Assembly: GCF_944388875.1 (NCBI RefSeq)
Contig: NZ_CALXKQ010000004.1
Coordinates: 62,001-126,000, forward strand
Length of the DNA stretch: 64,000 nt
Source of the DNA: an uncultured Brachyspira sp.
GTDB taxonomy: Bacteria; Spirochaetota; Brachyspiria; Brachyspirales; Brachyspiraceae
Direction of reading: 5' to 3'
Part shown: positions 1 to 64,000 of the stretch, in pieces
Position numbering within the stretch: position 1 is the first letter of the stretch
Layout: each line of letters starts with the position of its first letter
Made by a program: the position numbers and the translations under genes
Notes under the pieces: generated by a model
What the model saw: only the letters and a program-made list of their open reading frames with translations
The model's database searches: none
What the model was told of the DNA's origin: nothing

Positions 1-106
1 AAAATTGTAAATATTAATAAAATAAATTATTAAAATCTAAATTTATACGATAAATAATAAAATGCAGATTGTTTATGAATATGCAAATAAAATTAACGGA
101 TTAATT

Positions 107-1090
107 ATGATATTAAATGTAGAATCAAAACAAAAAATATTAAATTATTTTAAAAATCAAAAAATAGCTGTACTGTATGGCGGAACCAGTGAGGAAAGAG
201 AAGTTTCTCTTAGAAGCGGCAGGAATATCTATAAAGCATTGACAAGTTTTAATGAACTTAAAGATAACTGCATATTAATAGATGTTACTGATTATTTTGA
301 TTTGGTAAATACTCTGAAAAAAGAAAGAATAAAATATTGCTATAATATACTTCATGGAACTTTTGGAGAGGATGGTGCTATACAGGGACTTTTAGAAACA
401 CTTAATATCAAATATACAGGAGAAAATATTTTAGTAAGTGCTGTTTGCATGAATAAAGTATATACTAAAAGAATATGGAAATCATCTGATGTAGCAACTT
501 CAGAATTTTGTCTTCTTGAAGATGTTAATTCTGTTGATGATGATTGTATAAAAGCTGATGATAAAATATTTAATTTCCCTATTATACTAAAACCAATATC
601 CAGCGGTTCAAGTGTTGGAGTATCATTAGTAAAAACAAAAAATGAATTTGAGAGTATAGTTGATAAATTAGAAAATGTAAGTAATTATTTTATAGAACCT
701 TATATAAAAGGAAAGGAAATAACTGTAGGACTAGTAAAAGATTGCGATGACATTTATGTATTTCCTATATTAGGTATCAATTCAAAAAATGAAATATATG
801 ATTATGATGCTAAATATACTCCTGGAAAAACAGAATTAGAAATACCAGCCAAAATATCTAAAGAAATAGAGAACAAAGTCATAGAAAATTGTAAAAAGGC
901 ATATACTGTACTTGGATGTTCAGGACTTTGCAGAATAGATGCAATATTAGGAGAAGATGGAAATGTTTATTTAATGGAAGTAAATACTCAAAGCGGAATG
1001 ACAGATACATCAGATATACCAGCAATGGCTAAATATGAAGGGATGAATTTTGAAGATATAGCTTTATATGTTTTAGGGCTTCTTCAATAA
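107..1090 (+). CDS. ddl: D-alanine--D-alanine ligase
   Basis: ATP-grasp enzyme joining two D-alanines for peptidoglycan precursor synthesis in the cytoplasm. Visible family motifs are the N-terminal GGTSEEREVSLRSG, HGTFGEDGAIQG, the ATP-binding KPISSGSSVGVS and the metal/substrate-binding EVNTQSGMT near the C-terminus. About 327 residues from this start, normal for Ddl. An ATG at 62 would add 15 residues with no homology and no ribosome site, so I prefer 107, although its own ribosome site is weak. The upstream gene lies outside the window. Family assignment is secure; the start is less so. Confidence 0.93.
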   Translation: MILNVESKQKILNYFKNQKIAVLYGGTSEEREVSLRSGRNIYKALTSFNELKDNCILIDVTDYFDLVNTLKKERIKYCYNILHGTFGEDGAIQGLLETLNIKYTGENILVSAVCMNKVYTKRIWKSSDVATSEFCLLEDVNSVDDDCIKADDKIFNFPIILKPISSGSSVGVSLVKTKNEFESIVDKLENVSNYFIEPYIKGKEITVGLVKDCDDIYVFPILGINSKNEIYDYDAKYTPGKTELEIPAKISKEIENKVIENCKKAYTVLGCSGLCRIDAILGEDGNVYLMEVNTQSGMTDTSDIPAMAKYEGMNFEDIALYVLGLLQ

Positions 1091-1106
1091 CAAGAGAATA
1101 ATAAAA

Positions 1107-1137
1107 ATCCTCCAAATAAAAAGATTATTTGGAGGAT
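1107..1137 (-). terminator. Rho-independent terminator of the DinB-like gene
   Basis: A perfect 13-bp stem with a 5-base loop. Read on the minus strand it is followed by a T-rich tract, so it ends the minus-strand gene at 1148. On the plus strand, just after ddl, no T tract follows, though the hairpin may still protect ddl mRNA ends. Confidence 0.75.
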
Positions 1138-1147
1138 AATATAAGAA

Positions 1148-1972
1148 TTAAACAATAGTCAATAAATTAGAATAATCATTTTTATAACCCATTTGATCCA
1201 ATAGTACTGAAATCTCTCCTCTATGATGAGTATTATGATTAAGTTCATGCATTATCAAATGGTATCTTGATTTTTTTACTTCTAAATCAGGAAGCATAAC
1301 TTTTCCTGTTATATTGAAATCGTCTATAGAATTAATTATAGCTATTATAACATCATCAAGTTTAGTTCTTATATCTATTAATGTTTGAAAATCTTTTTCT
1401 ATGTCTTTATTAAATGTAAAATCATCATTTAAATAAGTTAATAGCTCTTCATTTAAAATAGTTTTTTTATTTGAATATTTTCTATACATATTAAAGAAAT
1501 ACATATCGCATTGTATAATATGCACAAATATTCCATATATTGATTTGAAATAAGCTCCTGTATCTTTTTTCATATCTTCTTCTTTAACGTTTTTCAAAAT
1601 TTCAATGAGATTTAGATTGGCATTTTTATTATATAAAGCCATCATATTCATAATTTTTTTTGCTGTTTTATCTATAGGCTTTTTATCTGTAGCTGCTTTT
1701 TTACTTATTTCTATTTTTTTATTAACTCTATTTGAAGCTGTTTCTTTTTTAGCATTTATGAGATTATTTTTCATTTCTTTAACTTTGTCTGTAATATTCT
1801 TCTTTTCTTCCTGAAGTTTTTTTAATTGTTTTGTTTTTAATTCTTTAACATTTTTTTTCAAATCTTTTGTTATACTAGATTTTATTTTTTCTATATCCTT
1901 AATCTTCTTATCCAGTTTTTTAGATTCCATTTCTATTTTTTTGGTTAATTCTTTTACTTTAGATTCTATCAT
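1148..1972 (-). CDS. DinB-family protein with N-terminal lysine-rich coiled coil
   Basis: The C-terminal half (about residues 110-274) looks like the four-helix DinB/YfiT metal-binding fold: a histidine in the segment FVHIIQCDMYFF and the characteristic HELNHNTHHRGE motif near the end. Members of this superfamily include thiol- or metal-dependent enzymes; the substrate cannot be read here. Residues 1-110 are almost entirely K/E/I/N heptads, a long charged coiled coil that ordinary DinB proteins (about 150-170 residues) lack. A ribosome site AAGGG lies about 8 bases before the ATG. It is an isolated gene with its own terminator. Confidence 0.75.
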   Translation of the reverse strand: MIESKVKELTKKIEMESKKLDKKIKDIEKIKSSITKDLKKNVKELKTKQLKKLQEEKKNITDKVKEMKNNLINAKKETASNRVNKKIEISKKAATDKKPIDKTAKKIMNMMALYNKNANLNLIEILKNVKEEDMKKDTGAYFKSIYGIFVHIIQCDMYFFNMYRKYSNKKTILNEELLTYLNDDFTFNKDIEKDFQTLIDIRTKLDDVIIAIINSIDDFNITGKVMLPDLEVKKSRYHLIMHELNHNTHHRGEISVLLDQMGYKNDYSNLLTIV

Positions 1973-2050
1973 AATAATAACCCTTAATTTTAATTTTTAT
2001 GTATTATAATATTTTTATTTTTATAATTCAATATAAATAACAAAATATTT

Positions 2051-2560
2051 TTATTTAAATATATAATTTCTGTAACAAAAAACTAAACTTTCCAAATTAA
2101 AACTAAATGGAATACTTCTTAATAATCTAATAACTTCTTTTAATGTTGCTCCTGAAGCATAAACATCATCTATTAAAAGCACATTTTTATTTTCTAATTT
2201 TTCCAATTCTAATATTTCAAAAGCATTTTTAATATTTTCACTTCTATCTTTCAAACTTTCTAGAAACTTCTGCTCTTTTATTTCTCTTTTTATTCTTATA
2301 CAATCTAACTTTTTTATATTTAATTCGCTATCAAAATAATCAGCAAAAAAATTCATAACACCATTATTTTTATTTGAAGGTATATAAATAAAAATATCAA
2401 ATTTATTATAATATAAATATTCTTTTATTTTATTTATAATTTTAATAGGAAAATCAATTTTTTTATTTTTAAAATCCCTAAGTTCATCACCAAGTTCTTT
2501 ATCTAAATCTCCAAGTGCAGTTACTTTTATATTATCAATAAAAAAAATCTTATAAGGCAT
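2051..2560 (-). CDS. ComF-family phosphoribosyltransferase-like protein
   Basis: A type I phosphoribosyltransferase domain. The PRPP-binding loop NVLLIDDVYASGATL is near residue 130, preceded by a ComF-like stretch (QKFLESLKDRSENIKNAFE). At 169 residues it lacks the N-terminal zinc-binding part of full ComF. ComF proteins support DNA uptake in competent bacteria, but many relatives have no tested role. It overlaps the upstream membrane-protein gene by 11 bases, so the two are probably co-translated. The role is not inferable beyond the fold. Confidence 0.72.
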   Translation of the reverse strand: MPYKIFFIDNIKVTALGDLDKELGDELRDFKNKKIDFPIKIINKIKEYLYYNKFDIFIYIPSNKNNGVMNFFADYFDSELNIKKLDCIRIKREIKEQKFLESLKDRSENIKNAFEILELEKLENKNVLLIDDVYASGATLKEVIRLLRSIPFSFNLESLVFCYRNYIFK

Positions 2561-3047
2561 TATTCTTTAATATTAAGTACATAATACTGGCAAGTAAAAA
2601 ATTTACTATTATTCCCTTATATCCATTAATAATGCCGTTAAACCAATCATTAATATTTATATCAAATATAAAAACTAAAATAACAGATGATAATCTTGCC
2701 AAAATAAAAGCTAATAATACAATCAAAATAAATGATATATTTTTCTTTCTTAATAAACATACAGCTGAAGAAAATATAATGCCTTCAAATATTAAAAAAT
2801 ATAAAACAGGAGGCATAGGCATTTTAGTAAACAAATAATTTAAAACAGGAGATATTACAGATAGAAGTATTAGAAGCAAAGGATTTAATATATATGATCC
2901 CAATGATAATGTAAAAAATATGGGTAAAAATTCTGTCCCTTTAAATCCTAAATGATGAGTTATAATAGGACAAGCTAAACTAAATGCTGAAAGAATAAAG
3001 AAAATTAATATATTAATATTTGATTTTCTTAATGATAAAGTATTCAT
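2550..3047 (-). CDS. Small polytopic membrane protein, possibly an ECF-type S component
   Basis: 165 residues, nearly all hydrophobic, with about five membrane segments. Size, helix layout and the loop between helices 2 and 3 resemble substrate-binding S components of energy-coupling-factor vitamin transporters, but I see no diagnostic substrate motif and no ECF ATPase or T component nearby. It is translationally overlapped with the ComF-like gene downstream. The ECF label is an inference; membrane location is clear. Confidence 0.55.
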   Translation of the reverse strand: MNTLSLRKSNINILIFFILSAFSLACPIITHHLGFKGTEFLPIFFTLSLGSYILNPLLLILLSVISPVLNYLFTKMPMPPVLYFLIFEGIIFSSAVCLLRKKNISFILIVLLAFILARLSSVILVFIFDININDWFNGIINGYKGIIVNFLLASIMYLILKNNAL

Positions 3048-3649
3048 ATCAATTATCCTGATTATTATCTATACATTATACTTAAAATATAAATATTTGT
3101 CAAATTAAATTTATATTTGTTAATAAAATGTTAATAATAAATAAAAAACTATTAACATTATAAACAAATTTTAATTTTATAAAAATTATAAATTCTATTA
3201 TTAAATTCTTTATTTAAAAAAAATATATAGTTATTAATTATAAAGAAAGTTATAAACATCATATACAATAAAAATTTATATTCTCTTCTTATATGCAAAA
3301 TATATAAACATATAAACATCTTAATAATAATAAAAAATATATATTTAAAAATTTAATATATAATATTATTATAATACTATAAATAAATAATACTTCATAT
3401 TTTGAATTCAAATAAAGATAAAATATATAAATTCATTTAATTTATAAATGTTGATAACTTGTTTATAATGTTAATAAATTTTAATTAATAATTACTGTAT
3501 AAATTCATAATAAAAATTCTTATTATAAATTTAAATATAAAATTCATTATATAAATTCAAAATTTGAATTTATATAATTATGTAATTAGCTTTTTTAATT
3601 ATTATATGTTATAATTATAAAAATATATTATGTTTATTTATTTAATACT
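3048..3649. other. 600-bp extremely AT-rich intergenic region
   Basis: Between divergent genes. It is almost pure A/T with many short repeats of ATTTATA and TTAATAAT-like words. I found no open frame, tRNA or clear hairpin terminator. It must hold the promoters of both flanking genes, but A/T density makes individual -10 boxes impossible to single out. Confidence 0.6.
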
Positions 3650-4393
3650 ATGAAGCAGAATTTTTATATTAATGATAAATTAAAAGATTTAATATCCAAT
3701 CTTATATATGAAATACAAAACTATAATTGTATAATATCTAAATATACTAATTTAGAAAGATGTACTGAAGAATATAAAAATATAGTTTCAAGACAGTCTT
3801 TTTTTATAGAAAGAACTATGGAAGCATTTAATGATTTTAATGATATAAACTCTAAATCATTTATACTCAATATGAATTTTGAAGATGTTAATAATATAAT
3901 TGATATTGTAACAGATGATTTTTCTGATATATTTAAATCTAAAAGAGTCAAATACTCAATATACAATAATATGAATAATAATAGTACTGTTTTTATGGAC
4001 AGAAGTAAATTAATGAGCAGTTTATATAATATATTTACTTTTATTTATAATATAGTAAAAGTTAACTCTAGTATTAATATATTATGTGATTTTTTATATT
4101 ATGATAACGAAGATTTTTTGATGATGAATAATGGCAATAATAATAATGAATATGATTATTCAAGAAAATATATTGATATATCTGTAATATTTGAATGCGA
4201 TAAAATACCTAAGGAAGTAAAAAGAAAGTTTTTTAAGACACCTTTAATATCCTATGAAAATATTACTTTTAATAATTTATATTTATACACTGCTTATAAT
4301 ATTATAAAGATGCATTCAGGAAATATGTGGTTTGAATCTTTGGAAAATAAGGAAAGGATTAATATAATTTTTCCAGCTAAGAATAAATTATGA
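3650..4393 (+). CDS. Degenerate histidine-kinase-like (HATPase) protein
   Basis: No transmembrane segments. The second half resembles the catalytic domain of sensor kinases: DRSKLMSSLYNIFTFIYNIVK aligns with the N-box (usually DxxxLxxxLxNLLxNAxK), and the C-terminal IIKMHSGNMWFES...INIIFP matches the usual end (IVExHGGxIWVES...FTLP). The key N-box Asn is replaced and no G1/G2 boxes or phospho-acceptor histidine are seen, so kinase activity is unlikely. The stop overlaps the start of the LuxR membrane regulator by 4 bases, implying coupled translation and a shared pathway. The HATPase relation is my inference from weak motifs. Confidence 0.6.
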   Translation: MKQNFYINDKLKDLISNLIYEIQNYNCIISKYTNLERCTEEYKNIVSRQSFFIERTMEAFNDFNDINSKSFILNMNFEDVNNIIDIVTDDFSDIFKSKRVKYSIYNNMNNNSTVFMDRSKLMSSLYNIFTFIYNIVKVNSSINILCDFLYYDNEDFLMMNNGNNNNEYDYSRKYIDISVIFECDKIPKEVKRKFFKTPLISYENITFNNLYLYTAYNIIKMHSGNMWFESLENKERINIIFPAKNKL

Positions 4394-5340
4394 ATTATAT
4401 ATTAGGCTATATACTTTTATTGGGATATCTATTTGGTTTTATAATAGGCTTTTCTGTTATACTTTATTCTATTATATATTATGTAATAGAGAGAGTGGCA
4501 TGGCTTAAATATTATATAATATTTTTATTAAGTTTTGCTTTTCTTCTTCTAATAAGGGCTGTTAAGCTTTTAAGTTTTTTAACAGTGCCGTCTTTTATGT
4601 CAAGCAATATATTTAATATACTTTATTTCTTTACATTTAGTATAGCCATGTCTCTTATGCTATATTTTATCCCAGCATTTTTATATAGATTTTTGAATTT
4701 GAAATGGGGTATTAAAGAGAATATTACATATATACTTTTGTCTGTTATACATTTTGTTTTAAGTATATTAGGTATATTAATTAAATTTAATATATATATT
4801 TTTAGCAGTATAATATTTTATGCTTCTATTACCTATTTATTCGTTATAGGATTTATAAATTATAAGAATATAAAAGATAAAACAATGAAGCTTATAGTAA
4901 AGATATTAGGCATTATAACTATAATAATATATCCAGTTTTAATATATCAGCTTATATTATACAGAAGAGATGCTGCTGATATTGGATCTATGGATATAAC
5001 TTTAGTTTTATTCTATATATGGTGGAATTTAGTTATGCTTGGATATTTATCTTGGTATTTTATAAATATAGTTAAGAATAAAAATATATTTACTAAAGAT
5101 ATTTCAAAAGAATATAAAGAAGATACTGAAAATGAAAAAAAGGAAAGAATAGAAGATAAAATAAATCTTACTAGGAGAGAAAAAGAAATACTTTCATATT
5201 TGCTTGACGGAAAAACAAATAAAGAAGTATCATTAATACTAGATATATCTTTGAATACAGTAAATAATCATGTTGCTAATATATATGAGAAGTCTGGTGT
5301 AAAAAATAGGGTAGAGTTAGTTAATAAATTTTCTAAATAG
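4390..5340 (+). CDS. Membrane-embedded LuxR-type transcriptional regulator
   Basis: Residues 1-225 form about seven hydrophobic membrane segments; a charged linker follows; residues 258-316 are a LuxR/GerE helix-turn-helix with LTRREKEILSYLLDGKTNKE and the recognition helix SLNTVNNHVANIYEKSGV. The architecture suggests a one-component regulator that senses a signal in the membrane and binds DNA without release from it. Its ATG overlaps the stop of the degenerate kinase gene, so the two probably work together. Ligand and targets are unknown. Confidence 0.85.
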   Translation: MNYILGYILLLGYLFGFIIGFSVILYSIIYYVIERVAWLKYYIIFLLSFAFLLLIRAVKLLSFLTVPSFMSSNIFNILYFFTFSIAMSLMLYFIPAFLYRFLNLKWGIKENITYILLSVIHFVLSILGILIKFNIYIFSSIIFYASITYLFVIGFINYKNIKDKTMKLIVKILGIITIIIYPVLIYQLILYRRDAADIGSMDITLVLFYIWWNLVMLGYLSWYFINIVKNKNIFTKDISKEYKEDTENEKKERIEDKINLTRREKEILSYLLDGKTNKEVSLILDISLNTVNNHVANIYEKSGVKNRVELVNKFSK

Positions 5341-5382
5341 AATTAAATTCATTATTTACTTGTTTATGATAACTTTAAAATA

Positions 5383-5415
5383 AAAAATAGTAAGCTAATA
5401 ATACTTACTATTTTT
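5383..5415. terminator. Bidirectional terminator between luxR-like gene and flgM
   Basis: A 12-bp perfect stem (AAAAATAGTAAG with CTTACTATTTTT) with A and T runs at its ends, positioned between convergent genes, so it can act in both directions. Confidence 0.75.
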
Positions 5416-5457
5416 AAGAATACAAATCTATTACAAAGATTCAGAAGCTTTATAATA

Positions 5458-5751
5458 TTAATCTAAAGGCATAGAATCTATAATAGAGTTGGCAAGAGAG
5501 TTTAGCACTTCTTCTCTCAAAGCTCCGTCTTTCATATATAATTCAAGTCTTTGTTTAGCTTCTGCTATTTTTTCTTCTCTAACATCCGGGGCTTCTTTAA
5601 TGATATTAATGAGTTTTTCATTTTGCAAAGCTAACCTTGATTCATTAGAAATTTCTATTCTATCAGAACCAGTTTTAGAAACTTTATCATTATATTTAAC
5701 ATTTGATTTTTGCTGTATATTTGATGTGCCGCCTATTTTATCAATTGTCAT
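5458..5751 (-). CDS. flgM: Anti-sigma-28 factor FlgM
   Basis: 97 residues from the ATG at 5751 (MTIDKIGG...). The protein is polar and probably disordered in its N-terminal half, with the FlgM pattern SDRIEISNESR, then KQRLELYMKDGALREEVLNS and a short C-terminal helix. FlgM holds sigma-28 (FliA) inactive until the flagellar hook is complete. A longer open frame upstream is the antisense-free overlap with rsmI in another frame and should not be used as the start. The start lies inside the rsmI 3' end (11-base overlap), so the two share a transcript. Confidence 0.82.
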   Translation of the reverse strand: MTIDKIGGTSNIQQKSNVKYNDKVSKTGSDRIEISNESRLALQNEKLINIIKEAPDVREEKIAEAKQRLELYMKDGALREEVLNSLANSIIDSMPLD

Positions 5752-6580
5752 AATCTGACTCCTTACATAAATTATTTTCGGCATTAGCTTCGCATACTTT
5801 AGATTTTCTATTATCAATAATGATGCAAAATTCACCTTTAGTAAGTATACTACCATCTGTAAAAAAATCAAGGATATTTTTAGCTTCTGAACGTATAATT
5901 TGCTCAAATTGTTTAGTAAGTTCTCTTCCGATAACAATATCCGTTTTTTCTCCAAATATGTTAACAATATCCTCTATACATTCTTTTACTCTATATACTG
6001 ATTCATATATTACTATTATAGTTTTTTGATTATTATATAATTCTTTTAACTGATTTTTTCTTTTACCAGATTTATTTGAAAGAAACCCAGCAAATAAAGT
6101 ATTGCCAGATAGTCCTGAAACTGAAAGCAGGGAAGTAAAAGCGGATATTCCTCCTACAGGTACAATTTTTATATTTTTTTCTATAGCTATTTTTATTATA
6201 CTTACACCCGGATCACTTATGCATGGAGTCCCTGCATCGCTTATAATAGCAGCAGATTTTCCATTTGCTATGTTTTCAATATATTCATTTATTTTATATT
6301 CAGATGAGTGGCTATGATAAGAAAATAAAGTATTTTTTATATTATAGAAGTTTAATAATTTGATAGCTACTCTTGTATCTTCAGCTAATATAAAATCAAC
6401 ATTTTTAAGTATTTTTAAAGCTCTTATAGTTATATCTTCTATATTGCCTATTGGAGTAGCGACAACATATATAACTCCATTTTCAATTTCATTTTTATTA
6501 TTGCTGCTGTTTATAATTTCATCTATGAATTCAGAATCATTTTTAATATTATGAATTTTTTCTTTATTATCCTTTTTTAT
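5741..6580 (-). CDS. rsmI: 16S rRNA 2'-O-methyltransferase RsmI, non-canonical start
   Basis: Continuous minus-strand frame of about 279 codons encoding the tetrapyrrole-methylase-fold RsmI that methylates C1402 of 16S rRNA with SAM. Visible motifs: VVATPIGNIEDITIRAL, the LAEDTR box, SYHSHS, IISDAGTPCISDPG, VPVGGISAF and the C-terminal GRELTKQFEQ. No ATG, GTG or TTG occurs in frame before the catalytic motifs and an in-frame TAA lies just upstream. A strong AAGGAG site sits 7 bases before an ATA, exactly where ATG is expected. Either ATA/ATT initiates, or ATG mutated to ATA, or the base is a consensus error. The frame is otherwise intact. Confidence 0.85.
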   Translation of the reverse strand: MKKDNKEKIHNIKNDSEFIDEIINSSNNKNEIENGVIYVVATPIGNIEDITIRALKILKNVDFILAEDTRVAIKLLNFYNIKNTLFSYHSHSSEYKINEYIENIANGKSAAIISDAGTPCISDPGVSIIKIAIEKNIKIVPVGGISAFTSLLSVSGLSGNTLFAGFLSNKSGKRKNQLKELYNNQKTIIVIYESVYRVKECIEDIVNIFGEKTDIVIGRELTKQFEQIIRSEAKNILDFFTDGSILTKGEFCIIIDNRKSKVCEANAENNLCKESDYDN

Positions 6581-6587
6581 AATAATA

Positions 6588-6593
6588 CTCCTT
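6588..6593 (-). promoter_or_regulatory. Ribosome-binding site fixing the rsmI start
   Basis: AAGGAG on the minus strand, 7 bases from the ATA at 6580-6578 and 4 bases from an ATT. The spacing equals that seen before the ATG at 11341 in this window, so it marks the ATA as the likely start. Confidence 0.7.
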
Positions 6594-6767
6594 AATTTAT
6601 ATTTTTAATTATATATTAAAGTTTTCATTAATACAATAAAAAATATTTGATATCAAGTAGTAGCGTGTATTAAAAGTTTTCACGTGAAACATTTTATATT
6701 ATTTAGTTTTAACTGTTTTAATATGCTGAGGCTTGTAAAATATAATAATTAATATAAAATATTTATT

Positions 6768-7691
6768 ATGAAAGAAAAAATATGTAAATTAAAAAATAGA
6801 ATAATAAAAAGAAAAGATATAATATTCTCTGTTATAGTTTCTTTTATACTTCATATATTTTTATTTAGCTTTATAAATACTTCTATAATGCAGGATGTAT
6901 TTGCTTATGAGAAATTAAAAAAAGCTGAAGAAGAACAAAATAATAAAAAAGATGATTATATGTTTTTGGTAGAAACTCCAGAAATTGAAGAGGAAGAAAG
7001 CAAAGAGGATACGCCTTTTGCATCTGATAAAACTTTGAGATCCAAAGGTCAAACTGATGTGAAACCTTCTAAAACTTTTTCTGATACATCTGTATTCTCT
7101 TTTTTGGGAGATGGAGCTAATAGTCATATAGTTGAAAGACGTCCTACAGAAAATATAAAACCAAATAATAATGATATGCCTAAAGAACAAAAAAAAGATT
7201 TAGGACGAGATATAAGCAGAGATAATATTGAAACTTATAAACCTAAAAACCCAGGACTTAAGGGTGATACCAAAATACCTGCCTCTTTTGAAGAAGGAGC
7301 AGACAGGGCAGTTGTATTTTCTAGTGAAACAGGAAGCATACAGTTAGGTACAAAAGCTCAGGAATATTTTTGGTATTTTTATGCACTTGTAGGTTCTATA
7401 AGAGATTCTTGGTATTTAACCATTCCAAATCAGGCACATTATCTTGGGCTTATAAGAACTGATGAGGTAGAAGTTTTGATTTCTATTGATGATGAGGGAA
7501 ATATTAATTTTGAAAAGTTTTTAAAGACATCAGAAAAAGGGCAAACAAGTTTAGACAATTCATGTTCAAAGGCCATTGAATATGCTAAAAAATTGAAACC
7601 TCCTCCTCAAGGTTTATGGAATGATTATGCTGAAAATGGAAAGATTTATATACCTTTTAAATTTATATATCAGAATTTTTCAAGGGAATAA
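6768..7691 (+). CDS. TonB/TolA-like periplasm-spanning protein
   Basis: 307 residues. A basic N-terminus is followed by one membrane helix (about 18-40), then a long charged, low-complexity region, and a C-terminal globular part (about 195-307) with the TonB-like ending KPPPQGLWNDYAENG...IYIPFKF. This is the layout of energy-transducing TonB or TolA proteins, which link an inner-membrane proton motor to outer-membrane receptors. No exbB/exbD is next to it, so its partner motor must lie elsewhere. Function within the family is inferred. Confidence 0.65.
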   Translation: MKEKICKLKNRIIKRKDIIFSVIVSFILHIFLFSFINTSIMQDVFAYEKLKKAEEEQNNKKDDYMFLVETPEIEEEESKEDTPFASDKTLRSKGQTDVKPSKTFSDTSVFSFLGDGANSHIVERRPTENIKPNNNDMPKEQKKDLGRDISRDNIETYKPKNPGLKGDTKIPASFEEGADRAVVFSSETGSIQLGTKAQEYFWYFYALVGSIRDSWYLTIPNQAHYLGLIRTDEVEVLISIDDEGNINFEKFLKTSEKGQTSLDNSCSKAIEYAKKLKPPPQGLWNDYAENGKIYIPFKFIYQNFSRE

Positions 7692-7763
7692 TTATAAAAA
7701 TATTTAGCTTAAAAAATAAAATAAACTTTTCTTTATAATATAGAAATTATTTTAATATATTAT

Positions 7764-8225
7764 TTAAATTTGATTATACATTTTTAATATATTATCTATT
7801 TCTAAAGATATCTTTTCTTCATTACCCAGTTTTGAATTTCTTATTATATTTTGAAAGTCTTCATCCTGAGCAACTATAGCAATTGAAGTTAGAGTATCTA
7901 TAAACTCATCATTAGCATTCAATGGAGATAATATAGAATATACTAAATCTATATTATCATCAGGATTATAAGAAATGGGATTTTTTAATGATATCAATAT
8001 AACTTTCAAATTTTTAACTGACTCAATTCTTGCATGGGGCATAGCTATCATATCAGCTATGACAGTATTTCCCTCTTTCTCCCTGTCATATAGACCTTCT
8101 ATAACATCTTTAATATCATCAGATATATTTAACTCTTTAGCTTTTCCAGACAAAAATTCAAATAGTTCTTCTTTTGTTGAACATTCATTTTCTAAAAATA
8201 TATTACTTTTATCAATAAAACTCAT
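7764..8225 (-). CDS. PTS fructose-type EIIA (PtsN-like) protein
   Basis: 153 residues matching the PTS EIIA type-2 domain. The phosphorylated histidine is in the conserved AMPHAR motif (His64), preceded by DREKEGNTVIADMI. These domains pass phosphate from HPr to a sugar permease, or act as nitrogen/potassium regulators (PtsN). No EIIB/EIIC gene lies nearby, which favours a regulatory or shared EIIA. Confidence 0.85.
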   Translation of the reverse strand: MSFIDKSNIFLENECSTKEELFEFLSGKAKELNISDDIKDVIEGLYDREKEGNTVIADMIAMPHARIESVKNLKVILISLKNPISYNPDDNIDLVYSILSPLNANDEFIDTLTSIAIVAQDEDFQNIIRNSKLGNEEKISLEIDNILKMYNQI

Positions 8226-8439
8226 AATAATAATTACATATATTTAAAAATTTTTAGTATAAATAATTTATTTTTTAGTAATATTATATACCTTGTTTAA
8301 ATTTGTTCAATATTAATTTATCATATTTTAATAATAAGTATTATAAGTATTATTAGAATGTAATAACTATTAAAATTATAATAAATAAGTTTTAAATATT
8401 AAAATTGTTTAAAAATGTATATATTTAATAATAATATTA

Positions 8440-8467
8440 TTGACACATCATTTATAAATGTTATAAT
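8440..8467 (+). promoter_or_regulatory. Consensus sigma-70 promoter of the alcohol dehydrogenase relic
   Basis: TTGACA-N16-TATAAT, a perfect match to both consensus boxes, 36 bases before the ATG at 8503, which has a GGGAG ribosome site. It suggests the ancestral gene was strongly expressed. Confidence 0.75.
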
Positions 8468-8502
8468 TAAGAACAATAAAAAGATTTTTCGGGAGATAAA
8501 AT

Positions 8503-8746
8503 ATGTCAGGATTTACTATTCCTAGAGATTTATACTATGGCGATAACGCTATGGAAGAATTAAAAAATTTACAAGGTCATAAAAAAGCAATAATTGTTAA
8601 AGGCGGCTCTTCTATGAAAAGAGGAGGCTTCCTTGATAAATGTGAAAAGATATTAAAAGAGGCTGGTTTGGAAGTAGATATTTTTGAAAAAAGCTATATT
8701 TGCAGTATTAGAAGCAGATTATTATGGAAACGATGTTAACTTTTAA
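8503..8746 (+). pseudogene. Iron-containing alcohol dehydrogenase, internally deleted relic
   Basis: The first 62 or so codons read as the N-terminus of a group III iron alcohol dehydrogenase (MSGFTIPRDLYYGDNAMEEL, then KAIIVKGGSSMKRGG), ending after EVDIFE. The NAD-binding GGGS and iron-ligand histidine regions are missing. Immediately afterwards another frame reads AIFAVLEADYYGNDVNF then stop, which resembles the usual C-terminus of this family. So about 900 bases appear to have been deleted, joining head to tail out of frame. Promoter and terminator survive. The remaining frame stops at 8739. Identification of the tail is from memory of the family, so moderate. Confidence 0.75.
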
Positions 8747-8770
8747 TTAATATATTCTAATCATAGTTTT

Positions 8771-8806
8771 CCCCAAGTATTATTTATATAATGCTTGGGG
8801 TTTTTT
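8771..8806 (+). terminator. Rho-independent terminator of the dehydrogenase relic
   Basis: An 11-bp stem starting CCCCAAG with one G-T pair, loop of about 8 bases, then six T. Confidence 0.85.
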
Positions 8807-8995
8807 ATATTAAAATAAATATACTTGTTTCAAAGTACTTTACAAGATTATATAAAATTTTTGTAATTTGTTAATAGTGTCAAAAAGAATTTGGGTTGAC
8901 GTTAACTATAATAAAAAAAATATTAAATCAAAAACTATAAGGCATTAACAACAAGTATAATATTTTTTAAATAAGCTGCATTTTAATAAATAGAA

Positions 8996-9901
8996 TTATT
9001 TTTTGCGTTTAAATATTCCATTAATACCATATTTTTTTTTATGTATTGAACCTGCTTCTAATAATATCAAAGTATTTTCATCTACAATGTTAATATAAAG
9101 TTTATAATTGGTACCATCAGAACTATAATAAAAAATAATTCTATCAAATAATGAATATCTTTCACTATTATAGTTATTATATTTTGAGCAGGAAACATAA
9201 GGTCCTCCCCATTCAGGGTTTTCATATTCACTATATCCGCCTTCCTTAGTCTTAGTTTCCACATCATTTTCCATCATAATATGATAATCAATTTCATTAT
9301 TTAATTCTGTTACAGAAGATCTAAAATTATAATCATCATTTTTTCTGATTGGATTGGATAGTGTAATACTAAATCTTTTATCTATTGACTCAAATGTACC
9401 ATAAATATTTTCAGCAATATCGTCAATTTTCTTTATATTTTGTATATATTGTCTGTCTACAAGAGTAAATAATGTTTCCATATTATTTTTATACTCAATA
9501 TAATTGCTATAAGCCTCTTCATGATTCTTTGAAATTACAGGAGGAATATAGTCTGGTTCAACAGATAAATTATAAGGGGTCATCATTAAAACGTTATTAG
9601 TGAATAAAAAAACACAATAGTTTGTAATTTTTTCGTAATCATCTTTTTCAGGATTATATATTTTAACAGTATAGTAAAAATAAAACTCATTATCGCTTAT
9701 AATATCATCTAGCTGATAAAGTATTTTATTAAACAATATATCACCTGTTCTCTCATCTATAAGAAACTCATCATCAGGAGTACCAATATAAGATTTATTT
9801 TTAAAAAATTCAGCAAATTTTTCTATTCCTATATTTTTAGCATTTAAATTAGTATTAAAGAAAATAAAGAAAGCTAAAAAAATAATTGAAAATTTTTTCA
9901 T
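8996..9901 (-). CDS. Secreted protein of unknown function
   Basis: 301 residues with a clear Sec signal peptide (KK, hydrophobic stretch to about residue 18, likely cut near NLNAK). The mature part is rich in Tyr, Asn and acidic residues and has no motif I recognise. It contains only an isolated Cys and no lipobox, so it is probably periplasmic. Followed downstream on the same strand, after 50 bases, it is preceded by the ankyrin gene, which may be in the same transcript. Confidence 0.6.
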   Translation of the reverse strand: MKKFSIIFLAFFIFFNTNLNAKNIGIEKFAEFFKNKSYIGTPDDEFLIDERTGDILFNKILYQLDDIISDNEFYFYYTVKIYNPEKDDYEKITNYCVFLFTNNVLMMTPYNLSVEPDYIPPVISKNHEEAYSNYIEYKNNMETLFTLVDRQYIQNIKKIDDIAENIYGTFESIDKRFSITLSNPIRKNDDYNFRSSVTELNNEIDYHIMMENDVETKTKEGGYSEYENPEWGGPYVSCSKYNNYNSERYSLFDRIIFYYSSDGTNYKLYINIVDENTLILLEAGSIHKKKYGINGIFKRKK

Positions 9902-9949
9902 AATTCATCCTTTTTATATTAATAAAATTATTTATAAACTATATAATAA

Positions 9950-11050
9950 TTAAGCACCATATTTTTCTAGCACTTCAATAATATCTTCTCTGCCTTCAGA
10001 AGCAGCAGTCATTAAAGCATTTTTGCCATAATAATTTTTTGCATTATAATCTGCCCCTGCTTCCAAAAGAGCATCAATTACTTTAGCATCTACTTTATAA
10101 TTATAGCTATAATTAAAACCTTCATGATTCTTTATAGCCCAAGTTAATATTGTTTCATTTTTAATTTCTTGTTTTAATAAACTTTTATCTTTTTTTAGTA
10201 TCTCTCTTACTATATCAGCATTATTACTTATTACTGCCGCCATTAGCACCGTTTGATTTCTTGAATTTGTTCCTTCAAGTTTTACACCTTTATCTAAAAA
10301 AGCCTTAACAATATTATAATTTTTGGTTTGTATAGCATAAAAGAATATTGGTACTTGGATATATCTTGAATAGTTGTCTGTTTCTGATATATCTATACTT
10401 AGTGTCATATTAATATCAGCACCTCTTTTTATCAATTCAATTATAGCTTCACTATTATCAATTTCTTGATAAATATATTCAAATATAGCCCTTCTCAAAG
10501 AATTATTAAAATCTTTTGCCCCTGATTTTATAAGTTCCTGCATTATAATAACATTACCTCTTTCAGATGCATAAGGGAGATAATAATCAGCATCGGCTCC
10601 TTCTTTTATAAATTCTTTTACTCTGTTAATATCATTTTTGTATATGGCAAAAAATAAAAAATCATTAGGATTAGCTCCCTTACTTAATAAATATTCAATA
10701 ATATCATTATTACCGTTTTCAATAGCAAAGAAGGCAATATCAATATTAACATTTTTACCTCTGTCATCATAAGAAGCATAATAATAGTCTATATCTGCAC
10801 CAAATCTTACTAATTCTTTTATTAAATCTAGATTGCCGCTCTTTACAGCATACATTAATGCACTTACTTTTTCACTATCTTTAGTATTTACATCAGTGCC
10901 TGTTCTTATTAATTTTTTAGCAGACTCTAAATCACCATTTTTACAAGCCTCTATTAATTGTTTTTCATTATTGTTATATTGAGTGAAAGCCAATGAATTA
11001 AATAAAGCTGATGAAAGTATTATAATCATTAATATTTTTTTAATTTTCAT
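9950..11050 (-). CDS. Secreted ankyrin-repeat protein
   Basis: Start chosen at 11050 (MKIKKILMIIILSSALFNSLAF) because it gives a clean signal peptide with GGAGA upstream; the longer frame from 11089 adds 13 residues before it. The rest is about nine to ten ankyrin repeats with motifs such as DSEKVSALMYAVKSGNLDLI, NGNNDIIEYLLSKGANPND and GKNALMTAASEGREDIIE. Ankyrin arrays mediate protein binding; exported versions are frequent in Brachyspira (general knowledge). Partner unknown. Confidence 0.85.
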   Translation of the reverse strand: MKIKKILMIIILSSALFNSLAFTQYNNNEKQLIEACKNGDLESAKKLIRTGTDVNTKDSEKVSALMYAVKSGNLDLIKELVRFGADIDYYYASYDDRGKNVNIDIAFFAIENGNNDIIEYLLSKGANPNDFLFFAIYKNDINRVKEFIKEGADADYYLPYASERGNVIIMQELIKSGAKDFNNSLRRAIFEYIYQEIDNSEAIIELIKRGADINMTLSIDISETDNYSRYIQVPIFFYAIQTKNYNIVKAFLDKGVKLEGTNSRNQTVLMAAVISNNADIVREILKKDKSLLKQEIKNETILTWAIKNHEGFNYSYNYKVDAKVIDALLEAGADYNAKNYYGKNALMTAASEGREDIIEVLEKYGA

Positions 11051-11340
11051 AAATTCTCCTTTAAAAATCATATATACTTTATAATACATAAATATACATA
11101 AAAAGTCAACTATTAAATAATTTAAAACATAAAAAACGCATTTATAATTACTTTATTTTATAATTATATAATTGAGTTTTCATATAAAAATAAAAAATTA
11201 ATAATAATAGAGTATTTAAACTATTAGTATAAAAAATATTTTGTGTAAATTTATAATAACAGTAATATGAAATTATTATTTCAAACCTATTCTTTGATTA
11301 TAATTCCTTATATTTTTTATAATAGTATAGGAGTTTTATT

Positions 11341-12123
11341 ATGTCTTTTAATTTTAAATTAGCAGTAAGAGATAAATATACTGAAGAGATTTTTGATATT
11401 ATAAATACAGCACAAAATATAAAAACGGATGACATAAAAACCGACTACAAGGTTGTAGAAAGTAATATGAAAACTGGTATAGGAAGCATATCTTCAGGAA
11501 GAGCTTTTAATATAGGAATTCCCATTTACGAATATAAAAATGATTTAGGCACTTGGGTTAAAATAGAAGAGCAGTATTCAAAATATACAAGCATGATTTT
11601 ATCAAGCAATATAAAAAGTTATTTTATAAGAACTGAATTTAATGGAGAAATTTATGAGGCAGAATATATTATAAAATCAGTAGGCGGCTACAATATAAAA
11701 TATATAAATAATTTAGGCGTTATAGATATTTCTCTTGAAGCATTAGATAAAACTTTTCTAAGACAGAGAGAAGAGGAATACAAATTATCAATAACTGAGG
11801 ATTCTAAACAGGATATAAATTATAAATCATTGAGTTTAGTTCCTGTACCAATTAATTTTAGTTTAGAGTTTTTAGTTGTAGGCGGAGTATTAGAGTTTCT
11901 ATTTGCAAACAGACAAAATTTTGGTATACAATGCACTGCTGAATTAAGGAATGGCGTTTATATTATTGATTTTAACGGAGAAGCTTTAACTATAAATGGG
12001 GTATCATATAATTATAAAGGTATACAGCCTGAATTAAATGTGGGAAATAATATTTTTTATTTGGAGAGCAATCAAACTTGTCTTAATGCTTCTATAAGAT
12101 ACAGAAGAGGTATTCTAATATGA
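11341..12123 (+). CDS. Distal tail (Dit-like) phage protein
   Basis: 260 residues, no signal peptide or membrane helix. Position directly before a Tal-like protein, size, and beta-rich sequence suggest a distal tail or hub protein that connects tube and tip. I see no diagnostic motif, so the name rests on gene order. It begins the module, with GGAG 7 bases before ATG, and its stop overlaps the next start by 4 bases. Confidence 0.5.
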   Translation: MSFNFKLAVRDKYTEEIFDIINTAQNIKTDDIKTDYKVVESNMKTGIGSISSGRAFNIGIPIYEYKNDLGTWVKIEEQYSKYTSMILSSNIKSYFIRTEFNGEIYEAEYIIKSVGGYNIKYINNLGVIDISLEALDKTFLRQREEEYKLSITEDSKQDINYKSLSLVPVPINFSLEFLVVGGVLEFLFANRQNFGIQCTAELRNGVYIIDFNGEALTINGVSYNYKGIQPELNVGNNIFYLESNQTCLNASIRYRRGILI

Positions 12124-13673
12124 TAATGCCTTATCATTTTCTTAGGGACAAAATATATAAACTTCCGCCTGCTCCGTATATAAGTTTTGAAGAAAGAGGA
12201 GATTATATAAAAATAAATGATAATATTTATATAAAAAATTATTCTTCTTATGAGTTTAAAATTAATAAGAGAGGAGGAGATACAGGATATTTAAGTTTTA
12301 ATATTCCAGTAAATTATTTTAATATTAATGATAAAGTAGAATATTATCTTAAAGGGGAAAAAAGATTTTCAGGATATGTAGAGAGTATAGATAATGCAGG
12401 ACTTAATTTAACAATTATACCTATTTGGGGAAGATTAATTCATCAATATATACAAGGTGATTTAATACTGGAATCCACAATGGGAGCTTTGGATATAGTA
12501 TTATCTCTTAAAGAAAAAATAGAAGAGATGGGAATAATATTTGATGAAAAAAATATAGAGTTTAATAATGATAAAAAAATAACAATGTCTTTTAGCGGAA
12601 GAAACATATCGGATATATTAGACGAGGTTGAAGAAAATCTGTCTGGTACTTGGTGCTGGGGCGTAGATTTTGACAGTAATTTTTATTTTAAAGAGTTTTC
12701 AGATATACCAAATAAAAAATTGAATTGGCATGCTAATCATTTTGCAGAAAGCGAATATGAAGAAGATTCTGCAGATTTGGTAAGCCGATATATTATAAAG
12801 ATGAAAGATACAGTTACAGATGACGAAGGAAATGAAGAAGAAGTATATAGAACTCTTCCAAAGATAGTAGGAGCAGATGAATTATATCCTGCAATACCAT
12901 TAGAGAGAGAAATAGGAATAAAAACAGAAATCTTTGAACTTGGATATAAATTAGAAACTTATGATTTGGCTTATGAGTTTGCTTATCAATTTTTAACTAA
13001 TCAGGTAAAAAAAGAAACTGTAAAAATAAAAAGTCTTAATACTCAAAAGAATGATATTTATATAAATGAATGTATAGAATGCATATTAAAACCTAGCAGC
13101 AATTTTTATCAAATAATAGATTTTAATGAGTTTACAGTTTCAGAAAGTTTGTTAAATGAACTTTACTCTTCGGATATTATTGATATAGATAATGAAATAG
13201 AATATAGAAAATATCCAAGTTATAAACAGCAGTATTCAGTGGCACTTACAGATATAGATAGATATTATAAAGAGGTATGCAATCAGTCATATAATATAAC
13301 AAAGATAGTAATATTCTTTTCTGACGGAGAAGGAAGCAGTGAAATATCATCCATATTTCAAATAGAAGACAGAGAACATGTTCAAAGAAAATACTGTACT
13401 AATGGTTTTGGTATATTTGATGTTCAGGGATATGATAAAAGAGATATTATAATAACCTCAGACAGAGGAAATATTTTATATGAAAAGTTTATATGTTTTT
13501 TTGATATAGGTTCGAGAATAGTCAATATGAATGTACGCACTATAGATTATAAATTTGAGAATAATGCTTTAAATATAGATTTAGAGCTTGCTAAGATGAA
13601 TGTCAAACTTACCAATTATTTATATAAACAGGAAGAGAGAAGAAAAACTTTAGAGCAATTATTAGGAGATTAA
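12120..13673 (+). CDS. Phage tail hub / tail-associated (Tal-like) protein
   Basis: 517 residues, soluble. Order after the Dit-like gene and overall features (N-terminal hub-like beta region, acidic central part including VTDDEGNEEEV, a tail protein's size) fit the siphovirus tail-tip hub. The start overlaps the previous stop (ATGA); a second ATG 6 bases on is possible. A GGAG near the stop serves the next gene. No lytic domain is visible. Confidence 0.5.
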   Translation: MIMPYHFLRDKIYKLPPAPYISFEERGDYIKINDNIYIKNYSSYEFKINKRGGDTGYLSFNIPVNYFNINDKVEYYLKGEKRFSGYVESIDNAGLNLTIIPIWGRLIHQYIQGDLILESTMGALDIVLSLKEKIEEMGIIFDEKNIEFNNDKKITMSFSGRNISDILDEVEENLSGTWCWGVDFDSNFYFKEFSDIPNKKLNWHANHFAESEYEEDSADLVSRYIIKMKDTVTDDEGNEEEVYRTLPKIVGADELYPAIPLEREIGIKTEIFELGYKLETYDLAYEFAYQFLTNQVKKETVKIKSLNTQKNDIYINECIECILKPSSNFYQIIDFNEFTVSESLLNELYSSDIIDIDNEIEYRKYPSYKQQYSVALTDIDRYYKEVCNQSYNITKIVIFFSDGEGSSEISSIFQIEDREHVQRKYCTNGFGIFDVQGYDKRDIIITSDRGNILYEKFICFFDIGSRIVNMNVRTIDYKFENNALNIDLELAKMNVKLTNYLYKQEERRKTLEQLLGD

Positions 13674-13678
13674 AATAT

Positions 13679-14542
13679 ATGAGTAATATTATAGTATCAA
13701 GCGATAAAGGTACAATACTAAATTATTTTGGGCTTTCAAATACATATAATCCTTTTACAGATGAAAATGCTTTGCAAATAGTTCAGGATTTAGATTTTGA
13801 AATACCAGCATCAGAACCTTTTATTAATGCAGGATATGTTGCTGTGAGTACTGGACTTTTAACTACTTCATTATCTTTTTTAAATGACTGCATATTTGCT
13901 GTAATTGATACTGACAGCGATAAAAAAATAATGGATTTGCAAAACGTTATAGGAGAACTTGGAAATGATAAATATATGCCTAAAGAAAATCAGGTATTTT
14001 GGTTTAATAAAGACGGACTTAGAGGAACATATTTTCTGCATTCTTCTTATGCTGGTAAAAAGTTTAGAATAGTAAGCGGACGCTATATAACAACTTCTAT
14101 AACAAGCGGAGTATTAAATGAAATGTTTAAAAGAACTGTAGGAGTACCTTCATATATAGAACAGATAAATACTTCTATAGAGGATATATATAATAAAATA
14201 GGGGATGGCAGCGATTTAGGCGAATCTAATATATCAAACAGAAACGAAGCTGTAAAAATGCCTTATACATATAATAATAAGCAGGTATACAGACGTTTTT
14301 TTTCAGGCTCTTATAGAAGAACAGGAGGAATAAGCTCAAAGAATATTATAAATATAAGCACTCCAAATCAAAATAACATATTTATAACGGATATATTTTT
14401 ATCAATAGAAGATATGTCATTAGATTTCTATCTATATAAGTTTACTCCTAAAAATGGAAGTATAACAATAGAGGTTGCTTTAAGAGAAGCTAATTCTCCT
14501 ACTATAACTTACAGCTTTTTTACAGAATATACCATTTCTTAG
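13679..14542 (+). CDS. Phage tail fibre or tip protein with C-terminal YRR-F module
   Basis: 287 residues. The C-terminal 90 residues begin NRNEAVKMPYTYNNKQVYRRFFSGS, resembling the fibre tip modules that start with GKPIYRK-like sequence in many phages; a related module occurs at the end of the next fibre gene (GGRKPIYYRAFNGSF). It therefore probably contacts the host surface. It starts 5 bases after the hub gene and its last 23 bases are antisense to the lipoprotein pseudogene. Confidence 0.5.
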   Translation: MSNIIVSSDKGTILNYFGLSNTYNPFTDENALQIVQDLDFEIPASEPFINAGYVAVSTGLLTTSLSFLNDCIFAVIDTDSDKKIMDLQNVIGELGNDKYMPKENQVFWFNKDGLRGTYFLHSSYAGKKFRIVSGRYITTSITSGVLNEMFKRTVGVPSYIEQINTSIEDIYNKIGDGSDLGESNISNRNEAVKMPYTYNNKQVYRRFFSGSYRRTGGISSKNIINISTPNQNNIFITDIFLSIEDMSLDFYLYKFTPKNGSITIEVALREANSPTITYSFFTEYTIS

Positions 14543-14770
14543 TATATTTAACTCCATCTATCATTATGTTATTGGCATCTATATATACTAAATTAAATAA
14601 TTGCCAGCTTTCATTTGCATTAAATAATCTACGATAATATTTTTCCCCGTCTTTTTTCCATTTATATCAGGATTTGGGGAAGGACTCACAATTGGGTTAT
14701 ATGTGCCGCTTGATGACTCAGCACATGATATTAATATAAAAGACAATATGATTAAAACAATTTTTTTCAT
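14520..14770 (-). pseudogene. Small lipoprotein gene in the phage module, frameshifted
   Basis: Reverse-strand gene between two tail genes. It starts MKKIVLIILSFILISC, a clear lipobox with Cys16, then a Pro/Ser-rich linker. The straightforward frame stops after about 60 residues, but after a run of six A (14652-14657 on plus) another frame continues as DGEKYYRRLFNANESW...KYTKKWYIL to a stop at 14520. One extra A would give a single protein of about 84 residues whose end resembles the YRR-F fibre module. Opposite orientation suggests a cargo (moron) gene. ATG at 14776 is an alternative start. Confidence 0.55.
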
Positions 14771-14912
14771 CAGCATACACCATTTTTATAATTATAATAC
14801 ATTTACAAAAAAATAAAACCTCTTATAGTTTGCTTTTTTGATTTCTATAATTAAAAAAAACTCATAAAAGAAGCAAAAATATATAAATATTTTTAAAAGG
14901 AAAGATAATAAT

Positions 14913-17336
14913 ATGTTAAATGAGAATAATATACAAGCACCTTTTCAATATAAAATAAGTGAAAATAGTTTCGAATTATTAACTAGAAACGGAGAGATAT
15001 ATCTTAATACTAATAATGTTCAGGTAAAAGTTTTTGAAGGACAGAGAGTTTTTTGTGCTGATATTGGATATGCTGTTGATGGGGCATTGGAAGAAATGGA
15101 GTTTTTAATTGATGATATAAAGGTATATCCTGTTTTGCTTGAAGAGTTAAAAGATTTACAAAGTATGGAAGTTAAAGAAAATGAAATATATTTAATTAAA
15201 AATGATATTAATTTTAAGAGTATAATTTTCTTTCCGCCTATTGATTTAAATAAAAATTTTAAATATACAATTACAACCTATAGTTCTACTTTTTCTTCAT
15301 TTATGTTTGATGAGATTGCCAAAAAGTTAAATATAATTGATATGAATATACCTATAAAAAACTATTATGAAGATACTGATTATAAAATTAATGACGTAAT
15401 AAAATATAACGGATATCTTTACAGAGTTTTTAGGGAGTTTACAAGCGATGGTACAGATTATTATTTGCATTCAAATTGTAATTTAATAACTCCTTTCAAA
15501 AAATTAGAATTAGGCATTCAATATAAAATAAATGATTTAGCAGAATATAATAATAATTTTTTTACAGTGCAAAAAGGTTTTACTTATGAAGCATCTTCTA
15601 ATTTAAATGAATTGTTAAAGCCTATTGAGGACTTTATAGAATGGAATGATGAAATAAAAAAGGTTTATAAAAATCAGATTATATTAAAAGATAATTTCTG
15701 TTATTTAGTTCTGCAGACATCAGAAAATTATTTATTTGATGAATTAATACAATTTAAAAGAATAGACTATCTGAATAAAGCTTCAAATACTTTTTATGAT
15801 GATGAGAATTCAAATTTAGGAAATGAAACAAATACAGTACAAAAAGCAATAGAAAAATTAAATAATACAAAACAAAATAATTTAATATCAGGAAGCAATA
15901 TAAATATAGATGGTAATACTATAAATGTAAACGGCGGAGTTTCTAAAGACTATTCTATAGGAAGCGGGTATTTAACTAATGACTTAATTATATATGATAA
16001 CAGACTTTATATAGTAAATGAAAACTTTATATCTTCGGATTGGCAGACAGATAAAAATAAATTAACTTTATTAACTTCAAGCGGATCATTATCAACAGCT
16101 TCTCAAGTAGCTTATGATAATAATAAAACTAATTTGGAATATGCATCAGGATACAGCTTTCCAAAGTTTAAATATACAATTCCTGATACTATTAATTTAG
16201 TATTAACAGAAGCAAGCAGTACAACAGATTATACAGCTGCAATTACAAAACAGTCAGATGGAAGCTATGTATTGAATGCTAATATTACTAATTTTAATAG
16301 CCTTTATACTCAAAAATCAATAGCAATACAAATAAAAAGTATAGAAAATAAAACAGCAAGTTTAGAAATATTAAGTATAATGAATATATTTTGGAATACA
16401 AACAATACGGAATGGATTGCTAACAATGGAGATGTAAGTATAGAAGGAATAGAAGCCTCTCTTCAATTTAGTTTTTCAGGAGTTGGGATATTAATTTCAA
16501 AAACAGATTTAAGTGATTTTACTGAAGAGCCTTATAATATTACATTAAGTATAAAAAACAGACAGCTTCATAATTTAGACGCTTATTTTCTAGGAATAGG
16601 AAGCGATGCAAACTATCTATCATATTTAAATCTTAAAAATAATAATTACTCAGTAAAATTAGCAGGAACTATAAATGGAACTGGTTCTAGTTCTTCTGCA
16701 ACTACATCATCATATAGTTTTTTAAGTACTTTTTTATCTAATTATTTTAATTTGGCTTCATCTGGAAGCTATACAAATACAACAGAAATTACATCAAGTA
16801 CTGGCAAGGCTGTGAAATATTATTTTATGCAAAACGCTTCTGATACTAATGCTGTAGATTTAGTTATAGCATATCAGGACGGCAGTACAATAAGTAATGA
16901 TGATATATTTACTTTAAATCTAACTCCTGATTTGAATGCGACAGTAGATCCTATTTATTCTTCAGTTGAAAATGTACAGTAATTAGGTGAAGCATTAAGT
17001 GAAAAGATAGACAGTAATTTTAATAATTTAAATATTATAGCAGATGAAGAGGAACATTTCAGCGGAAAATATTATGAGAACGCAGATGGGGGGAGAAAGC
17101 CTATCTATTACCGAGCTTTTAATGGTTCATTTGCTAATGGATATACATGGAACTCTAATAACACATGGAATGTAGATACACCTGTTGATATTTTAGCTAC
17201 TAATTGGATGGTAAATTATTCTAGTACAAAAGAAATATCTACAGAGATAACTAAGAATGATGGAACTTGGGATTACCCTTATATAGGATTAATATCATTT
17301 GAATATACAAAAACAACTGATAGTTATGAATATTAA
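14913..17336 (+). pseudogene. Phage tail fibre gene interrupted by in-frame TAA
   Basis: Residues 1-689 (to 16982) form a long fibre-like protein: repeated segments of YKINDVIKYNGYLYRVFR type, a helical stretch KAIEKLNNTKQNN typical of trimeric fibres, and Ser/Thr/Asn-rich repeats. After TAA (16980-16982) the same frame stays open for 117 further codons to TAA at 17336, including ALSEKIDSNFNNL and the fibre-tip module NADGGRKPIYYRAFNGSF. No ribosome site or start precedes the second part. So this is one gene of about 806 codons carrying one nonsense codon, unless readthrough occurs. Confidence 0.75.
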
Positions 17337-17351
17337 AAATGGAGGTTATAA

Positions 17352-17888
17352 ATGAAAAAAGAATACGTATTAATAGATGAAAATAATATCATAATAGATA
17401 TGATAAAAATAGATGATAAAGAGAAAATAAAAAAATTAAGTATTTATAAAGAAAACTATAGCATTGAAGATAAAAAAGATTACATGTTTAAAGGACTTAA
17501 TTTAAATCGTGTAGTTAATGATGTTGTAATTTCAAATAAAGAAGCTATAGAAAAAGGCTTGATAATATTAAAAGAAAATGAAGTTTTAATTGATGATGTT
17601 ATTCATGTATTAGATAAAACTCAAAAAGTTGTAAATAACTAAATAGTAGAAAAAACAGCAGAAGAAAAATTAAATTACGGACTTATCACTAAAGAAGAAT
17701 ATAACAATATACAGAATGAAAAAAGACAAATATTATACAAAAATGAAACTGATAATTTATTGCTTGACTTTATGAGCACGTATTTTGAAAATCATAGAAA
17801 TGAGATGTCTGAAAGTGAATTAGAAATATGGAAAACTATAGAAACTAAAAAGCAGGCTATAAAAGAAGAGTATCCAAAGCAAAATTAA
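17352..17888 (+). pseudogene. Phage tail accessory gene interrupted by in-frame TAA
   Basis: 96 codons from the ATG at 17352 (with GGAGG upstream) end at TAA 17642; the same frame then remains open for 81 more codons to 17888 (IVEKTAEEKLNYGLITKEEYN...IKEEYPKQN). The second half has no start or ribosome site. The combined 178-residue protein is polar and helical at the C-terminus, with a LITKEEYN element reminiscent of tail-fibre assembly or XkdX-like proteins. Function not recognised. This is the second neighbouring gene with an isolated in-frame TAA. Confidence 0.65.
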
Positions 17889-17990
17889 ATAAGTATAGCG
17901 AAAACGAGCCAGCTAGATAATTTATTATCTAGCTTCTTAAAGGCGAGTTTGAGCATAGCAATAATTAAGAATATCCAAAACAAAGTTAAG
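17871..17990. repeat. Hairpin segment flanked by an 18-bp direct repeat
   Basis: A perfect 10-bp inverted repeat AGCTAGATAA/TTATCTAGCT with a 4-base loop (17911-17934) lies in an 80-base segment without coding capacity. The segment is bordered by imperfect direct repeats TATCCAAAGCAAAATTAA (17871) and TATCCAAAACAAAGTTAA (about 17973), the first being the 3' end of the preceding gene. This may be a small inserted repetitive element with a duplicated target. No T tract follows, so it is a poor terminator. Confidence 0.55.
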
Positions 17991-17998
17991 GAGTTAGT

Positions 17999-18613
17999 AT
18001 GTTAAATAAAAATCAATTAACAAAAATTGGAATATCTGAAAAATGGCTGGAGCCTTTGAACAATGCTTTTACAAAATATTTTATTACTGACGCCGAAGGC
18101 GGACAGGCGTCCATTAATGAAAAAGCAATGTTTTTAGCACAGACTACGCATGAAAGCAATGATTATAAAAGGCTTGAAGAGAGTTTTAATTATAGGCCTG
18201 AAAGACTTTTTCAAGTTTTCAAAAAAAGAGTTGGAACTTTAGATAAAGCCAAAAAATTATGTTCTGAAGGTGCTGAGGCAATAGCTAATTTTGTTTACGG
18301 CGGACGTTTGGGAAATAATCAAGATGAAGGCTATAAATACAGAGGAAGAGGAATTATTCAGCTTACAGGAAAAAATAATTATAAGTATTACGGAGAAAAA
18401 TTAAATATTGATTTAGTGGAAAGTCCAGAGCTGGCAAAAGAGCCTAATACGGCAATAGAAATAGCCTTGCTTTTTTGGAATGAAAAAGAATGCGGTTTAT
18501 TTGCTAAAATGGGAGATGTGAAAACTGTAACGAAGCTCATAAACGGCGGATATAACGGACTTGAAGACAGACAAAAAAGATTTGAGAGAATAGTAAAAAT
18601 ATTGGGGGAATAG
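17999..18613 (+). CDS. Phage endolysin, GH19 chitinase/lysozyme fold
   Basis: 204 residues of the glycoside hydrolase 19 type used by phages to cut peptidoglycan. Visible: MFLAQTTHESNDYKRLEESFNYRPERL with candidate catalytic Glu52 and Glu60/61, the GRGIIQLTGKNNY substrate-cleft motif, and ALLFWNEK near the end. No signal peptide, so export depends on the holin downstream. GGAG lies 7 bases before the ATG. First gene of the lysis cassette. Confidence 0.9.
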   Translation: MLNKNQLTKIGISEKWLEPLNNAFTKYFITDAEGGQASINEKAMFLAQTTHESNDYKRLEESFNYRPERLFQVFKKRVGTLDKAKKLCSEGAEAIANFVYGGRLGNNQDEGYKYRGRGIIQLTGKNNYKYYGEKLNIDLVESPELAKEPNTAIEIALLFWNEKECGLFAKMGDVKTVTKLINGGYNGLEDRQKRFERIVKILGE

Positions 18614-18620
18614 TAATAAT

Positions 18621-19448
18621 ATGAGCGACTTTGCTATTATAGTTATTTGTATTTCTTCTATAATAATATCATATTTCGTTTTTAATATCATTAAGAGCGG
18701 AAGATATGCTAATATGAAAGCGAATGTCAAAGATGGTACTATAGAGTTTGGAAATAATACTAATAATGAAAAAGTTAATGAAAAAATTAAAGAAGAAAAC
18801 TATATTCAAAAACAAAATAATATAGTACATAATGCTTTTGATAATGCTAAAGAATTACAAACACTTCAAAATAAAAATAATGATGAGATATTAAATTATT
18901 ATAATAACGATAAGTTTATATATGATGATAAAATTACTTCTTTGACAGTTTATAAAGAATACAGCAATATTATCAGTCAAAGCACTTTAGAAGTTCAAAG
19001 TAAGATTATGGGTTATATAGCAAGAAATCATATAATTAATAAAGACAAAGTAGAGTTTGAAGCGTATGTAAAAGAAAAAAGAATAGAAATTATAGATATA
19101 TATGATACAGCTTTATTTAATAGTAATATAGAGAGTATAAAAAAATTAAGATTAGAAAATATTTGTAATTTCTATTATATGATAATACTAGATAATATAA
19201 AAGATACTTATAAATCTATTTATAATAATCATAAAGTACAGTATATAAAGCGTAAAGAGTTTCTAAATAATTTAAAAAATATTAAGCAAGAAGATAGATT
19301 AAAAAGCTACGATGTTTTTATACATAATAATTTTACAGAAACAGCTATAAGAGACAGTGAAATAGTTTTAGATAATTTAAAACATTTACAGAAATTCTTA
19401 CTAGGCATTTTTCATGATAATTTAAAATATAATGGAGTTAAAAAATGA
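18621..19448 (+). CDS. Membrane-anchored helical protein of the lysis cassette, unknown
   Basis: 275 residues: one N-terminal membrane helix (about 4-25) then a charged, mostly helical Lys/Asn/Glu-rich body without recognisable domain. It sits between endolysin and holin genes and overlaps the holin start by 4 bases, so it is part of the same transcript. It could be a holin modulator or a superinfection protein; nothing in the sequence decides this. Confidence 0.55.
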   Translation: MSDFAIIVICISSIIISYFVFNIIKSGRYANMKANVKDGTIEFGNNTNNEKVNEKIKEENYIQKQNNIVHNAFDNAKELQTLQNKNNDEILNYYNNDKFIYDDKITSLTVYKEYSNIISQSTLEVQSKIMGYIARNHIINKDKVEFEAYVKEKRIEIIDIYDTALFNSNIESIKKLRLENICNFYYMIILDNIKDTYKSIYNNHKVQYIKRKEFLNNLKNIKQEDRLKSYDVFIHNNFTETAIRDSEIVLDNLKHLQKFLLGIFHDNLKYNGVKK

Positions 19449-19705
19449 ATTGGATAGATAAGCATAATGCGAATAAAAAACTTTCTATATATACAAGCAT
19501 AATAAGTTTTTTTCTAGGATGTATTTGGGTATTTGTTAATCTTATTTGGAGAGGCAGAACTGTTACAAAAGAAGAGGCTATTGCCGTTGTAATAATTCTT
19601 CTTGGGCTTAATGCTGTTAGCTTTGGTTCTGATTTGAGGGGCTTTTTGAAGATATTAAAAAATGATAATAATAAAAAAGAGGTAAAAGAAAATAATGACA
19701 ATTAG
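19445..19705 (+). CDS. Holin-like small membrane protein
   Basis: 86 residues with two membrane helices (about 15-35 and 44-62), a short loop with KEE, and a charged C-terminal tail DNNKKEVKENNDN. Size, topology and place between endolysin and spanin genes are those of holins, which open the inner membrane to release endolysin. Confidence 0.7.
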   Translation: MNWIDKHNANKKLSIYTSIISFFLGCIWVFVNLIWRGRTVTKEEAIAVVIILLGLNAVSFGSDLRGFLKILKNDNNKKEVKENNDN

Positions 19706-19736
19706 AGAGTGTATATATAAAAATAGGTGATGTAAA

Positions 19737-20108
19737 ATGTCAATAGCTATAACTTTTATAATAAACTTCATTAAAAATAAATTATTAGATTTTTTAAAGT
19801 CTAAATATTTCTATATATTTTTAGCTGTAAGTATTGTTATGGCAATTATAATTTTTACTATCTTTCAATTAAAAAGCAAAGATAAAAAAATTGATAATCT
19901 TAATAAAAAAATTGTTTCTTTAGAATCTAAAAATATTTTTTTAGAAAAAGATTTAACTTTTAAGAAAGCTCAAATATATATAAAACAAATATTTACAAAC
20001 AGTGATGAAATAATAGAAAAACAATCAGAAGATAAATTATCATCCAATACAATAAAGGCATTAAAATCCATTATTTATGATTATAATAAGTCTATGGAGA
20101 TAAGATGA
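19737..20108 (+). CDS. i-spanin-like (Rz-type) protein
   Basis: 123 residues: one N-terminal membrane helix (about 22-42) followed by a heptad-rich periplasmic coiled coil (KDKKIDNLNKKIVSLESK). Together with the next gene it forms the classical inner-membrane/outer-membrane spanin arrangement that disrupts the outer membrane at lysis. Its stop overlaps the o-spanin start (ATGA). Confidence 0.7.
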   Translation: MSIAITFIINFIKNKLLDFLKSKYFYIFLAVSIVMAIIIFTIFQLKSKDKKIDNLNKKIVSLESKNIFLEKDLTFKKAQIYIKQIFTNSDEIIEKQSEDKLSSNTIKALKSIIYDYNKSMEIR

Positions 20109-20326
20109 AATATATTATATTAATAATTGTTTACAGTATTTTTATAATCTCATGCAAAACAACAGAATATGTAACCGTTCCTCTTACAGAGCCTCCAATT
20201 ATTTACAAACCTAGCAATAATATTACAACACAAAAAGAATTATTAAAGGAATATCAAAGAAGTTTAATAAAAATATCAGAGTGGCAGAAATGGTATAATA
20301 TACAAATTTTTTCAAATTATTATTGA
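20105..20326 (+). CDS. o-spanin-like (Rz1-type) outer-membrane lipoprotein
   Basis: 73 residues with a lipobox IFIISC (Cys17), then a short Pro-containing mature part (VPLTEPPIIYKPS) as in Rz1 proteins. It overlaps the i-spanin gene by 4 bases. Position, size and lipobox fit; sequence similarity alone would not be enough. Confidence 0.68.
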   Translation: MKYIILIIVYSIFIISCKTTEYVTVPLTEPPIIYKPSNNITTQKELLKEYQRSLIKISEWQKWYNIQIFSNYY

Positions 20327-20386
20327 TTTTTACACAATATTATTTATAATATATCTGCAATAATAAAAATATTTGGAAATATACCA

Positions 20387-22258
20387 ATGAAAAATTTAAA
20401 TATTCCCTTTCTTAAATCATTAAATCTAAACAGTATAGCAGTAAAAATGCCGTTAATGGTTACATTTATGATAATTATATTATCAGCAGTTATCATAACA
20501 GCATCCATAACATTAGCAACAAGAGAAATAAATAATATAACAGCATCAGGTTTTGAAACTTCTGTAAACGGTTTCTCATCTTTAATAGACAGTATACTAT
20601 CTTATCAGTCAATACTCATAGAATCTTATGCTAATATTCCTACAATAAGAGAATATATGTCAAGCCATAATGAGGAAGTTCAAAATAGAGCAATACAAAC
20701 AATGACGGTATTATTTGATAACAACAATCATATTGTAGACTTATTTATGCTTAGCTTGGATGGAAAAATAATAGAATCTTACAATGGAAGCAAAGCGGAA
20801 GCAGGTGAAGATATAAAATCAATGTATCCAGAATTATGGCAGGCTTTTGTATCTAAAAATTATAAAACAACATTATCATACAATATATATCAGCATGATA
20901 ATTATATTATACTTCCTGTTTTGCAAGGGGTAAAAGATTCTAATAATAATGTAGTAGGATCATTTATTGCTTATGTAAATTGGGGTAAAATCATAGATGA
21001 AAGTTTGAAAGATTCTAAAGATCAGTTTTCAGATGAAAAAACACTTTTTGTTATTAATAATGAAATGGATATAGTTTATCATAATGATAAAAATAGATTA
21101 TTTTCCAAAGCTACAGAATCTCTTGTAATACCTAATAATGAACAGTCTGGTCTTCTCAGTTATGTAAGGGAAGGAGAGGCGATATCAGCTTTCTTCAAGA
21201 AATTATCTTCTATAGAATGGGTAATGGTTGAAAGAACAACAGACAGATTATTATATGCTCCAGGAAGAAAGATGAGATTTATAGGTATTATCATAGGAAT
21301 TATAGGAGTTGCTGTATCTACAGTAATAACTATATGGTATATAAATGGTACTATCAAACCTATGCGTTTTATAGTTGAAGAGGCAAGAGAGATGTCTGAG
21401 GGTAATTTTGCCATAGATGCTGCTATAAAAGATAGAAATGATGAAATAGGAGAGCTTTCACATTCTTTTCAGGTAATGCGTGAAAAAATAGTAACAGTTA
21501 TAACAGATGTGTTAGCCGCTTCTTCAGAGATAGCAAATGCTGCTAATGAAGTTTATCAGGGTACAGAAGATTTGGCACAAAGAACAGAATATCAGGCATC
21601 AAGTTTGGAAGAGACAGCTTCTTCTATGGAGGAGATGGCTTCTACTATAAAGTCATCAGCACAAAACTCAGTAGATGGTAATAAAGTTATGATTGATTCT
21701 AAAAATGCTGTTGAAGAGGGAGGTGTAGTTATATCAGATACTGCTAAAATGATAGAAGAGGTTTATGAGGCAAGTGCTAAAATAAGAGATATTACTAAAG
21801 TTATAGAAGGTATAGCTTTTCAAACTAATATATTAGCTTTGAATGCTTCGGTTGAGGCTGCACGTGCTGGTGATCAGGGAAGAGGTTTTGCTGTAGTAGC
21901 GAGTGAGGTAAGGAATTTAGCACAGAACTCTCAGGCTTCTGCTAAAAATATAACTTTGCTTATAGAAGATATATACGAAAAAATAAATAAATCTGCTGAA
22001 ATGGCTAGACATTCTAAAGAGATATTTAATAATATAGAGATGAAAATAGAAGAAACTTCTAAAATTATGAATGATATTAGTCAAACTGCTGTTGAACAGG
22101 AGGCTGGTGTTGATCAGGTTAATACTGCTGTTACTAAAATGGATAGTATAACTCAGCAGAATGCTGCTTTAGTAGAAGAGTCCACTGCTGCTTCTAAATC
22201 TTTGCTTGATCAGGCTAAGCATTTGGAGAATTTAATGTCTTTCTTTAAAGTTAAATAA
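20387..22258 (+). CDS. Methyl-accepting chemotaxis protein
   Basis: 623 residues. First membrane helix about 20-45, a dCache-like periplasmic sensor (residues 50-295), second membrane helix about 297-318, a HAMP domain, and a cytoplasmic signalling domain with the hairpin tip EGIAFQTNILALNASVEAARAG. It passes ligand information to CheA/CheW for flagellar control. No che genes are adjacent; two hemerythrin genes follow. The signalling half is almost identical in DNA to the receptor at 40886, whereas the sensors differ. Confidence 0.93.
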   Translation: MKNLNIPFLKSLNLNSIAVKMPLMVTFMIIILSAVIITASITLATREINNITASGFETSVNGFSSLIDSILSYQSILIESYANIPTIREYMSSHNEEVQNRAIQTMTVLFDNNNHIVDLFMLSLDGKIIESYNGSKAEAGEDIKSMYPELWQAFVSKNYKTTLSYNIYQHDNYIILPVLQGVKDSNNNVVGSFIAYVNWGKIIDESLKDSKDQFSDEKTLFVINNEMDIVYHNDKNRLFSKATESLVIPNNEQSGLLSYVREGEAISAFFKKLSSIEWVMVERTTDRLLYAPGRKMRFIGIIIGIIGVAVSTVITIWYINGTIKPMRFIVEEAREMSEGNFAIDAAIKDRNDEIGELSHSFQVMREKIVTVITDVLAASSEIANAANEVYQGTEDLAQRTEYQASSLEETASSMEEMASTIKSSAQNSVDGNKVMIDSKNAVEEGGVVISDTAKMIEEVYEASAKIRDITKVIEGIAFQTNILALNASVEAARAGDQGRGFAVVASEVRNLAQNSQASAKNITLLIEDIYEKINKSAEMARHSKEIFNNIEMKIEETSKIMNDISQTAVEQEAGVDQVNTAVTKMDSITQQNAALVEESTAASKSLLDQAKHLENLMSFFKVK

Positions 22259-22461
22259 TGAAACAAATTGGGGTTTCTATATTAAATTTATCTTTATAAG
22301 AGATAATTAGTGAATAACAAAAATGTACTGGAATATAAAATTATTACATCTGCATATTTTTTGTTTATGTTTAAATAAATATATTTTGCCCTTTAAAAAT
22401 GTAAGAAAATTACTATAATATATAATGATTGATTAATATAATAGATATTTAGGAAGTAAAT

Positions 22462-22902
22462 ATGAGTAATAGATATATAAAATGGGAAGATAAGTATAAC
22501 ACTGGTTATAAAAGAATAGATGATCAGCATGTAGAATTAATAGAAATAGCTAATGATTTGTATGATTATTTAGAACATAAGGATTCAAAAGATGATGAGT
22601 TAAAAAATGCTTTTAAAAATGCATTAAAAAAGACTGTTGATTATATTGACTATCATCTGCATTACGAAGAAAAAATAATGCATGCTATAAAGTATGATAA
22701 ACTTCTTGATCATTCAAGGTATCATAGGGAGTTTACTAATGAAATATATAACTATGTTAAACTTTATGAAAATGGTTCCTCAGATTCTATTAATAGTTTA
22801 TTAAAATATTTAAAGGAATGGTTTTTAAATCATATATTAAAGACTGACAAAGAGTTTGTAAGAGAAATGAAAAATATTTTGAAAAATTTAGAAAACTCTT
22901 AA
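22462..22902 (+). CDS. Bacteriohemerythrin
   Basis: 146 residues with the complete di-iron ligand set of hemerythrins: His in DDQHVEL, HLHYEE, HSRYHREF and NHILKTDKEF. Binds oxygen reversibly with two iron atoms. It stands between a chemoreceptor and a second hemerythrin, suggesting a role in oxygen sensing or scavenging in an anaerobe. Confidence 0.92.
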   Translation: MSNRYIKWEDKYNTGYKRIDDQHVELIEIANDLYDYLEHKDSKDDELKNAFKNALKKTVDYIDYHLHYEEKIMHAIKYDKLLDHSRYHREFTNEIYNYVKLYENGSSDSINSLLKYLKEWFLNHILKTDKEFVREMKNILKNLENS

Positions 22903-22926
22903 AGATATATTGTAGGAGTTAATTTT

Positions 22927-23388
22927 ATGGGAACAGAAAATAAAGCTAGATGGATAAGATGGGAAAGTAAATATAAAACTGGCTACAAAAGAATTGATGA
23001 ACAGCATAAAGAACTTGTAAATATTATTAATGATTTATACAGTATAGGTGTTGAAAGTAATATTGAAGATGAAAATGTAAAAAAGTCATTGAGCGACATT
23101 TTGAAGCGTGCTATTGATTACGCTACATATCATTTTTCTTATGAAGAGAAGATTATGAGTGCTATAGATTATTCTATATCAAAGGATCATATTACAAAAC
23201 ATAGAGGGTTTTCAGTTAAGGTTGTGGATGAAGTTAATATGTATGAGAACGGAAATAGTATTGTTATAGAGGATTTTATTAAGTTTTTGAGAGATTGGCT
23301 TATTAATCATATAATGGTTGATGACAAAAAATTTGTAGAAGAATTGAAAATCAAACTTTCTAAGATGTCTGAGAATGATATGCAGTAG
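22927..23388 (+). CDS. Bacteriohemerythrin, tandem paralogue
   Basis: 153 residues, clearly a tandem duplicate of the preceding gene 24 bases upstream (both open with RxxWExKYxTGYKRIDxQH). All metal ligands remain: HKEL, HFSYEE, HITKHRGF, NHIMVDDKKF. A GGAG site precedes the ATG. Probably cotranscribed with its neighbour. Confidence 0.92.
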   Translation: MGTENKARWIRWESKYKTGYKRIDEQHKELVNIINDLYSIGVESNIEDENVKKSLSDILKRAIDYATYHFSYEEKIMSAIDYSISKDHITKHRGFSVKVVDEVNMYENGNSIVIEDFIKFLRDWLINHIMVDDKKFVEELKIKLSKMSENDMQ

Positions 23389-23447
23389 ATATTGATTTTT
23401 ATAATTAAAAGCATTTTATTATTTAAATAAAATAAATTGGAGATATT

Positions 23448-24449
23448 ATGAAAGCTGCACAGATTAAAAGTTATTCAAAAGAAATTAATTTAAATATTTG
23501 CAATATTCCAATTCCTTCCATTTCAGATGACGAAGTACTAGTTAAAGTAAAAGCAGCGGCAGTAAATCCTCTCGAATTACTTATATTAACAGGAAGTGTT
23601 AGGCTTATACAGGATTATAAAATGCCTCTTACTCTAGGCAATGAATTTTCTGTCATAGTTGAAGAAACTGGTAAAAATGTAACCGATTTCAAAATAGGCG
23701 ATAAAGTCTATGCACGTCTTCCTATATATAAAATAGGGGCTTTTGCTGAATATGTTTCAATAGAAAGTAAGTTTTTATCCATTATGCCCAATAATTGTAG
23801 TTTTGAAACGGCAGCGGCAATACCTCTTACAGCACTTACAGCTTATCAGGCATTTACAGAGGAATTAGAGGCGAAGTCAGGTCAGACTGTTTTAATAACA
23901 GGAGGCTCTGGAAGTTTTGGAGAGCTTGCTGTTCCTATTGCAAAACATTTAGGGCTTAATATAATTGTATCTGGAAATGAAAGATCAAAAGATCATTTCA
24001 TTAATTTAGGAGTAAGTAAGTATATTGATTACAGTAAAGAAAATTATTGGGAATTAGTTTCTGATGCTGATTATGTTATTGATACATTAGGGGCAAAAGA
24101 ATTTGATAGAGAATTATCCGTACTTAAAAAAGGAGGACGTCTATTAAGTTTGAGAACAAGCCCAAATAAAAGATTTGCAGAAGATAATAAATTTTCTTTC
24201 CTGAAAAAATTGTTATTTTCTGCTGCTGGTTCTAAATATGATAAAAAAGCTATGAAAGAAGGAAAAGAATACCGTTTTATGTTTGTTAGAGCTGACGTAG
24301 AAGAGCTTCGTAAAATTACAAAAATTACAGAAGAGCAAAATATAAAGCCTAAAATATTTTCTACAGTATTCAATCTTGAAAATGCTAATGAGGCCGTAAA
24401 AACTATGGCAAAAGGACATATAGAAGGTAAGATAATTATATCTTTATAA
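23448..24449 (+). CDS. MDR-family NADPH:quinone oxidoreductase-like protein
   Basis: 333 residues of the medium-chain dehydrogenase/reductase family: GroES-like N-terminal part with VKAAAVNPLELL and LGNEFS, and a Rossmann domain with the TGGSGSFGELAVPIAK nucleotide motif near residue 145. No catalytic zinc Cys is visible, as in quinone-reductase types. Natural substrate unknown. GGAG lies before the ATG. Confidence 0.85.
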   Translation: MKAAQIKSYSKEINLNICNIPIPSISDDEVLVKVKAAAVNPLELLILTGSVRLIQDYKMPLTLGNEFSVIVEETGKNVTDFKIGDKVYARLPIYKIGAFAEYVSIESKFLSIMPNNCSFETAAAIPLTALTAYQAFTEELEAKSGQTVLITGGSGSFGELAVPIAKHLGLNIIVSGNERSKDHFINLGVSKYIDYSKENYWELVSDADYVIDTLGAKEFDRELSVLKKGGRLLSLRTSPNKRFAEDNKFSFLKKLLFSAAGSKYDKKAMKEGKEYRFMFVRADVEELRKITKITEEQNIKPKIFSTVFNLENANEAVKTMAKGHIEGKIIISL

Positions 24450-24576
24450 TAATTATTTATATTAGTTTAATTGTCATACTATTATATTTTGTGATTATTA
24501 TATTGATGTATTGATTTTTTATTAAAATATAATACAATATAGCTTTATACTATAAATAATTATCTATGTGTATTTT

Positions 24577-25479
24577 ATGCTTTATAGAAGAAAATTGATT
24601 TTAGCTTTATTAGAAGAATTTGAAAATAAGTTATTAAGAACAGATTTTGAAAAATATTTATTTCTTGTATCTCAAGAGCAAATAAAAATGAATAATAAAT
24701 CCAGCTATTCATTTATCCCATATAAATATGGATGTTTTTCAATATTATCTTATTCTGATATAGATTTTTTAAAAAAAAATAATATCATTTCTGATGATGT
24801 ATATTTTAGAAAAATGGACAATATATCATATTCCAAAGAATTAAAAAAAGATGATATTTATATAATAAAAGAAGTGTATAAAAAACATCATAATAAGGAT
24901 ACTAATTCACTATTAGCTTTTATATACAAAAATTATCCATTTTATTCAATAAATAGTGAAATAATTGATAAGTATTTATCTAATGATGAAATTTATGCAG
25001 TGAAAAATCCAATAGAAAGTAAAAAAAATCCAGTTTTATTTACTATTGGATATGAAGGTATAGCATTAGAAGAATATATTAATAAACTATTAAAAAATAA
25101 TATAAAATTAGTTATTGATGTTAGAAAAAATGCAGTCAGTATGAAATATGGTTTTTCAAAATATATGATGAAGAAGTGGCTGAATAATGTCAATATAGAA
25201 TATGAACATATACCTCAGCTAGGGATAGAGGCTGAAAAAAGAGAATATCTGCATACACAAAAAGATTATGATATACTTTTTGAAAATTATAAAAATACAA
25301 CTCTCATAGATAATTTTAAATATGTAGAATATGTATTTTTAAAATTTTTAGAATATAAAAGAATAGCACTTACATGTTTTGAAGCATTGCCAATGCAATG
25401 TCATAGAAGTGTCATTAGAAATGAAATAACTAATTTAGAATATTGGAATATATTAGAATATGGAGTAAAAGATATTTGA
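24577..25479 (+). CDS. DUF488 domain protein
   Basis: 300 residues. Residues 1-145 are an N-terminal helical region of its own (LALLEEFENKLLRTDFEKYLFL...) that resembles the region found before DUF488 in some phage- or toxin-linked proteins. From about 150 the DUF488 fold is clear: FTIGYEGIALEEYINKLLK, LVIDVRKN, and the C-terminal LTCFEALPMQCHRSVI. Biochemical role unknown. ATG at 24577 is preferred over GTG 24568. Its TGA overlaps a TTG start of the next frame, implying a translationally coupled pair. Confidence 0.8.
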   Translation: MLYRRKLILALLEEFENKLLRTDFEKYLFLVSQEQIKMNNKSSYSFIPYKYGCFSILSYSDIDFLKKNNIISDDVYFRKMDNISYSKELKKDDIYIIKEVYKKHHNKDTNSLLAFIYKNYPFYSINSEIIDKYLSNDEIYAVKNPIESKKNPVLFTIGYEGIALEEYINKLLKNNIKLVIDVRKNAVSMKYGFSKYMMKKWLNNVNIEYEHIPQLGIEAEKREYLHTQKDYDILFENYKNTTLIDNFKYVEYVFLKFLEYKRIALTCFEALPMQCHRSVIRNEITNLEYWNILEYGVKDI

Positions 25480-26284
25480 GAAAAAAGATATTTATAACAG
25501 TAAAAACATACCCTACTATATCATACAAATATGGGGAATTAGTATGTACTGCTGGATTTACAGAAGATGGAAATTTATAAGAATATATCCTATACCATTT
25601 AGAAAATTGGAAAATGAATTTAAATACCAAAAATACCAATGGGTTGAAATGGATATAAAAAGGAATTTATCTGATTTTAGACCAGAAAATTATTATTTGA
25701 ATGATATTGATACAATAAATATGTTAGATAAAATTTCTCCAAATAACAATTGGAAAGAAAGAAAAGATATTATTTTTAGAAATAAAAATCATTTATATAA
25801 AGATTTAAAATATTTAATAGAATGCTCTAGAAAAAAAGGAAATGAATGTGTATCATTAGCTATTTTTAAACCTTCTAAAATAATTGATCTTGTAGTAAAG
25901 GAAGAAAAAGAAAAAAATTGGGATAATAAAAAAATAGATGCTATATACAGTCAATATGATTTATTCAATGATAATTATTTTAAATTGGTAAAGAAACTAC
26001 CATATAGATTTTCCTATATATTTCAGGATATTAATGGAATAGAGAGTAAACTTTTTATTGAAGATTGGGAAATAGGTGCTTTATTTTGGAATTGTTTAAA
26101 GAATAATAATGAGAAATATGCATGTGATTTAGTAAAAAATAAATATTTAGATATAGCAAAAAACAAAGATATATATCTGTTTTTAGGCACTACTAAAGAG
26201 CACCATTATACATCAAGAAACCCATTTATTATAATAGGGGTCTTCTATCCAAATAAGGAAGAACAATATTTTTTAGATATATAG
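25476..26284 (+). pseudogene. DUF488 partner protein gene with -1 frameshift
   Basis: Frame 1 begins with TTG at 25476 (overlapping the DUF488 stop) and reads FITVKTYPTISYKYGELVC then TAGFTEDGN before TAA at 25578-25580. The -1 frame continues at once as IRIYPIPFRKLENEFKYQKY and is open to 26284. Together they give about 269 residues of a protein family I recall next to DUF488 (GxTEDGxxIRxYPxPFR signature). The junction is A AAT TTA TAA. This is either a one-T deletion or programmed -1 frameshifting. The ATG at 25544 would be an artefact start. Confidence 0.7.
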
Positions 26285-26287
26285 TTT

Positions 26288-27037
26288 TCAGCTGTCCATA
26301 AGCCTTATATAATTTTTTATTACAGGGTTTTCATTGTTATTAAAAATATCTTCTAATTTTCCGCTTGAAAGTACTTTGCCTTCATACATAAATACGGCAT
26401 TATCCGATATTCTTTTTGCCTGTGCTATATTATGAGTTACTATAATTATTGTGTATTTTTCTTTCAGAGTTAATAAGGTATCTTCTATTTTGTTAGAGTT
26501 TATAATATCTAAAGAGGAGCAAGGCTCATCAAGAAGCAGTATATCAGGCTCTACGCTTAAACTTCTTGCTATACAAAGCCTTTGTTTTTGTCCTCCGCTT
26601 AATTTTAAAGCCGAAGAGTTTAGCTTATCTTTCACTTCATCATAAAGACTTGTCATCTTCAATATTTCCTGAACTTTTTCATCTATTTTCTTTTTGTTCA
26701 GTCCGTAGTATTTTAAAGCATAGCTTATATTTTTATATATTGACATTGGAAATGGAGTTGGGGTTTGAAATACTATACCTATATTTTTTCTTAATGTTTC
26801 TAAAGGCATATCATTTGTATTTATATCATTAAAATAAATATTTCCTTTTATTATAGCATCATTTTCTTCTAATATTATTTTATTTATAGTTTTTAAAAGT
26901 GTACTTTTTCCGCATCCGCTTGGACCTATTATAGAAGTTATTTTATTTCTTTCAAAATCAATATTTATATTATCAAGAATATTTTTTTCTCCATAGCATA
27001 CAGATATATCTTTTAATTTTAAAATAATATTATTCAT
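26288..27037 (-). CDS. pstB: Phosphate ABC transporter ATP-binding protein
   Basis: 249 residues: Walker A GPSGCGKST, Q-loop VFQTPTPFPMSIYKNI, signature LSGGQKQRLCIARSL and Walker B ILLLDEPCSSLD. PstB energises phosphate uptake. Last gene of a compact operon, overlapping pstA by 8 bases; no phoU follows. It ends 3 bases from the convergent DUF488-partner stop. Confidence 0.92.
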   Translation of the reverse strand: MNNIILKLKDISVCYGEKNILDNINIDFERNKITSIIGPSGCGKSTLLKTINKIILEENDAIIKGNIYFNDINTNDMPLETLRKNIGIVFQTPTPFPMSIYKNISYALKYYGLNKKKIDEKVQEILKMTSLYDEVKDKLNSSALKLSGGQKQRLCIARSLSVEPDILLLDEPCSSLDIINSNKIEDTLLTLKEKYTIIIVTHNIAQAKRISDNAVFMYEGKVLSSGKLEDIFNNNENPVIKNYIRLMDS

Positions 27038-27860
27038 GTTTTATACCCTTAATTTTTAAGAATCTTAAAAGCACAGCGAAAAAGTTTAATATTAAAACTA
27101 TAGAAAGAAGTACAAAAGCTGTAGCATAAGCATTTTCTGTTGATATTCCCTGAGTAAGAAGAATATATAAATGATAAGGAAGCACCATAGAAGGTTTAAA
27201 TATTGAATCTGCTAAAGGGGCATTTATTACAGCACCAGTAAACATTAAAGGAGCAGCCGCACCTATAGCTAAAGCATTAGCAAGCATTATTATAGATAAT
27301 GCTTTTACGCCTATCTCTTTTAAAACTATATGAATTATAGTGTATGATTTGCTTATTCCTAAAGCGTAAGAACTGTTTATTATATCATTATCCAATTCTT
27401 TTAATACTTTTTTTATTCTTATGGCTATAAAAGGAAGAATCATAATAGACTGAGTTATTGACATTGAGAGTATAGATTTTCCAAATCCTAAATACAGCAC
27501 CAGCATGGCATATCCGAATAGTCCTAAAACTACAGAAGGTATCCCTGCTATGCATTGAAATATTATATCAAAAAAGGAATTAATTAATTTATTTTTATTA
27601 TAAAATACCAAGTATATGCCAGATGATATTCCAAGTATAGATGATATTAAAGATGAAAGTATGGAAGTATATAAACTTCCAGCTATTGCAGGAAATATCC
27701 CTCCTTCTTTTCCCAATATAATACCTTCAGGTTTTCCAAAAATGAAATTTATATTAATAGCATTTCTCCCTTTATAGAATATAAATATAAATATAAATGC
27801 TATTATAAAAATAATTACAGCAAAACTTATTATAGACCATATTTTAATTAAATTTTTCAT
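27030..27860 (-). CDS. pstA: Phosphate ABC transporter permease PstA
   Basis: 276 residues with six membrane helices and the permease EAA-like loop SSYALGISKSYTIIHIVLKE. Forms the channel with PstC. ATG overlaps the pstC stop by 4 bases. Confidence 0.9.
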   Translation of the reverse strand: MKNLIKIWSIISFAVIIFIIAFIFIFIFYKGRNAININFIFGKPEGIILGKEGGIFPAIAGSLYTSILSSLISSILGISSGIYLVFYNKNKLINSFFDIIFQCIAGIPSVVLGLFGYAMLVLYLGFGKSILSMSITQSIMILPFIAIRIKKVLKELDNDIINSSYALGISKSYTIIHIVLKEIGVKALSIIMLANALAIGAAAPLMFTGAVINAPLADSIFKPSMVLPYHLYILLTQGISTENAYATAFVLLSIVLILNFFAVLLRFLKIKGIKHE

Positions 27861-28780
27861 AATTCCAATTTAAGTAAGTATTTCCTCAAAAAATGCACAG
27901 CTATATTTATAATAGATAAAGTAAGCATAAGTATAGCCCCGCTTGCAAATAAAGCACTGTAATGTAAACTTCTTACCTCAGACATTCCTATCTCTAATGC
28001 AATTAAAGAAGCTATTGTTTCAGCTTTTCCAAGCAATGTAGGAAATACTAATGAGTTTCCTATAACCATCATAACAGCCATAGTTTCTCCTAAAGCTCTT
28101 GATATAGCCAAAATAAATCCTACTAAAACTGCATTTTTAGAGTTCGGCAAAATAAGTTCAGATACCATATACCATTTATCTATTCCAAGAGAAATAGAAA
28201 CATCATTATAGTTCTTTTTTAATATCATCATGCTTTCTGTAATAGTTGATATTATAAAAGGAAGTATCATAAAAGATAAAAGTATGCTTGCAGCAAGTAC
28301 GGATTCTCCTGCAGACATATTTAATATTGGCAGATGTTCAAAAAATTTTACTATTATAACTAAACCTATAAACCCATATACAACAGAAGGAACGGCAACT
28401 ATTAAATCCATTAAAGAAAGAGAAAAAGAACGTAAAAAATCATTGGCTATAAAAACTAAAAATATACTAAATCCTATACCTATAAATAAACTTATAAATG
28501 TGGCAAGAAATGCAGTGTATATTGTTGCTAATATAATATAAAAAATCCCATAGCTTTCAGAAACTCCTAATGCCAAAGGACGCCATACTTTTCCAAATAC
28601 AAAATCATATATTCCAGTATGTTTTAATATTGGAATACTCTCTTTGACTATAAAAAATATAATGAAAGCCAATACCATAATGCATAAAAACGAAATTAAT
28701 TTTATAAATATAGAAAAAATAATTTCTTTTAAATTAAGATTGGGCTTCTTATTTTTTAAGATATTAGAGTATTCCAACAT
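27857..28780 (-). CDS. pstC: Phosphate ABC transporter permease PstC
   Basis: 307 residues, about six membrane helices after a cytoplasmic N-terminus, with the conserved ALGETMAVMMVIGNS segment and the permease loop VSISLGIDKWYMVSELILPNS. The start lies 4 bases after the pstS stop. Confidence 0.92.
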   Translation of the reverse strand: MLEYSNILKNKKPNLNLKEIIFSIFIKLISFLCIMVLAFIIFFIVKESIPILKHTGIYDFVFGKVWRPLALGVSESYGIFYIILATIYTAFLATFISLFIGIGFSIFLVFIANDFLRSFSLSLMDLIVAVPSVVYGFIGLVIIVKFFEHLPILNMSAGESVLAASILLSFMILPFIISTITESMMILKKNYNDVSISLGIDKWYMVSELILPNSKNAVLVGFILAISRALGETMAVMMVIGNSLVFPTLLGKAETIASLIALEIGMSEVRSLHYSALFASGAILMLTLSIINIAVHFLRKYLLKLEL

Positions 28781-28784
28781 TCAA

Positions 28785-29552
28785 TTATTTTACAGGAATA
28801 TATCCGTTTTCTTCTATAATTTTTTTACCAGCATCACTGAATATATAATTTATAAAAGCATTTTCGCTTTCTGATACATCAGAATTTTTAATAAGCATCA
28901 ATGGTCTTTGTATTTTATATTTTCCATTTAAGATATTTTCTTTGCTTGCTTCTATTCCGTCTACTTTAAGAGCGAATAATTTATCTTTATTTTGATTATA
29001 AAGTCCGTAAGAAGCATATCCTATAGCATTTTCATTCTCTGATATTTTAGAGCATAATTCCTTCATAGATGAAGTTTTAATAGCAGATGAAGATATTTTA
29101 CTGTCTGACATTACAGCTTCCTGAAAAACATCATAAGCTCCGCTCTCAGAATCTCTTACTATAACTGCTATTTCTTTTTGAGGTAAAGAAGAATCTACAT
29201 CGCTCCAATATTTGTATTCTCCTGAGAAGATTTTTTTAATAGTATTTATATCCAAATTGTCTTTTACTTTTACTATTGGATTTTTAGCATTAACTGATAT
29301 TGTTAAAGCATCTGAAACTACTATATATTCTTTGTAATTTGACATTTTAGATTTTTCGCTGTCTTTTATTTTTCTTGAAAGCATACCGAAATTTGCTTTA
29401 TTATCCAATACGCTTTTTAAACCTGCTCCAGAACCTGAAGCTGAAACTGATATAGATATTTTTTCACTTGCTTCTCCCATAAACTTATTACCTATAGAAG
29501 ATATTATAGGAGCTAAAGAAGATGAACCTTCAAAAGATATTATGTTTGACAT
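28785..29552 (-). CDS. pstS: Phosphate-binding protein PstS lacking a signal peptide
   Basis: 255 residues from the ATG at 29552, which has AAGGA 7 bases upstream. It starts MSNIISFEGSSSLAPIISSI, i.e. directly with the phosphate-binding P-loop-like GSSSLAP of the mature domain; ASGSGAG, RDSESGA and the C-terminal FINYIFSDAGKKIIEENGY follow. There is no signal peptide or lipobox, and an in-frame TGA lies just before a possible TTG at 29579, so none can be recovered upstream. Either the exported leader was lost or it relies on an unusual route. Confidence 0.85.
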   Translation of the reverse strand: MSNIISFEGSSSLAPIISSIGNKFMGEASEKISISVSASGSGAGLKSVLDNKANFGMLSRKIKDSEKSKMSNYKEYIVVSDALTISVNAKNPIVKVKDNLDINTIKKIFSGEYKYWSDVDSSLPQKEIAVIVRDSESGAYDVFQEAVMSDSKISSSAIKTSSMKELCSKISENENAIGYASYGLYNQNKDKLFALKVDGIEASKENILNGKYKIQRPLMLIKNSDVSESENAFINYIFSDAGKKIIEENGYIPVK

Positions 29553-29713
29553 GATACCATCCTTAATAAATATTTGCAATCATAAATAATTTAACATTTT
29601 CAAATATAAAGTCAATGAATTAATTTTAATTTATTCTTATATAATTAAAATAGTAAGACAAATTGAGCATTTTTATTATATTTTATATATAAAAAATAAT
29701 AATAGGATAGAAA

Positions 29714-30109
29714 ATGAGAACAATATTAACAATTTTTATGATAATTTTTTTGGCATCATGTTCTAAAGAGAAATTTGAATTTAACAGTAAATATTCTGGA
29801 ACTTATGAGGGTAATGTAACTATACAAACAGCATCTTCTGGACAATTATACTGTCAGGGAAAATTTACAGTTAGTTCTGATGGTACAGTTAAAGGAGAGG
29901 TTTATAATATTGATAAAACCTATAAAAAAACATACAGCATATCATCAGGATATATGAAAAAGGTATCTAATATTAAATACACTGCCAATGTAAATGAGTT
30001 TGGATTTAAAATAGATTTTATTTTTATTTTTGCTGATAATACTATGAATTTAGAAATAAAAGACTATACAGAAGGCAGTATAACAAAAGGAAACATGCCC
30101 AAGAAATAA
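29714..30109 (+). CDS. Small lipoprotein, GTYEGN family
   Basis: 131 residues with lipobox IFLASC (Cys16). The mature part has the motif SKYSGTYEGNVTI and predicted beta strands ending in SITKG. Similar openings (RYEGAVS, SGVYKGN) occur in the proteins at 37231 and 58840, so it is one of a local paralogous set. Function unknown. Confidence 0.7.
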   Translation: MRTILTIFMIIFLASCSKEKFEFNSKYSGTYEGNVTIQTASSGQLYCQGKFTVSSDGTVKGEVYNIDKTYKKTYSISSGYMKKVSNIKYTANVNEFGFKIDFIFIFADNTMNLEIKDYTEGSITKGNMPKK

Positions 30110-30227
30110 ATTATAATTTGTACTTTAAAATATTTTTATATTAGCTTTTTTGAAATACCGCACGCTAAAATAAACAAAAAATATAAAATAGTTAAATAAT
30201 ACAATTTTTATTATATTAGAAAATACA

Positions 30228-30506
30228 TTAATCGTGCGTTAATAAAATTTCAAATTTAATCAAAACTTGGGTGGGTATGTTTTTTTTAATGAAACAGTAA
30301 AATTAATTAAAAATGCTGTTTTTATAAAAGCAGTAAATTATAGGGGTGGGGTATGTAATTAATTTTTTAAAATTTATTTACACTCTCCCGCCCTATAGAC
30401 TTTCAATCTAATTTGTAATTTTCATGTTATATTTCTTTTTTATTTTACTTCTGTATTTTAACTGCCCACCCAAACGTTTTTAAATTCTGAAATTTATTTA
30501 CCGCAC
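30228..30506. repeat. Large imperfect inverted repeat, copy A
   Basis: Forward unit 30228-30360: CGTGCGTTAA, then ACTTGGGTGGG, TTTAATGAAACAG, and AGGGGTGGGGTATGTAATTA. It is followed at 30386-30506 by the same words reversed and complemented (CCCGCCCTATAG, CCCACCCAAACG, TACCGCACC). Copy B at 34664 has the same units in the opposite order. Intergenic, non-coding. Confidence 0.75.
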
Positions 30507-30695
30507 CAGAATAAAATTAAAGATATAGTTTTATTTGCAATTCAAATTTTGTTATATTAAACAATTTGTTTACCGTGCGTTAATCAAAACTTTTTATTTA
30601 ATTATGTAAAGTTCATAATTTGATCTATTTTCAATAAAAAAATGATATTTTTTACATAAAATTGTAAATTTATTTATATTTTTTTGTAAAAAAAA

Positions 30696-30724
30696 TTGAC
30701 ATTATATAATAAATATATTATAAT
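30696..30724 (+). promoter_or_regulatory. Consensus promoter of the Asn-rich protein gene
   Basis: TTGACA-N17-TATAAT, perfect boxes and ideal spacing, 52 bases before the ATG at 30776, which has AAGGAG. Confidence 0.8.
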
Positions 30725-30756
30725 GTAAATATAGCTAATAAATGCTTTACATTATA
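30719..30756. promoter_or_regulatory. Candidate operator: 11-bp perfect inverted repeat at the -10 box
   Basis: TATAATGTAAA (30719-30729) and TTTACATTATA (30746-30756), spaced 16 bases apart. The left arm is the -10 element itself, so a dimer bound here would block RNA polymerase. It could also fold in the transcript leader. Confidence 0.5.
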
Positions 30757-30775
30757 TTTACAAAAAGGAGTATTT

Positions 30776-31696
30776 ATGAAGAACTCAATTTTAAAAGCGA
30801 TACCTGTTTTAGCAATATCTGGAAGTATTTTATTTGCTCAGTACGGCGGATATAATTATCAAAATACTGAGGCTCAAAATAATTATAATTATACAGCTGA
30901 GCAAAATAATAATACAGCAGCAAATAATAATAGTTACTATAATTATTATAATGAATTTATGAAAACTTTAGCTCAGCAGGCAAAAGACCCTAATAGTATT
31001 TATTACAGCCCTACTTTCTCTCAGCAATACGACAGCTACTCTCAAAATCAGGGCAATAATAATAATCCTTATCAAGAGGCTATGAATGCTATGAATGCTG
31101 CTTCTGATAATTATAATAATCAAAACAATAATGATTATTACGGCAGCGGACAAAATACTTTTGTTAATCCTTATGAAGAATTAATAAAAATGCTTCAAAC
31201 AGAATCTCAAAATCCTAGCAGTCCTTATTATAATAATCCTAATGGAAATCAAAATACTTATGCAGCTGATAATAACTATAATAATAATAGTTATAATAAT
31301 GATATGTATTATGGTCAGAACAATAACTCTTCACAAAATCCTTATGAATTGGCAGCACAAGAATTGATAAAAGCAGCTGAAGAGCTAAGTAAAAAAGCAA
31401 ATAATAACAATAATGATAATAATTTAGGCAATCAGAATAATAATGCCCAATATGGTTATGATGCTAATAATACAGGTGCTATGAATAACTATAATGCGGC
31501 AAATCAGCAGAATTTCTATGCTCCGTTTACGGTTCCTCAGGCTGTTTTAGATACTGCTAAAAGAACTTATCCTAATGCTGAAATATGGGCAGTAGATATG
31601 GAATATATAGATATTTATGAAATTAAAATGAGCAATATGATGGAGCTTTATATAGATAAAACTGGAAAGCTATTATATCAAAAATTTGATGATTAA
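30776..31696 (+). CDS. Secreted Asn/Gln/Tyr-rich protein with C-terminal PepSY-like domain
   Basis: 306 residues. Signal peptide to about residue 21 (ISGSILFAQ). Residues 22-240 are dominated by Asn, Gln, Tyr and Ser with repeats such as NPYEELIKML and NPYELAAQELI inside. The last 60 residues (FTVPQAVLDTAKRTYPNAEIWAVDMEY...LYIDKTGKLLYQKFDD) look like a small PepSY-like periplasmic domain. Strong promoter and own terminator suggest high expression. Possibly a surface or matrix protein; no functional proof. Confidence 0.7.
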   Translation: MKNSILKAIPVLAISGSILFAQYGGYNYQNTEAQNNYNYTAEQNNNTAANNNSYYNYYNEFMKTLAQQAKDPNSIYYSPTFSQQYDSYSQNQGNNNNPYQEAMNAMNAASDNYNNQNNNDYYGSGQNTFVNPYEELIKMLQTESQNPSSPYYNNPNGNQNTYAADNNYNNNSYNNDMYYGQNNNSSQNPYELAAQELIKAAEELSKKANNNNNDNNLGNQNNNAQYGYDANNTGAMNNYNAANQQNFYAPFTVPQAVLDTAKRTYPNAEIWAVDMEYIDIYEIKMSNMMELYIDKTGKLLYQKFDD

Positions 31697-31724
31697 TTAA
31701 TATCATATTTTCCTTAAGAACTAC

Positions 31725-31759
31725 AAAAAAGAGTCTTTATAAAAAGGCTCTTTTTTTTT
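31725..31759 (+). terminator. Rho-independent terminator after the Asn-rich gene
   Basis: Stem AAAAAGAGTC with GGCTCTTTTT and a loop of about 9 bases, followed by a run of nine T in total. Confidence 0.8.
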
Positions 31760-31827
31760 GTAAAATATTTGATTTAAATTGAAAGATTTATATACTAATA
31801 AAAAATAAATAAAACAGAGAGTTAATT

Positions 31828-32727
31828 ATGTCATCAAAAATACCTTATGAAAGTATAGTAAATGAGGATTATATAGGCAAGGAAATAAATCCTATTAATC
31901 AGCAGGATATATGCAAACTGGCAGCTCAATATGATAACAAAAATTCTATTGGGGATATTAATTTACTTATAGTAGATCCGCAGAGAGATTTTATAGATGC
32001 AGAAAAAGGTGCATTAGCTGTTAATGGAGCTTATGATGATATAAAAAGGATAATCAAATTTATATATAATAATATGGATAGAATATCTAATATATATGTT
32101 ACATTGGATACTCATAGATACGATTCTATTTTTCATCCTATAATGTGGAAAGATTCAAGTGGCAATATAGTGCCTCCTTTTACAGAGATTACATTAGAAA
32201 AAATAGAAAATAATGAGATAATACCAGCATATAATAAAGATATGCAGATAAATTATGTCAAAGCATTGAAAGAGCAGGGCAGTCAGAATTTAATTATTTG
32301 GCCTTATCATTGTCTTAATTCTACAGACGGATGGCTTATAGAAAAGCAGCTTTCAAATATGCTTTTATTTTTTGAAATTGCAAAGAGAGTGTCTGTAATA
32401 AAAATATTAAAAGGAGAGGATTCTTATACAGAAATGTACGGTGTAATAAGGGCTGAAGTAATCACAGAATCAAGCAAAAAATATGACAATTCTTGGGTTT
32501 ATGATATAAGGAATGCTGAGAATATATATGTATGCGGAGAGGCTAAGGATTACTGCGTTTATGAAAGCGTAAAACAGTTCTGCGAATTTTATAATAATGA
32601 TAGAAATACAACAGAAAAAGTTAATGTAATGATGAACTGCTGCAGTGCTATAGGTGATAATAATGCATGCGAACAAAAATATAATGAGCTTTCAAATATA
32701 TATGGCATAAAATTATTGAATGTATAA
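31828..32727 (+). CDS. Cysteine hydrolase of the isochorismatase/nicotinamidase family
   Basis: 299 residues. Catalytic Asp in LLIVDPQRDFID (about residue 54), the metal-site stretch VTLDTHRYDSIFHP, and the nucleophile loop YVCGEAKDYCVYESV with the active Cys near residue 240. Could be nicotinamidase (NAD salvage) or another amide hydrolase; it is longer than typical nicotinamidases (about 200), with an extended insertion around IWPYHCLNSTDGW. Confidence 0.78.
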   Translation: MSSKIPYESIVNEDYIGKEINPINQQDICKLAAQYDNKNSIGDINLLIVDPQRDFIDAEKGALAVNGAYDDIKRIIKFIYNNMDRISNIYVTLDTHRYDSIFHPIMWKDSSGNIVPPFTEITLEKIENNEIIPAYNKDMQINYVKALKEQGSQNLIIWPYHCLNSTDGWLIEKQLSNMLLFFEIAKRVSVIKILKGEDSYTEMYGVIRAEVITESSKKYDNSWVYDIRNAENIYVCGEAKDYCVYESVKQFCEFYNNDRNTTEKVNVMMNCCSAIGDNNACEQKYNELSNIYGIKLLNV

Positions 32728-32838
32728 TATAGTTTTAAATCATTGATTTTTATGCTTATTTATAATATAATTATTATGTTATTTAAACTACAAAAAAAAA
32801 TTTATTATTAGAATTTATTTTTAAAGAAGGAAATTAAT

Positions 32839-34602
32839 ATGCGTTTTAAAAGTGCTTACAATGGAGTATTAACAAAAAACGATATCGGCAAAGAAGTTAA
32901 ATTAGCTGGTTGGGTTTTAAGAAGAAGAGATCATGGCGGAGTAATATTCGTAGATTTAAGAGATAAAACTGGTTTTGTACAAATAGTATTTAACCCAGAA
33001 GTGAATAAAGAAGCACATAATGACGCCCAAAATTTAAGAAGTGAATATGTTATTAGTGTAGAAGGAAAGGTAAGGGCTAGAAGTGCTGAAATGGTTAATC
33101 CTAAAATACCTACAGGTGAAATTGAAGTGATGGTTGAAAAATTAGAACTACTCAATACATCTGAAACTCCTCCTTTCTTATTAGAAGATGATATTGATAC
33201 AGGAGAAGATATAAGACTTAAATACAGATATTTAGATTTAAGAAGACCTAAAGTATTCAATAACTTATATAAAAGATTTCAAATTACTAATGCTTTTAGA
33301 AAACATTTAGCTGACAATGGTTTTATAGATGTAGAAACTCCTATATTAAATAAAAGTACTCCTGAAGGGGCAAGAGATTTTTTAGTTCCTTCAAGACTTA
33401 ATGCTGGTGATTTTTATGCTCTTCCTCAGTCGCCTCAAATATTTAAGCAAATACTTATGATAGGCGGTTTTGACAGATACTATCAAATAGCTAAATGTTT
33501 CCGTGATGAAGATTTAAGAGCAGACAGACAGCCTGAGTTTACTCAAGTGGATATTGAAACTTCTTTCCTTAATACTGATGAGTTTTTATCTATTATGGAA
33601 AAAGTTACTGCTAATATAGTTAAAGATGTTTATGATATTGATTTGCCTACACCTTTCCCTAGATTAAATTATTATGATGCTATGGAGATGTACGGAAGCG
33701 ATAAGCCTGATACTAGATTTGAGTTAAAACTTGTTAATGTTGAAGATGCTGTAAGAGGATGCGATTTTGCTGTATTTAAAAATGCTTTAGACAACAAATT
33801 TATAATAAGATGTTTGAATGCTAAAGGCGGCGTTAATAAATTAAGCAGAAAGGATATTGATGACTTTACAAAATATGTAGGCATATTTGGAGCTAAAGGT
33901 CTTGCTTGGATGAGAGTTACTGAAAACGGACTTGAATCTAATATAGTAAAATTCTTCTCTGAAGACAATCAGAAAAAAATATTAGAAGTTACAAAAGCAG
34001 AAAAAGGCGATTTACTTTTCTTTGTTGCTGATACTCCAAAAGTTACTTATGATGCTTTGGGTAATTTAAGATTAAGAGTTGCTGAAAAATTAAACTTAAT
34101 AGATAAAGATAAATTAAATTTCTTATGGGTAGTAGAGTTCCCATTATTTGAATATGATCATAAAGAAAAAAGAATATCCGCTACTCACCACCCATTTACA
34201 GCACCTGTACCTGAAGATGTTCCTCTATTAGATACTGATGTATTAAAAGTGAGAAGCGATACTTATGACTTAGTATTAAACGGTAATGAAATAGGCGGCG
34301 GCGGTCAGCGTATATATGACAGCAAAGTACAGGCTAAAATATTCAGCTTGTTAGGAATATCAGATGAGAAGGCAAAAATAAGATTCGGCTTCTTACTTGA
34401 TGCTTTGAAATATGGGGCTCCTCCTATGTGCGGTATGGCTTATGGTATAGACAGAGTTGTTATGCTTCTACAAAAACAGGACAGCATAAGAGAGGTTATA
34501 GCATTCCCTAAAACTCAAAAAGGTCAGTGCTTGATGAGCGGATGTCCTTCCACTGTTGATGATGATCAATTAGAAGAGCTTCATTTGAAAGTTGAAGAAT
34601 AA
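32839..34602 (+). CDS. aspS: Aspartyl-tRNA synthetase
   Basis: 587 residues of bacterial-type AspRS. N-terminal OB-fold GWVLRRRDHGGVIFVDLRDKTG binds the anticodon; class II motif 2 CFRDEDLRADRQPEFTQVD; a GAD insertion domain in the middle; motif 3 GMAYGIDRVVMLL at the end. Good GGA site upstream and its own terminator. Length is normal. Confidence 0.97.
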   Translation: MRFKSAYNGVLTKNDIGKEVKLAGWVLRRRDHGGVIFVDLRDKTGFVQIVFNPEVNKEAHNDAQNLRSEYVISVEGKVRARSAEMVNPKIPTGEIEVMVEKLELLNTSETPPFLLEDDIDTGEDIRLKYRYLDLRRPKVFNNLYKRFQITNAFRKHLADNGFIDVETPILNKSTPEGARDFLVPSRLNAGDFYALPQSPQIFKQILMIGGFDRYYQIAKCFRDEDLRADRQPEFTQVDIETSFLNTDEFLSIMEKVTANIVKDVYDIDLPTPFPRLNYYDAMEMYGSDKPDTRFELKLVNVEDAVRGCDFAVFKNALDNKFIIRCLNAKGGVNKLSRKDIDDFTKYVGIFGAKGLAWMRVTENGLESNIVKFFSEDNQKKILEVTKAEKGDLLFFVADTPKVTYDALGNLRLRVAEKLNLIDKDKLNFLWVVEFPLFEYDHKEKRISATHHPFTAPVPEDVPLLDTDVLKVRSDTYDLVLNGNEIGGGGQRIYDSKVQAKIFSLLGISDEKAKIRFGFLLDALKYGAPPMCGMAYGIDRVVMLLQKQDSIREVIAFPKTQKGQCLMSGCPSTVDDDQLEELHLKVEE

Positions 34603-34616
34603 TTTTAATATAAAAT

Positions 34617-34644
34617 AAAGCCCCTTAATAATAAGGGGCTTTTA
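34617..34644 (+). terminator. aspS terminator
   Basis: AAAGCCCCTTA and TAAGGGGCTTT around a 4-base loop, then T-rich sequence. Confidence 0.9.
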
Positions 34645-34663
34645 TTTTTTTAATTTATTCTCA

Positions 34664-34982
34664 TTGCCCGCCCTCTATGATTTTTTAATTTTATCTATTA
34701 TTTCTATTTTTTATTTTTTTATTGCTTCATTAGAAATTAAAGCACCACCCAAGCGTTTTTTTAATTTTAAATATACCACAACGCACGGTTAGCTAAATTA
34801 AAAATATAAATAGATTAATAATCCAACTTTTATTATATTTTGAATCTGCTCACCGTGCGTTAAATAGATTTTAAATCTAATTAAAACTTGGGCGGGGGTG
34901 CTTTTTTAATGAAACAGCAAAATTAATTAGAATGCAATCTTTATTAAGATAATAAATTTATAAGGGCGGGGTATGTAATTAA
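34664..34982. repeat. Large imperfect inverted repeat, copy B
   Basis: Reversed unit first (GCCCGCCCT, CACCACCCAAGCG, ACGCACGGTTA), then forward unit (CACCGTGCGTTAAA, AACTTGGGCGGGGGTGC, TTTAATGAAACAGCAAAATTAATTA, AGGGCGGGGTATGTAATTA split here as separate words). The forward unit matches copy A over about 130 bases at roughly three in four positions by eye. Confidence 0.75.
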
Positions 34983-35135
34983 TTTTTTTTAATTTTATTT
35001 ACATTTTTCCAGCCTATAGGCTTTTAATATAATTAAAAAAATCTCATCATTATAGAATAAAAATATAATAGCAATATATTAAAAACTATGGTATTATTTC
35101 AATTCATACATAATTATAGTATAAGGTTTTAATAA

Positions 35136-36554
35136 ATGAAAAATATTGCCATACTCGGAAGACCTAATGTTGGTAAATCTACTCTCTTTAATAGATTTGC
35201 AGGAAGGAGAAAATCTATAGTTGATCCTATGGCAGGTGTTACCAGAGATATAAGTATGGCATGCACTTATATTGATGACATAGCATTCAATGTATTTGAT
35301 ACTGGAGGACTTCTTGATATAAGTGATGATGTATTAAATGAGAAGGTAAGAGAGAAAGCTTTAAAAACTGCTATGGAAGAAGCTGACATACTTTTATTTT
35401 TAGTAGATGCCCATCAGTATCATCCAGATGACAGACATTTTATAAATACTATAAGAAAATCTGGAAAACCTATTATACTTGTAGTTAATAAGGTGGATGC
35501 GGATTCTCATAATAGTTTAATAAATGAATTTTACTCTCTAGGTATAAAAGATATAGTACCAATTAGTGCCGAGCATAATAATGGTATTGATGATTTGAGA
35601 GAGAAGATACTTGAATTGTTGGAAAGCGTAGGGGTTGATTTAGATGCTGAGAGAGGATCAAGCATAGATATTAAAGATGAAGAAAATTTAGAAGAGTATG
35701 ATAATAATAATGAAGAAGAATATGATAATGAAATAACAACAGAAGAAGAAAACAAAATTATTAATATAGCAATAGTAGGTAAGCCCAATGCGGGTAAATC
35801 CACTTTGCTTAATACTTTAATAGGTAAAGATAGAAGCATAGTTTCAGATATTGCAGGAACTACAAGAGATGCCATAGATGAAACTTTTAATTTTAAAGGC
35901 GATGATATATGCCTAGTTGATACGGCTGGAATAAGAAAGAAAAAAAATGTTAATACTGATGTTGAATACTACAGCGTAAACAGAGCAATAAAAGCTATAG
36001 AAGCATCGGATGTATGCATACTTATGCTTGATGTTTTTGAGGGACTTACGGATCAGGATAAAACAATAGCTAATCTTATAATAGAGAGAAGAAAAGGAAT
36101 TGTAATAGCTGCAAATAAATGGGATATAAGAGAGGAAGGCATCACTTGGAATGATTATGAGGCTTATATGAAAGAAACTTTTCCTGTTTTAAATTATGCC
36201 TTTTATGCTAGAGTTTGTGCTACTAGAAAAAATGATGCAGAAAAACTTTTATCCCTTGCAGTTAGGGTTGCCAAAACAAGACTTCAAAGATTTGAAACTC
36301 ATGCACTTACAGAAACTATGGTTAGAGCTACTAGAGAATATACTATATCTGCAGGAGGAAACCCTTTTAAGATTTACTATGTTACTCAGACTGGAGTAAA
36401 TCCTCCAGCTTTTGCTGTTTTTTGCAATCACCCACATAAATTAAATTCACATTATAAGAGATATTTAGAAAATAGATTCAGAGAGATGTTTGACTTCAGA
36501 GGAACACCTATAATACTTAATTTCAGAAAGAGGGGAAAAAAATATGGAGATTAA
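35136..36554 (+). CDS. der: Ribosome-biogenesis GTPase Der (EngA)
   Basis: 472 residues with the diagnostic tandem GTPase domains: GRPNVGKST, DTGG and NKVD in the first; GKPNAGKST, DTAG and NKWD in the second; and a C-terminal KH-like domain. A strongly acidic linker rich in Glu/Asn (about residues 182-208) joins the G domains. Needed for 50S assembly. Its end overlaps plsY by 11 bases. Confidence 0.96.
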   Translation: MKNIAILGRPNVGKSTLFNRFAGRRKSIVDPMAGVTRDISMACTYIDDIAFNVFDTGGLLDISDDVLNEKVREKALKTAMEEADILLFLVDAHQYHPDDRHFINTIRKSGKPIILVVNKVDADSHNSLINEFYSLGIKDIVPISAEHNNGIDDLREKILELLESVGVDLDAERGSSIDIKDEENLEEYDNNNEEEYDNEITTEEENKIINIAIVGKPNAGKSTLLNTLIGKDRSIVSDIAGTTRDAIDETFNFKGDDICLVDTAGIRKKKNVNTDVEYYSVNRAIKAIEASDVCILMLDVFEGLTDQDKTIANLIIERRKGIVIAANKWDIREEGITWNDYEAYMKETFPVLNYAFYARVCATRKNDAEKLLSLAVRVAKTRLQRFETHALTETMVRATREYTISAGGNPFKIYYVTQTGVNPPAFAVFCNHPHKLNSHYKRYLENRFREMFDFRGTPIILNFRKRGKKYGD

Positions 36555-37206
36555 AAATATGATAATTAAAATTATAATAAGCATATTAATATCCTATATA
36601 ATCGGAGCTATACCATTTTCTTTTATAATAGGAAAGATAAACGGACATGATGTAAGAAAGGAAGGCAGCTGCAATCCCGGTGCCAGCAATGTACTTAGGG
36701 TATGCGGTAAAAAGGCTGGAATTGCTGCTTATATATGCGATATAGGAAAAGGGATGATAGCTGTTGTTATTCCTTCTTTTATTCTTTCTGGAATAATTTC
36801 AACTCATAGCTATATTTTAGTAGCATGTGCTGTTGCTTCAATACTTGGTCATGCGTTTTCTATATTTTTGGGATTTAAAGGAGGTAAGGGTGTTGCAACA
36901 AGTGCAGGATCAATGTTTATGCTTGCACCTATTAGTTTAATTATTACTATGGTGTTTTTCTTTATAGGCTTATTTGCTTCAAGAAAAACTGTTGCTATAG
37001 GCTCTACATTTGGAGCTGTTGCTTTTCCTATTGTTTTAAGTTTATTATACTTCAAAGTTAATTTTTTATACAGAATATTTTTTAATATAAACTTTATAGT
37101 TCTCCTTCCAATAGCTATACTTCTTGATATATTCATTATAATAAAGCATATACCAAATTATAAAAGAATGCTTAAAGGAGAAGAGAATAGTTTTTCTAAA
37201 AAATAG
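36544..37206 (+). CDS. plsY: Glycerol-3-phosphate acyltransferase PlsY
   Basis: 220 residues, about five membrane helices, with the three PlsY motifs: GAIPFSFIIGK, KEGSCNPGASNVLRVCGKKAG and HAFSIFLGFKGGKGVAT. Uses acyl-phosphate to make lysophosphatidic acid. Starts inside der; der-plsY adjacency is common in bacteria. Confidence 0.95.
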   Translation: MEIKNMIIKIIISILISYIIGAIPFSFIIGKINGHDVRKEGSCNPGASNVLRVCGKKAGIAAYICDIGKGMIAVVIPSFILSGIISTHSYILVACAVASILGHAFSIFLGFKGGKGVATSAGSMFMLAPISLIITMVFFFIGLFASRKTVAIGSTFGAVAFPIVLSLLYFKVNFLYRIFFNINFIVLLPIAILLDIFIIIKHIPNYKRMLKGEENSFSKK

Positions 37207-37230
37207 ATTTACTATATTTATGTGGCAATT

Positions 37231-37611
37231 ATGAAAAATTTTATTAAAATTATAACTTTATCTATTTATATAGTTTTTGTTTTCAGCTGCGGCAATAATG
37301 TAACAAAAACTACAAGCAGATATGAAGGAGCAGTAAGCACTTCTTCAAATACTAAAGACCTTATAGCAAATAAATGCATTTTAATTTATGATGAATACGG
37401 TTCTATAGAAATTACTATAGAAGGCGGAACACAATATGACAGTTATATAAAAATAGAAAACAGTGAATTAATACAGACTTCAAATGATTCATATCATGCA
37501 AGCAAAAACAACAAAAGATATTCATTTACTTTTTATAATACATACATGAAATTAACAATAGAAAATAATGATAATACTACAACAGAAGGTACTCTGTCAA
37601 AAGTAAATTAG
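37231..37611 (+). CDS. Small lipoprotein, GTYEGN-like family
   Basis: 126 residues from ATG 37231; the in-frame GTG at 37222 adds three residues and is less likely. Lipobox FVFSC (Cys17 here), then TSRYEGAVSTSSNT and beta-rich sequence ending TTEGTLSKVN, parallel to the SITKG ending of the 29714 protein. It ends 3 bases before the convergent smc stop. Confidence 0.65.
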   Translation: MKNFIKIITLSIYIVFVFSCGNNVTKTTSRYEGAVSTSSNTKDLIANKCILIYDEYGSIEITIEGGTQYDSYIKIENSELIQTSNDSYHASKNNKRYSFTFYNTYMKLTIENNDNTTTEGTLSKVN

Positions 37612-37614
37612 TTT

Positions 37615-40476
37615 TTATTTTTCTTCTGTTACTAACTTTTCCTCACTTCCATTAACTTTTCCGTCTTTATCCACTTTTACAGTAAATATTTTGGACACGC
37701 CCTTTTCTTCCGCTGTTATTCCATAATATGCATCCGCAATAGTGGCTGAAACTTCATCATGCGTAATGATTAAGAACTGTGTTTTATCGGAGAGATTTTT
37801 TACCATGTTTTTGTATCTGATAATATTAGCTCCGTCAAGTGCGGCATCTACCTCATCAAGTATGCAGAAAGGACTAGGTCTGTATAAGAATATGGCAAAT
37901 ACTAATGCAAGCCCTGTCATAGTAAGTTCTCCGCCTGAATACGAAACTATATTTTCCATTTTTTTTCCCGGCGGCTGAGCGAATATATCAATAGGACTAT
38001 TTAATAGATCTTCTTCATTTTGTATTTTTAATCCTGCATTACCGCCGCCAAATAATATTTTAAAAGTTTCAGAGAATTTTTTATTTATTTCATTAAACGT
38101 TTTTAAGAAATCCTCTCCCGCTTTTTTATTGGCATCAGCTATTATCTTTAATATCTCTTCTTTGGATTTTTCTAAATCTTCTTTCTGCTTACTCAAAAAA
38201 TCAAATCTGTTTTTAGCCTCCTGATATTCATCCAAAGCCATTTCATTAATATGTCCAAGATTTTTTATTTTTTCATTAACAGTATTTAATTTATTTTTAA
38301 ATGTTTCTTCATCTATTAAGTTTTGAGTATTCTCTTCAAACTCTTTCAAATTAAGAGCATAATTCTCATAGAAATGAGTATATATATCATTAATCTTATC
38401 TTTACTCTGATTGATTCTCTCACTTACTCTTGTAATATTTTCATTTATCTCATTTAATCTCTTTACACGCTTAGCTAAACTTGTTTCAAAATTTGATAAT
38501 GCAGATTCAGCCTTTTTTATTTCATTTGCCTTATGTCTTGATTCGCTTTCTGTTTTAGATTTTTTCTTTTCTAATTCTTTATAAGTAATTGAGTTTTCTT
38601 TATACTCTTCATTAAGATTTTTATAATCCTCTTCAAGTCTATTTATTTTTTCATTTAGAGAAACAAATTCATCTTCAACTATTTTCATGCTTTTTAATAT
38701 CATGTCTTTTCTCTCTTCAGATGCCTTTCTGTTTGTTTCATATTTTGCTCTTTCTATAGTTAGAGTGGTAAGGGCAGAATTTGATTTATTTATATTCTCT
38801 GTTGAAATTCTTATATCATTATTAATCTCTTCTATTTTTTCTATATTGGCTTTAATAAATGCTTCAAGGTCTGATATTTCTTTATCTATTGCTTCTTTTT
38901 GCATATAAGTACCCTCTTTATCAAAGAGCAAATCTACAAAAGGGTCTTTTATCTTAGTATACTCTTTAAATATGCCCTGCAGAAATAAAGCATCTTTTTT
39001 CTCAGTTTCTAAACTCTCAGCTAAATTCTTGATAAAACTTGAAATGGAATTAAAATTAAGTTCATTTAAATTTAATAATACTCCGTCCTCCTCAAAATCT
39101 TTTATAGTATTCATCTTTGTATTAATTGAATTAAGGAGATTATTAAAACCTATATCAATGTCAGATTCATGCTTTCCTATATTCTGATAAAAGCTGTTTC
39201 CCATGACATCTTTTTTCTTTTCATCTATCTCTGTTATAATTTTATTTATAACCTCTAATTGTCTTTCTCTGGCATCTGCAATTTTTAATGCTGCATTTTG
39301 ATTTTCCTGAGTTATTATAGATATTTGATCATTTAAAGCGGCTATTTTATTCTGCTCATTTGCAATATTACCTTCTTCTATTTCCTGCTCTTTTAAAGAC
39401 CTTTCTATATTTTCAGCTATTGTTTTTACATCCTCTTCAAGTTCTGCTATTTTATTTTTATCTTCTTCTATTCTTTTTAATAAAATATTTTTTCTGTTTA
39501 TAGTTTCTTCTTTTTCTTTACTGGCATTATCAAGCTGATTTTTAAGCTGATTAGACATTTTTTCTATATGCGTAAGTTCTGTAATAATCAATGATACCTG
39601 TTTATCGAGTTCTATAGACAAACTTCTAGTTTCTTCAAATTTCAATAGCTCCTGCTGTTTTTGATTGTCTAAATCATCAAGCTCTTTCTCTAATTCCTGT
39701 TTTTTATTATTATGCTCTTCTAAACTCTTTGTCTGCTCTTCTAATGTAATTCTTAATTTTTTAACCTGATTAACATTCAAACTTATATTTATTTTTTTTT
39801 GCTCATCTTTTAAGGAATAATATTTTTCTGTTCTAGCTGCCTGTTCTTTTAAAGATTTATAATATTTCTCAGCATTCTTTATTTCTATTTTTACATTATC
39901 AAGATTTCTCTCAGACTCTTCAAGTTTTTTTGCCGCCTCTCTTCTTCTCTCTAGATACTTACTTATTCCAGCGGCATTTTCAATAATACTCCTTCTCTCT
40001 TCTGGTTTTTGCTTTGCAATCTCAGAAACAGTACCCTGCTTAATTACAGAGTAGGCATTCTTACCCAAACCCGTATCAAGAAACATATCAACAATATCTT
40101 TTAATCTCACCTGCTCATCATTGATATAATACTCTGATAATCCTTTCCTATAATATTTACGTGTTACTATAACCTCATCAATATCATACTTCTTTATCCA
40201 TCTTGATTTATTATCTAATGTAAGAGCAACCTGAGCCAAAGAAGACGGCTTTCTAGTATCAGTGCCATGGAATATAACACTTTCAAGCCCTTTGGCACTG
40301 TCTATTCTTAATCTGCTTGCGGACTGCTCTCCCATAACCCATAAAAACGCCTCTACTATATTGCTTTTTCCTATACCATTAGGTCCAAGAACCACAGTAA
40401 CACCTTCATTAAACTCTATATTTGTTTCTATGGCAAATGATTTGAATCCGTGCAAATTAAGATTCTTTATATACAT
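37615..40476 (-). CDS. smc: Chromosome segregation protein SMC, short form
   Basis: 953 residues. N-terminal ATPase half with GFKSFA and Walker A GPNGIGKSN (31-39); two long coiled coils with a short interruption (about 430-560) in place of the hinge; C-terminal half with signature SYSGGELTMTGLAL (845-858) and Walker B FCILDEVDAALD. Bacterial SMC is usually about 1150-1190 residues, so arms and hinge are short. The signature Lys of SGGEK is replaced by Leu. It compacts and segregates DNA with ScpA/ScpB, which are not in this window. Confidence 0.92.
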   Translation of the reverse strand: MYIKNLNLHGFKSFAIETNIEFNEGVTVVLGPNGIGKSNIVEAFLWVMGEQSASRLRIDSAKGLESVIFHGTDTRKPSSLAQVALTLDNKSRWIKKYDIDEVIVTRKYYRKGLSEYYINDEQVRLKDIVDMFLDTGLGKNAYSVIKQGTVSEIAKQKPEERRSIIENAAGISKYLERRREAAKKLEESERNLDNVKIEIKNAEKYYKSLKEQAARTEKYYSLKDEQKKINISLNVNQVKKLRITLEEQTKSLEEHNNKKQELEKELDDLDNQKQQELLKFEETRSLSIELDKQVSLIITELTHIEKMSNQLKNQLDNASKEKEETINRKNILLKRIEEDKNKIAELEEDVKTIAENIERSLKEQEIEEGNIANEQNKIAALNDQISIITQENQNAALKIADARERQLEVINKIITEIDEKKKDVMGNSFYQNIGKHESDIDIGFNNLLNSINTKMNTIKDFEEDGVLLNLNELNFNSISSFIKNLAESLETEKKDALFLQGIFKEYTKIKDPFVDLLFDKEGTYMQKEAIDKEISDLEAFIKANIEKIEEINNDIRISTENINKSNSALTTLTIERAKYETNRKASEERKDMILKSMKIVEDEFVSLNEKINRLEEDYKNLNEEYKENSITYKELEKKKSKTESESRHKANEIKKAESALSNFETSLAKRVKRLNEINENITRVSERINQSKDKINDIYTHFYENYALNLKEFEENTQNLIDEETFKNKLNTVNEKIKNLGHINEMALDEYQEAKNRFDFLSKQKEDLEKSKEEILKIIADANKKAGEDFLKTFNEINKKFSETFKILFGGGNAGLKIQNEEDLLNSPIDIFAQPPGKKMENIVSYSGGELTMTGLALVFAIFLYRPSPFCILDEVDAALDGANIIRYKNMVKNLSDKTQFLIITHDEVSATIADAYYGITAEEKGVSKIFTVKVDKDGKVNGSEEKLVTEEK

Positions 40477-40885
40477 CTTATTTCCTATCTTTTCAATACT
40501 TAAATATTATATATTCTAATTATTATCGTCATTTACAATAATTAATTACAGTAATTATACAATCGTATGGAAAAAAATCAATCTTAATAAATAATACTGA
40601 ATCATAGATTCATTATAGGTTATATATTTACTAAAATCTTAATTTTATTTAATTATTTAATAAGGTATGATACTAATGCCAAATTTATAATCGTCAATAC
40701 ATATTTAAAATTAGAACAATACCCATATTGTTTAAATAAATAATAATAATCTGCATAATTGACTTTTTTAATTATATAAACTATACTATACAGTCATAGT
40801 GTTAGTTTTTTTATTATTTAAGTTCTATTATTAAATAATAAGTATTTTAATATTAATTATCATTTTACTTTAAGGTGATGTTTAT
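40477..40885 (+). other. 409-bp intergenic region between smc and a chemoreceptor
   Basis: Divergent promoters expected. One plus-strand sigma-70 promoter is visible at 40759-40787. Otherwise AT-rich with no supported gene. Confidence 0.6.
40759..40787 (+). promoter_or_regulatory. Promoter of the second chemoreceptor
   Basis: TTGACT-N17-TATACT, one mismatch in each box and ideal spacing, about 100 bases before the ATG at 40886. Confidence 0.6.
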
Positions 40886-42736
40886 ATGAAAAAGTTTGAT
40901 AGTATAGTAGTAAAAATTCCTTTAATAGTTAATATAGTTATTGTAATATTATCTTTTACAATAATTTTCACTTCAATAAGAATAGCTAATAAAGCTATAA
41001 ATAATGCAACATATTCTGGATTTGAAACTTCAGTTAATGGTTATTCTACATTATTAGATACCATACTTAATGACCAATTAATAATTATGGATGCATATTC
41101 AAGAATATCTGCAGTAATAGAATATATGCAGACTAGAAATGAAGATACGAAAGAAAGAGCCATTCAAACTATGATCAATTTATTTGATAACAATGATTAT
41201 ATAGTAACATTAGATTTGATAGGCTTAGATGGAAAAATAATAGAAGCGTATAATGGAGATACTAAAAATTCAGGTCTTGATATGGCTAATACATATCCTC
41301 AATTATGGAAAGAATTTGTAGATTCTGGTTATGATCATGCTACAAGCGATAATATATACAAATCAGATATAAATAAAGGATATGTACTTCCTATATTGCA
41401 TTCAATTTATAGTTTGGATGGAAAACTTATAGGAAGTTTTATAGCATTTGTTGATTGGTCAAGGATTATAAATGAAACTTTAGCAGATGCTAGAAATGAA
41501 CTTTCAGAAGCGAGAAGTATATTTGTTTTAAATGAAGATGATTTGCAGTGTGTATACCATAATATAAATGAAACCATAGGCGTTATTCCAAATGCTTCTT
41601 TAATGCCTCCTGCAGGAAAGGCTTCTGGTATATTTACATACGATTTTAACAATTCTCCTAGAACAGCATTTTTTAAAAAAATGAAAAGTCAGCCTTGGTT
41701 TATGATGGCAGGTATTACACATGATCTATTATATGCAGAAAGTAAGAAAATGACTATTATAGGAATATTATTAGGCGTATCAGGTATTATAATATCTTCT
41801 TTAGTATCTGGTTTTTATATAGGAAAAACTATCAGACCTATAAAAAATATAGTAGATGAAGCTCATCAAATGGCAAGCGGAAATTTTGTATTCAAATCTC
41901 AAATCATTAACAGACATGATGAAATAGGAGAATTATCTCATTCATTTGATACTATGAGAAATAGATTTATAGAGGTAATCTCTGAAGTATTAAGTGCTTC
42001 ATCAGAAATAGCAAATGCAGCTGAGGAACTTCATAAAGGAAGCGAGGACTTAGCTCAAAGAACAGAGTATCAGGCTTCTAGTTTGGAGGAAACTGCTTCT
42101 TCTATGGAAGAGATGGCTTCTACTATAAAATCATCAGCACAAAACTCAGTAGATGGAAATAATGTTATGATAGCTTCAAGAAATGCAGTTGTAGAAGGTG
42201 GAAGTGTTATAGCTAATACAACAAAAATGATAGAAGATGTTTATGAGGCTAGTGCTAAAATAAAAGATATTACTAAAGTTATAGAAGGTATAGCTTTTCA
42301 AACTAATATATTAGCTTTAAATGCTTCAGTAGAGGCTGCACGTGCTGGTGATCAGGGAAGAGGTTTTGCTGTAGTAGCAAGTGAGGTAAGAAACTTAGCA
42401 CAGAACTCTCAGGCTTCTGCTAAAAATATAACTTTGCTTATAGAAGATATATATGAAAAAATAAATAAATCTGCTGAAATGGCTAGACATTCTCAGGAAA
42501 TATTTACAGATATAGAAATGAAAATAGAAGAAACTTCTAAAATTATGAGTGATATCAGTCAAACTGCTGTTGAACAGGAGGCTGGTGTTGATCAGGTTAA
42601 TACTGCTGTTACTAAAATGGATAATATAACTCAGCAGAATGCTGCTTTAGTAGAAGAGTCCACTGCTGCTTCTAAATCTTTGCTTGATCAGGCGAATCAT
42701 TTGGAAGAGCTTATGGGATTTTTTAAAGTAAAATAA
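40886..42736 (+). CDS. Methyl-accepting chemotaxis protein
   Basis: 616 residues, same layout as the receptor at 20387: membrane helix about 10-32, dCache-like sensor, second helix about 290-312, HAMP, signalling domain with EGIAFQTNILALNASVEAARAG. The sensor differs strongly from its paralogue, so it probably reads another ligand; the signalling part differs by only scattered bases. Followed after 21 bases by a lipoprotein with which it may be cotranscribed. Confidence 0.93.
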   Translation: MKKFDSIVVKIPLIVNIVIVILSFTIIFTSIRIANKAINNATYSGFETSVNGYSTLLDTILNDQLIIMDAYSRISAVIEYMQTRNEDTKERAIQTMINLFDNNDYIVTLDLIGLDGKIIEAYNGDTKNSGLDMANTYPQLWKEFVDSGYDHATSDNIYKSDINKGYVLPILHSIYSLDGKLIGSFIAFVDWSRIINETLADARNELSEARSIFVLNEDDLQCVYHNINETIGVIPNASLMPPAGKASGIFTYDFNNSPRTAFFKKMKSQPWFMMAGITHDLLYAESKKMTIIGILLGVSGIIISSLVSGFYIGKTIRPIKNIVDEAHQMASGNFVFKSQIINRHDEIGELSHSFDTMRNRFIEVISEVLSASSEIANAAEELHKGSEDLAQRTEYQASSLEETASSMEEMASTIKSSAQNSVDGNNVMIASRNAVVEGGSVIANTTKMIEDVYEASAKIKDITKVIEGIAFQTNILALNASVEAARAGDQGRGFAVVASEVRNLAQNSQASAKNITLLIEDIYEKINKSAEMARHSQEIFTDIEMKIEETSKIMSDISQTAVEQEAGVDQVNTAVTKMDNITQQNAALVEESTAASKSLLDQANHLEELMGFFKVK

Positions 42737-42757
42737 CTTATATAAAAAGTCTGATAT

Positions 42758-43591
42758 ATGAAATATGTATTATTTTTTCTTACAGTTTTGATTATATCAT
42801 GCAGTAGTAATACTAATAATTATTCTAATAATATTATAAGCAGAGATGAAATAGAGCCTAATGATACTTTAGAGTATTCTCAATTTATAGATACGGATAC
42901 TCATATCAATGGCAGTTTTAATGATTCAAATGATATAGATTATTATCATATAAGTCCTACTAATGGATTTGCTATGGATTTTGCTGTTTCTGTTTATAAT
43001 AGAAATGCAAATATTCAGTTAGAATTATTAGGCAGCAATAGTATTTTATTTAAGTTAAATAGTAAGGATATATTAGATTATAATTCAGCTATTAATTTAG
43101 ATGATGTTTTCTTTAATGAAAATGATTATTTTTTAAAACTTGAATCTGATACTGAAGCAAAATATGAATTAAAGTTTATATTTAAAAACAATATTATAGT
43201 AAATAATGAAACTGAACCTAATGATATATTAAGCAATGCTGATGATATAGACTCCCCTAATGAATTAATATATGGATATTTTATAAAAAATTCTCCTGCA
43301 ATAACTATAGACAGCTATATAAAACCATATATAAAGACATATAATATAGTAGATATAGATTGCTATAAAATAGAAAATTCAACAGATATAGATACTTCTA
43401 TAAATATAATTTTAAATGATGCTGAGGATATTGATATAGTTTTATTCGATGAAAACTTTAATTATATAAAATCATCAAAGGATAGAGCATCATTAAATTT
43501 CTTACATAATCAGACTTATTATGCAGTATTAATATGCTATGGGGATAAATATACAGCCAAAAGATATAGTATTCATTATGAGTTTAATTAA
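42758..43591 (+). CDS. Lipoprotein with two pre-peptidase-C-like domains
   Basis: 277 residues. Lipobox LIISC (Cys15). Two repeats start with E(I/T)EPNDTLEYSQ / ETEPNDILSNAD and contain DIDYYHI / DIDCYKIE, the pattern of PPC domains found in secreted proteins. No catalytic domain accompanies them. Close behind a chemoreceptor gene, it could be a cell-surface binding protein. Confidence 0.7.
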   Translation: MKYVLFFLTVLIISCSSNTNNYSNNIISRDEIEPNDTLEYSQFIDTDTHINGSFNDSNDIDYYHISPTNGFAMDFAVSVYNRNANIQLELLGSNSILFKLNSKDILDYNSAINLDDVFFNENDYFLKLESDTEAKYELKFIFKNNIIVNNETEPNDILSNADDIDSPNELIYGYFIKNSPAITIDSYIKPYIKTYNIVDIDCYKIENSTDIDTSINIILNDAEDIDIVLFDENFNYIKSSKDRASLNFLHNQTYYAVLICYGDKYTAKRYSIHYEFN

Positions 43592-43607
43592 TATAATAAT
43601 TGCTGTA

Positions 43608-43636
43608 TTGACAAAGCATTACTTTTAATATAAAAT
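43608..43636 (+). promoter_or_regulatory. Promoter upstream of the nhaC-like leader
   Basis: TTGACA-N17-TAAAAT (a TATAAA at spacing 15 overlaps). Implies a 5' leader of about 200 bases. Confidence 0.6.
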
Positions 43637-43642
43637 AACTTT

Positions 43643-43842
43643 ACTATTAAAAGTAAAGGTTAATTATATATGTCTAATTTCTTTTTTTATAAAAAGTTTA
43701 AAAAAAGCTTCTTTTCTTGGGAGTGTTAAATTATTAATTTATGCATATATAAAATATAATTAATATAGCTCCCTAGTTAAGGGGGTTTTTTTTATTTAAA
43801 GGATTTAGAACTATATAAAATTATTATCTTAGGAGTAAACAT
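43643..43842 (+). promoter_or_regulatory. Structured leader with attenuator-like hairpins before nhaC-like gene
   Basis: A small hairpin ACTTTACT/AGTAAAG; a long-range perfect 10-bp pairing TTAATTATAT (about 43662) with ATATAATTAA (about 43754); GGGAG (43719) able to pair CTCCC (43769). CTCCCT also forms a 6-bp stem with AAGGGGG followed by eight T (43769-43793), a terminator. The two uses of CTCCC exclude each other. I do not recognise a known riboswitch. Confidence 0.5.
43769..43793 (+). terminator. Terminator-like hairpin inside the nhaC leader
   Basis: CTCCCT, 5-base loop, AAGGGGG, then TTTTTTTT. It lies 50 bases before the start codon, so it would act as an attenuator rather than ending the upstream gene. 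Confidence 0.6.
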
Positions 43843-45483
43843 ATGGAACATTATGGTCTATTGGGTATTATACCGCCGTTACTTGCAATTATACTTGCTT
43901 TAGTAACCAAAGAAGTTATTATTTCTCTAACACTCGGCATACTCTCAGGTACTTTGATAATAGCACACGGCAATCTATTTACAGCTATTACTATATTTAC
44001 AGATAAAGTAGCAGAGATGAGCGGAGATGCTTGGAATATACGTATACTTTTATTCTGTGCATTGCTTGGTGCTTTTGTGAGTATGCTTTCAAAAACAGGT
44101 GCTACTAAAGCTTTCGGATTATGGGCCAGCAAATATTTAAAAACAAAAAAAAGCATATTGATATTTACTTGGTTTTTCGGACTTATTATATTTATAGATG
44201 ATTATTTTAACAGTTTATCAGTTGGTACAGTTATGCGTCCTGCATTTGATCAAAATAAAATTTCTAGGGCAAAACTGGCATATATATTAGATTCAACGGC
44301 AGCACCCGTATGTATACTTGCTCCTATATCAACTTGGGTTGTAACTGTTATGAGTTATATTAGAGATTCTGAAGGTTTTGAATCTTTAAATATAAGCGAA
44401 TTTGTTTTCTTTATAAAAATGATACCATATTCTGTTTATCCTCTTCTTGCTTTGGCTTTTGTAGTTCTTATGTCTTTAGTATTTAAAGATTTCGGACCTA
44501 TGAAAAGGAGTGAAGATGATGCTCAAAATGGAAAACTTTTTAATGAGGAATTATATGGAGCATGCCCTGGAAATATGGAAACTTCATCTAATAACAAAGC
44601 CAAATGGTATGATATGGTTATTGCTATAGTTATTCTTATAATAGTATGTATAGCTATGTTTCCTATTACCACATATATGGGGTTAGTTGGAAATGACGGA
44701 ATAGAAACTTTTTCTCAGGCTATGTCAAGTATATCTTTAAATCAGGCATTTTTAGATACTGATGCTTCTAAAGCATTATTTTATGGGGCAGTAATTTCTC
44801 TTATGATAATGTATATATACTATGTAGTAAGAAAATTATTAAGCATACGTTCTGCTGGAAACTCTATAATGGAAGGTATAAAATCAATGGTTCCTGCCTT
44901 GGTAGTTCTTTCTCTTGCTTGGTCTATAGGAAGCGTAATAAAATCAAGTCCTGAAGACGGAGGTCTTGGGCTTGCTGCTTTTCTTTCTGAGGCTGTGAGA
45001 GGAGGAGGTTTTCCTCTTTGGATACTTCCTGCTATAGGATATTTGCTAGGATGTGTTATTGCTTTTTCTACTGGTACAAGCTGGGGAACTTTTGCAATAC
45101 TTATACCTATAGTTATACCTATAGCTAATGGGCTTGCTATGGGAAACGGATATACTGGAGATGCTTTGCTTAATGTACTTTTAATAAGTGTAGGTTCTGT
45201 AGTTTCTGGTGCTGTATTTGGGGATCATTGCTCTCCTATATCTGATACTACAATACTTTCTTCTACTGGAAGCAACTGTCCTTTACTTGAGCATGTAGCA
45301 ACACAGATTCCTTATGCTGGTTTGGTAGCTGTATCAGCATTTATAGGTGTTGTTGTAGGAGGTATTACTTTAAGCCCTATAGCTGCATTGTTAGTAGGAT
45401 TTATAGTAATGTGTGTACTTGCTATACTTGCTTCTAATTTTTATGATAGAATATCAAAAATAAAATTATCATCTTCTAAATAA
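43843..45483 (+). CDS. NhaC-family Na+/H+ antiporter or amino-acid antiporter
   Basis: 546 residues, about 11-12 membrane helices. NhaC-type motifs: FIDDYFNSLSVGTVMRPAFD, DSTAAPVCILAPISTW, and SGAVFGDHCSPISDTTILSS. The family exchanges sodium for protons, but some members carry amino acids or malate/lactate. The unusual regulated leader suggests expression responds to a small molecule or ion. Confidence 0.85.
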   Translation: MEHYGLLGIIPPLLAIILALVTKEVIISLTLGILSGTLIIAHGNLFTAITIFTDKVAEMSGDAWNIRILLFCALLGAFVSMLSKTGATKAFGLWASKYLKTKKSILIFTWFFGLIIFIDDYFNSLSVGTVMRPAFDQNKISRAKLAYILDSTAAPVCILAPISTWVVTVMSYIRDSEGFESLNISEFVFFIKMIPYSVYPLLALAFVVLMSLVFKDFGPMKRSEDDAQNGKLFNEELYGACPGNMETSSNNKAKWYDMVIAIVILIIVCIAMFPITTYMGLVGNDGIETFSQAMSSISLNQAFLDTDASKALFYGAVISLMIMYIYYVVRKLLSIRSAGNSIMEGIKSMVPALVVLSLAWSIGSVIKSSPEDGGLGLAAFLSEAVRGGGFPLWILPAIGYLLGCVIAFSTGTSWGTFAILIPIVIPIANGLAMGNGYTGDALLNVLLISVGSVVSGAVFGDHCSPISDTTILSSTGSNCPLLEHVATQIPYAGLVAVSAFIGVVVGGITLSPIAALLVGFIVMCVLAILASNFYDRISKIKLSSSK

Positions 45484-45495
45484 TTTTTTATAAAA

Positions 45496-45546
45496 TAAAA
45501 ACCTCTGATATGATTAATTTTATATCGGAGGTTTTTTATCATTATA
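45496..45546 (+). terminator. Terminator of the nhaC-like gene
   Basis: AAAACCTCTGATAT pairs with ATATCGGAGGTTTT (one G-T), then T-rich; it also faces the convergent gene at 45578. Confidence 0.8.
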
Positions 45547-45577
45547 TAAATTTTCTTTCGCAAGCGTATACGAGTTT

Positions 45578-46351
45578 TTAAAAAAACATTAATTGAGTAA
45601 TCGGTTTAAAATTAAAATCCCAATCACTATTTACTGGTATTGTATGTACGTAACTGTTTTTAAAATAAAATGTTATATGGTTTTTATAATCTATGCTTAT
45701 AGATGTTAAACTTATTGATTTTATGAATTCTTCTTTTTCTATATTATTAGGCTTAAATATACTTTCTGCCGCACACTCTTTTAATTTCCTATCAATATCT
45801 TTTTTATTAGCAAATATTTTTTTGATTATATCAATGCTTTTTTTATTAAACTCTTCATTGATATTGTCAAAGAAGATTAAAATATTATTGTTAGTCCAAG
45901 GCATATCTTTCTTAAAACTGTTTATATCCTTATTAAGTTCAAAATCTCCTAACTCTTCATCTTTATAATAAATAATCTTTGAATATTTTTCTAATATGAT
46001 ATTTAAATCGTCATCTTTATAATCATTGTCAACTATATCTTCAAGTAAAAAATTAATATAGAAGTCATCAGTATCTTTTTCTTTTCTCACCTTTAATCTT
46101 ACTATGCTTTCATCTTTTAGTATTTTAAAATATTTTTCAGGCTCTTTAACTTTTTTATGAATTATAATATGAGTATTTTCTAAAACTACATTAGCGGCAA
46201 TATTTTTTAAAGCAATAGCAGAAACAAATAAAGTATAATATTTTTCCCAAGGTATTTTACCGTATTTGCAGCATGATCTTTTAAGTATGAATGCTATGTC
46301 AAAAATTTCATCATCAAAATCTTTATTAAAATCTTCAATTTCTTTGTCCAT
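45578..46351 (-). CDS. Cytoplasmic protein of unknown function
   Basis: 257 residues, no signal or membrane segment, very acidic and lysine-rich. The C-terminal stretch with ISIDYKNHITFYFKNSYVHTI vaguely recalls DUF2262-type proteins, where a sequence like FYFDDGDLFxGHSI ends the domain; this is weak. It stands alone between the antiporter and an empty region. I do not recognise its function. Confidence 0.5.
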   Translation of the reverse strand: MDKEIEDFNKDFDDEIFDIAFILKRSCCKYGKIPWEKYYTLFVSAIALKNIAANVVLENTHIIIHKKVKEPEKYFKILKDESIVRLKVRKEKDTDDFYINFLLEDIVDNDYKDDDLNIILEKYSKIIYYKDEELGDFELNKDINSFKKDMPWTNNNILIFFDNINEEFNKKSIDIIKKIFANKKDIDRKLKECAAESIFKPNNIEKEEFIKSISLTSISIDYKNHITFYFKNSYVHTIPVNSDWDFNFKPITQLMFF

Positions 46352-47132
46352 TTTTATATCCTATCAATATAGTAATATGCTATGGAAAAATATCAATAAT
46401 AAATTTTTAAACTTTTATTAATACACACCATTTATTCTATAAAACTATATTTCAAAAATTTGAACTTCAAATAAATACATATTTCTAATTTTATTCTGCA
46501 TGCGGTAATAATTATATTAAAAATTATAATTATTTATTTTTATAAAATTCAATACCTGTACTGTCATTTTCCTTTTCAAGTTTCATAAGATATTTTTTAA
46601 TTTTTTCTTTTAGTTCATCATCAGCAAATTTATATGCTTTTTCAAAATAAGATAAAGATTCAGCTTTTAATTTTTTATATTCTTCTTATTAGAATAAAAA
46701 TATTATAAATATATAATTGACGGTATTTTATTTTTAAACAGATAATAAATATATTTATACAATATAGATAATGATAAATATTTGCAGATAGGTATATCAA
46801 CTGCAATAAATTTTTCAGATTATAATTAAAAAATAACTATTTCAACATTAAGAAATATTCAATTTATAAATTAAAATCAAAAGGAAAGTAAATATGATGC
46901 TAATAGAATTGAATGTATAAAAATAAGATAGGATTTATACCTCCAATTATATAAATTACTCTATATGAAGTTATTCATCAAAGTACAAATCCTCCCTAAT
47001 CAATATTATATAAAAAAGTTCTAAAAAATCAATAAATAATATCCTTTTACTGTTTATGATTGTTTATTGCTTTGATTTATCAATTTTTTATTGTAAAATA
47101 ACTAATATATATATTATTTATTTGGAGTAAAA
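46352..47132. other. 780-bp region with a gene remnant, otherwise empty
   Basis: Contains a minus-strand coding fragment (46530-46685) and an imperfect inverted repeat AGGATTTATAC (about 46929) / GTACAAATCCT (about 46983). The last 100 bases carry the mcrB promoter. It marks the left edge of the defence-like region. Confidence 0.55.
46530..46685 (-). pseudogene. C-terminal fragment of a TPR-like protein
   Basis: An in-frame stop at 46686 is followed by 51 codons reading EEYKKLKAESLSYFEKAYKF, ADDELKEKIKKYLMKLEKE and a stop at 46530. Helical repeats with YFEKAYKFA look like a TPR end. No start codon near the beginning. Remnant only. Confidence 0.4.
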
Positions 47133-48446
47133 ATGAAAGAAGAATTAAATAATGAGCAGTTAGAAAAAATATATGATGTAATGGAAAAAATGTACAATGG
47201 TGATATAAGCAGAAGTAAAGGTATTAAAGAGTGTTTGGATATAGATAATAAAAAAATATATGGAGGTAGTTCATTTGATTTATTATATGCAATGTATCAA
47301 TGTATGAGAGGTGGTAAAAGATTTACAAGAAATTTCAAACACACAGTTATGAAATTTTTTATTGAAAAAATAGGAAATGTACATGGAATTGAAGAATTAA
47401 AAAAAGCATTAATATCTACAAAACAATATATGGAATATTCTTACGAAGTAACTAATAATAAGTCTAAAGGATTAGTAGAAATATGTGGAAAAATAATTGA
47501 AAAAAATAATATTAAAGATATATCATTTGATAATTTGTTTGAAGACGAAAAAACAGATGATGAAGAAAATCAATACATACAAACTAATGATAAATCGGAT
47601 AATTCATATAGTAAAGAAAATTTCCTTAATGAAGTTTTTATATCCGAAGAAAAATACAATACTATCGCTAATTTATTAAAAAGAAAGAAGAATATTATTT
47701 TTCAAGGCTCGCCAGGAGTAGGTAAAACTTTTCTTGCCAAAAAATTAGCTTACTCAATCATTAAAGAATCTGATGACAGTAAAATAAAAATGGTGCAGTT
47801 TCATGAAAGCTATTCTTATGAAGATTTTATTATAGGTTATAAGCCTGCGGATAAAAACTTTGAATTAAAAAACGGTGTATTTTATGATTTTTGTCAGAAA
47901 GCCTCTTCTGATATGGATAATGATTATTTTTTTATAATAGATGAAATTAATCGAGGAAATATATCTAAAATATTCGGTGAGCTTTTAATGCTTATAGAAC
48001 ATGACAACAGAGATGCTGAAATTATACTTCCTTATAATAATGAGAGTTTCAGCGTGCCTAATAATTTGTATATTATAGGTATGATGAATACTGCAGACAG
48101 AAGCATCGCTGTTATTGATTATGCACTACGAAGAAGATTTTGCTTTGTAGATATTGAGCCTGCTTTCGGAAATGAAAAGTTTATAAACTATTTGAAAGAA
48201 AAGAGTATAAATGATAATCTTATAAATAAAATAAATACAAAGTTTATTGATTTAAATAATATTATAAAAAATGATAAAACCCTGGGCAGAGGCTGTACTA
48301 TAGGGCATAGTTATTTCTGCAGTAAAATAGATGAGGCAGAATACAAAAATATTATAGAATATGAAATAGCTCCTACATTAAGAGAGTATTGGTTTGATAA
48401 TGAGGAGAAAGCAGAGAAGGAAATAAAAAAGTTATTGGATATATAA
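47133..48446 (+). CDS. mcrB: McrB-like AAA+ GTPase of a modification-dependent restriction system
   Basis: 437 residues. Residues 1-130 are a helical domain (GDISRSKGIKECL..SSFDLLYAMYQCMRGGKRFTRN) of the kind I recall in front of HNH nucleases, not the usual McrB DNA-binding domain. The C-terminal motor has Walker A GSPGVGKTF, the McrB motif FHESYSYEDFIIGYKP, Walker B FFIIDEINRGNISKIFGELL, and sensor MMNTADRSIAVIDYALRRRF. It supplies GTP-driven translocation to McrC. Own upstream region and GGAG site. Confidence 0.88.
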   Translation: MKEELNNEQLEKIYDVMEKMYNGDISRSKGIKECLDIDNKKIYGGSSFDLLYAMYQCMRGGKRFTRNFKHTVMKFFIEKIGNVHGIEELKKALISTKQYMEYSYEVTNNKSKGLVEICGKIIEKNNIKDISFDNLFEDEKTDDEENQYIQTNDKSDNSYSKENFLNEVFISEEKYNTIANLLKRKKNIIFQGSPGVGKTFLAKKLAYSIIKESDDSKIKMVQFHESYSYEDFIIGYKPADKNFELKNGVFYDFCQKASSDMDNDYFFIIDEINRGNISKIFGELLMLIEHDNRDAEIILPYNNESFSVPNNLYIIGMMNTADRSIAVIDYALRRRFCFVDIEPAFGNEKFINYLKEKSINDNLINKINTKFIDLNNIIKNDKTLGRGCTIGHSYFCSKIDEAEYKNIIEYEIAPTLREYWFDNEEKAEKEIKKLLDI

Positions 48447-48518
48447 TAATATTGTTATTTTTAAATCATAATTATAATTTTTTATATATTAATAACTCAT
48501 AATTTTAGATTTGTAAAA

Positions 48519-48600
48519 TTGCAGTCTTTTTGGTTCTCGCCGTAGGCGGGCTTCGCCTGTGCCGCAAAAAGAACTGGGGTGCGGGGCAAAGCCCTGCAAA
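48519..48600. repeat. GC-rich hairpin-bearing repeat between mcrB and mcrC
   Basis: An 80-base island of high GC in an AT-rich context: CGCCGTAGGCGGGC, TTCGCCTGTGCCGC and GGGGTGCGGGGCAAAGCCC. AGGCG/CGCCT and GCGGGGC/GCCCTGC (one G-T) form hairpins. Composition unlike all neighbours points to a dispersed repetitive element. It separates two genes that usually overlap. Confidence 0.6.
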
Positions 48601-48621
48601 TAAAAAATTACTTTTTGATAA

Positions 48622-49677
48622 ATGAATAATAATATAAAAATACCTATTAAAAATATATACTATATGCTCTCTTATGCTTGGAATATTTGGAATATCATTG
48701 ATGAAGATAATAATAAAGAAATCTTCGGCGATGAAAAGTTTGATAATATTTATAATGTTATGGGATATATTCTTAATATATTTTTAGAGAAATTAATTAA
48801 AAGAGGTTTTTATAGAGGATATATCATTTTGGAAGAAGATTTATCAGTATTAAAAGGAAAAATTAACTTCTCAGAATCTATAAAAAGAAATACTCTTAAT
48901 TATAAAAAGCTAGTATGCAGTTATAATATACTTTCTAATGATATTCTCTTTAACCAAATAATAAAATACACTTTAAATAAACTTATTAATTACAAAAATA
49001 TAGATAATGATATTAAAGAAAAATTAATAAAATTAAATCATTACTTTATAAAGATAAAAAATATAAATGTTAATAGCAGAAATTTCAAATCATTAAAATA
49101 TAATAAAAACAATATGCATTACAAAATTATAATCAATATATGCAAATTCATACATAAAAATTTATTAATTAATAAAAATAGCAGTGAATATTCTTTTATA
49201 GACTTTAATGAAGAGAAAAGAATGCATATTCTATATGAGAAATTTGTTTTAAACTTTTATAAAATATATTTTTTTAATAATAAAAATATAAAAGTAAAAA
49301 ACAAAACCATAAAATGGAATATAAATGATAATAAATATATACCTATAATGAAAACAGATATTATGATTTATAATAAAGAAAAATGTTTAATAATAGATAC
49401 AAAGTTTTATAAAAATATATTAATAAAAAATAATGATAAAGTTTCTTTAAGAAGCAGCCATTTATATCAAATGTTTTCTTATATGTCTAATGTTAATAAT
49501 TTTAATAAAAGATTTAAAACTATCAAAGGTGTTTTGCTTTATCCGTTGTGCGATGATAATATTAATAAAGAATACAAAATAGATGATAAATGTTTTGCCG
49601 TTAATACAATAGATTTAAACTCTGATTTTAAATTGATAAAACAGAAGTTAATTAATATTATAAATGATTTTTATTAA
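48622..49677 (+). CDS. mcrC: McrC-like nuclease subunit
   Basis: 351 residues. N-terminal IPIKNIYYMLSYAWNI is the hallmark of McrC; the PD-(D/E)XK nuclease core reads MKTDIMIYNKEKCLIIDTKFY (Asp, then DTK) near residue 250, with a Gln/Tyr-rich LYQMFSYMSN after it. Cuts modified DNA when driven by McrB. It has no good ribosome site after the GC-rich repeat, so its translation may be reduced. Lys/Asn/Ile content is even more AT-biased than its neighbours. Confidence 0.88.
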   Translation: MNNNIKIPIKNIYYMLSYAWNIWNIIDEDNNKEIFGDEKFDNIYNVMGYILNIFLEKLIKRGFYRGYIILEEDLSVLKGKINFSESIKRNTLNYKKLVCSYNILSNDILFNQIIKYTLNKLINYKNIDNDIKEKLIKLNHYFIKIKNINVNSRNFKSLKYNKNNMHYKIIINICKFIHKNLLINKNSSEYSFIDFNEEKRMHILYEKFVLNFYKIYFFNNKNIKVKNKTIKWNINDNKYIPIMKTDIMIYNKEKCLIIDTKFYKNILIKNNDKVSLRSSHLYQMFSYMSNVNNFNKRFKTIKGVLLYPLCDDNINKEYKIDDKCFAVNTIDLNSDFKLIKQKLINIINDFY

Positions 49678-49877
49678 GGGCGGCATACTTTACAGGCTTC
49701 ATATCCCATTGATACAGCTTTACTGAGTGATATTGCTGTTGTATTTGAATTTTTTGTTGTTCTGCAATATTCTCTATGATATTTTTTGCCTTTTTTTGTA
49801 ATATAAACTGTTTTATCCTGAGAATATGATAAAGATGAAATTAATAACAGCAATAATAAAAATTTTAGAGTTTTCAT
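49674..49877 (-). CDS. Small exported protein with Cys/His motif
   Basis: 67 residues from ATG 49877 with a signal peptide (LLLLLLISSLSYSQ). The mature part of about 50 residues, VYITKKGKKYHREYCRTTKN, then ISLSKAVSMGYEACKVCRP, has the H-x3-C...C-x2-C spacing of Ada-like or YHS-type small zinc modules seen at the ends of secreted nucleases. Role unknown. Confidence 0.6.
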   Translation of the reverse strand: MKTLKFLLLLLLISSLSYSQDKTVYITKKGKKYHREYCRTTKNSNTTAISLSKAVSMGYEACKVCRP

Positions 49878-49940
49878 ATAATTATTGCTTTTAATATACA
49901 AAAAATATTTTTTTTATAAACATTATATAAAATGTTTTTA

Positions 49941-52118
49941 TTAATTTATATCAATATATATTTCCCCAGTTTTGTTTTTTATTTTCTCCAGTATAAAGCT
50001 AGTTTTATTATGCATCTTCACGCAGTCAAATATTACAGTATTTCCTTTATGGTCAATAATATCTTCTTTTTTGCATTTAGAGCATCCAACAGCCATACTT
50101 TTTGGACAGAATGCAAAGTTCATAGCAGGTATAAAACCTTCTTTGATGCTTATAGTGTGTTTTAAAGTTTTACCTGCCTCAACAGCTGATATTACAGTAT
50201 TAATACCTAATTTATATAAAAAGTTCACACTGTAATTATTAATAGCATTAAGTCCTATTCCAGCCCATAATACAGCTTTATCTTTTAATGCTTCAATATG
50301 TCCTAAATTATTGCATATTACTATCATACCCTCTGTTTTTTCTACTATATTTTTTATTACTTTAATATCTTTATCAAATGTTACATGAGGAAGTATTATA
50401 CCGTCTATTTTTTTATTTTCAAAAAGTGTTATTATATTTTCATCATAAACTCTTGGAAATAATATCTTTTTATCATAATTAATATCAGAATATAGTTTTA
50501 ATTTCTCTTCGCTATTTACAATCAAAACTTTTATATCAGTATTAGGATAATTAATATTATTAAAAATATTTTTATCATAATGAATTTCTTTAGACTTCAT
50601 TAATATATTTTCTAATTTTTCTATTAATCCTCTTCTAGCTTCATTTAAAACTTTTACAGGTATAAAAGGATTTTTAAAATTCTCTTCTATAATAATATTT
50701 TCAAATTCAAATACAGTACCTCCTGTTTTTGAAAGAGAATTGAAAATATCTTCTTTAGCTGCTGATTTTGTTTTAGCCTCTTGAATAGTATAATCGCTTA
50801 TATATTCTATATTGTTTAATCTCTCATCATATTTGCTATGAACTTCCAATTTTATTTTATCATTATCAAATCCGATTATGCATTTTAAATCAAGAATATG
50901 TTTAAAACTATCATTTTCAATTATTTTGTTCGCCTCATCAATCTGCAGTTTATCGGTAGTTCTATATACTTTATCTCCGACATTAACATTTTTTATAACA
51001 GCAGAAAAACTTAACTTTCCTTTGGCTCTTTTTACCCTCTCATTATCTTTATACAAATCAGAAATCTGCATTCCAACCGTTCCGCTCTCTCCGAATGAAA
51101 GTCCGTCATAAACATTTAATTCTTTATCTGCGTGTATATATATTTTATTTTTCTTGTATGCAGTAACCTCTCCTATATATTCTCCGTCATGGCTAGGCTT
51201 ATAATTTTCAAAAATGTCCTTTGAATTATAATAATATCCTTGAGAAAATCCGCCTCTATTAAAAATCTTCATCAAACTTTCTCTATACTTCTCTATAGGT
51301 ATATCCTTATTTTCCAAAGCCAAATCAATAGCATGCCTATATATAGAAGTTGTAATTGCGGCATATTCGCTTCTTTTAGCACGTCCTTCAATTTTAAAAG
51401 ATGTTATTCCGCTTTTAAGTAGATTAGGAATTATATCAATAGTCATCAAATCTTTTGTGCTTAAAGGATAATTAGTTTTACCTCCTGTGTATTCCATTCT
51501 GCAAGGCTGAGCACATGCTCCTCTGTTGGCACTTCTTCCACCATGCAAATATGAATAGGCACATTGACCCGAAAAACTTACACATAAAGCCCCATGCACA
51601 AAAGTTTCAAGTTCTATATCAGTATTATCTCTAATATATTTTATATTATCCAAACTCATTTCACGGGCTAAAACTACTCTATCAAGTCCAATACTTTTTA
51701 AAAGTTTTACGCTATCTAAATTATTACAAGACATCTGCGTACTTGCATGCATAGCAATATTTAAATTATTTCTTACTATATCAATAATACCCAAGTCCTG
51801 CACTATAATAGCATCAGCTCCCATATTATAAACGCTTTTTATAAGAGGAAGAACCTTATCAATTTCATCATTATAAACTAAAGTATTAACCGTTATATAA
51901 ACATTAACATCTCTTAATTTAGCAAATCTGATATTCTCTTCAAGTGCCTTTTCATCAAAGTTTTCAGCAGCACCAACTCTGGCATTAAAACTTTTAGTAC
52001 CAAAATACACCGCATCAGCCCCAGCATTAACAGCAGCCTTCAAAGCTCTTTCATCTCCCACAGGGGCGAGTAATTCTATTTTTTTGTTTTGAGTTTTTAT
52101 ATTCAAATTATTTCCCAT
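49941..52118 (-). CDS. U32 family peptidase / rRNA hydroxylation-type protein
   Basis: 725 residues. TIM-barrel start ELLAPVGDERALKAAVNAGADAVYFG, the U32 signature ETFVHGALCVSFSGQCAYSYLHGGRSANRGACAQPCR, and a C-terminal extension with a Cys cluster (FCPKSMAVGCSKCKKED). This length and domain set match RlhA/YdcP-type proteins, linked to tRNA or 23S rRNA base hydroxylation, rather than collagenases. A housekeeping gene inserted between defence-like genes. Confidence 0.85.
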   Translation of the reverse strand: MGNNLNIKTQNKKIELLAPVGDERALKAAVNAGADAVYFGTKSFNARVGAAENFDEKALEENIRFAKLRDVNVYITVNTLVYNDEIDKVLPLIKSVYNMGADAIIVQDLGIIDIVRNNLNIAMHASTQMSCNNLDSVKLLKSIGLDRVVLAREMSLDNIKYIRDNTDIELETFVHGALCVSFSGQCAYSYLHGGRSANRGACAQPCRMEYTGGKTNYPLSTKDLMTIDIIPNLLKSGITSFKIEGRAKRSEYAAITTSIYRHAIDLALENKDIPIEKYRESLMKIFNRGGFSQGYYYNSKDIFENYKPSHDGEYIGEVTAYKKNKIYIHADKELNVYDGLSFGESGTVGMQISDLYKDNERVKRAKGKLSFSAVIKNVNVGDKVYRTTDKLQIDEANKIIENDSFKHILDLKCIIGFDNDKIKLEVHSKYDERLNNIEYISDYTIQEAKTKSAAKEDIFNSLSKTGGTVFEFENIIIEENFKNPFIPVKVLNEARRGLIEKLENILMKSKEIHYDKNIFNNINYPNTDIKVLIVNSEEKLKLYSDINYDKKILFPRVYDENIITLFENKKIDGIILPHVTFDKDIKVIKNIVEKTEGMIVICNNLGHIEALKDKAVLWAGIGLNAINNYSVNFLYKLGINTVISAVEAGKTLKHTISIKEGFIPAMNFAFCPKSMAVGCSKCKKEDIIDHKGNTVIFDCVKMHNKTSFILEKIKNKTGEIYIDIN

Positions 52119-52347
52119 TATTTTTTAGTTTATTATTTTATGATTTAAACTATAGCATATAAGAGCATGAATTCAAGTGCTGAATAAATTTTTGATAATC
52201 TATATTTAAAATATATTTTAGACTTTATTTGATTTTTCCAACCGTAAAAGTTGAATAAAGTGAATTAAATATATTGTTTATAATTTTATTTACTGAAAAT
52301 ATATTGAGTATATTTATACCTTAATTAAACATTATGTTTTAGATTTA

Positions 52348-53349
52348 TCATATAACTCCCATACAGTAATATTTATAATTACCAACATCTATACAATTTT
52401 GTTGTAAATTTATAATTTTATCTTTGTGAAAATTATCTATAAATACTTTATTTGAACAATATACATATATACTATCTTTTATATCTAATATAATATTTCC
52501 TGCTTGATTATTGGTTATATATAATAATTTTTTATTTTTCCAGTCATAATAATTTAAATCTTTTGATTTTGCATTACCAAATAGTGTAAGTTTAGGATTT
52601 AATAAGTATAAAAAATCATCATTACCACCTGATTTTCTACCATGATGTGGTGCTATTAAAACATCAATATTTTGAATTTCTTTTCTTAATTTTTGATTAC
52701 TCATTAATATGTTCCAAGATTTTTCTTCAGAATCTCCAGCAAATAATATTTTTTTATTTTTATTCTTATATAAAATAATATAAGATAAATCATTGTAATT
52801 GTTGCTATTATCTTTATTAACTTTATATATTAATTCTTTTGTTGGAGAAAGAATATAAAGTTCATCTCCATTAATGTTGGGATAGTCATTTTTATTATAA
52901 AATTTACCACATTCTCCTTCATAAATGTTTAATACTTTAGGATTTTTAGATTTTTTACGTATTTCTTGATAGTAATCCCAATCTTCTTTATTATACTGTC
53001 CAAAATTTCCGTCTTCTATAACTTTATTATTAGCAGTATCCCAAAAATTTAAAACGTTAAAGTTTTCAAATAATTCTTTTAATCCATCCATATGATCCAT
53101 ATCAGGATGTGTTAATATAAATCTAAATATGTATTTTATACCCATTGATTTGATATATTGTATTGGGTTTGTTGGATATTCTTTTTGATTATAATTTCCT
53201 TTTGGAATTTTTGATGAAAAATAAACACTTTCGTATGATTTATCTTCTCCATTACCATTACATATATCCATAATACTTATATTATTAGAGTCATGTTGAA
53301 TTATAGAACAATCACCTTCTAAAACATTTAAAAAATGAATTCTTCCCAT
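52348..53349 (-). CDS. Metallo-beta-lactamase-fold hydrolase (ComEC-like domain)
   Basis: 333 residues, soluble. MBL metal motifs: FLNVLEGDCSII (N-terminal strand), THPDMDH (80-86), AGDSEE (204-209) and APHHG (233-237). Sequence resembles the extracellular MBL domain of ComEC and related stand-alone phosphodiesterases or nucleases. It starts 11 bases after the membrane-protein gene, so the two form a unit. In this setting a nucleic acid or nucleotide substrate is plausible but unproved. Confidence 0.8.
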   Translation of the reverse strand: MGRIHFLNVLEGDCSIIQHDSNNISIMDICNGNGEDKSYESVYFSSKIPKGNYNQKEYPTNPIQYIKSMGIKYIFRFILTHPDMDHMDGLKELFENFNVLNFWDTANNKVIEDGNFGQYNKEDWDYYQEIRKKSKNPKVLNIYEGECGKFYNKNDYPNINGDELYILSPTKELIYKVNKDNSNNYNDLSYIILYKNKNKKILFAGDSEEKSWNILMSNQKLRKEIQNIDVLIAPHHGRKSGGNDDFLYLLNPKLTLFGNAKSKDLNYYDWKNKKLLYITNNQAGNIILDIKDSIYVYCSNKVFIDNFHKDKIINLQQNCIDVGNYKYYCMGVI

Positions 53350-53360
53350 AGCAATACTCC

Positions 53361-53849
53361 TTAATTAATATTTTGTTTAACTTTTTTTACTATATAAGAA
53401 GTTTGTTTTCTATAAGAGAATAAAAATAGTATAAAACATACAAAAATAAAACCATATAAATATAAATTATTTAAAGATATTTTATGAAATTTTAAAATGT
53501 TAACAACACTAATCAATATCAAAATAAAAAAACTAGCAGAAAATGTTCTATACATATTGTTTACCTCTAATAAAATATTTATTTTAGAATCTTTTTCCTC
53601 TGCTTTTGAATAATCTGAATAGTCAGCATAAACAACAAATTTAAATGTTTTACAAATAGGTTCAATAATTAGTGAACCTATTCTGCTACATAATAATCCA
53701 ATAAAATAGTAAATGAATATTTCTCCTAAAATAGAAAAATCCGGTATATTTAAATGTGTTAACATTTTTAATATATAATATGTTACGGCTCCAGGTAATA
53801 TATTATTTAGTAAATTATACGATGTTATTTTATCAAGAAATTTATCCAT
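53361..53849 (-). CDS. Small membrane protein paired with MBL-fold enzyme
   Basis: 162 residues, about four membrane helices (20-35, 42-62, 103-120, 127-145). N-terminal DKITSYNLLNNILPGAV and the loop SRIGSLIIEPICKTFKFV are recognisable as a widespread uncharacterised family in mobile islands (recollection, not a search). Cytoplasmic loop of about 40 charged residues. Probably anchors or is triggered by the MBL enzyme downstream. Confidence 0.65.
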   Translation of the reverse strand: MDKFLDKITSYNLLNNILPGAVTYYILKMLTHLNIPDFSILGEIFIYYFIGLLCSRIGSLIIEPICKTFKFVVYADYSDYSKAEEKDSKINILLEVNNMYRTFSASFFILILISVVNILKFHKISLNNLYLYGFIFVCFILFLFSYRKQTSYIVKKVKQNIN

Positions 53850-53903
53850 AATAGTACCTCAATAAATATTATTTATAATATATTATAAATAAGTAAATAT
53901 ATA

Positions 53904-54437
53904 TTATTTGAAGATATTTTCTAAAAAGTTTTTTAAATCATTCAAATAAATATTATCAAAATCCACATAAGGAGTCAAATCAAACTCTTCTGCTTTAATA
54001 TTATTAAAACCAAATCCGCTCATATAGGCAAATACTTTTGATTTTTTAGCCTGATGTTTTAAATTCGGTATTTCATTAATTAAATTATCTATACAGCTTT
54101 TATAATTGTCATAACAATGAAGCACTTCTTTATGTATTGCTATTTCTTCAATTAATTTTTCTAAATTACCATTATCTTTATTGTTTGGAAATAGGAATAT
54201 TTTATCATTTTTTATACCTAATTTATCAATCTGATTTTCTATATTAATTTTTGATTTATTGTAATCGTCATCAGCATCGAATATTATTATAAAATCTTCT
54301 TTTTTTAATTCAGCATGATTTATAATATTATCCTTTCCGCCTATTGGTACTATTTTAGTATAATTTGTAATATTTAAATATTTTAAATAGCATTCTAAAA
54401 ATTTTTTATCTGAATCACCTTCAACAATAATTCTCAT
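53904..54437 (-). CDS. TOPRIM-like (DUF3226/OLD-type) protein
   Basis: 177 residues. TOPRIM signature: RIIVEGDSDKKFLECYL with the catalytic Glu, and FIIIFDADDDYNKSK with DxD, separated by the usual distance. Such domains cut DNA or RNA in OLD, PARIS and RloB systems. The gene starts 2 bases after the stop of the ATPase gene, indicating one functional unit. It is intact although its ATPase is frameshifted. Confidence 0.78.
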   Translation of the reverse strand: MRIIVEGDSDKKFLECYLKYLNITNYTKIVPIGGKDNIINHAELKKEDFIIIFDADDDYNKSKINIENQIDKLGIKNDKIFLFPNNKDNGNLEKLIEEIAIHKEVLHCYDNYKSCIDNLINEIPNLKHQAKKSKVFAYMSGFGFNNIKAEEFDLTPYVDFDNIYLNDLKNFLENIFK

Positions 54438-54439
54438 TA

Positions 54440-55483
54440 TTAGTCCCTCATTTCATTATTATTTTCTATGAGGTTTGAAAAATTTTCCTGACTATAATTT
54501 ATAACATCAATATTATTTTCTCTATTATAATATAAATTATAAACCGAAAGCATGTCTTTATAATCTTTTTCTATTAAACAGTCATTTAAAATTTCAAGCA
54601 GTTCCTTATTATGAGTAGTTATAAAAAATTGAAGCCCGTATTCTTTAGATAAAGATAAAATATTTTCAAGCAGTATTTTTATGCTTTCAAAATGCATTCC
54701 ATTTTCAATTTCATCAATTATAATATATTTTTTTTATATATCATAGAAGCTATTATAGTTAAATATTTCTGAAATCCCTGCCCCATATTCTTTATATTAA
54801 TAGTATGTTTTAAATCTTTTATTTCAATCATTAATCTATCATCAACAAATATGATATCATTAATTTTAGAATCGAATTGACAGCATATATTTTTTAAAAT
54901 ATTTCTTTTTTCATTATCTGAAAAAAATTGATTTAAAAATAAATAGAATACTTGTTGTATAATTAAATACAGAAATAAATTCTGCATCATGTTTTTTTAT
55001 TTGTATATTTTCTTCTTTTTTATTTAGAACTTTAAATTCAAATTTATAGTCATTTTTTTCTTCAATTTTATTTATACTTGTATCATATCCTTTTTTATTT
55101 TTTATTTTATAAACAATATAATTTAGTTTATTTACAGCGTCTATATTATTTATAGACACGGTAAGTTTATCATAATCTTTATAATCTGAACTTATTTCAA
55201 GTTCAAAAAGTTCATTATCTATTAAAGAATTAATTGTTATAATATTATCTGCATTGTGGTCATAAAATAATGCCTCAAACGCATCATCATCTTTTTCAAT
55301 ATCTCTTGCATATAATAAATTTAAAAAAGATAAAGCATTTCTTGAAAATCCTGTGTATATAGCTTCAAGCAGAGAAGTCTTTGAAGTGTTAGCCTTGCCT
55401 ATAAAAAAATTAATATTTTTGAAATTGTCTATTTTTAATTTCTTTATTCCTCTGAAATTTTTTATCTCTAAACTTTCTAACAT
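54440..55483 (-). pseudogene. OLD/PARIS-like AAA ATPase with two homopolymer frameshifts
   Basis: Three overlapping frames join into one protein of exactly 348 codons. First part: MLESLEIKNFRGIKKLKIDN with P-loop IGKANTSKTSLLEAI (Ser instead of the last Gly). After a run of seven (54921-54927) the next frame gives SDNEKRNIL and the signature NIKNMGQGFQKYLTIIASM. After a run of eight (54728-54735) the third frame gives the Walker B IIIDEIENGMH and FFITTHNKELLE. One base too many and one too few cancel. Partner TOPRIM gene follows. Decay, slippage or consensus error possible. Confidence 0.8.
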
Positions 55484-55669
55484 TTTTATTTAAATTCTCT
55501 TAATTTTTTATTTATATTATATATTTGTTTATGATTACATGCAATATATTATTTTTATATCATTAACAGTTTTTATAAATAGTAATGATATAAAGTTTAG
55601 AAAAAACATTGAAATATTTTTAATTATATATATTATTATTTCAAATAAAAAATTAGGATAAATAATATT

Positions 55670-56611
55670 ATGAAAAGGATTATAGTAACAGGCGGAGCTG
55701 GATTTTTAGGCTCGCATTTATGCGAAAGATTATTGAAAGAAGGAAATTATGTAATATCAATAGATAATTTTTTTACAGGTTCAAATGAAAATATAGCACA
55801 TTTAATAAATAATAAAAATTTTGAAAATATAAGGCATGACATAACTGAACCTATACATATAGAGTGTGATGAGATATATAATTTTGCCTGTCCTGCATCT
55901 CCTATACATTATCAGATAAATCCAGTTCATACTTTTAAAACCAGCGTTTTTGGTATACTAAATATGCTTAATTTAGCAAGGGGCTGCAATGCAAGAATAC
56001 TTCAGGCATCTACAAGCGAAGTTTACGGAGATCCTTTAGAGCATCCTCAGAAAGAGAGCTATTGGGGGCATGTTAATCCTAATGGTATAAGAAGCTGTTA
56101 TGATGAGGGAAAAAGAGGTGCTGAAACTCTTATGATGGATTATTACAGACAATATAATACAGATATTAAAATTATTAGAATATTTAATACTTACGGACCT
56201 AGAATGAATGAAAATGATGGTAGGGTTGTTTCTAATTTTATCATACAGGCTCTTCAAAATATACCTATAACTGTTTATGGAGATGGTAGTCAGACTAGAA
56301 GTTTCTGCTACTGCGATGATTTAATTGATGGTGCGGTTAAAATGATGAATAGTGAAAATTTTATAGGACCTGTTAATTTAGGTAATCCTTATGAGATGAC
56401 AGTTCTTGAATTTGCAAAAAAGATAATAGAAATTACTAATTCAAAATCGGAAATTGTATTTAAAGAACTTCCTAAGGATGATCCTATAAAAAGGCAGCCT
56501 AATATAAGTTTAGCCAAAGATAAACTCAATTGGAGTCCTGATTATAAACTTGAAGATGGGCTTAAAAAAACAATAGAATATTTTGATAATTATTTAAAAT
56601 CTAAAAAATAG
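55670..56611 (+). CDS. UDP-glucuronate decarboxylase (UXS-type)
   Basis: 313 residues, short-chain dehydrogenase fold: NAD motif [23 protein letters not shown], catalytic Ser/Thr [15 protein letters not shown] (YxxxK), and the UXS hallmark [22 protein letters not shown]. Makes UDP-xylose from UDP-glucuronate for surface polysaccharide. The gene is isolated from other sugar genes. Confidence 0.9.
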
Positions 56612-56734
56612 TTTTTTAATATTAATACGACTTTATAACTCTTGAAGTAAAAATAATTAAAAATAAAATTTGATTTTTTTTACTTTCATGCTAAAATTAT
56701 AAGTAAACATAATATTAAGAGAGATTATTATACA

Positions 56735-57388
56735 ATGAAAGAATTACCAAATTTAATTAGCTTAATCAATTCAATAAAGGGAGAAATTTGCTATTCTTAT
56801 ATAAATAGAATAGTTGCTATAGATAAAGAATATAAAGAAATGGAAGATGTAGAAGGTCAAAAGATTATAGATGTACTAAGATACGGCGGTTATATGCATT
56901 TTCAATTTTCGCAGGATGCTATGCTTGTGGATTTAGGTCCTAACGGATCATTCGTATTAACAGAAGATGATACTTATGAAAATAGTATTATTAAATTAGA
57001 AACGGATCATGGTAATTTTTTTGTAGTCGATGACAGCAAAGATAAAAAAGAAATTACAAAAATAATCCCTATATGGAAAGATTCTACTACTATGCCTCAG
57101 GTAGGTTATGATCCTTTAACAAAACAATTCAATTACAATTTATTCTGCCAATTATTAGCAGACAATGCCACAACAGTAGAAAAACTTATAAAAAATCCTT
57201 TAATATTAAGCGGTATAGGCGATACTTACGGCGATATGATATTAAAAAAGGCTTCTATAACCAAGAAAACAAAAACTTCAGAAATAAATAAAGTAAAAGC
57301 AAGAGAGATATTTGATGCTATAAAACAAGTTCTTAGAGAAGCATCAGGAAATACGGAAGAGGAAGAAAGCGATTCATTAGAAGAATAA
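56735..57388 (+). CDS. Fpg/Nei-like protein without catalytic proline and zinc finger
   Basis: 217 residues. N-terminus MKELPNL parallels the MPELPE start of formamidopyrimidine glycosylases, but position 2 is Lys, so the Schiff-base proline is missing. Residues about 125-200 match the helix-two-turn-helix domain (YDPLTKQFNYNLFCQLL, LILSGIGDTYGDMILKKASI, FDAIKQVLREA), with Asp for the DNA-contacting Asn. No zinc-finger Cys; it ends in an acidic tail. Likely binds DNA or has another role, rather than excising bases. Confidence 0.75.
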   Translation: MKELPNLISLINSIKGEICYSYINRIVAIDKEYKEMEDVEGQKIIDVLRYGGYMHFQFSQDAMLVDLGPNGSFVLTEDDTYENSIIKLETDHGNFFVVDDSKDKKEITKIIPIWKDSTTMPQVGYDPLTKQFNYNLFCQLLADNATTVEKLIKNPLILSGIGDTYGDMILKKASITKKTKTSEINKVKAREIFDAIKQVLREASGNTEEEESDSLEE

Positions 57389-57436
57389 ATTTTTCTATAT
57401 ATTTATATGCAGCAGTTATAATAGGTATAATACAAT

Positions 57437-57466
57437 AAACCCAATGTGTGTTATATCATTGGGTTT
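57437..57466. terminator. Bidirectional terminator between convergent genes
   Basis: AAACCCAATG and CATTGGGTTT, a perfect 10-bp stem with a 10-base loop and flanking A/T runs. Confidence 0.85.
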
Positions 57467-57509
57467 ATCGTTTTTCATTAATATATTAAAATCATAGAAG
57501 CATTGTCAA

Positions 57510-58337
57510 TTAATAGAATAGTTCAGGTTCAGCTCTTCTCTCGAATTTTTTCTCAAGATCATGCTGATGGAATAAATATCCGTCATCATCATAATATCTG
57601 CAGTGTTCAGGACATTTTTTCACACATGCACCGCATTTTATACATTTTCCTACATATTTTGTAATATCATCAAAATCTATGGAAGCCAATGGGCATACAT
57701 GAGCACATGTTTTGCAGTTTGTACATTTAGATGTGTCAACTTTAGGCTTCACCTTTAAAATATCAATAGCATGCTCATTATCATCTCTTGGTATGTAATA
57801 AGGTCTTATAGGTTCATTTCCTCTTACTTTTATTGCTTCATTAGGGATATTATTTAAGTTTTTAATTTTCTCAACAACCTTATGAGCAAATTCAGAAGCT
57901 ATAGCCATATCTTTTTCATCAGGTCTGTTAGCCCCAAGTACATAAGAAAAAGCATGCTCACCAATAAATCCAGCTCCAGCTATAGTATGAAATCCGTTTT
58001 CTTCCATAGTGTTTCTAAGCTCTATCAAAGAATCGTCGAAATTTCTGTTTCCATATAGAACAATAGGAACAGCTAATGCCCCATTAGCTTTTATATTATT
58101 TTTATAAAATGGAAGCATAACATTAGGTATTCTTCCAGCATAAGTAGGAGTACCACAAATTACTAAGTCGCCCTCTTCAAATTGTAATATAGTTTCTCTT
58201 TTTTTAGGAAGAGAAAAATTATATTTCTCAAATGGAATATTCAGTTCACTTGCTATTTTTTCTCCGACAAAAGAAACTATTTTTTGTGTTGTGCCTGTTG
58301 CACTATAATAGATAGAATATACTTTATTAATTATCAT
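57510..58337 (-). CDS. EFR1-type flavodoxin-ferredoxin protein
   Basis: 275 residues. Flavodoxin-like first half with the FMN-binding YYSATGTTQKIV and GTPTYAGRIP; C-terminal two 4Fe-4S clusters CTNCKTCAHVCP and CIKCGACVKKCP. Such proteins carry electrons in anaerobes. Intact Cys ligands. Confidence 0.9.
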   Translation of the reverse strand: MIINKVYSIYYSATGTTQKIVSFVGEKIASELNIPFEKYNFSLPKKRETILQFEEGDLVICGTPTYAGRIPNVMLPFYKNNIKANGALAVPIVLYGNRNFDDSLIELRNTMEENGFHTIAGAGFIGEHAFSYVLGANRPDEKDMAIASEFAHKVVEKIKNLNNIPNEAIKVRGNEPIRPYYIPRDDNEHAIDILKVKPKVDTSKCTNCKTCAHVCPLASIDFDDITKYVGKCIKCGACVKKCPEHCRYYDDDGYLFHQHDLEKKFERRAEPELFY

Positions 58338-58512
58338 ATAATATACCTTCTTTAAGTTTTTAACTATATAAATAATATTATGTAAATTTATATTAATATG
58401 TCAATATAAAAAGAAAAAAATTATTATTAAATAATAAAAAATATATTTTTGTGCTGTTTTGGAATATTATTATTATTATGCGAAATATATGTAATAATTT
58501 TATATTTAGCTA

Positions 58513-58541
58513 TTGACATTTTTTTTGTTTTATGTTAGGAT
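58513..58541 (+). promoter_or_regulatory. tRNA-Met promoter
   Basis: TTGACA-N17-TAGGAT, 38 bases before the tRNA. Confidence 0.75.
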
Positions 58542-58578
58542 ACTTAAATCTAAAGAGCTTGATTTTTTATATTTACGG

Positions 58579-58652
58579 GGGCCAGTAGCTCAGTCGGTTA
58601 GAGCAGATGACTCATAATCATCGGGTCCGGGGTTCAAGTCCCTGCTGGCCCA
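58579..58652 (+). tRNA. tRNA-Met (anticodon CAT)
   Basis: Cloverleaf of 74 bases: acceptor GGGCCAG/CTGGCCC with discriminator A; D arm GCTC...GAGC; anticodon stem GATGA/TCATC with loop CTCATAA; T arm with GTTCAAG. CCA is not encoded. An internal D-loop AGTCGGTTAG is standard. It lacks initiator features (it has an A:U-free regular acceptor pair 1-72), so it is elongator Met; tRNA-Ile2 with lysidine is the alternative for CAT. Confidence 0.93.
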
Positions 58653-58734
58653 CATTCCCTATATATTTTCCTTATTACATAATTTTATATTATTATTATT
58701 TCCTTTAAATTAAGGTTAGTAAATAGGGATAATT

Positions 58735-58757
58735 AAAAGACACTAAAAGTGTCTTTT
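58735..58757 (+). terminator. First terminator after tRNA-Met
   Basis: AAAAGACACT and AGTGTCTTTT, 10-bp stem with a 3-base loop, followed by AATTTTT. Confidence 0.75.
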
Positions 58758-58807
58758 AATTTTTATCTAGTTCTTAACAATAAAACTTTTTCTATTATAT
58801 TTTATTT

Positions 58808-58840
58808 TAGTACCTAAAATATTTTTAGGTACTATTTTTT
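58808..58840 (+). terminator. Second terminator, tandem
   Basis: TAGTACCTAAA and TTTAGGTACTA, 11-bp perfect stem with a 5-base loop, then six T. It backs up the first one and separates the tRNA unit from the convergent gene. Confidence 0.8.
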
Positions 58841-59157
58841 TATACTCTATTTAATGTTATATTTCTAGTTAAAATAATACTGCCATTAATCTTTTCTGGA
58901 AGCATTATATCTATTGATTTATCTGAATTAAATTTTATATCGAAATTAACTTTTTCAAAATTCATGCTGTAATCATCTTTGTCATAATCAGCTCCCAATG
59001 ATATAGTATGACTTATTTTTCCGACAATAGGAGCTAAAGTATTTACGGTTATATCTCCATTTGAAGAAATGTTTGCTTCTATATCTAAATCAAAACTTAG
59101 AAAATTTTTTACTTTTGCATTTCCTTTATATACACCGCTTCTTTCTTTTAATAGCAT
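58840..59157 (-). CDS. Small beta-rich protein related to the GTYEGN lipoproteins, no signal
   Basis: 105 residues, starting MLLKERSGVYKGNAKVKNF. It shares the YxGN opening and alternating beta pattern (DLDIEANISSNGDITVNTL) with the lipoproteins at 29714 and 37231, but lacks a signal peptide and lipobox. It may be cytoplasmic, or its leader was lost. Function unknown. Confidence 0.55.
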   Translation of the reverse strand: MLLKERSGVYKGNAKVKNFLSFDLDIEANISSNGDITVNTLAPIVGKISHTISLGADYDKDDYSMNFEKVNFDIKFNSDKSIDIMLPEKINGSIILTRNITLNRV

Positions 59158-59260
59158 AATATAATCTCCTAAAATATATTAATTTATATTATTAATAATA
59201 ACATTTTTTTAAAAAAAGACAAATTTAAAAAAGTGTCTAAATATAATATTTTTATTTAAA

Positions 59261-59293
59261 TAAAAAAAGAGTTCCTAAAATTATTAGAAACTC
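59261..59293 (-). terminator. oppA terminator
   Basis: On the minus strand GAGTTTCTAA pairs with TTAGGAACTC (one G-T), followed by seven T. Confidence 0.8.
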
Positions 59294-59314
59294 CTTAATT
59301 AAATATATTCTTAA

Positions 59315-60922
59315 TTATTTAGTCAATTTAGCATAGAAAAATTTATGAGAACCAAGAGGATCATAAACAACATCAGTTAATTTTTTACTAATCATAATAG
59401 GGTCTGTATAGAAATAAAGCGGTATCAATCCCATATCTCCCATAAGTATATCTTCAGCTCTATGCATAGCATCCATTCTTGTTTTTGTATCTATAGTAGA
59501 CATAGCAGTATTTAATTCATCATCAAAAGCTTTATTATTGTATCCTCCATTATTTTGCACGCTGTAGCTTAAAAATATTCCTAAAAAACTCATAGGATCA
59601 TTATAATCAGCAATCCATCCATGACGTGCTATAACAAAATTCTTATGCTGTCTTGTATCTTGGAAAGTAGCCCATTCTTCCTGAGATATTGTAGAATCTA
59701 TATTTAAAACTTCTTTCCACATCTGCTGAACAGCTTCAAATATTTGTATATGCTCTCCTGAATTTGATTTAAACTCTATAACAGGAAATCCTTCTCCATT
59801 TGTAAATCCAGCCTCAGCTAATAATCTTTTTGCCTCATCGCAATTCTTTTGATAATCATTTGATTTTACACTGTAATAATCACCTCCAACCTCTCTGAAA
59901 TCCTTATTGTCAATGTCTTTAACCCCTGAAGGAACCCATCCTCCTGCAGGAAGCTGCCCTCCTCTTGTAACTTGCTCAACTAAATAATTTCTATCTATAG
60001 CCAATGATAATGCCTTACGTACATTTACATCTCTTAATACTTCATTAGTTATATTTAAACAATAATAGTATGTTCCCAAATATGGAGATATATGCATTAA
60101 GCCTTCGCTTTTTAAATTTTCAATATCCTGAAGAGGCGGATTATTGGCAAAATGTATAGAACCTTCTTTTATTCCAGCAACAGCAGCTGTTCCATTTTGC
60201 ATAAGTATAAATACAAGTTTTTGAGGCACTATATTTTGAGAATTCCAATAATTAGTATTTTTTTCCATGATAAGTCTGTCATCAGTTCTTCTCTCTTTTA
60301 GTACAAAAGGACCATTTCCTATATAAGTTTCAGGAGAAAGTGTCCAATTATCTCCATTTTCTTCAATGATATCTTTTCTTATAGGATAGAATGTAGGAAA
60401 AGCAGCCAGCTCCAAAAAATATGCAGTAGGGGCATTCAATTTCACCTCAAAAGTTTTTTCATCTACTGCTCTTACACCTAATTCACTAACTTCTTTTTTT
60501 CCTGCATTAATATCCATAGCATTTAAAACAGGTTCAAATTGATAAGCATATTCGCATGCTGTTATAGGATCAACAGCTCTTTGCCATGCATAAACAAAAT
60601 CATCAGCAGTTATATTTTTACCGTCAGACCATTTGGCATTTTCTCTTATATAAAAAGTATAAGTAAGTCCGTCATCGCTTACTTCCCATCTTTCAGCTGT
60701 ACCGGGTATTATATTATTATCTTTATCTCTTGTAGCTAAGCCTTCAAAAGCATGCTGAATATAAATACTTCCATCTACGGCTGAGTTTAAAGCAGGATCA
60801 ATAGTTTTAGGTTCATGACCTACATTTATATATATTGCTCCTTCATCCTTACTGCTTCCTCCGCATGATAATAGAAATGCCATTAAAAAACTTATCCCTA
60901 TTAAAAATACATTTTTTTTCAT
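59315..60922 (-). CDS. oppA: Oligopeptide-binding lipoprotein OppA-like
   Basis: 535 residues. Lipobox FLLSC (Cys20) and the SBP family 5 fold: IYINVGHEPKTIDPALNS, GLATRDKDNNIIPGTAERWEVS, DDFVYAWQRAVDP, RKALSLAIDR. Binds peptides outside the cell membrane for an ABC importer. No opp permease genes are nearby, as is frequent with stand-alone OppA copies in spirochaetes. Confidence 0.92.
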   Translation of the reverse strand: MKKNVFLIGISFLMAFLLSCGGSSKDEGAIYINVGHEPKTIDPALNSAVDGSIYIQHAFEGLATRDKDNNIIPGTAERWEVSDDGLTYTFYIRENAKWSDGKNITADDFVYAWQRAVDPITACEYAYQFEPVLNAMDINAGKKEVSELGVRAVDEKTFEVKLNAPTAYFLELAAFPTFYPIRKDIIEENGDNWTLSPETYIGNGPFVLKERRTDDRLIMEKNTNYWNSQNIVPQKLVFILMQNGTAAVAGIKEGSIHFANNPPLQDIENLKSEGLMHISPYLGTYYYCLNITNEVLRDVNVRKALSLAIDRNYLVEQVTRGGQLPAGGWVPSGVKDIDNKDFREVGGDYYSVKSNDYQKNCDEAKRLLAEAGFTNGEGFPVIEFKSNSGEHIQIFEAVQQMWKEVLNIDSTISQEEWATFQDTRQHKNFVIARHGWIADYNDPMSFLGIFLSYSVQNNGGYNNKAFDDELNTAMSTIDTKTRMDAMHRAEDILMGDMGLIPLYFYTDPIMISKKLTDVVYDPLGSHKFFYAKLTK

Positions 60923-61073
60923 TATAGTTCCCCTATATTTTTATTATATTAAAAGGATACATTTAATTATATTATTAGTCAATAATACATTTTTTTAGTA
61001 TACAGTATATAGGTACTTGATATTTTTGTTCTTTTATATTATATTTCTCAAAATTATTTTTAAAGGAATATAC

Positions 61074-61433
61074 ATGGAAAAAGGAATAGTAAAAAATCCA
61101 GTTCAGGTCATTTTGCTCAGCATAGTTACATGCGGAATATACTATTATTATTGGCTTTATTTGACCACTAAAGAGATTAATGCTGCTGTAAATAATCAGA
61201 TTTTAGATCCTATGAAAGTTATATTATTCAGCATAGTTACATGCGGAATATATACAATTTATTGGTACTATAAGATGTCTCCTGTGGTATTTAAAGAAAT
61301 GGCTGAAAAATCTGGTGCTGCAGTTGAAGAAGATAAAATCAATCTTGTATTTATATTGTCTATATTTTTACAGATAGTTTCATGTTATTTTTTACAGATT
61401 AAATTGAATGAGATTTGGGAAAAATTGTCTTAA
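61074..61433 (+). CDS. DUF4234 family membrane protein
   Basis: 119 residues from ATG 61074, which has AAAGGA 6 bases upstream; the frame open from 61017 lacks support. Two repeats of a membrane hairpin, VILLSIVTCGIYYYYW and VILFSIVTCGIYTIYW, then a third hydrophobic segment. Internal duplication typical of DUF4234. Function unknown. Confidence 0.75.
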   Translation: MEKGIVKNPVQVILLSIVTCGIYYYYWLYLTTKEINAAVNNQILDPMKVILFSIVTCGIYTIYWYYKMSPVVFKEMAEKSGAAVEEDKINLVFILSIFLQIVSCYFLQIKLNEIWEKLS

Positions 61434-61440
61434 TTAATAA

Positions 61441-61472
61441 AAAGGCTTGGGTATTTATTACTCAAGCCTTTT
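61441..61472. terminator. Bidirectional terminator
   Basis: AAAGGCTTGGG pairs with CTCAAGCCTTT across a 9-base loop, between convergent genes. Confidence 0.85.
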
Positions 61473-61477
61473 ATTCT

Positions 61478-63106
61478 TTAATTATATAAAAATCTTTTTA
61501 TTTTCTGAGTAGGACTTTTAATAAACTCTTCTTTTTGTATAGTAAATCCTGATATTCTTCCAAACTCAGGAAGTATTTTATTAACCTCTATTCTATTTTT
61601 TTCTATAGCATTATTAACTTCTTCTTCGCTTAAATTTTCTGCTTTTATTCTATCAGAGTCTAAATATATTAAAGCATGAAGTTTATTATCTCTTTGCAAA
61701 ACTAGAGATTCTAATATATAAGGCATAGTATTTAATTTACTTTCAAGCTCTTCAGGATAAATATTTTGTCCGCTCGCACCAAGCAGCATATTTTTGCTTC
61801 TGCCCCTTATAAATATTCTGTTATTTTCTCCAAGAACTCCCAAATCACCAGTTCTAAGCCATCCGTCTTTTGAAAGAACATCAGCAGTAGCTTTGTAGTT
61901 TTTATAATATCCTAGCATAACATTTTCACCTCTAACCATTATCTCTCCGATTTCTCCTTCATTTTTGGCGTCTATTTTTACTTCCAATGTGTCTATTATG
62001 CATCCGCAGCTTCTTGCAACATGCTTATCCCAAGGTCCGTAGCTTATTAAAGGTCCGCATTCGGTCATACCGTAGCCTACAGTGAATTTAAATCCTATAT
62101 CCATAAGAAATTTTTCAACATCCGCATTCAAAGCACTTCCTCCTATTATAAGCTCGTAAAAGTTTCCACCAAATGCCTTTGTTAAATTATTTCTAATTTT
62201 TGATTTTATCAAAGATGAAATAACAGGTATTTTTAATAAATTGGAAATTAAAGGCTTACTTACAGTTGGCAGTAATTTTTTCAAATAAATCTTTTCTATT
62301 ATAAGAGGAACCATAAGTATTAGATTAGGTTTTACTTCATCTAATGCTTTTAATAAAATATTAGGACTTGGTATTGAACCTAGCATATATATGCAGGCTC
62401 CTCTCGAAAATGGAAATAAAAAGTCAAATAAGCATCCGAATGCATGAGCAAGCGGCAGAAAAGAGAGTATATGATCATTAGGTTTTACCGGCATATTATT
62501 TATAGCATATCTTATATTAGCAGAGATTGAATTATGATTAAGCATAACACCTTTGCTGAATCCTGTTGTTCCTGAAGTATATATAATAGTAGCTAATGTA
62601 TCATTTTCAAATATTGTGAGATTAAATTTTTCTTTGCTTATATTTTCTATTTCTATATCATCAAATATATTCTCTTTTTTATCTTTATCATTTGAAACTG
62701 TATCAAAGCTATCCAAATAAAAAGATTTATTAAGAGAAGATAATGTTTTTTCATCTATTGATTTTATAATATTAGAATTTGCAAAAAGAAATTTTGCTCC
62801 AGAATCTCTTATAATGGATGCGATATCCTCTTTTGAAAATTCTACAAGTATAGGAACAACAACTGCTCCGTAGCTTATTATAGAGAGATAAGTTAAAGCC
62901 CAATTAACTGAATTTGATCCGCAGATGGCTATTTTTTCTCCTTTATGTATATCCAGTTTTTTAAAGGCTATATGCATTTTCATTATATTTTCTGCAACAT
63001 CTGAATATTTTAGTATTTTGTTTGTTCCGTAATCAGCTAATGCATCTATATCCCAGTTATTTTTTATAGTGTCCTGAATATAATCGCTAAGTCTTTCTTT
63101 AATCAT
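61478..63106 (-). CDS. Long-chain acyl-CoA synthetase (AMP-forming)
   Basis: 542 residues of the ANL superfamily. AMP-binding motif IIYTSGTTGFSKGVML, the GYGMTECGP motif, and the hinge region WLRTGDLGVLGENNRIFIRGR followed by the catalytic Lys in KIKRF near the end. Activates fatty acids with ATP and CoA for lipid synthesis. A hemolysin III homologue is 31 bases upstream. Confidence 0.88.
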   Translation of the reverse strand: MIKERLSDYIQDTIKNNWDIDALADYGTNKILKYSDVAENIMKMHIAFKKLDIHKGEKIAICGSNSVNWALTYLSIISYGAVVVPILVEFSKEDIASIIRDSGAKFLFANSNIIKSIDEKTLSSLNKSFYLDSFDTVSNDKDKKENIFDDIEIENISKEKFNLTIFENDTLATIIYTSGTTGFSKGVMLNHNSISANIRYAINNMPVKPNDHILSFLPLAHAFGCLFDFLFPFSRGACIYMLGSIPSPNILLKALDEVKPNLILMVPLIIEKIYLKKLLPTVSKPLISNLLKIPVISSLIKSKIRNNLTKAFGGNFYELIIGGSALNADVEKFLMDIGFKFTVGYGMTECGPLISYGPWDKHVARSCGCIIDTLEVKIDAKNEGEIGEIMVRGENVMLGYYKNYKATADVLSKDGWLRTGDLGVLGENNRIFIRGRSKNMLLGASGQNIYPEELESKLNTMPYILESLVLQRDNKLHALIYLDSDRIKAENLSEEEVNNAIEKNRIEVNKILPEFGRISGFTIQKEEFIKSPTQKIKRFLYN

Positions 63107-63137
63107 TTGTAGCCTCCTATATTAAAATATAATGCCT

Positions 63138-63818
63138 TTAGAATATATTTGCAACATATCTGAACATGAAAACTGCATGACATATATTAGATATTATTAG
63201 AAGAGAATAAAACAGAGGTAAAAATAATGTGTATCTTTTATTAGATTCATACATGGCAAGTCTGTAAAAAACCATTGCTACAGTTAAAAGCAGAAATCCT
63301 GTTAAATAAAGTATAGCTCCATATTCGCCCACAGCATTTGAAACTTTTGATATAGCTATAAGCCATACCCAATTTAATAGTAAATAGTATATTGTTTCTG
63401 TAAATCCACTCCATCTGTAAACGAATACACTCCTTAATGTTATACCTAATACGCAAAGCCCTGTAATGATTCCAAAAAAACTCCAGCCCCATCCATTTTT
63501 AAGTGATATAAGACATGGAGGTATATATACTCCCCATATCATCATTATAAAAAAAGCATGAGATAATATATAAAAAACTTTTTTAGCTTTATTATGAAAT
63601 GGGAAAAAATGGTATATTGAGTTTATTATATAAAATATTATTAAAAAACTGGAATAGAGAGAGAATGATGTTATCTCTCTTGCTGTTTTGGAATTAACGA
63701 TTAAAAGCACTAAAACAGCTACAGCAGAACTTGCACATATTATGCATATAACAGCACTTATTTTCGATACAGAATTTTTTATTTTATTATTGCCTGCATT
63801 TATAAATACATTAGTCAT
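63138..63818 (-). CDS. Hemolysin III / YqfA-type (progestin-receptor-like) membrane protein
   Basis: 226 residues with seven membrane helices. Family motifs: IINSIYHFFPF (SxxYH), SHAFF, and a late histidine in ISNICHAVFMFRYV. The superfamily holds a zinc site of one Asp/His set; the C-terminal HxxxH appears as HAVFMF, so one ligand may be missing. Named hemolysin III for history; a role in membrane lipid homeostasis is more likely. Confidence 0.82.
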   Translation of the reverse strand: MTNVFINAGNNKIKNSVSKISAVICIICASSAVAVLVLLIVNSKTAREITSFSLYSSFLIIFYIINSIYHFFPFHNKAKKVFYILSHAFFIMMIWGVYIPPCLISLKNGWGWSFFGIITGLCVLGITLRSVFVYRWSGFTETIYYLLLNWVWLIAISKVSNAVGEYGAILYLTGFLLLTVAMVFYRLAMYESNKRYTLFLPLFYSLLIISNICHAVFMFRYVANIF

Positions 63819-64000
63819 AGTAAATATATTAAACCTTATTTATAATAAAGTAAATGGTGATTTGTAACTATTTATAAAAATAATTAAGAAAATAGAGTAT
63901 CTGTTATATATTTCTTTTTTGCTATGCAGTATATTTAAATAAATTCTTTTTTGTGTATAATATAACTAAAAATATGTTTCTCATATATTATTGGATTAGT

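Follow-up and report, generated by a model that had tools for sequence, protein, structure and literature searches.

Probable AUA, AUU or AUC Start Codons of rsmI in a Clade of Brachyspira

Introduction

How can a gene be translated when its reading frame holds neither ATG, GTG nor TTG? This question is raised by rsmI, on the minus strand of the window (the whole stretch of 64,000 nucleotides analyzed here). The initial annotation had noticed an ATA lying 7 nt after an AAGGAG sequence, with no usual start codon ahead of the catalytic core, and it had considered a genuine initiation at AUA or AUU, a silencing of the gene by an ATG to ATA change, or an error in the consensus sequence. The comparison with related genomes favors the first of these. 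The best explanation, to which a probability of about 0.87 is given, is a genuine AUH start (AUA, AUU or AUC), which would give weak, self-correcting expression resembling that of infC.

The rsmI Frame and Its Leader

The minus-strand frame of rsmI extends over 287 codons without interruption, between 6604 and its TGA stop (5741). The lack of a usual start was borne out, together with the ribosome site and its spacing, and had in fact been understated: ATG, GTG and TTG are absent from the entire frame (5741–6604, minus strand), with none among the 279 codons of the coding sequence. The elements of the locus are listed in Table 1.

Table 1. Coordinates of the rsmI locus and of the other genes discussed (window positions, unless a contig of the window genome, G000, is named)
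Feature	Position	Strand	Remarks
Promoter-like element	6608–6636	−	TTGTAT 6636–6631, 17 nt, TATAAT 6613–6608; putative function
In-frame TAA stop	6605–6607	−	5′ of the rsmI ribosome site
Shine-Dalgarno AAGGAG	6588–6593	−	7 nt before the rsmI ATA
rsmI AUA start codon (probable)	6578–6580	−	ATT, ATC or ATA in relatives; followed by AAA AAG
rsmI coding sequence	5741–6580	−	279 aa, 16S rRNA (cytidine(1402)-2′-O)-methyltransferase; basis: TIGR00096, RsmI structures, dN/dS
N-terminal extension	6464–6580	−	about 39 codons, Asn/Lys/Glu rich, D-x-E-F-I-E-E-I motif
FlgM-like anti-sigma-28 gene	5458–5751	−	own AAGGAG, ATG 5751–5749; 3′ of rsmI
phoH/ybeZ-like gene	G000 C2:219085–220047	−	Pfam PhoH 293.6 bits; loci L198–L221

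The spacing between the Shine-Dalgarno (SD) sequence and the ATA is typical of this genome, where the gap from GGAG to a canonical start has a mode of 7 nt and lies mostly between 5 and 9 nt. The predicted transcription start, at about 6601, would give a 5′ UTR of about 20 nt. The promoter-like element is near-invariant in an alignment of 18 Brachyspira genomes, its conserved TATAAT lying about 28 nt 5′ of the AUH codon; a generic sigma-70 scan does not have it on its list, because its −35 is weak. Three leaders were folded, none of them showing RNA structure beyond that of shuffled sequences (z from −0.55 to 0.85). Since the leader has no notable RNA structure, the start codon itself is likely to be the control point of rsmI.

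Between the start codon and the catalytic core, the N-terminal extension keeps its frame, its motif and a third-position bias of substitutions across the clade. This segment can be translated only if the AUA initiates.

A parS-like palindrome, TGTTTCACGTGAAAAC, is located between rsmI and a divergent TonB-like gene (6676–6691, minus strand), and GTTTCAYGTGAAAC-like motifs are found 5′ of rsmI in most relatives, which suggests a ParB site.

The Encoded Methyltransferase

The window protein passes the curated equivalog model TIGR00096 with 225.6 bits (cut-off 167.9), and its core aligns with the E. coli RsmI structures 5hw4 and 9pzg. When this structure alignment is read against the residues described as important in the E. 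coli enzyme (PMC5053481), the equivalents of D100 and A124, which are AdoMet-binding, and of R174 are all retained. The dN/dS ratio of the core is about 0.063 over 17 genomes of the clade, which reflects strong purifying selection. From its sequence, the window gene is considered to be a working, intact RsmI, and methylation of C1402 of the 30S subunit is predicted. Silencing by an ATG to ATA mutation was rejected in view of this selection and of the conserved SD sequence, spacing and promoter.

Elsewhere, the same genome encodes another RsmI-like methylase, with an identity of about 31% (C2:34730–35392, minus strand, locus L030). It scores 140 bits, under the TIGR00096 cut-off, and is found in most Brachyspira and in several other spirochaetes.

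The Start Codon in Related Genomes

The comparison comprised 26 genomes of the genus, one per species, several of them being metagenome assemblies. A close rsmI homologue was found in 24 of them besides the window genome, and one low-completeness genome has a distant paralogue only. In 16 genomes of one clade, window included, the homologous start codon is ATT (12), ATA (3) or ATC (1). The identity of this codon in relatives had been chosen beforehand as the test set for a consensus error, and the absence of any ATG among these 16 genomes disposes of that idea. The codon is directly followed by AAA in all 16 cases, and it is preceded by GGAG at 7 nt (6 nt in two genomes) in the 15 genomes measured, the sixteenth looking alike in the alignment. 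As in the window, no canonical start is present ahead of the catalytic core in 8 of the 16 genomes (window included); in the remaining ones, the pre-core canonical codons sit within the conserved N-terminal extension, with no conserved SD sequence. The AUH-start genes include those of the named isolates B. alvinipulli ATCC 51933, B. hampsonii 30446 and B. innocens ATCC 29796.

The tree of the rsmI core groups the 16 AUH species and two ATG species (L008 and L013) in one clade, with a support of 100/99. The SD-AUH segment has been lost in L008 and L013, and an ATG start is present. Outside this clade, rsmI starts with ATG in the B. pilosicoli group as well as in L018 and L024, which are more divergent. 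In the other Spirochaetota sampled, two genomes of the sister genus among them, a canonical start precedes the core. Within the clade, the basal members carry ATA, most others ATT and one ATC. The simplest account of these sequences would be a single ATG to ATA switch, in the ancestor of the clade, from an ATG-start gene, followed by a change from ATA to ATT, with ATG regained in L008 and L013; AUA, AUU or AUC would have been kept since in the other members. As L008, L013 and the outgroups use ATG, the AUH start of rsmI is not indispensable. Avoidance of G at this codon is not significant, 38 of the 49 fourfold sites also never showing G in these species.

A Second Gene with a Probable AUH Start

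A scan for coding sequence located 5′ of the first canonical start was applied to 2.41 Mb of the window genome (about 78%, taken as stretches), which contain 1,919 coding frames; it is blind to AUH genes in which an internal Met, Val or Leu codon comes early. The top outlier is rsmI, with a coding score of 43, the next values being 26, 24 and 17. The rsmI start is not due to chance, because it is the most extreme of the 1,919 frames and because an AUH codon is found at a like SD distance in 15 other genomes. An SD-spaced AUH start conserved between species was observed for two of the 1,919 frames only, rsmI and phoH, which rules out a genus-wide habit of AUH starts. The split frame of prfB (release factor 2; C12:20478–21521, minus strand) was recovered by the scan and serves as a positive control, this gene being known for its programmed frameshift. 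As for other genes related to translation, infC starts with ATG in the 25 Brachyspira genes read and rsmH in all Brachyspira genomes read, and ksgA has a canonical start ahead of its core in all those read.

Like rsmI, phoH has no canonical start that could be used: in all 24 Brachyspira genomes read, its conserved N-terminal domain is preceded by ATT (17) or ATA (7). This codon lies about 7–9 nt after an AAGGA-type SD sequence, 3′ of an invariant TTGACA. In two species, a TTG is found 2–3 nt past the SD sequence, too close for normal use. The absence of G at this start codon is suggestive, since only 16 of 47 fourfold sites and 1 of 32 purine-ending sites never show G, and these site counts make it more unusual for phoH than for rsmI.

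The phoH gene heads a cluster continuing with a 7TM-HD (YqfF) gene, YbeY and a CorC-like gene, a neighborhood which is that of 16S rRNA 3′-end maturation. In E. coli, ybeZ and ybeY belong to one operon, and the two proteins interact (PMC5101352).

Initiation and Possible Feedback

The claim that AUA or AUU truly initiates finds strong support in the sequences, the relatives carrying ATT, ATA or ATC at the same codon, and a genuine AUH start of rsmI is considered very probable. Translation would begin at the AUA (6580–6578), decoded by the initiator fMet-tRNA. It is rather likely that selection for weak or regulated expression has preserved this start. The AUH codon would hold RsmI synthesis at a low level and make it self-correcting.

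A feedback loop specific to RsmI is more tentative, with a chance somewhat under one half. The 30S subunits lacking the 2′-O-methyl group of C1402 would discriminate less against AUH starts, and a shortage of RsmI would increase its synthesis from its own AUH codon, as for IF3 with AUU. In E. coli lacking MraW or RsmI, more mis-initiation at AUU has been reported (PMC13317604, which cites Kimura and Suzuki 2010). Initiation at AUC increases 2–4 fold when 30S assembly is defective, and fidelity drops upon loss of ybeY (PMC10250234). A proven loop of this kind is that of IF3 with its AUU codon (PMC5472188), and the conserved AUA and AUU starts of Staphylococcus aureus do function, with an output of about 10% of that of AUG (PMC13009471). 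Autoregulation of rsmI, as we infer it, would fit the published AUU effect of RsmI loss; this effect being modest in E. coli, the gain of the feedback might be small.

The matching start of phoH suggests that AUH starts may, in this genus, report 30S quality to the genes which mature the 30S subunit. Extended to a regulon made of rsmI and the phoH-yqfF-ybeY operon, the proposal is that 30S quality would be sensed, and homeostasis ensured, through the state of the ribosome with no dedicated regulator: immature 30S subunits would initiate more often at AUH codons, more 30S maturation factors would be made, and the loop would be closed. This regulon is regarded as rather unlikely.

Alternative Explanations

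The alternative which survives best accepts the AUH start of rsmI as genuine and attributes its persistence to drift, or to plain selection for low expression, with no feedback through C1402 methylation; its odds are appreciable, a little short of even. An efficiency of about 10% of AUG (PMC13009471) suffices for a low-demand modifying enzyme, the genome is AT-biased and the G-less rsmI codon unremarkable, two members of the clade went back to ATG, and AUH starts are used in S. aureus by ccpN and cvfC1, which play no part in initiation. It accounts less readily for the fact that only two of 1,919 frames have such starts and that both genes act in 30S maturation, or for the genus-wide AUH codon of phoH, where only 1 of 32 purine-ending sites never shows G.

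According to another proposal, the AUH codon acts mainly on flgM, a weak initiation of rsmI lowering the coupled translation of flgM and thereby setting the FlgM level. The FlgM-like gene scores 24.7 bits with the Pfam FlgM model, just below the cut-off of 25, and the end of rsmI overlaps it by 11 nt (5741–5751), an arrangement seen in most species; a precedent exists in the GTC start of sigR, which sets the SigR to RsrA ratio (PMC5472188). However, flgM carries an AAGGAG and an ATG of its own, the outgroup species with ATG starts show an equal overlap, and in L014–L017 (the B. innocens group) rsmI ends earlier, ahead of the flgM start, with the AUH codon retained. The phoH gene, moreover, has its AUH codon without flgM. 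This coupling appears improbable.

Translation of rsmI from an upstream codon, or from an ATG in another frame with a subsequent frameshift, is highly improbable. Out-of-frame ATGs do exist, in AAT-GAT codon pairs, but they have no SD sequence and none is at a conserved position, and a real frameshift gene, prfB, was picked up by the genome scan as a separate case. In all relatives listed, in-frame stops are found 4–12 codons 5′ of the AUH codon, and the −10 element is about equally distant, the promoter falling within that span, and both routes were rejected on these grounds. The last alternative, a sequencing or assembly error (the assembly is a draft of 48 contigs) or a gene which an ATG to ATA change has silenced, has hardly any probability left, being refuted by the AUH codon of 16 independent genomes, named isolates among them, by the dN/dS value of 0.063 and by a frame open throughout.

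Relation to Known Systems

The rsmI gene of E. coli starts with ATG. It encodes an enzyme of the same family with the same active-site residues, from which the Brachyspira protein differs by its N-terminal extension. A close parallel is infC, the gene of IF3, which begins with AUU in E. coli, AUC in Streptomyces and AUA in S. aureus. As in rsmI, the AUH codon stands behind a strong SD sequence; the product makes the 30S subunit discriminate against AUH, as RsmI would do, from which a negative feedback is expected. In contrast, rsmI encodes an rRNA methyltransferase and not an initiation factor, its feedback is only proposed, and infC itself has an ATG in Brachyspira. The S. aureus genes ccpN (AUA) and cvfC1 (AUU) likewise combine conserved AUA or AUU starts with a strong SD sequence (PMC13009471), but their products are not known to influence which start codon is chosen. 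The sigR gene of Streptomyces shares a non-canonical start conserved in the genus and a position 5′ of an anti-sigma gene, and is repressed by IF3 (PMC5472188); it differs by its start, which is GTC and not AUH, and by the target of the regulation, which in Streptomyces is the sigma factor itself.

Starts with a conserved AUA or AUU were already known from infC, ccpN and cvfC1, and rsmI and phoH appear to be new members; no earlier mention of their AUH starts was found in a partial coverage of the literature. If the proposed regulation is true, a ribosome-modifying enzyme would be governed by the very error which its absence causes, extending the infC logic to rRNA modification. The m4Cm1402 modification would gain a direct regulatory read-out, and ribosome-quality sensing at weak start codons would become testable with simple reporters. 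In practical terms, the rsmI and phoH starts of these genomes are bound to be missed by gene finders restricted to ATG, GTG and TTG.

Other Frames without an Early Canonical Start

The other frames of the scan without an early canonical start, of which some were traced in relatives, have no conserved SD-spaced AUH codon, most of them having no such codon at all, and several look frameshifted or fragmentary. One of them, a coding frame of 342 codons (C8:6414–7442, minus strand), goes 75 codons without a canonical start and lacks an SD-spaced AUH codon. Just 5′ of it, near an A run, lies an ATG belonging to a different frame, which suggests a frameshift or an assembly error. In the window itself, a long open frame (16583–17336, plus strand) is broken by an in-frame TAA at about 16980, and the part 3′ of this stop, with no early start, looks like the rest of one broken gene.
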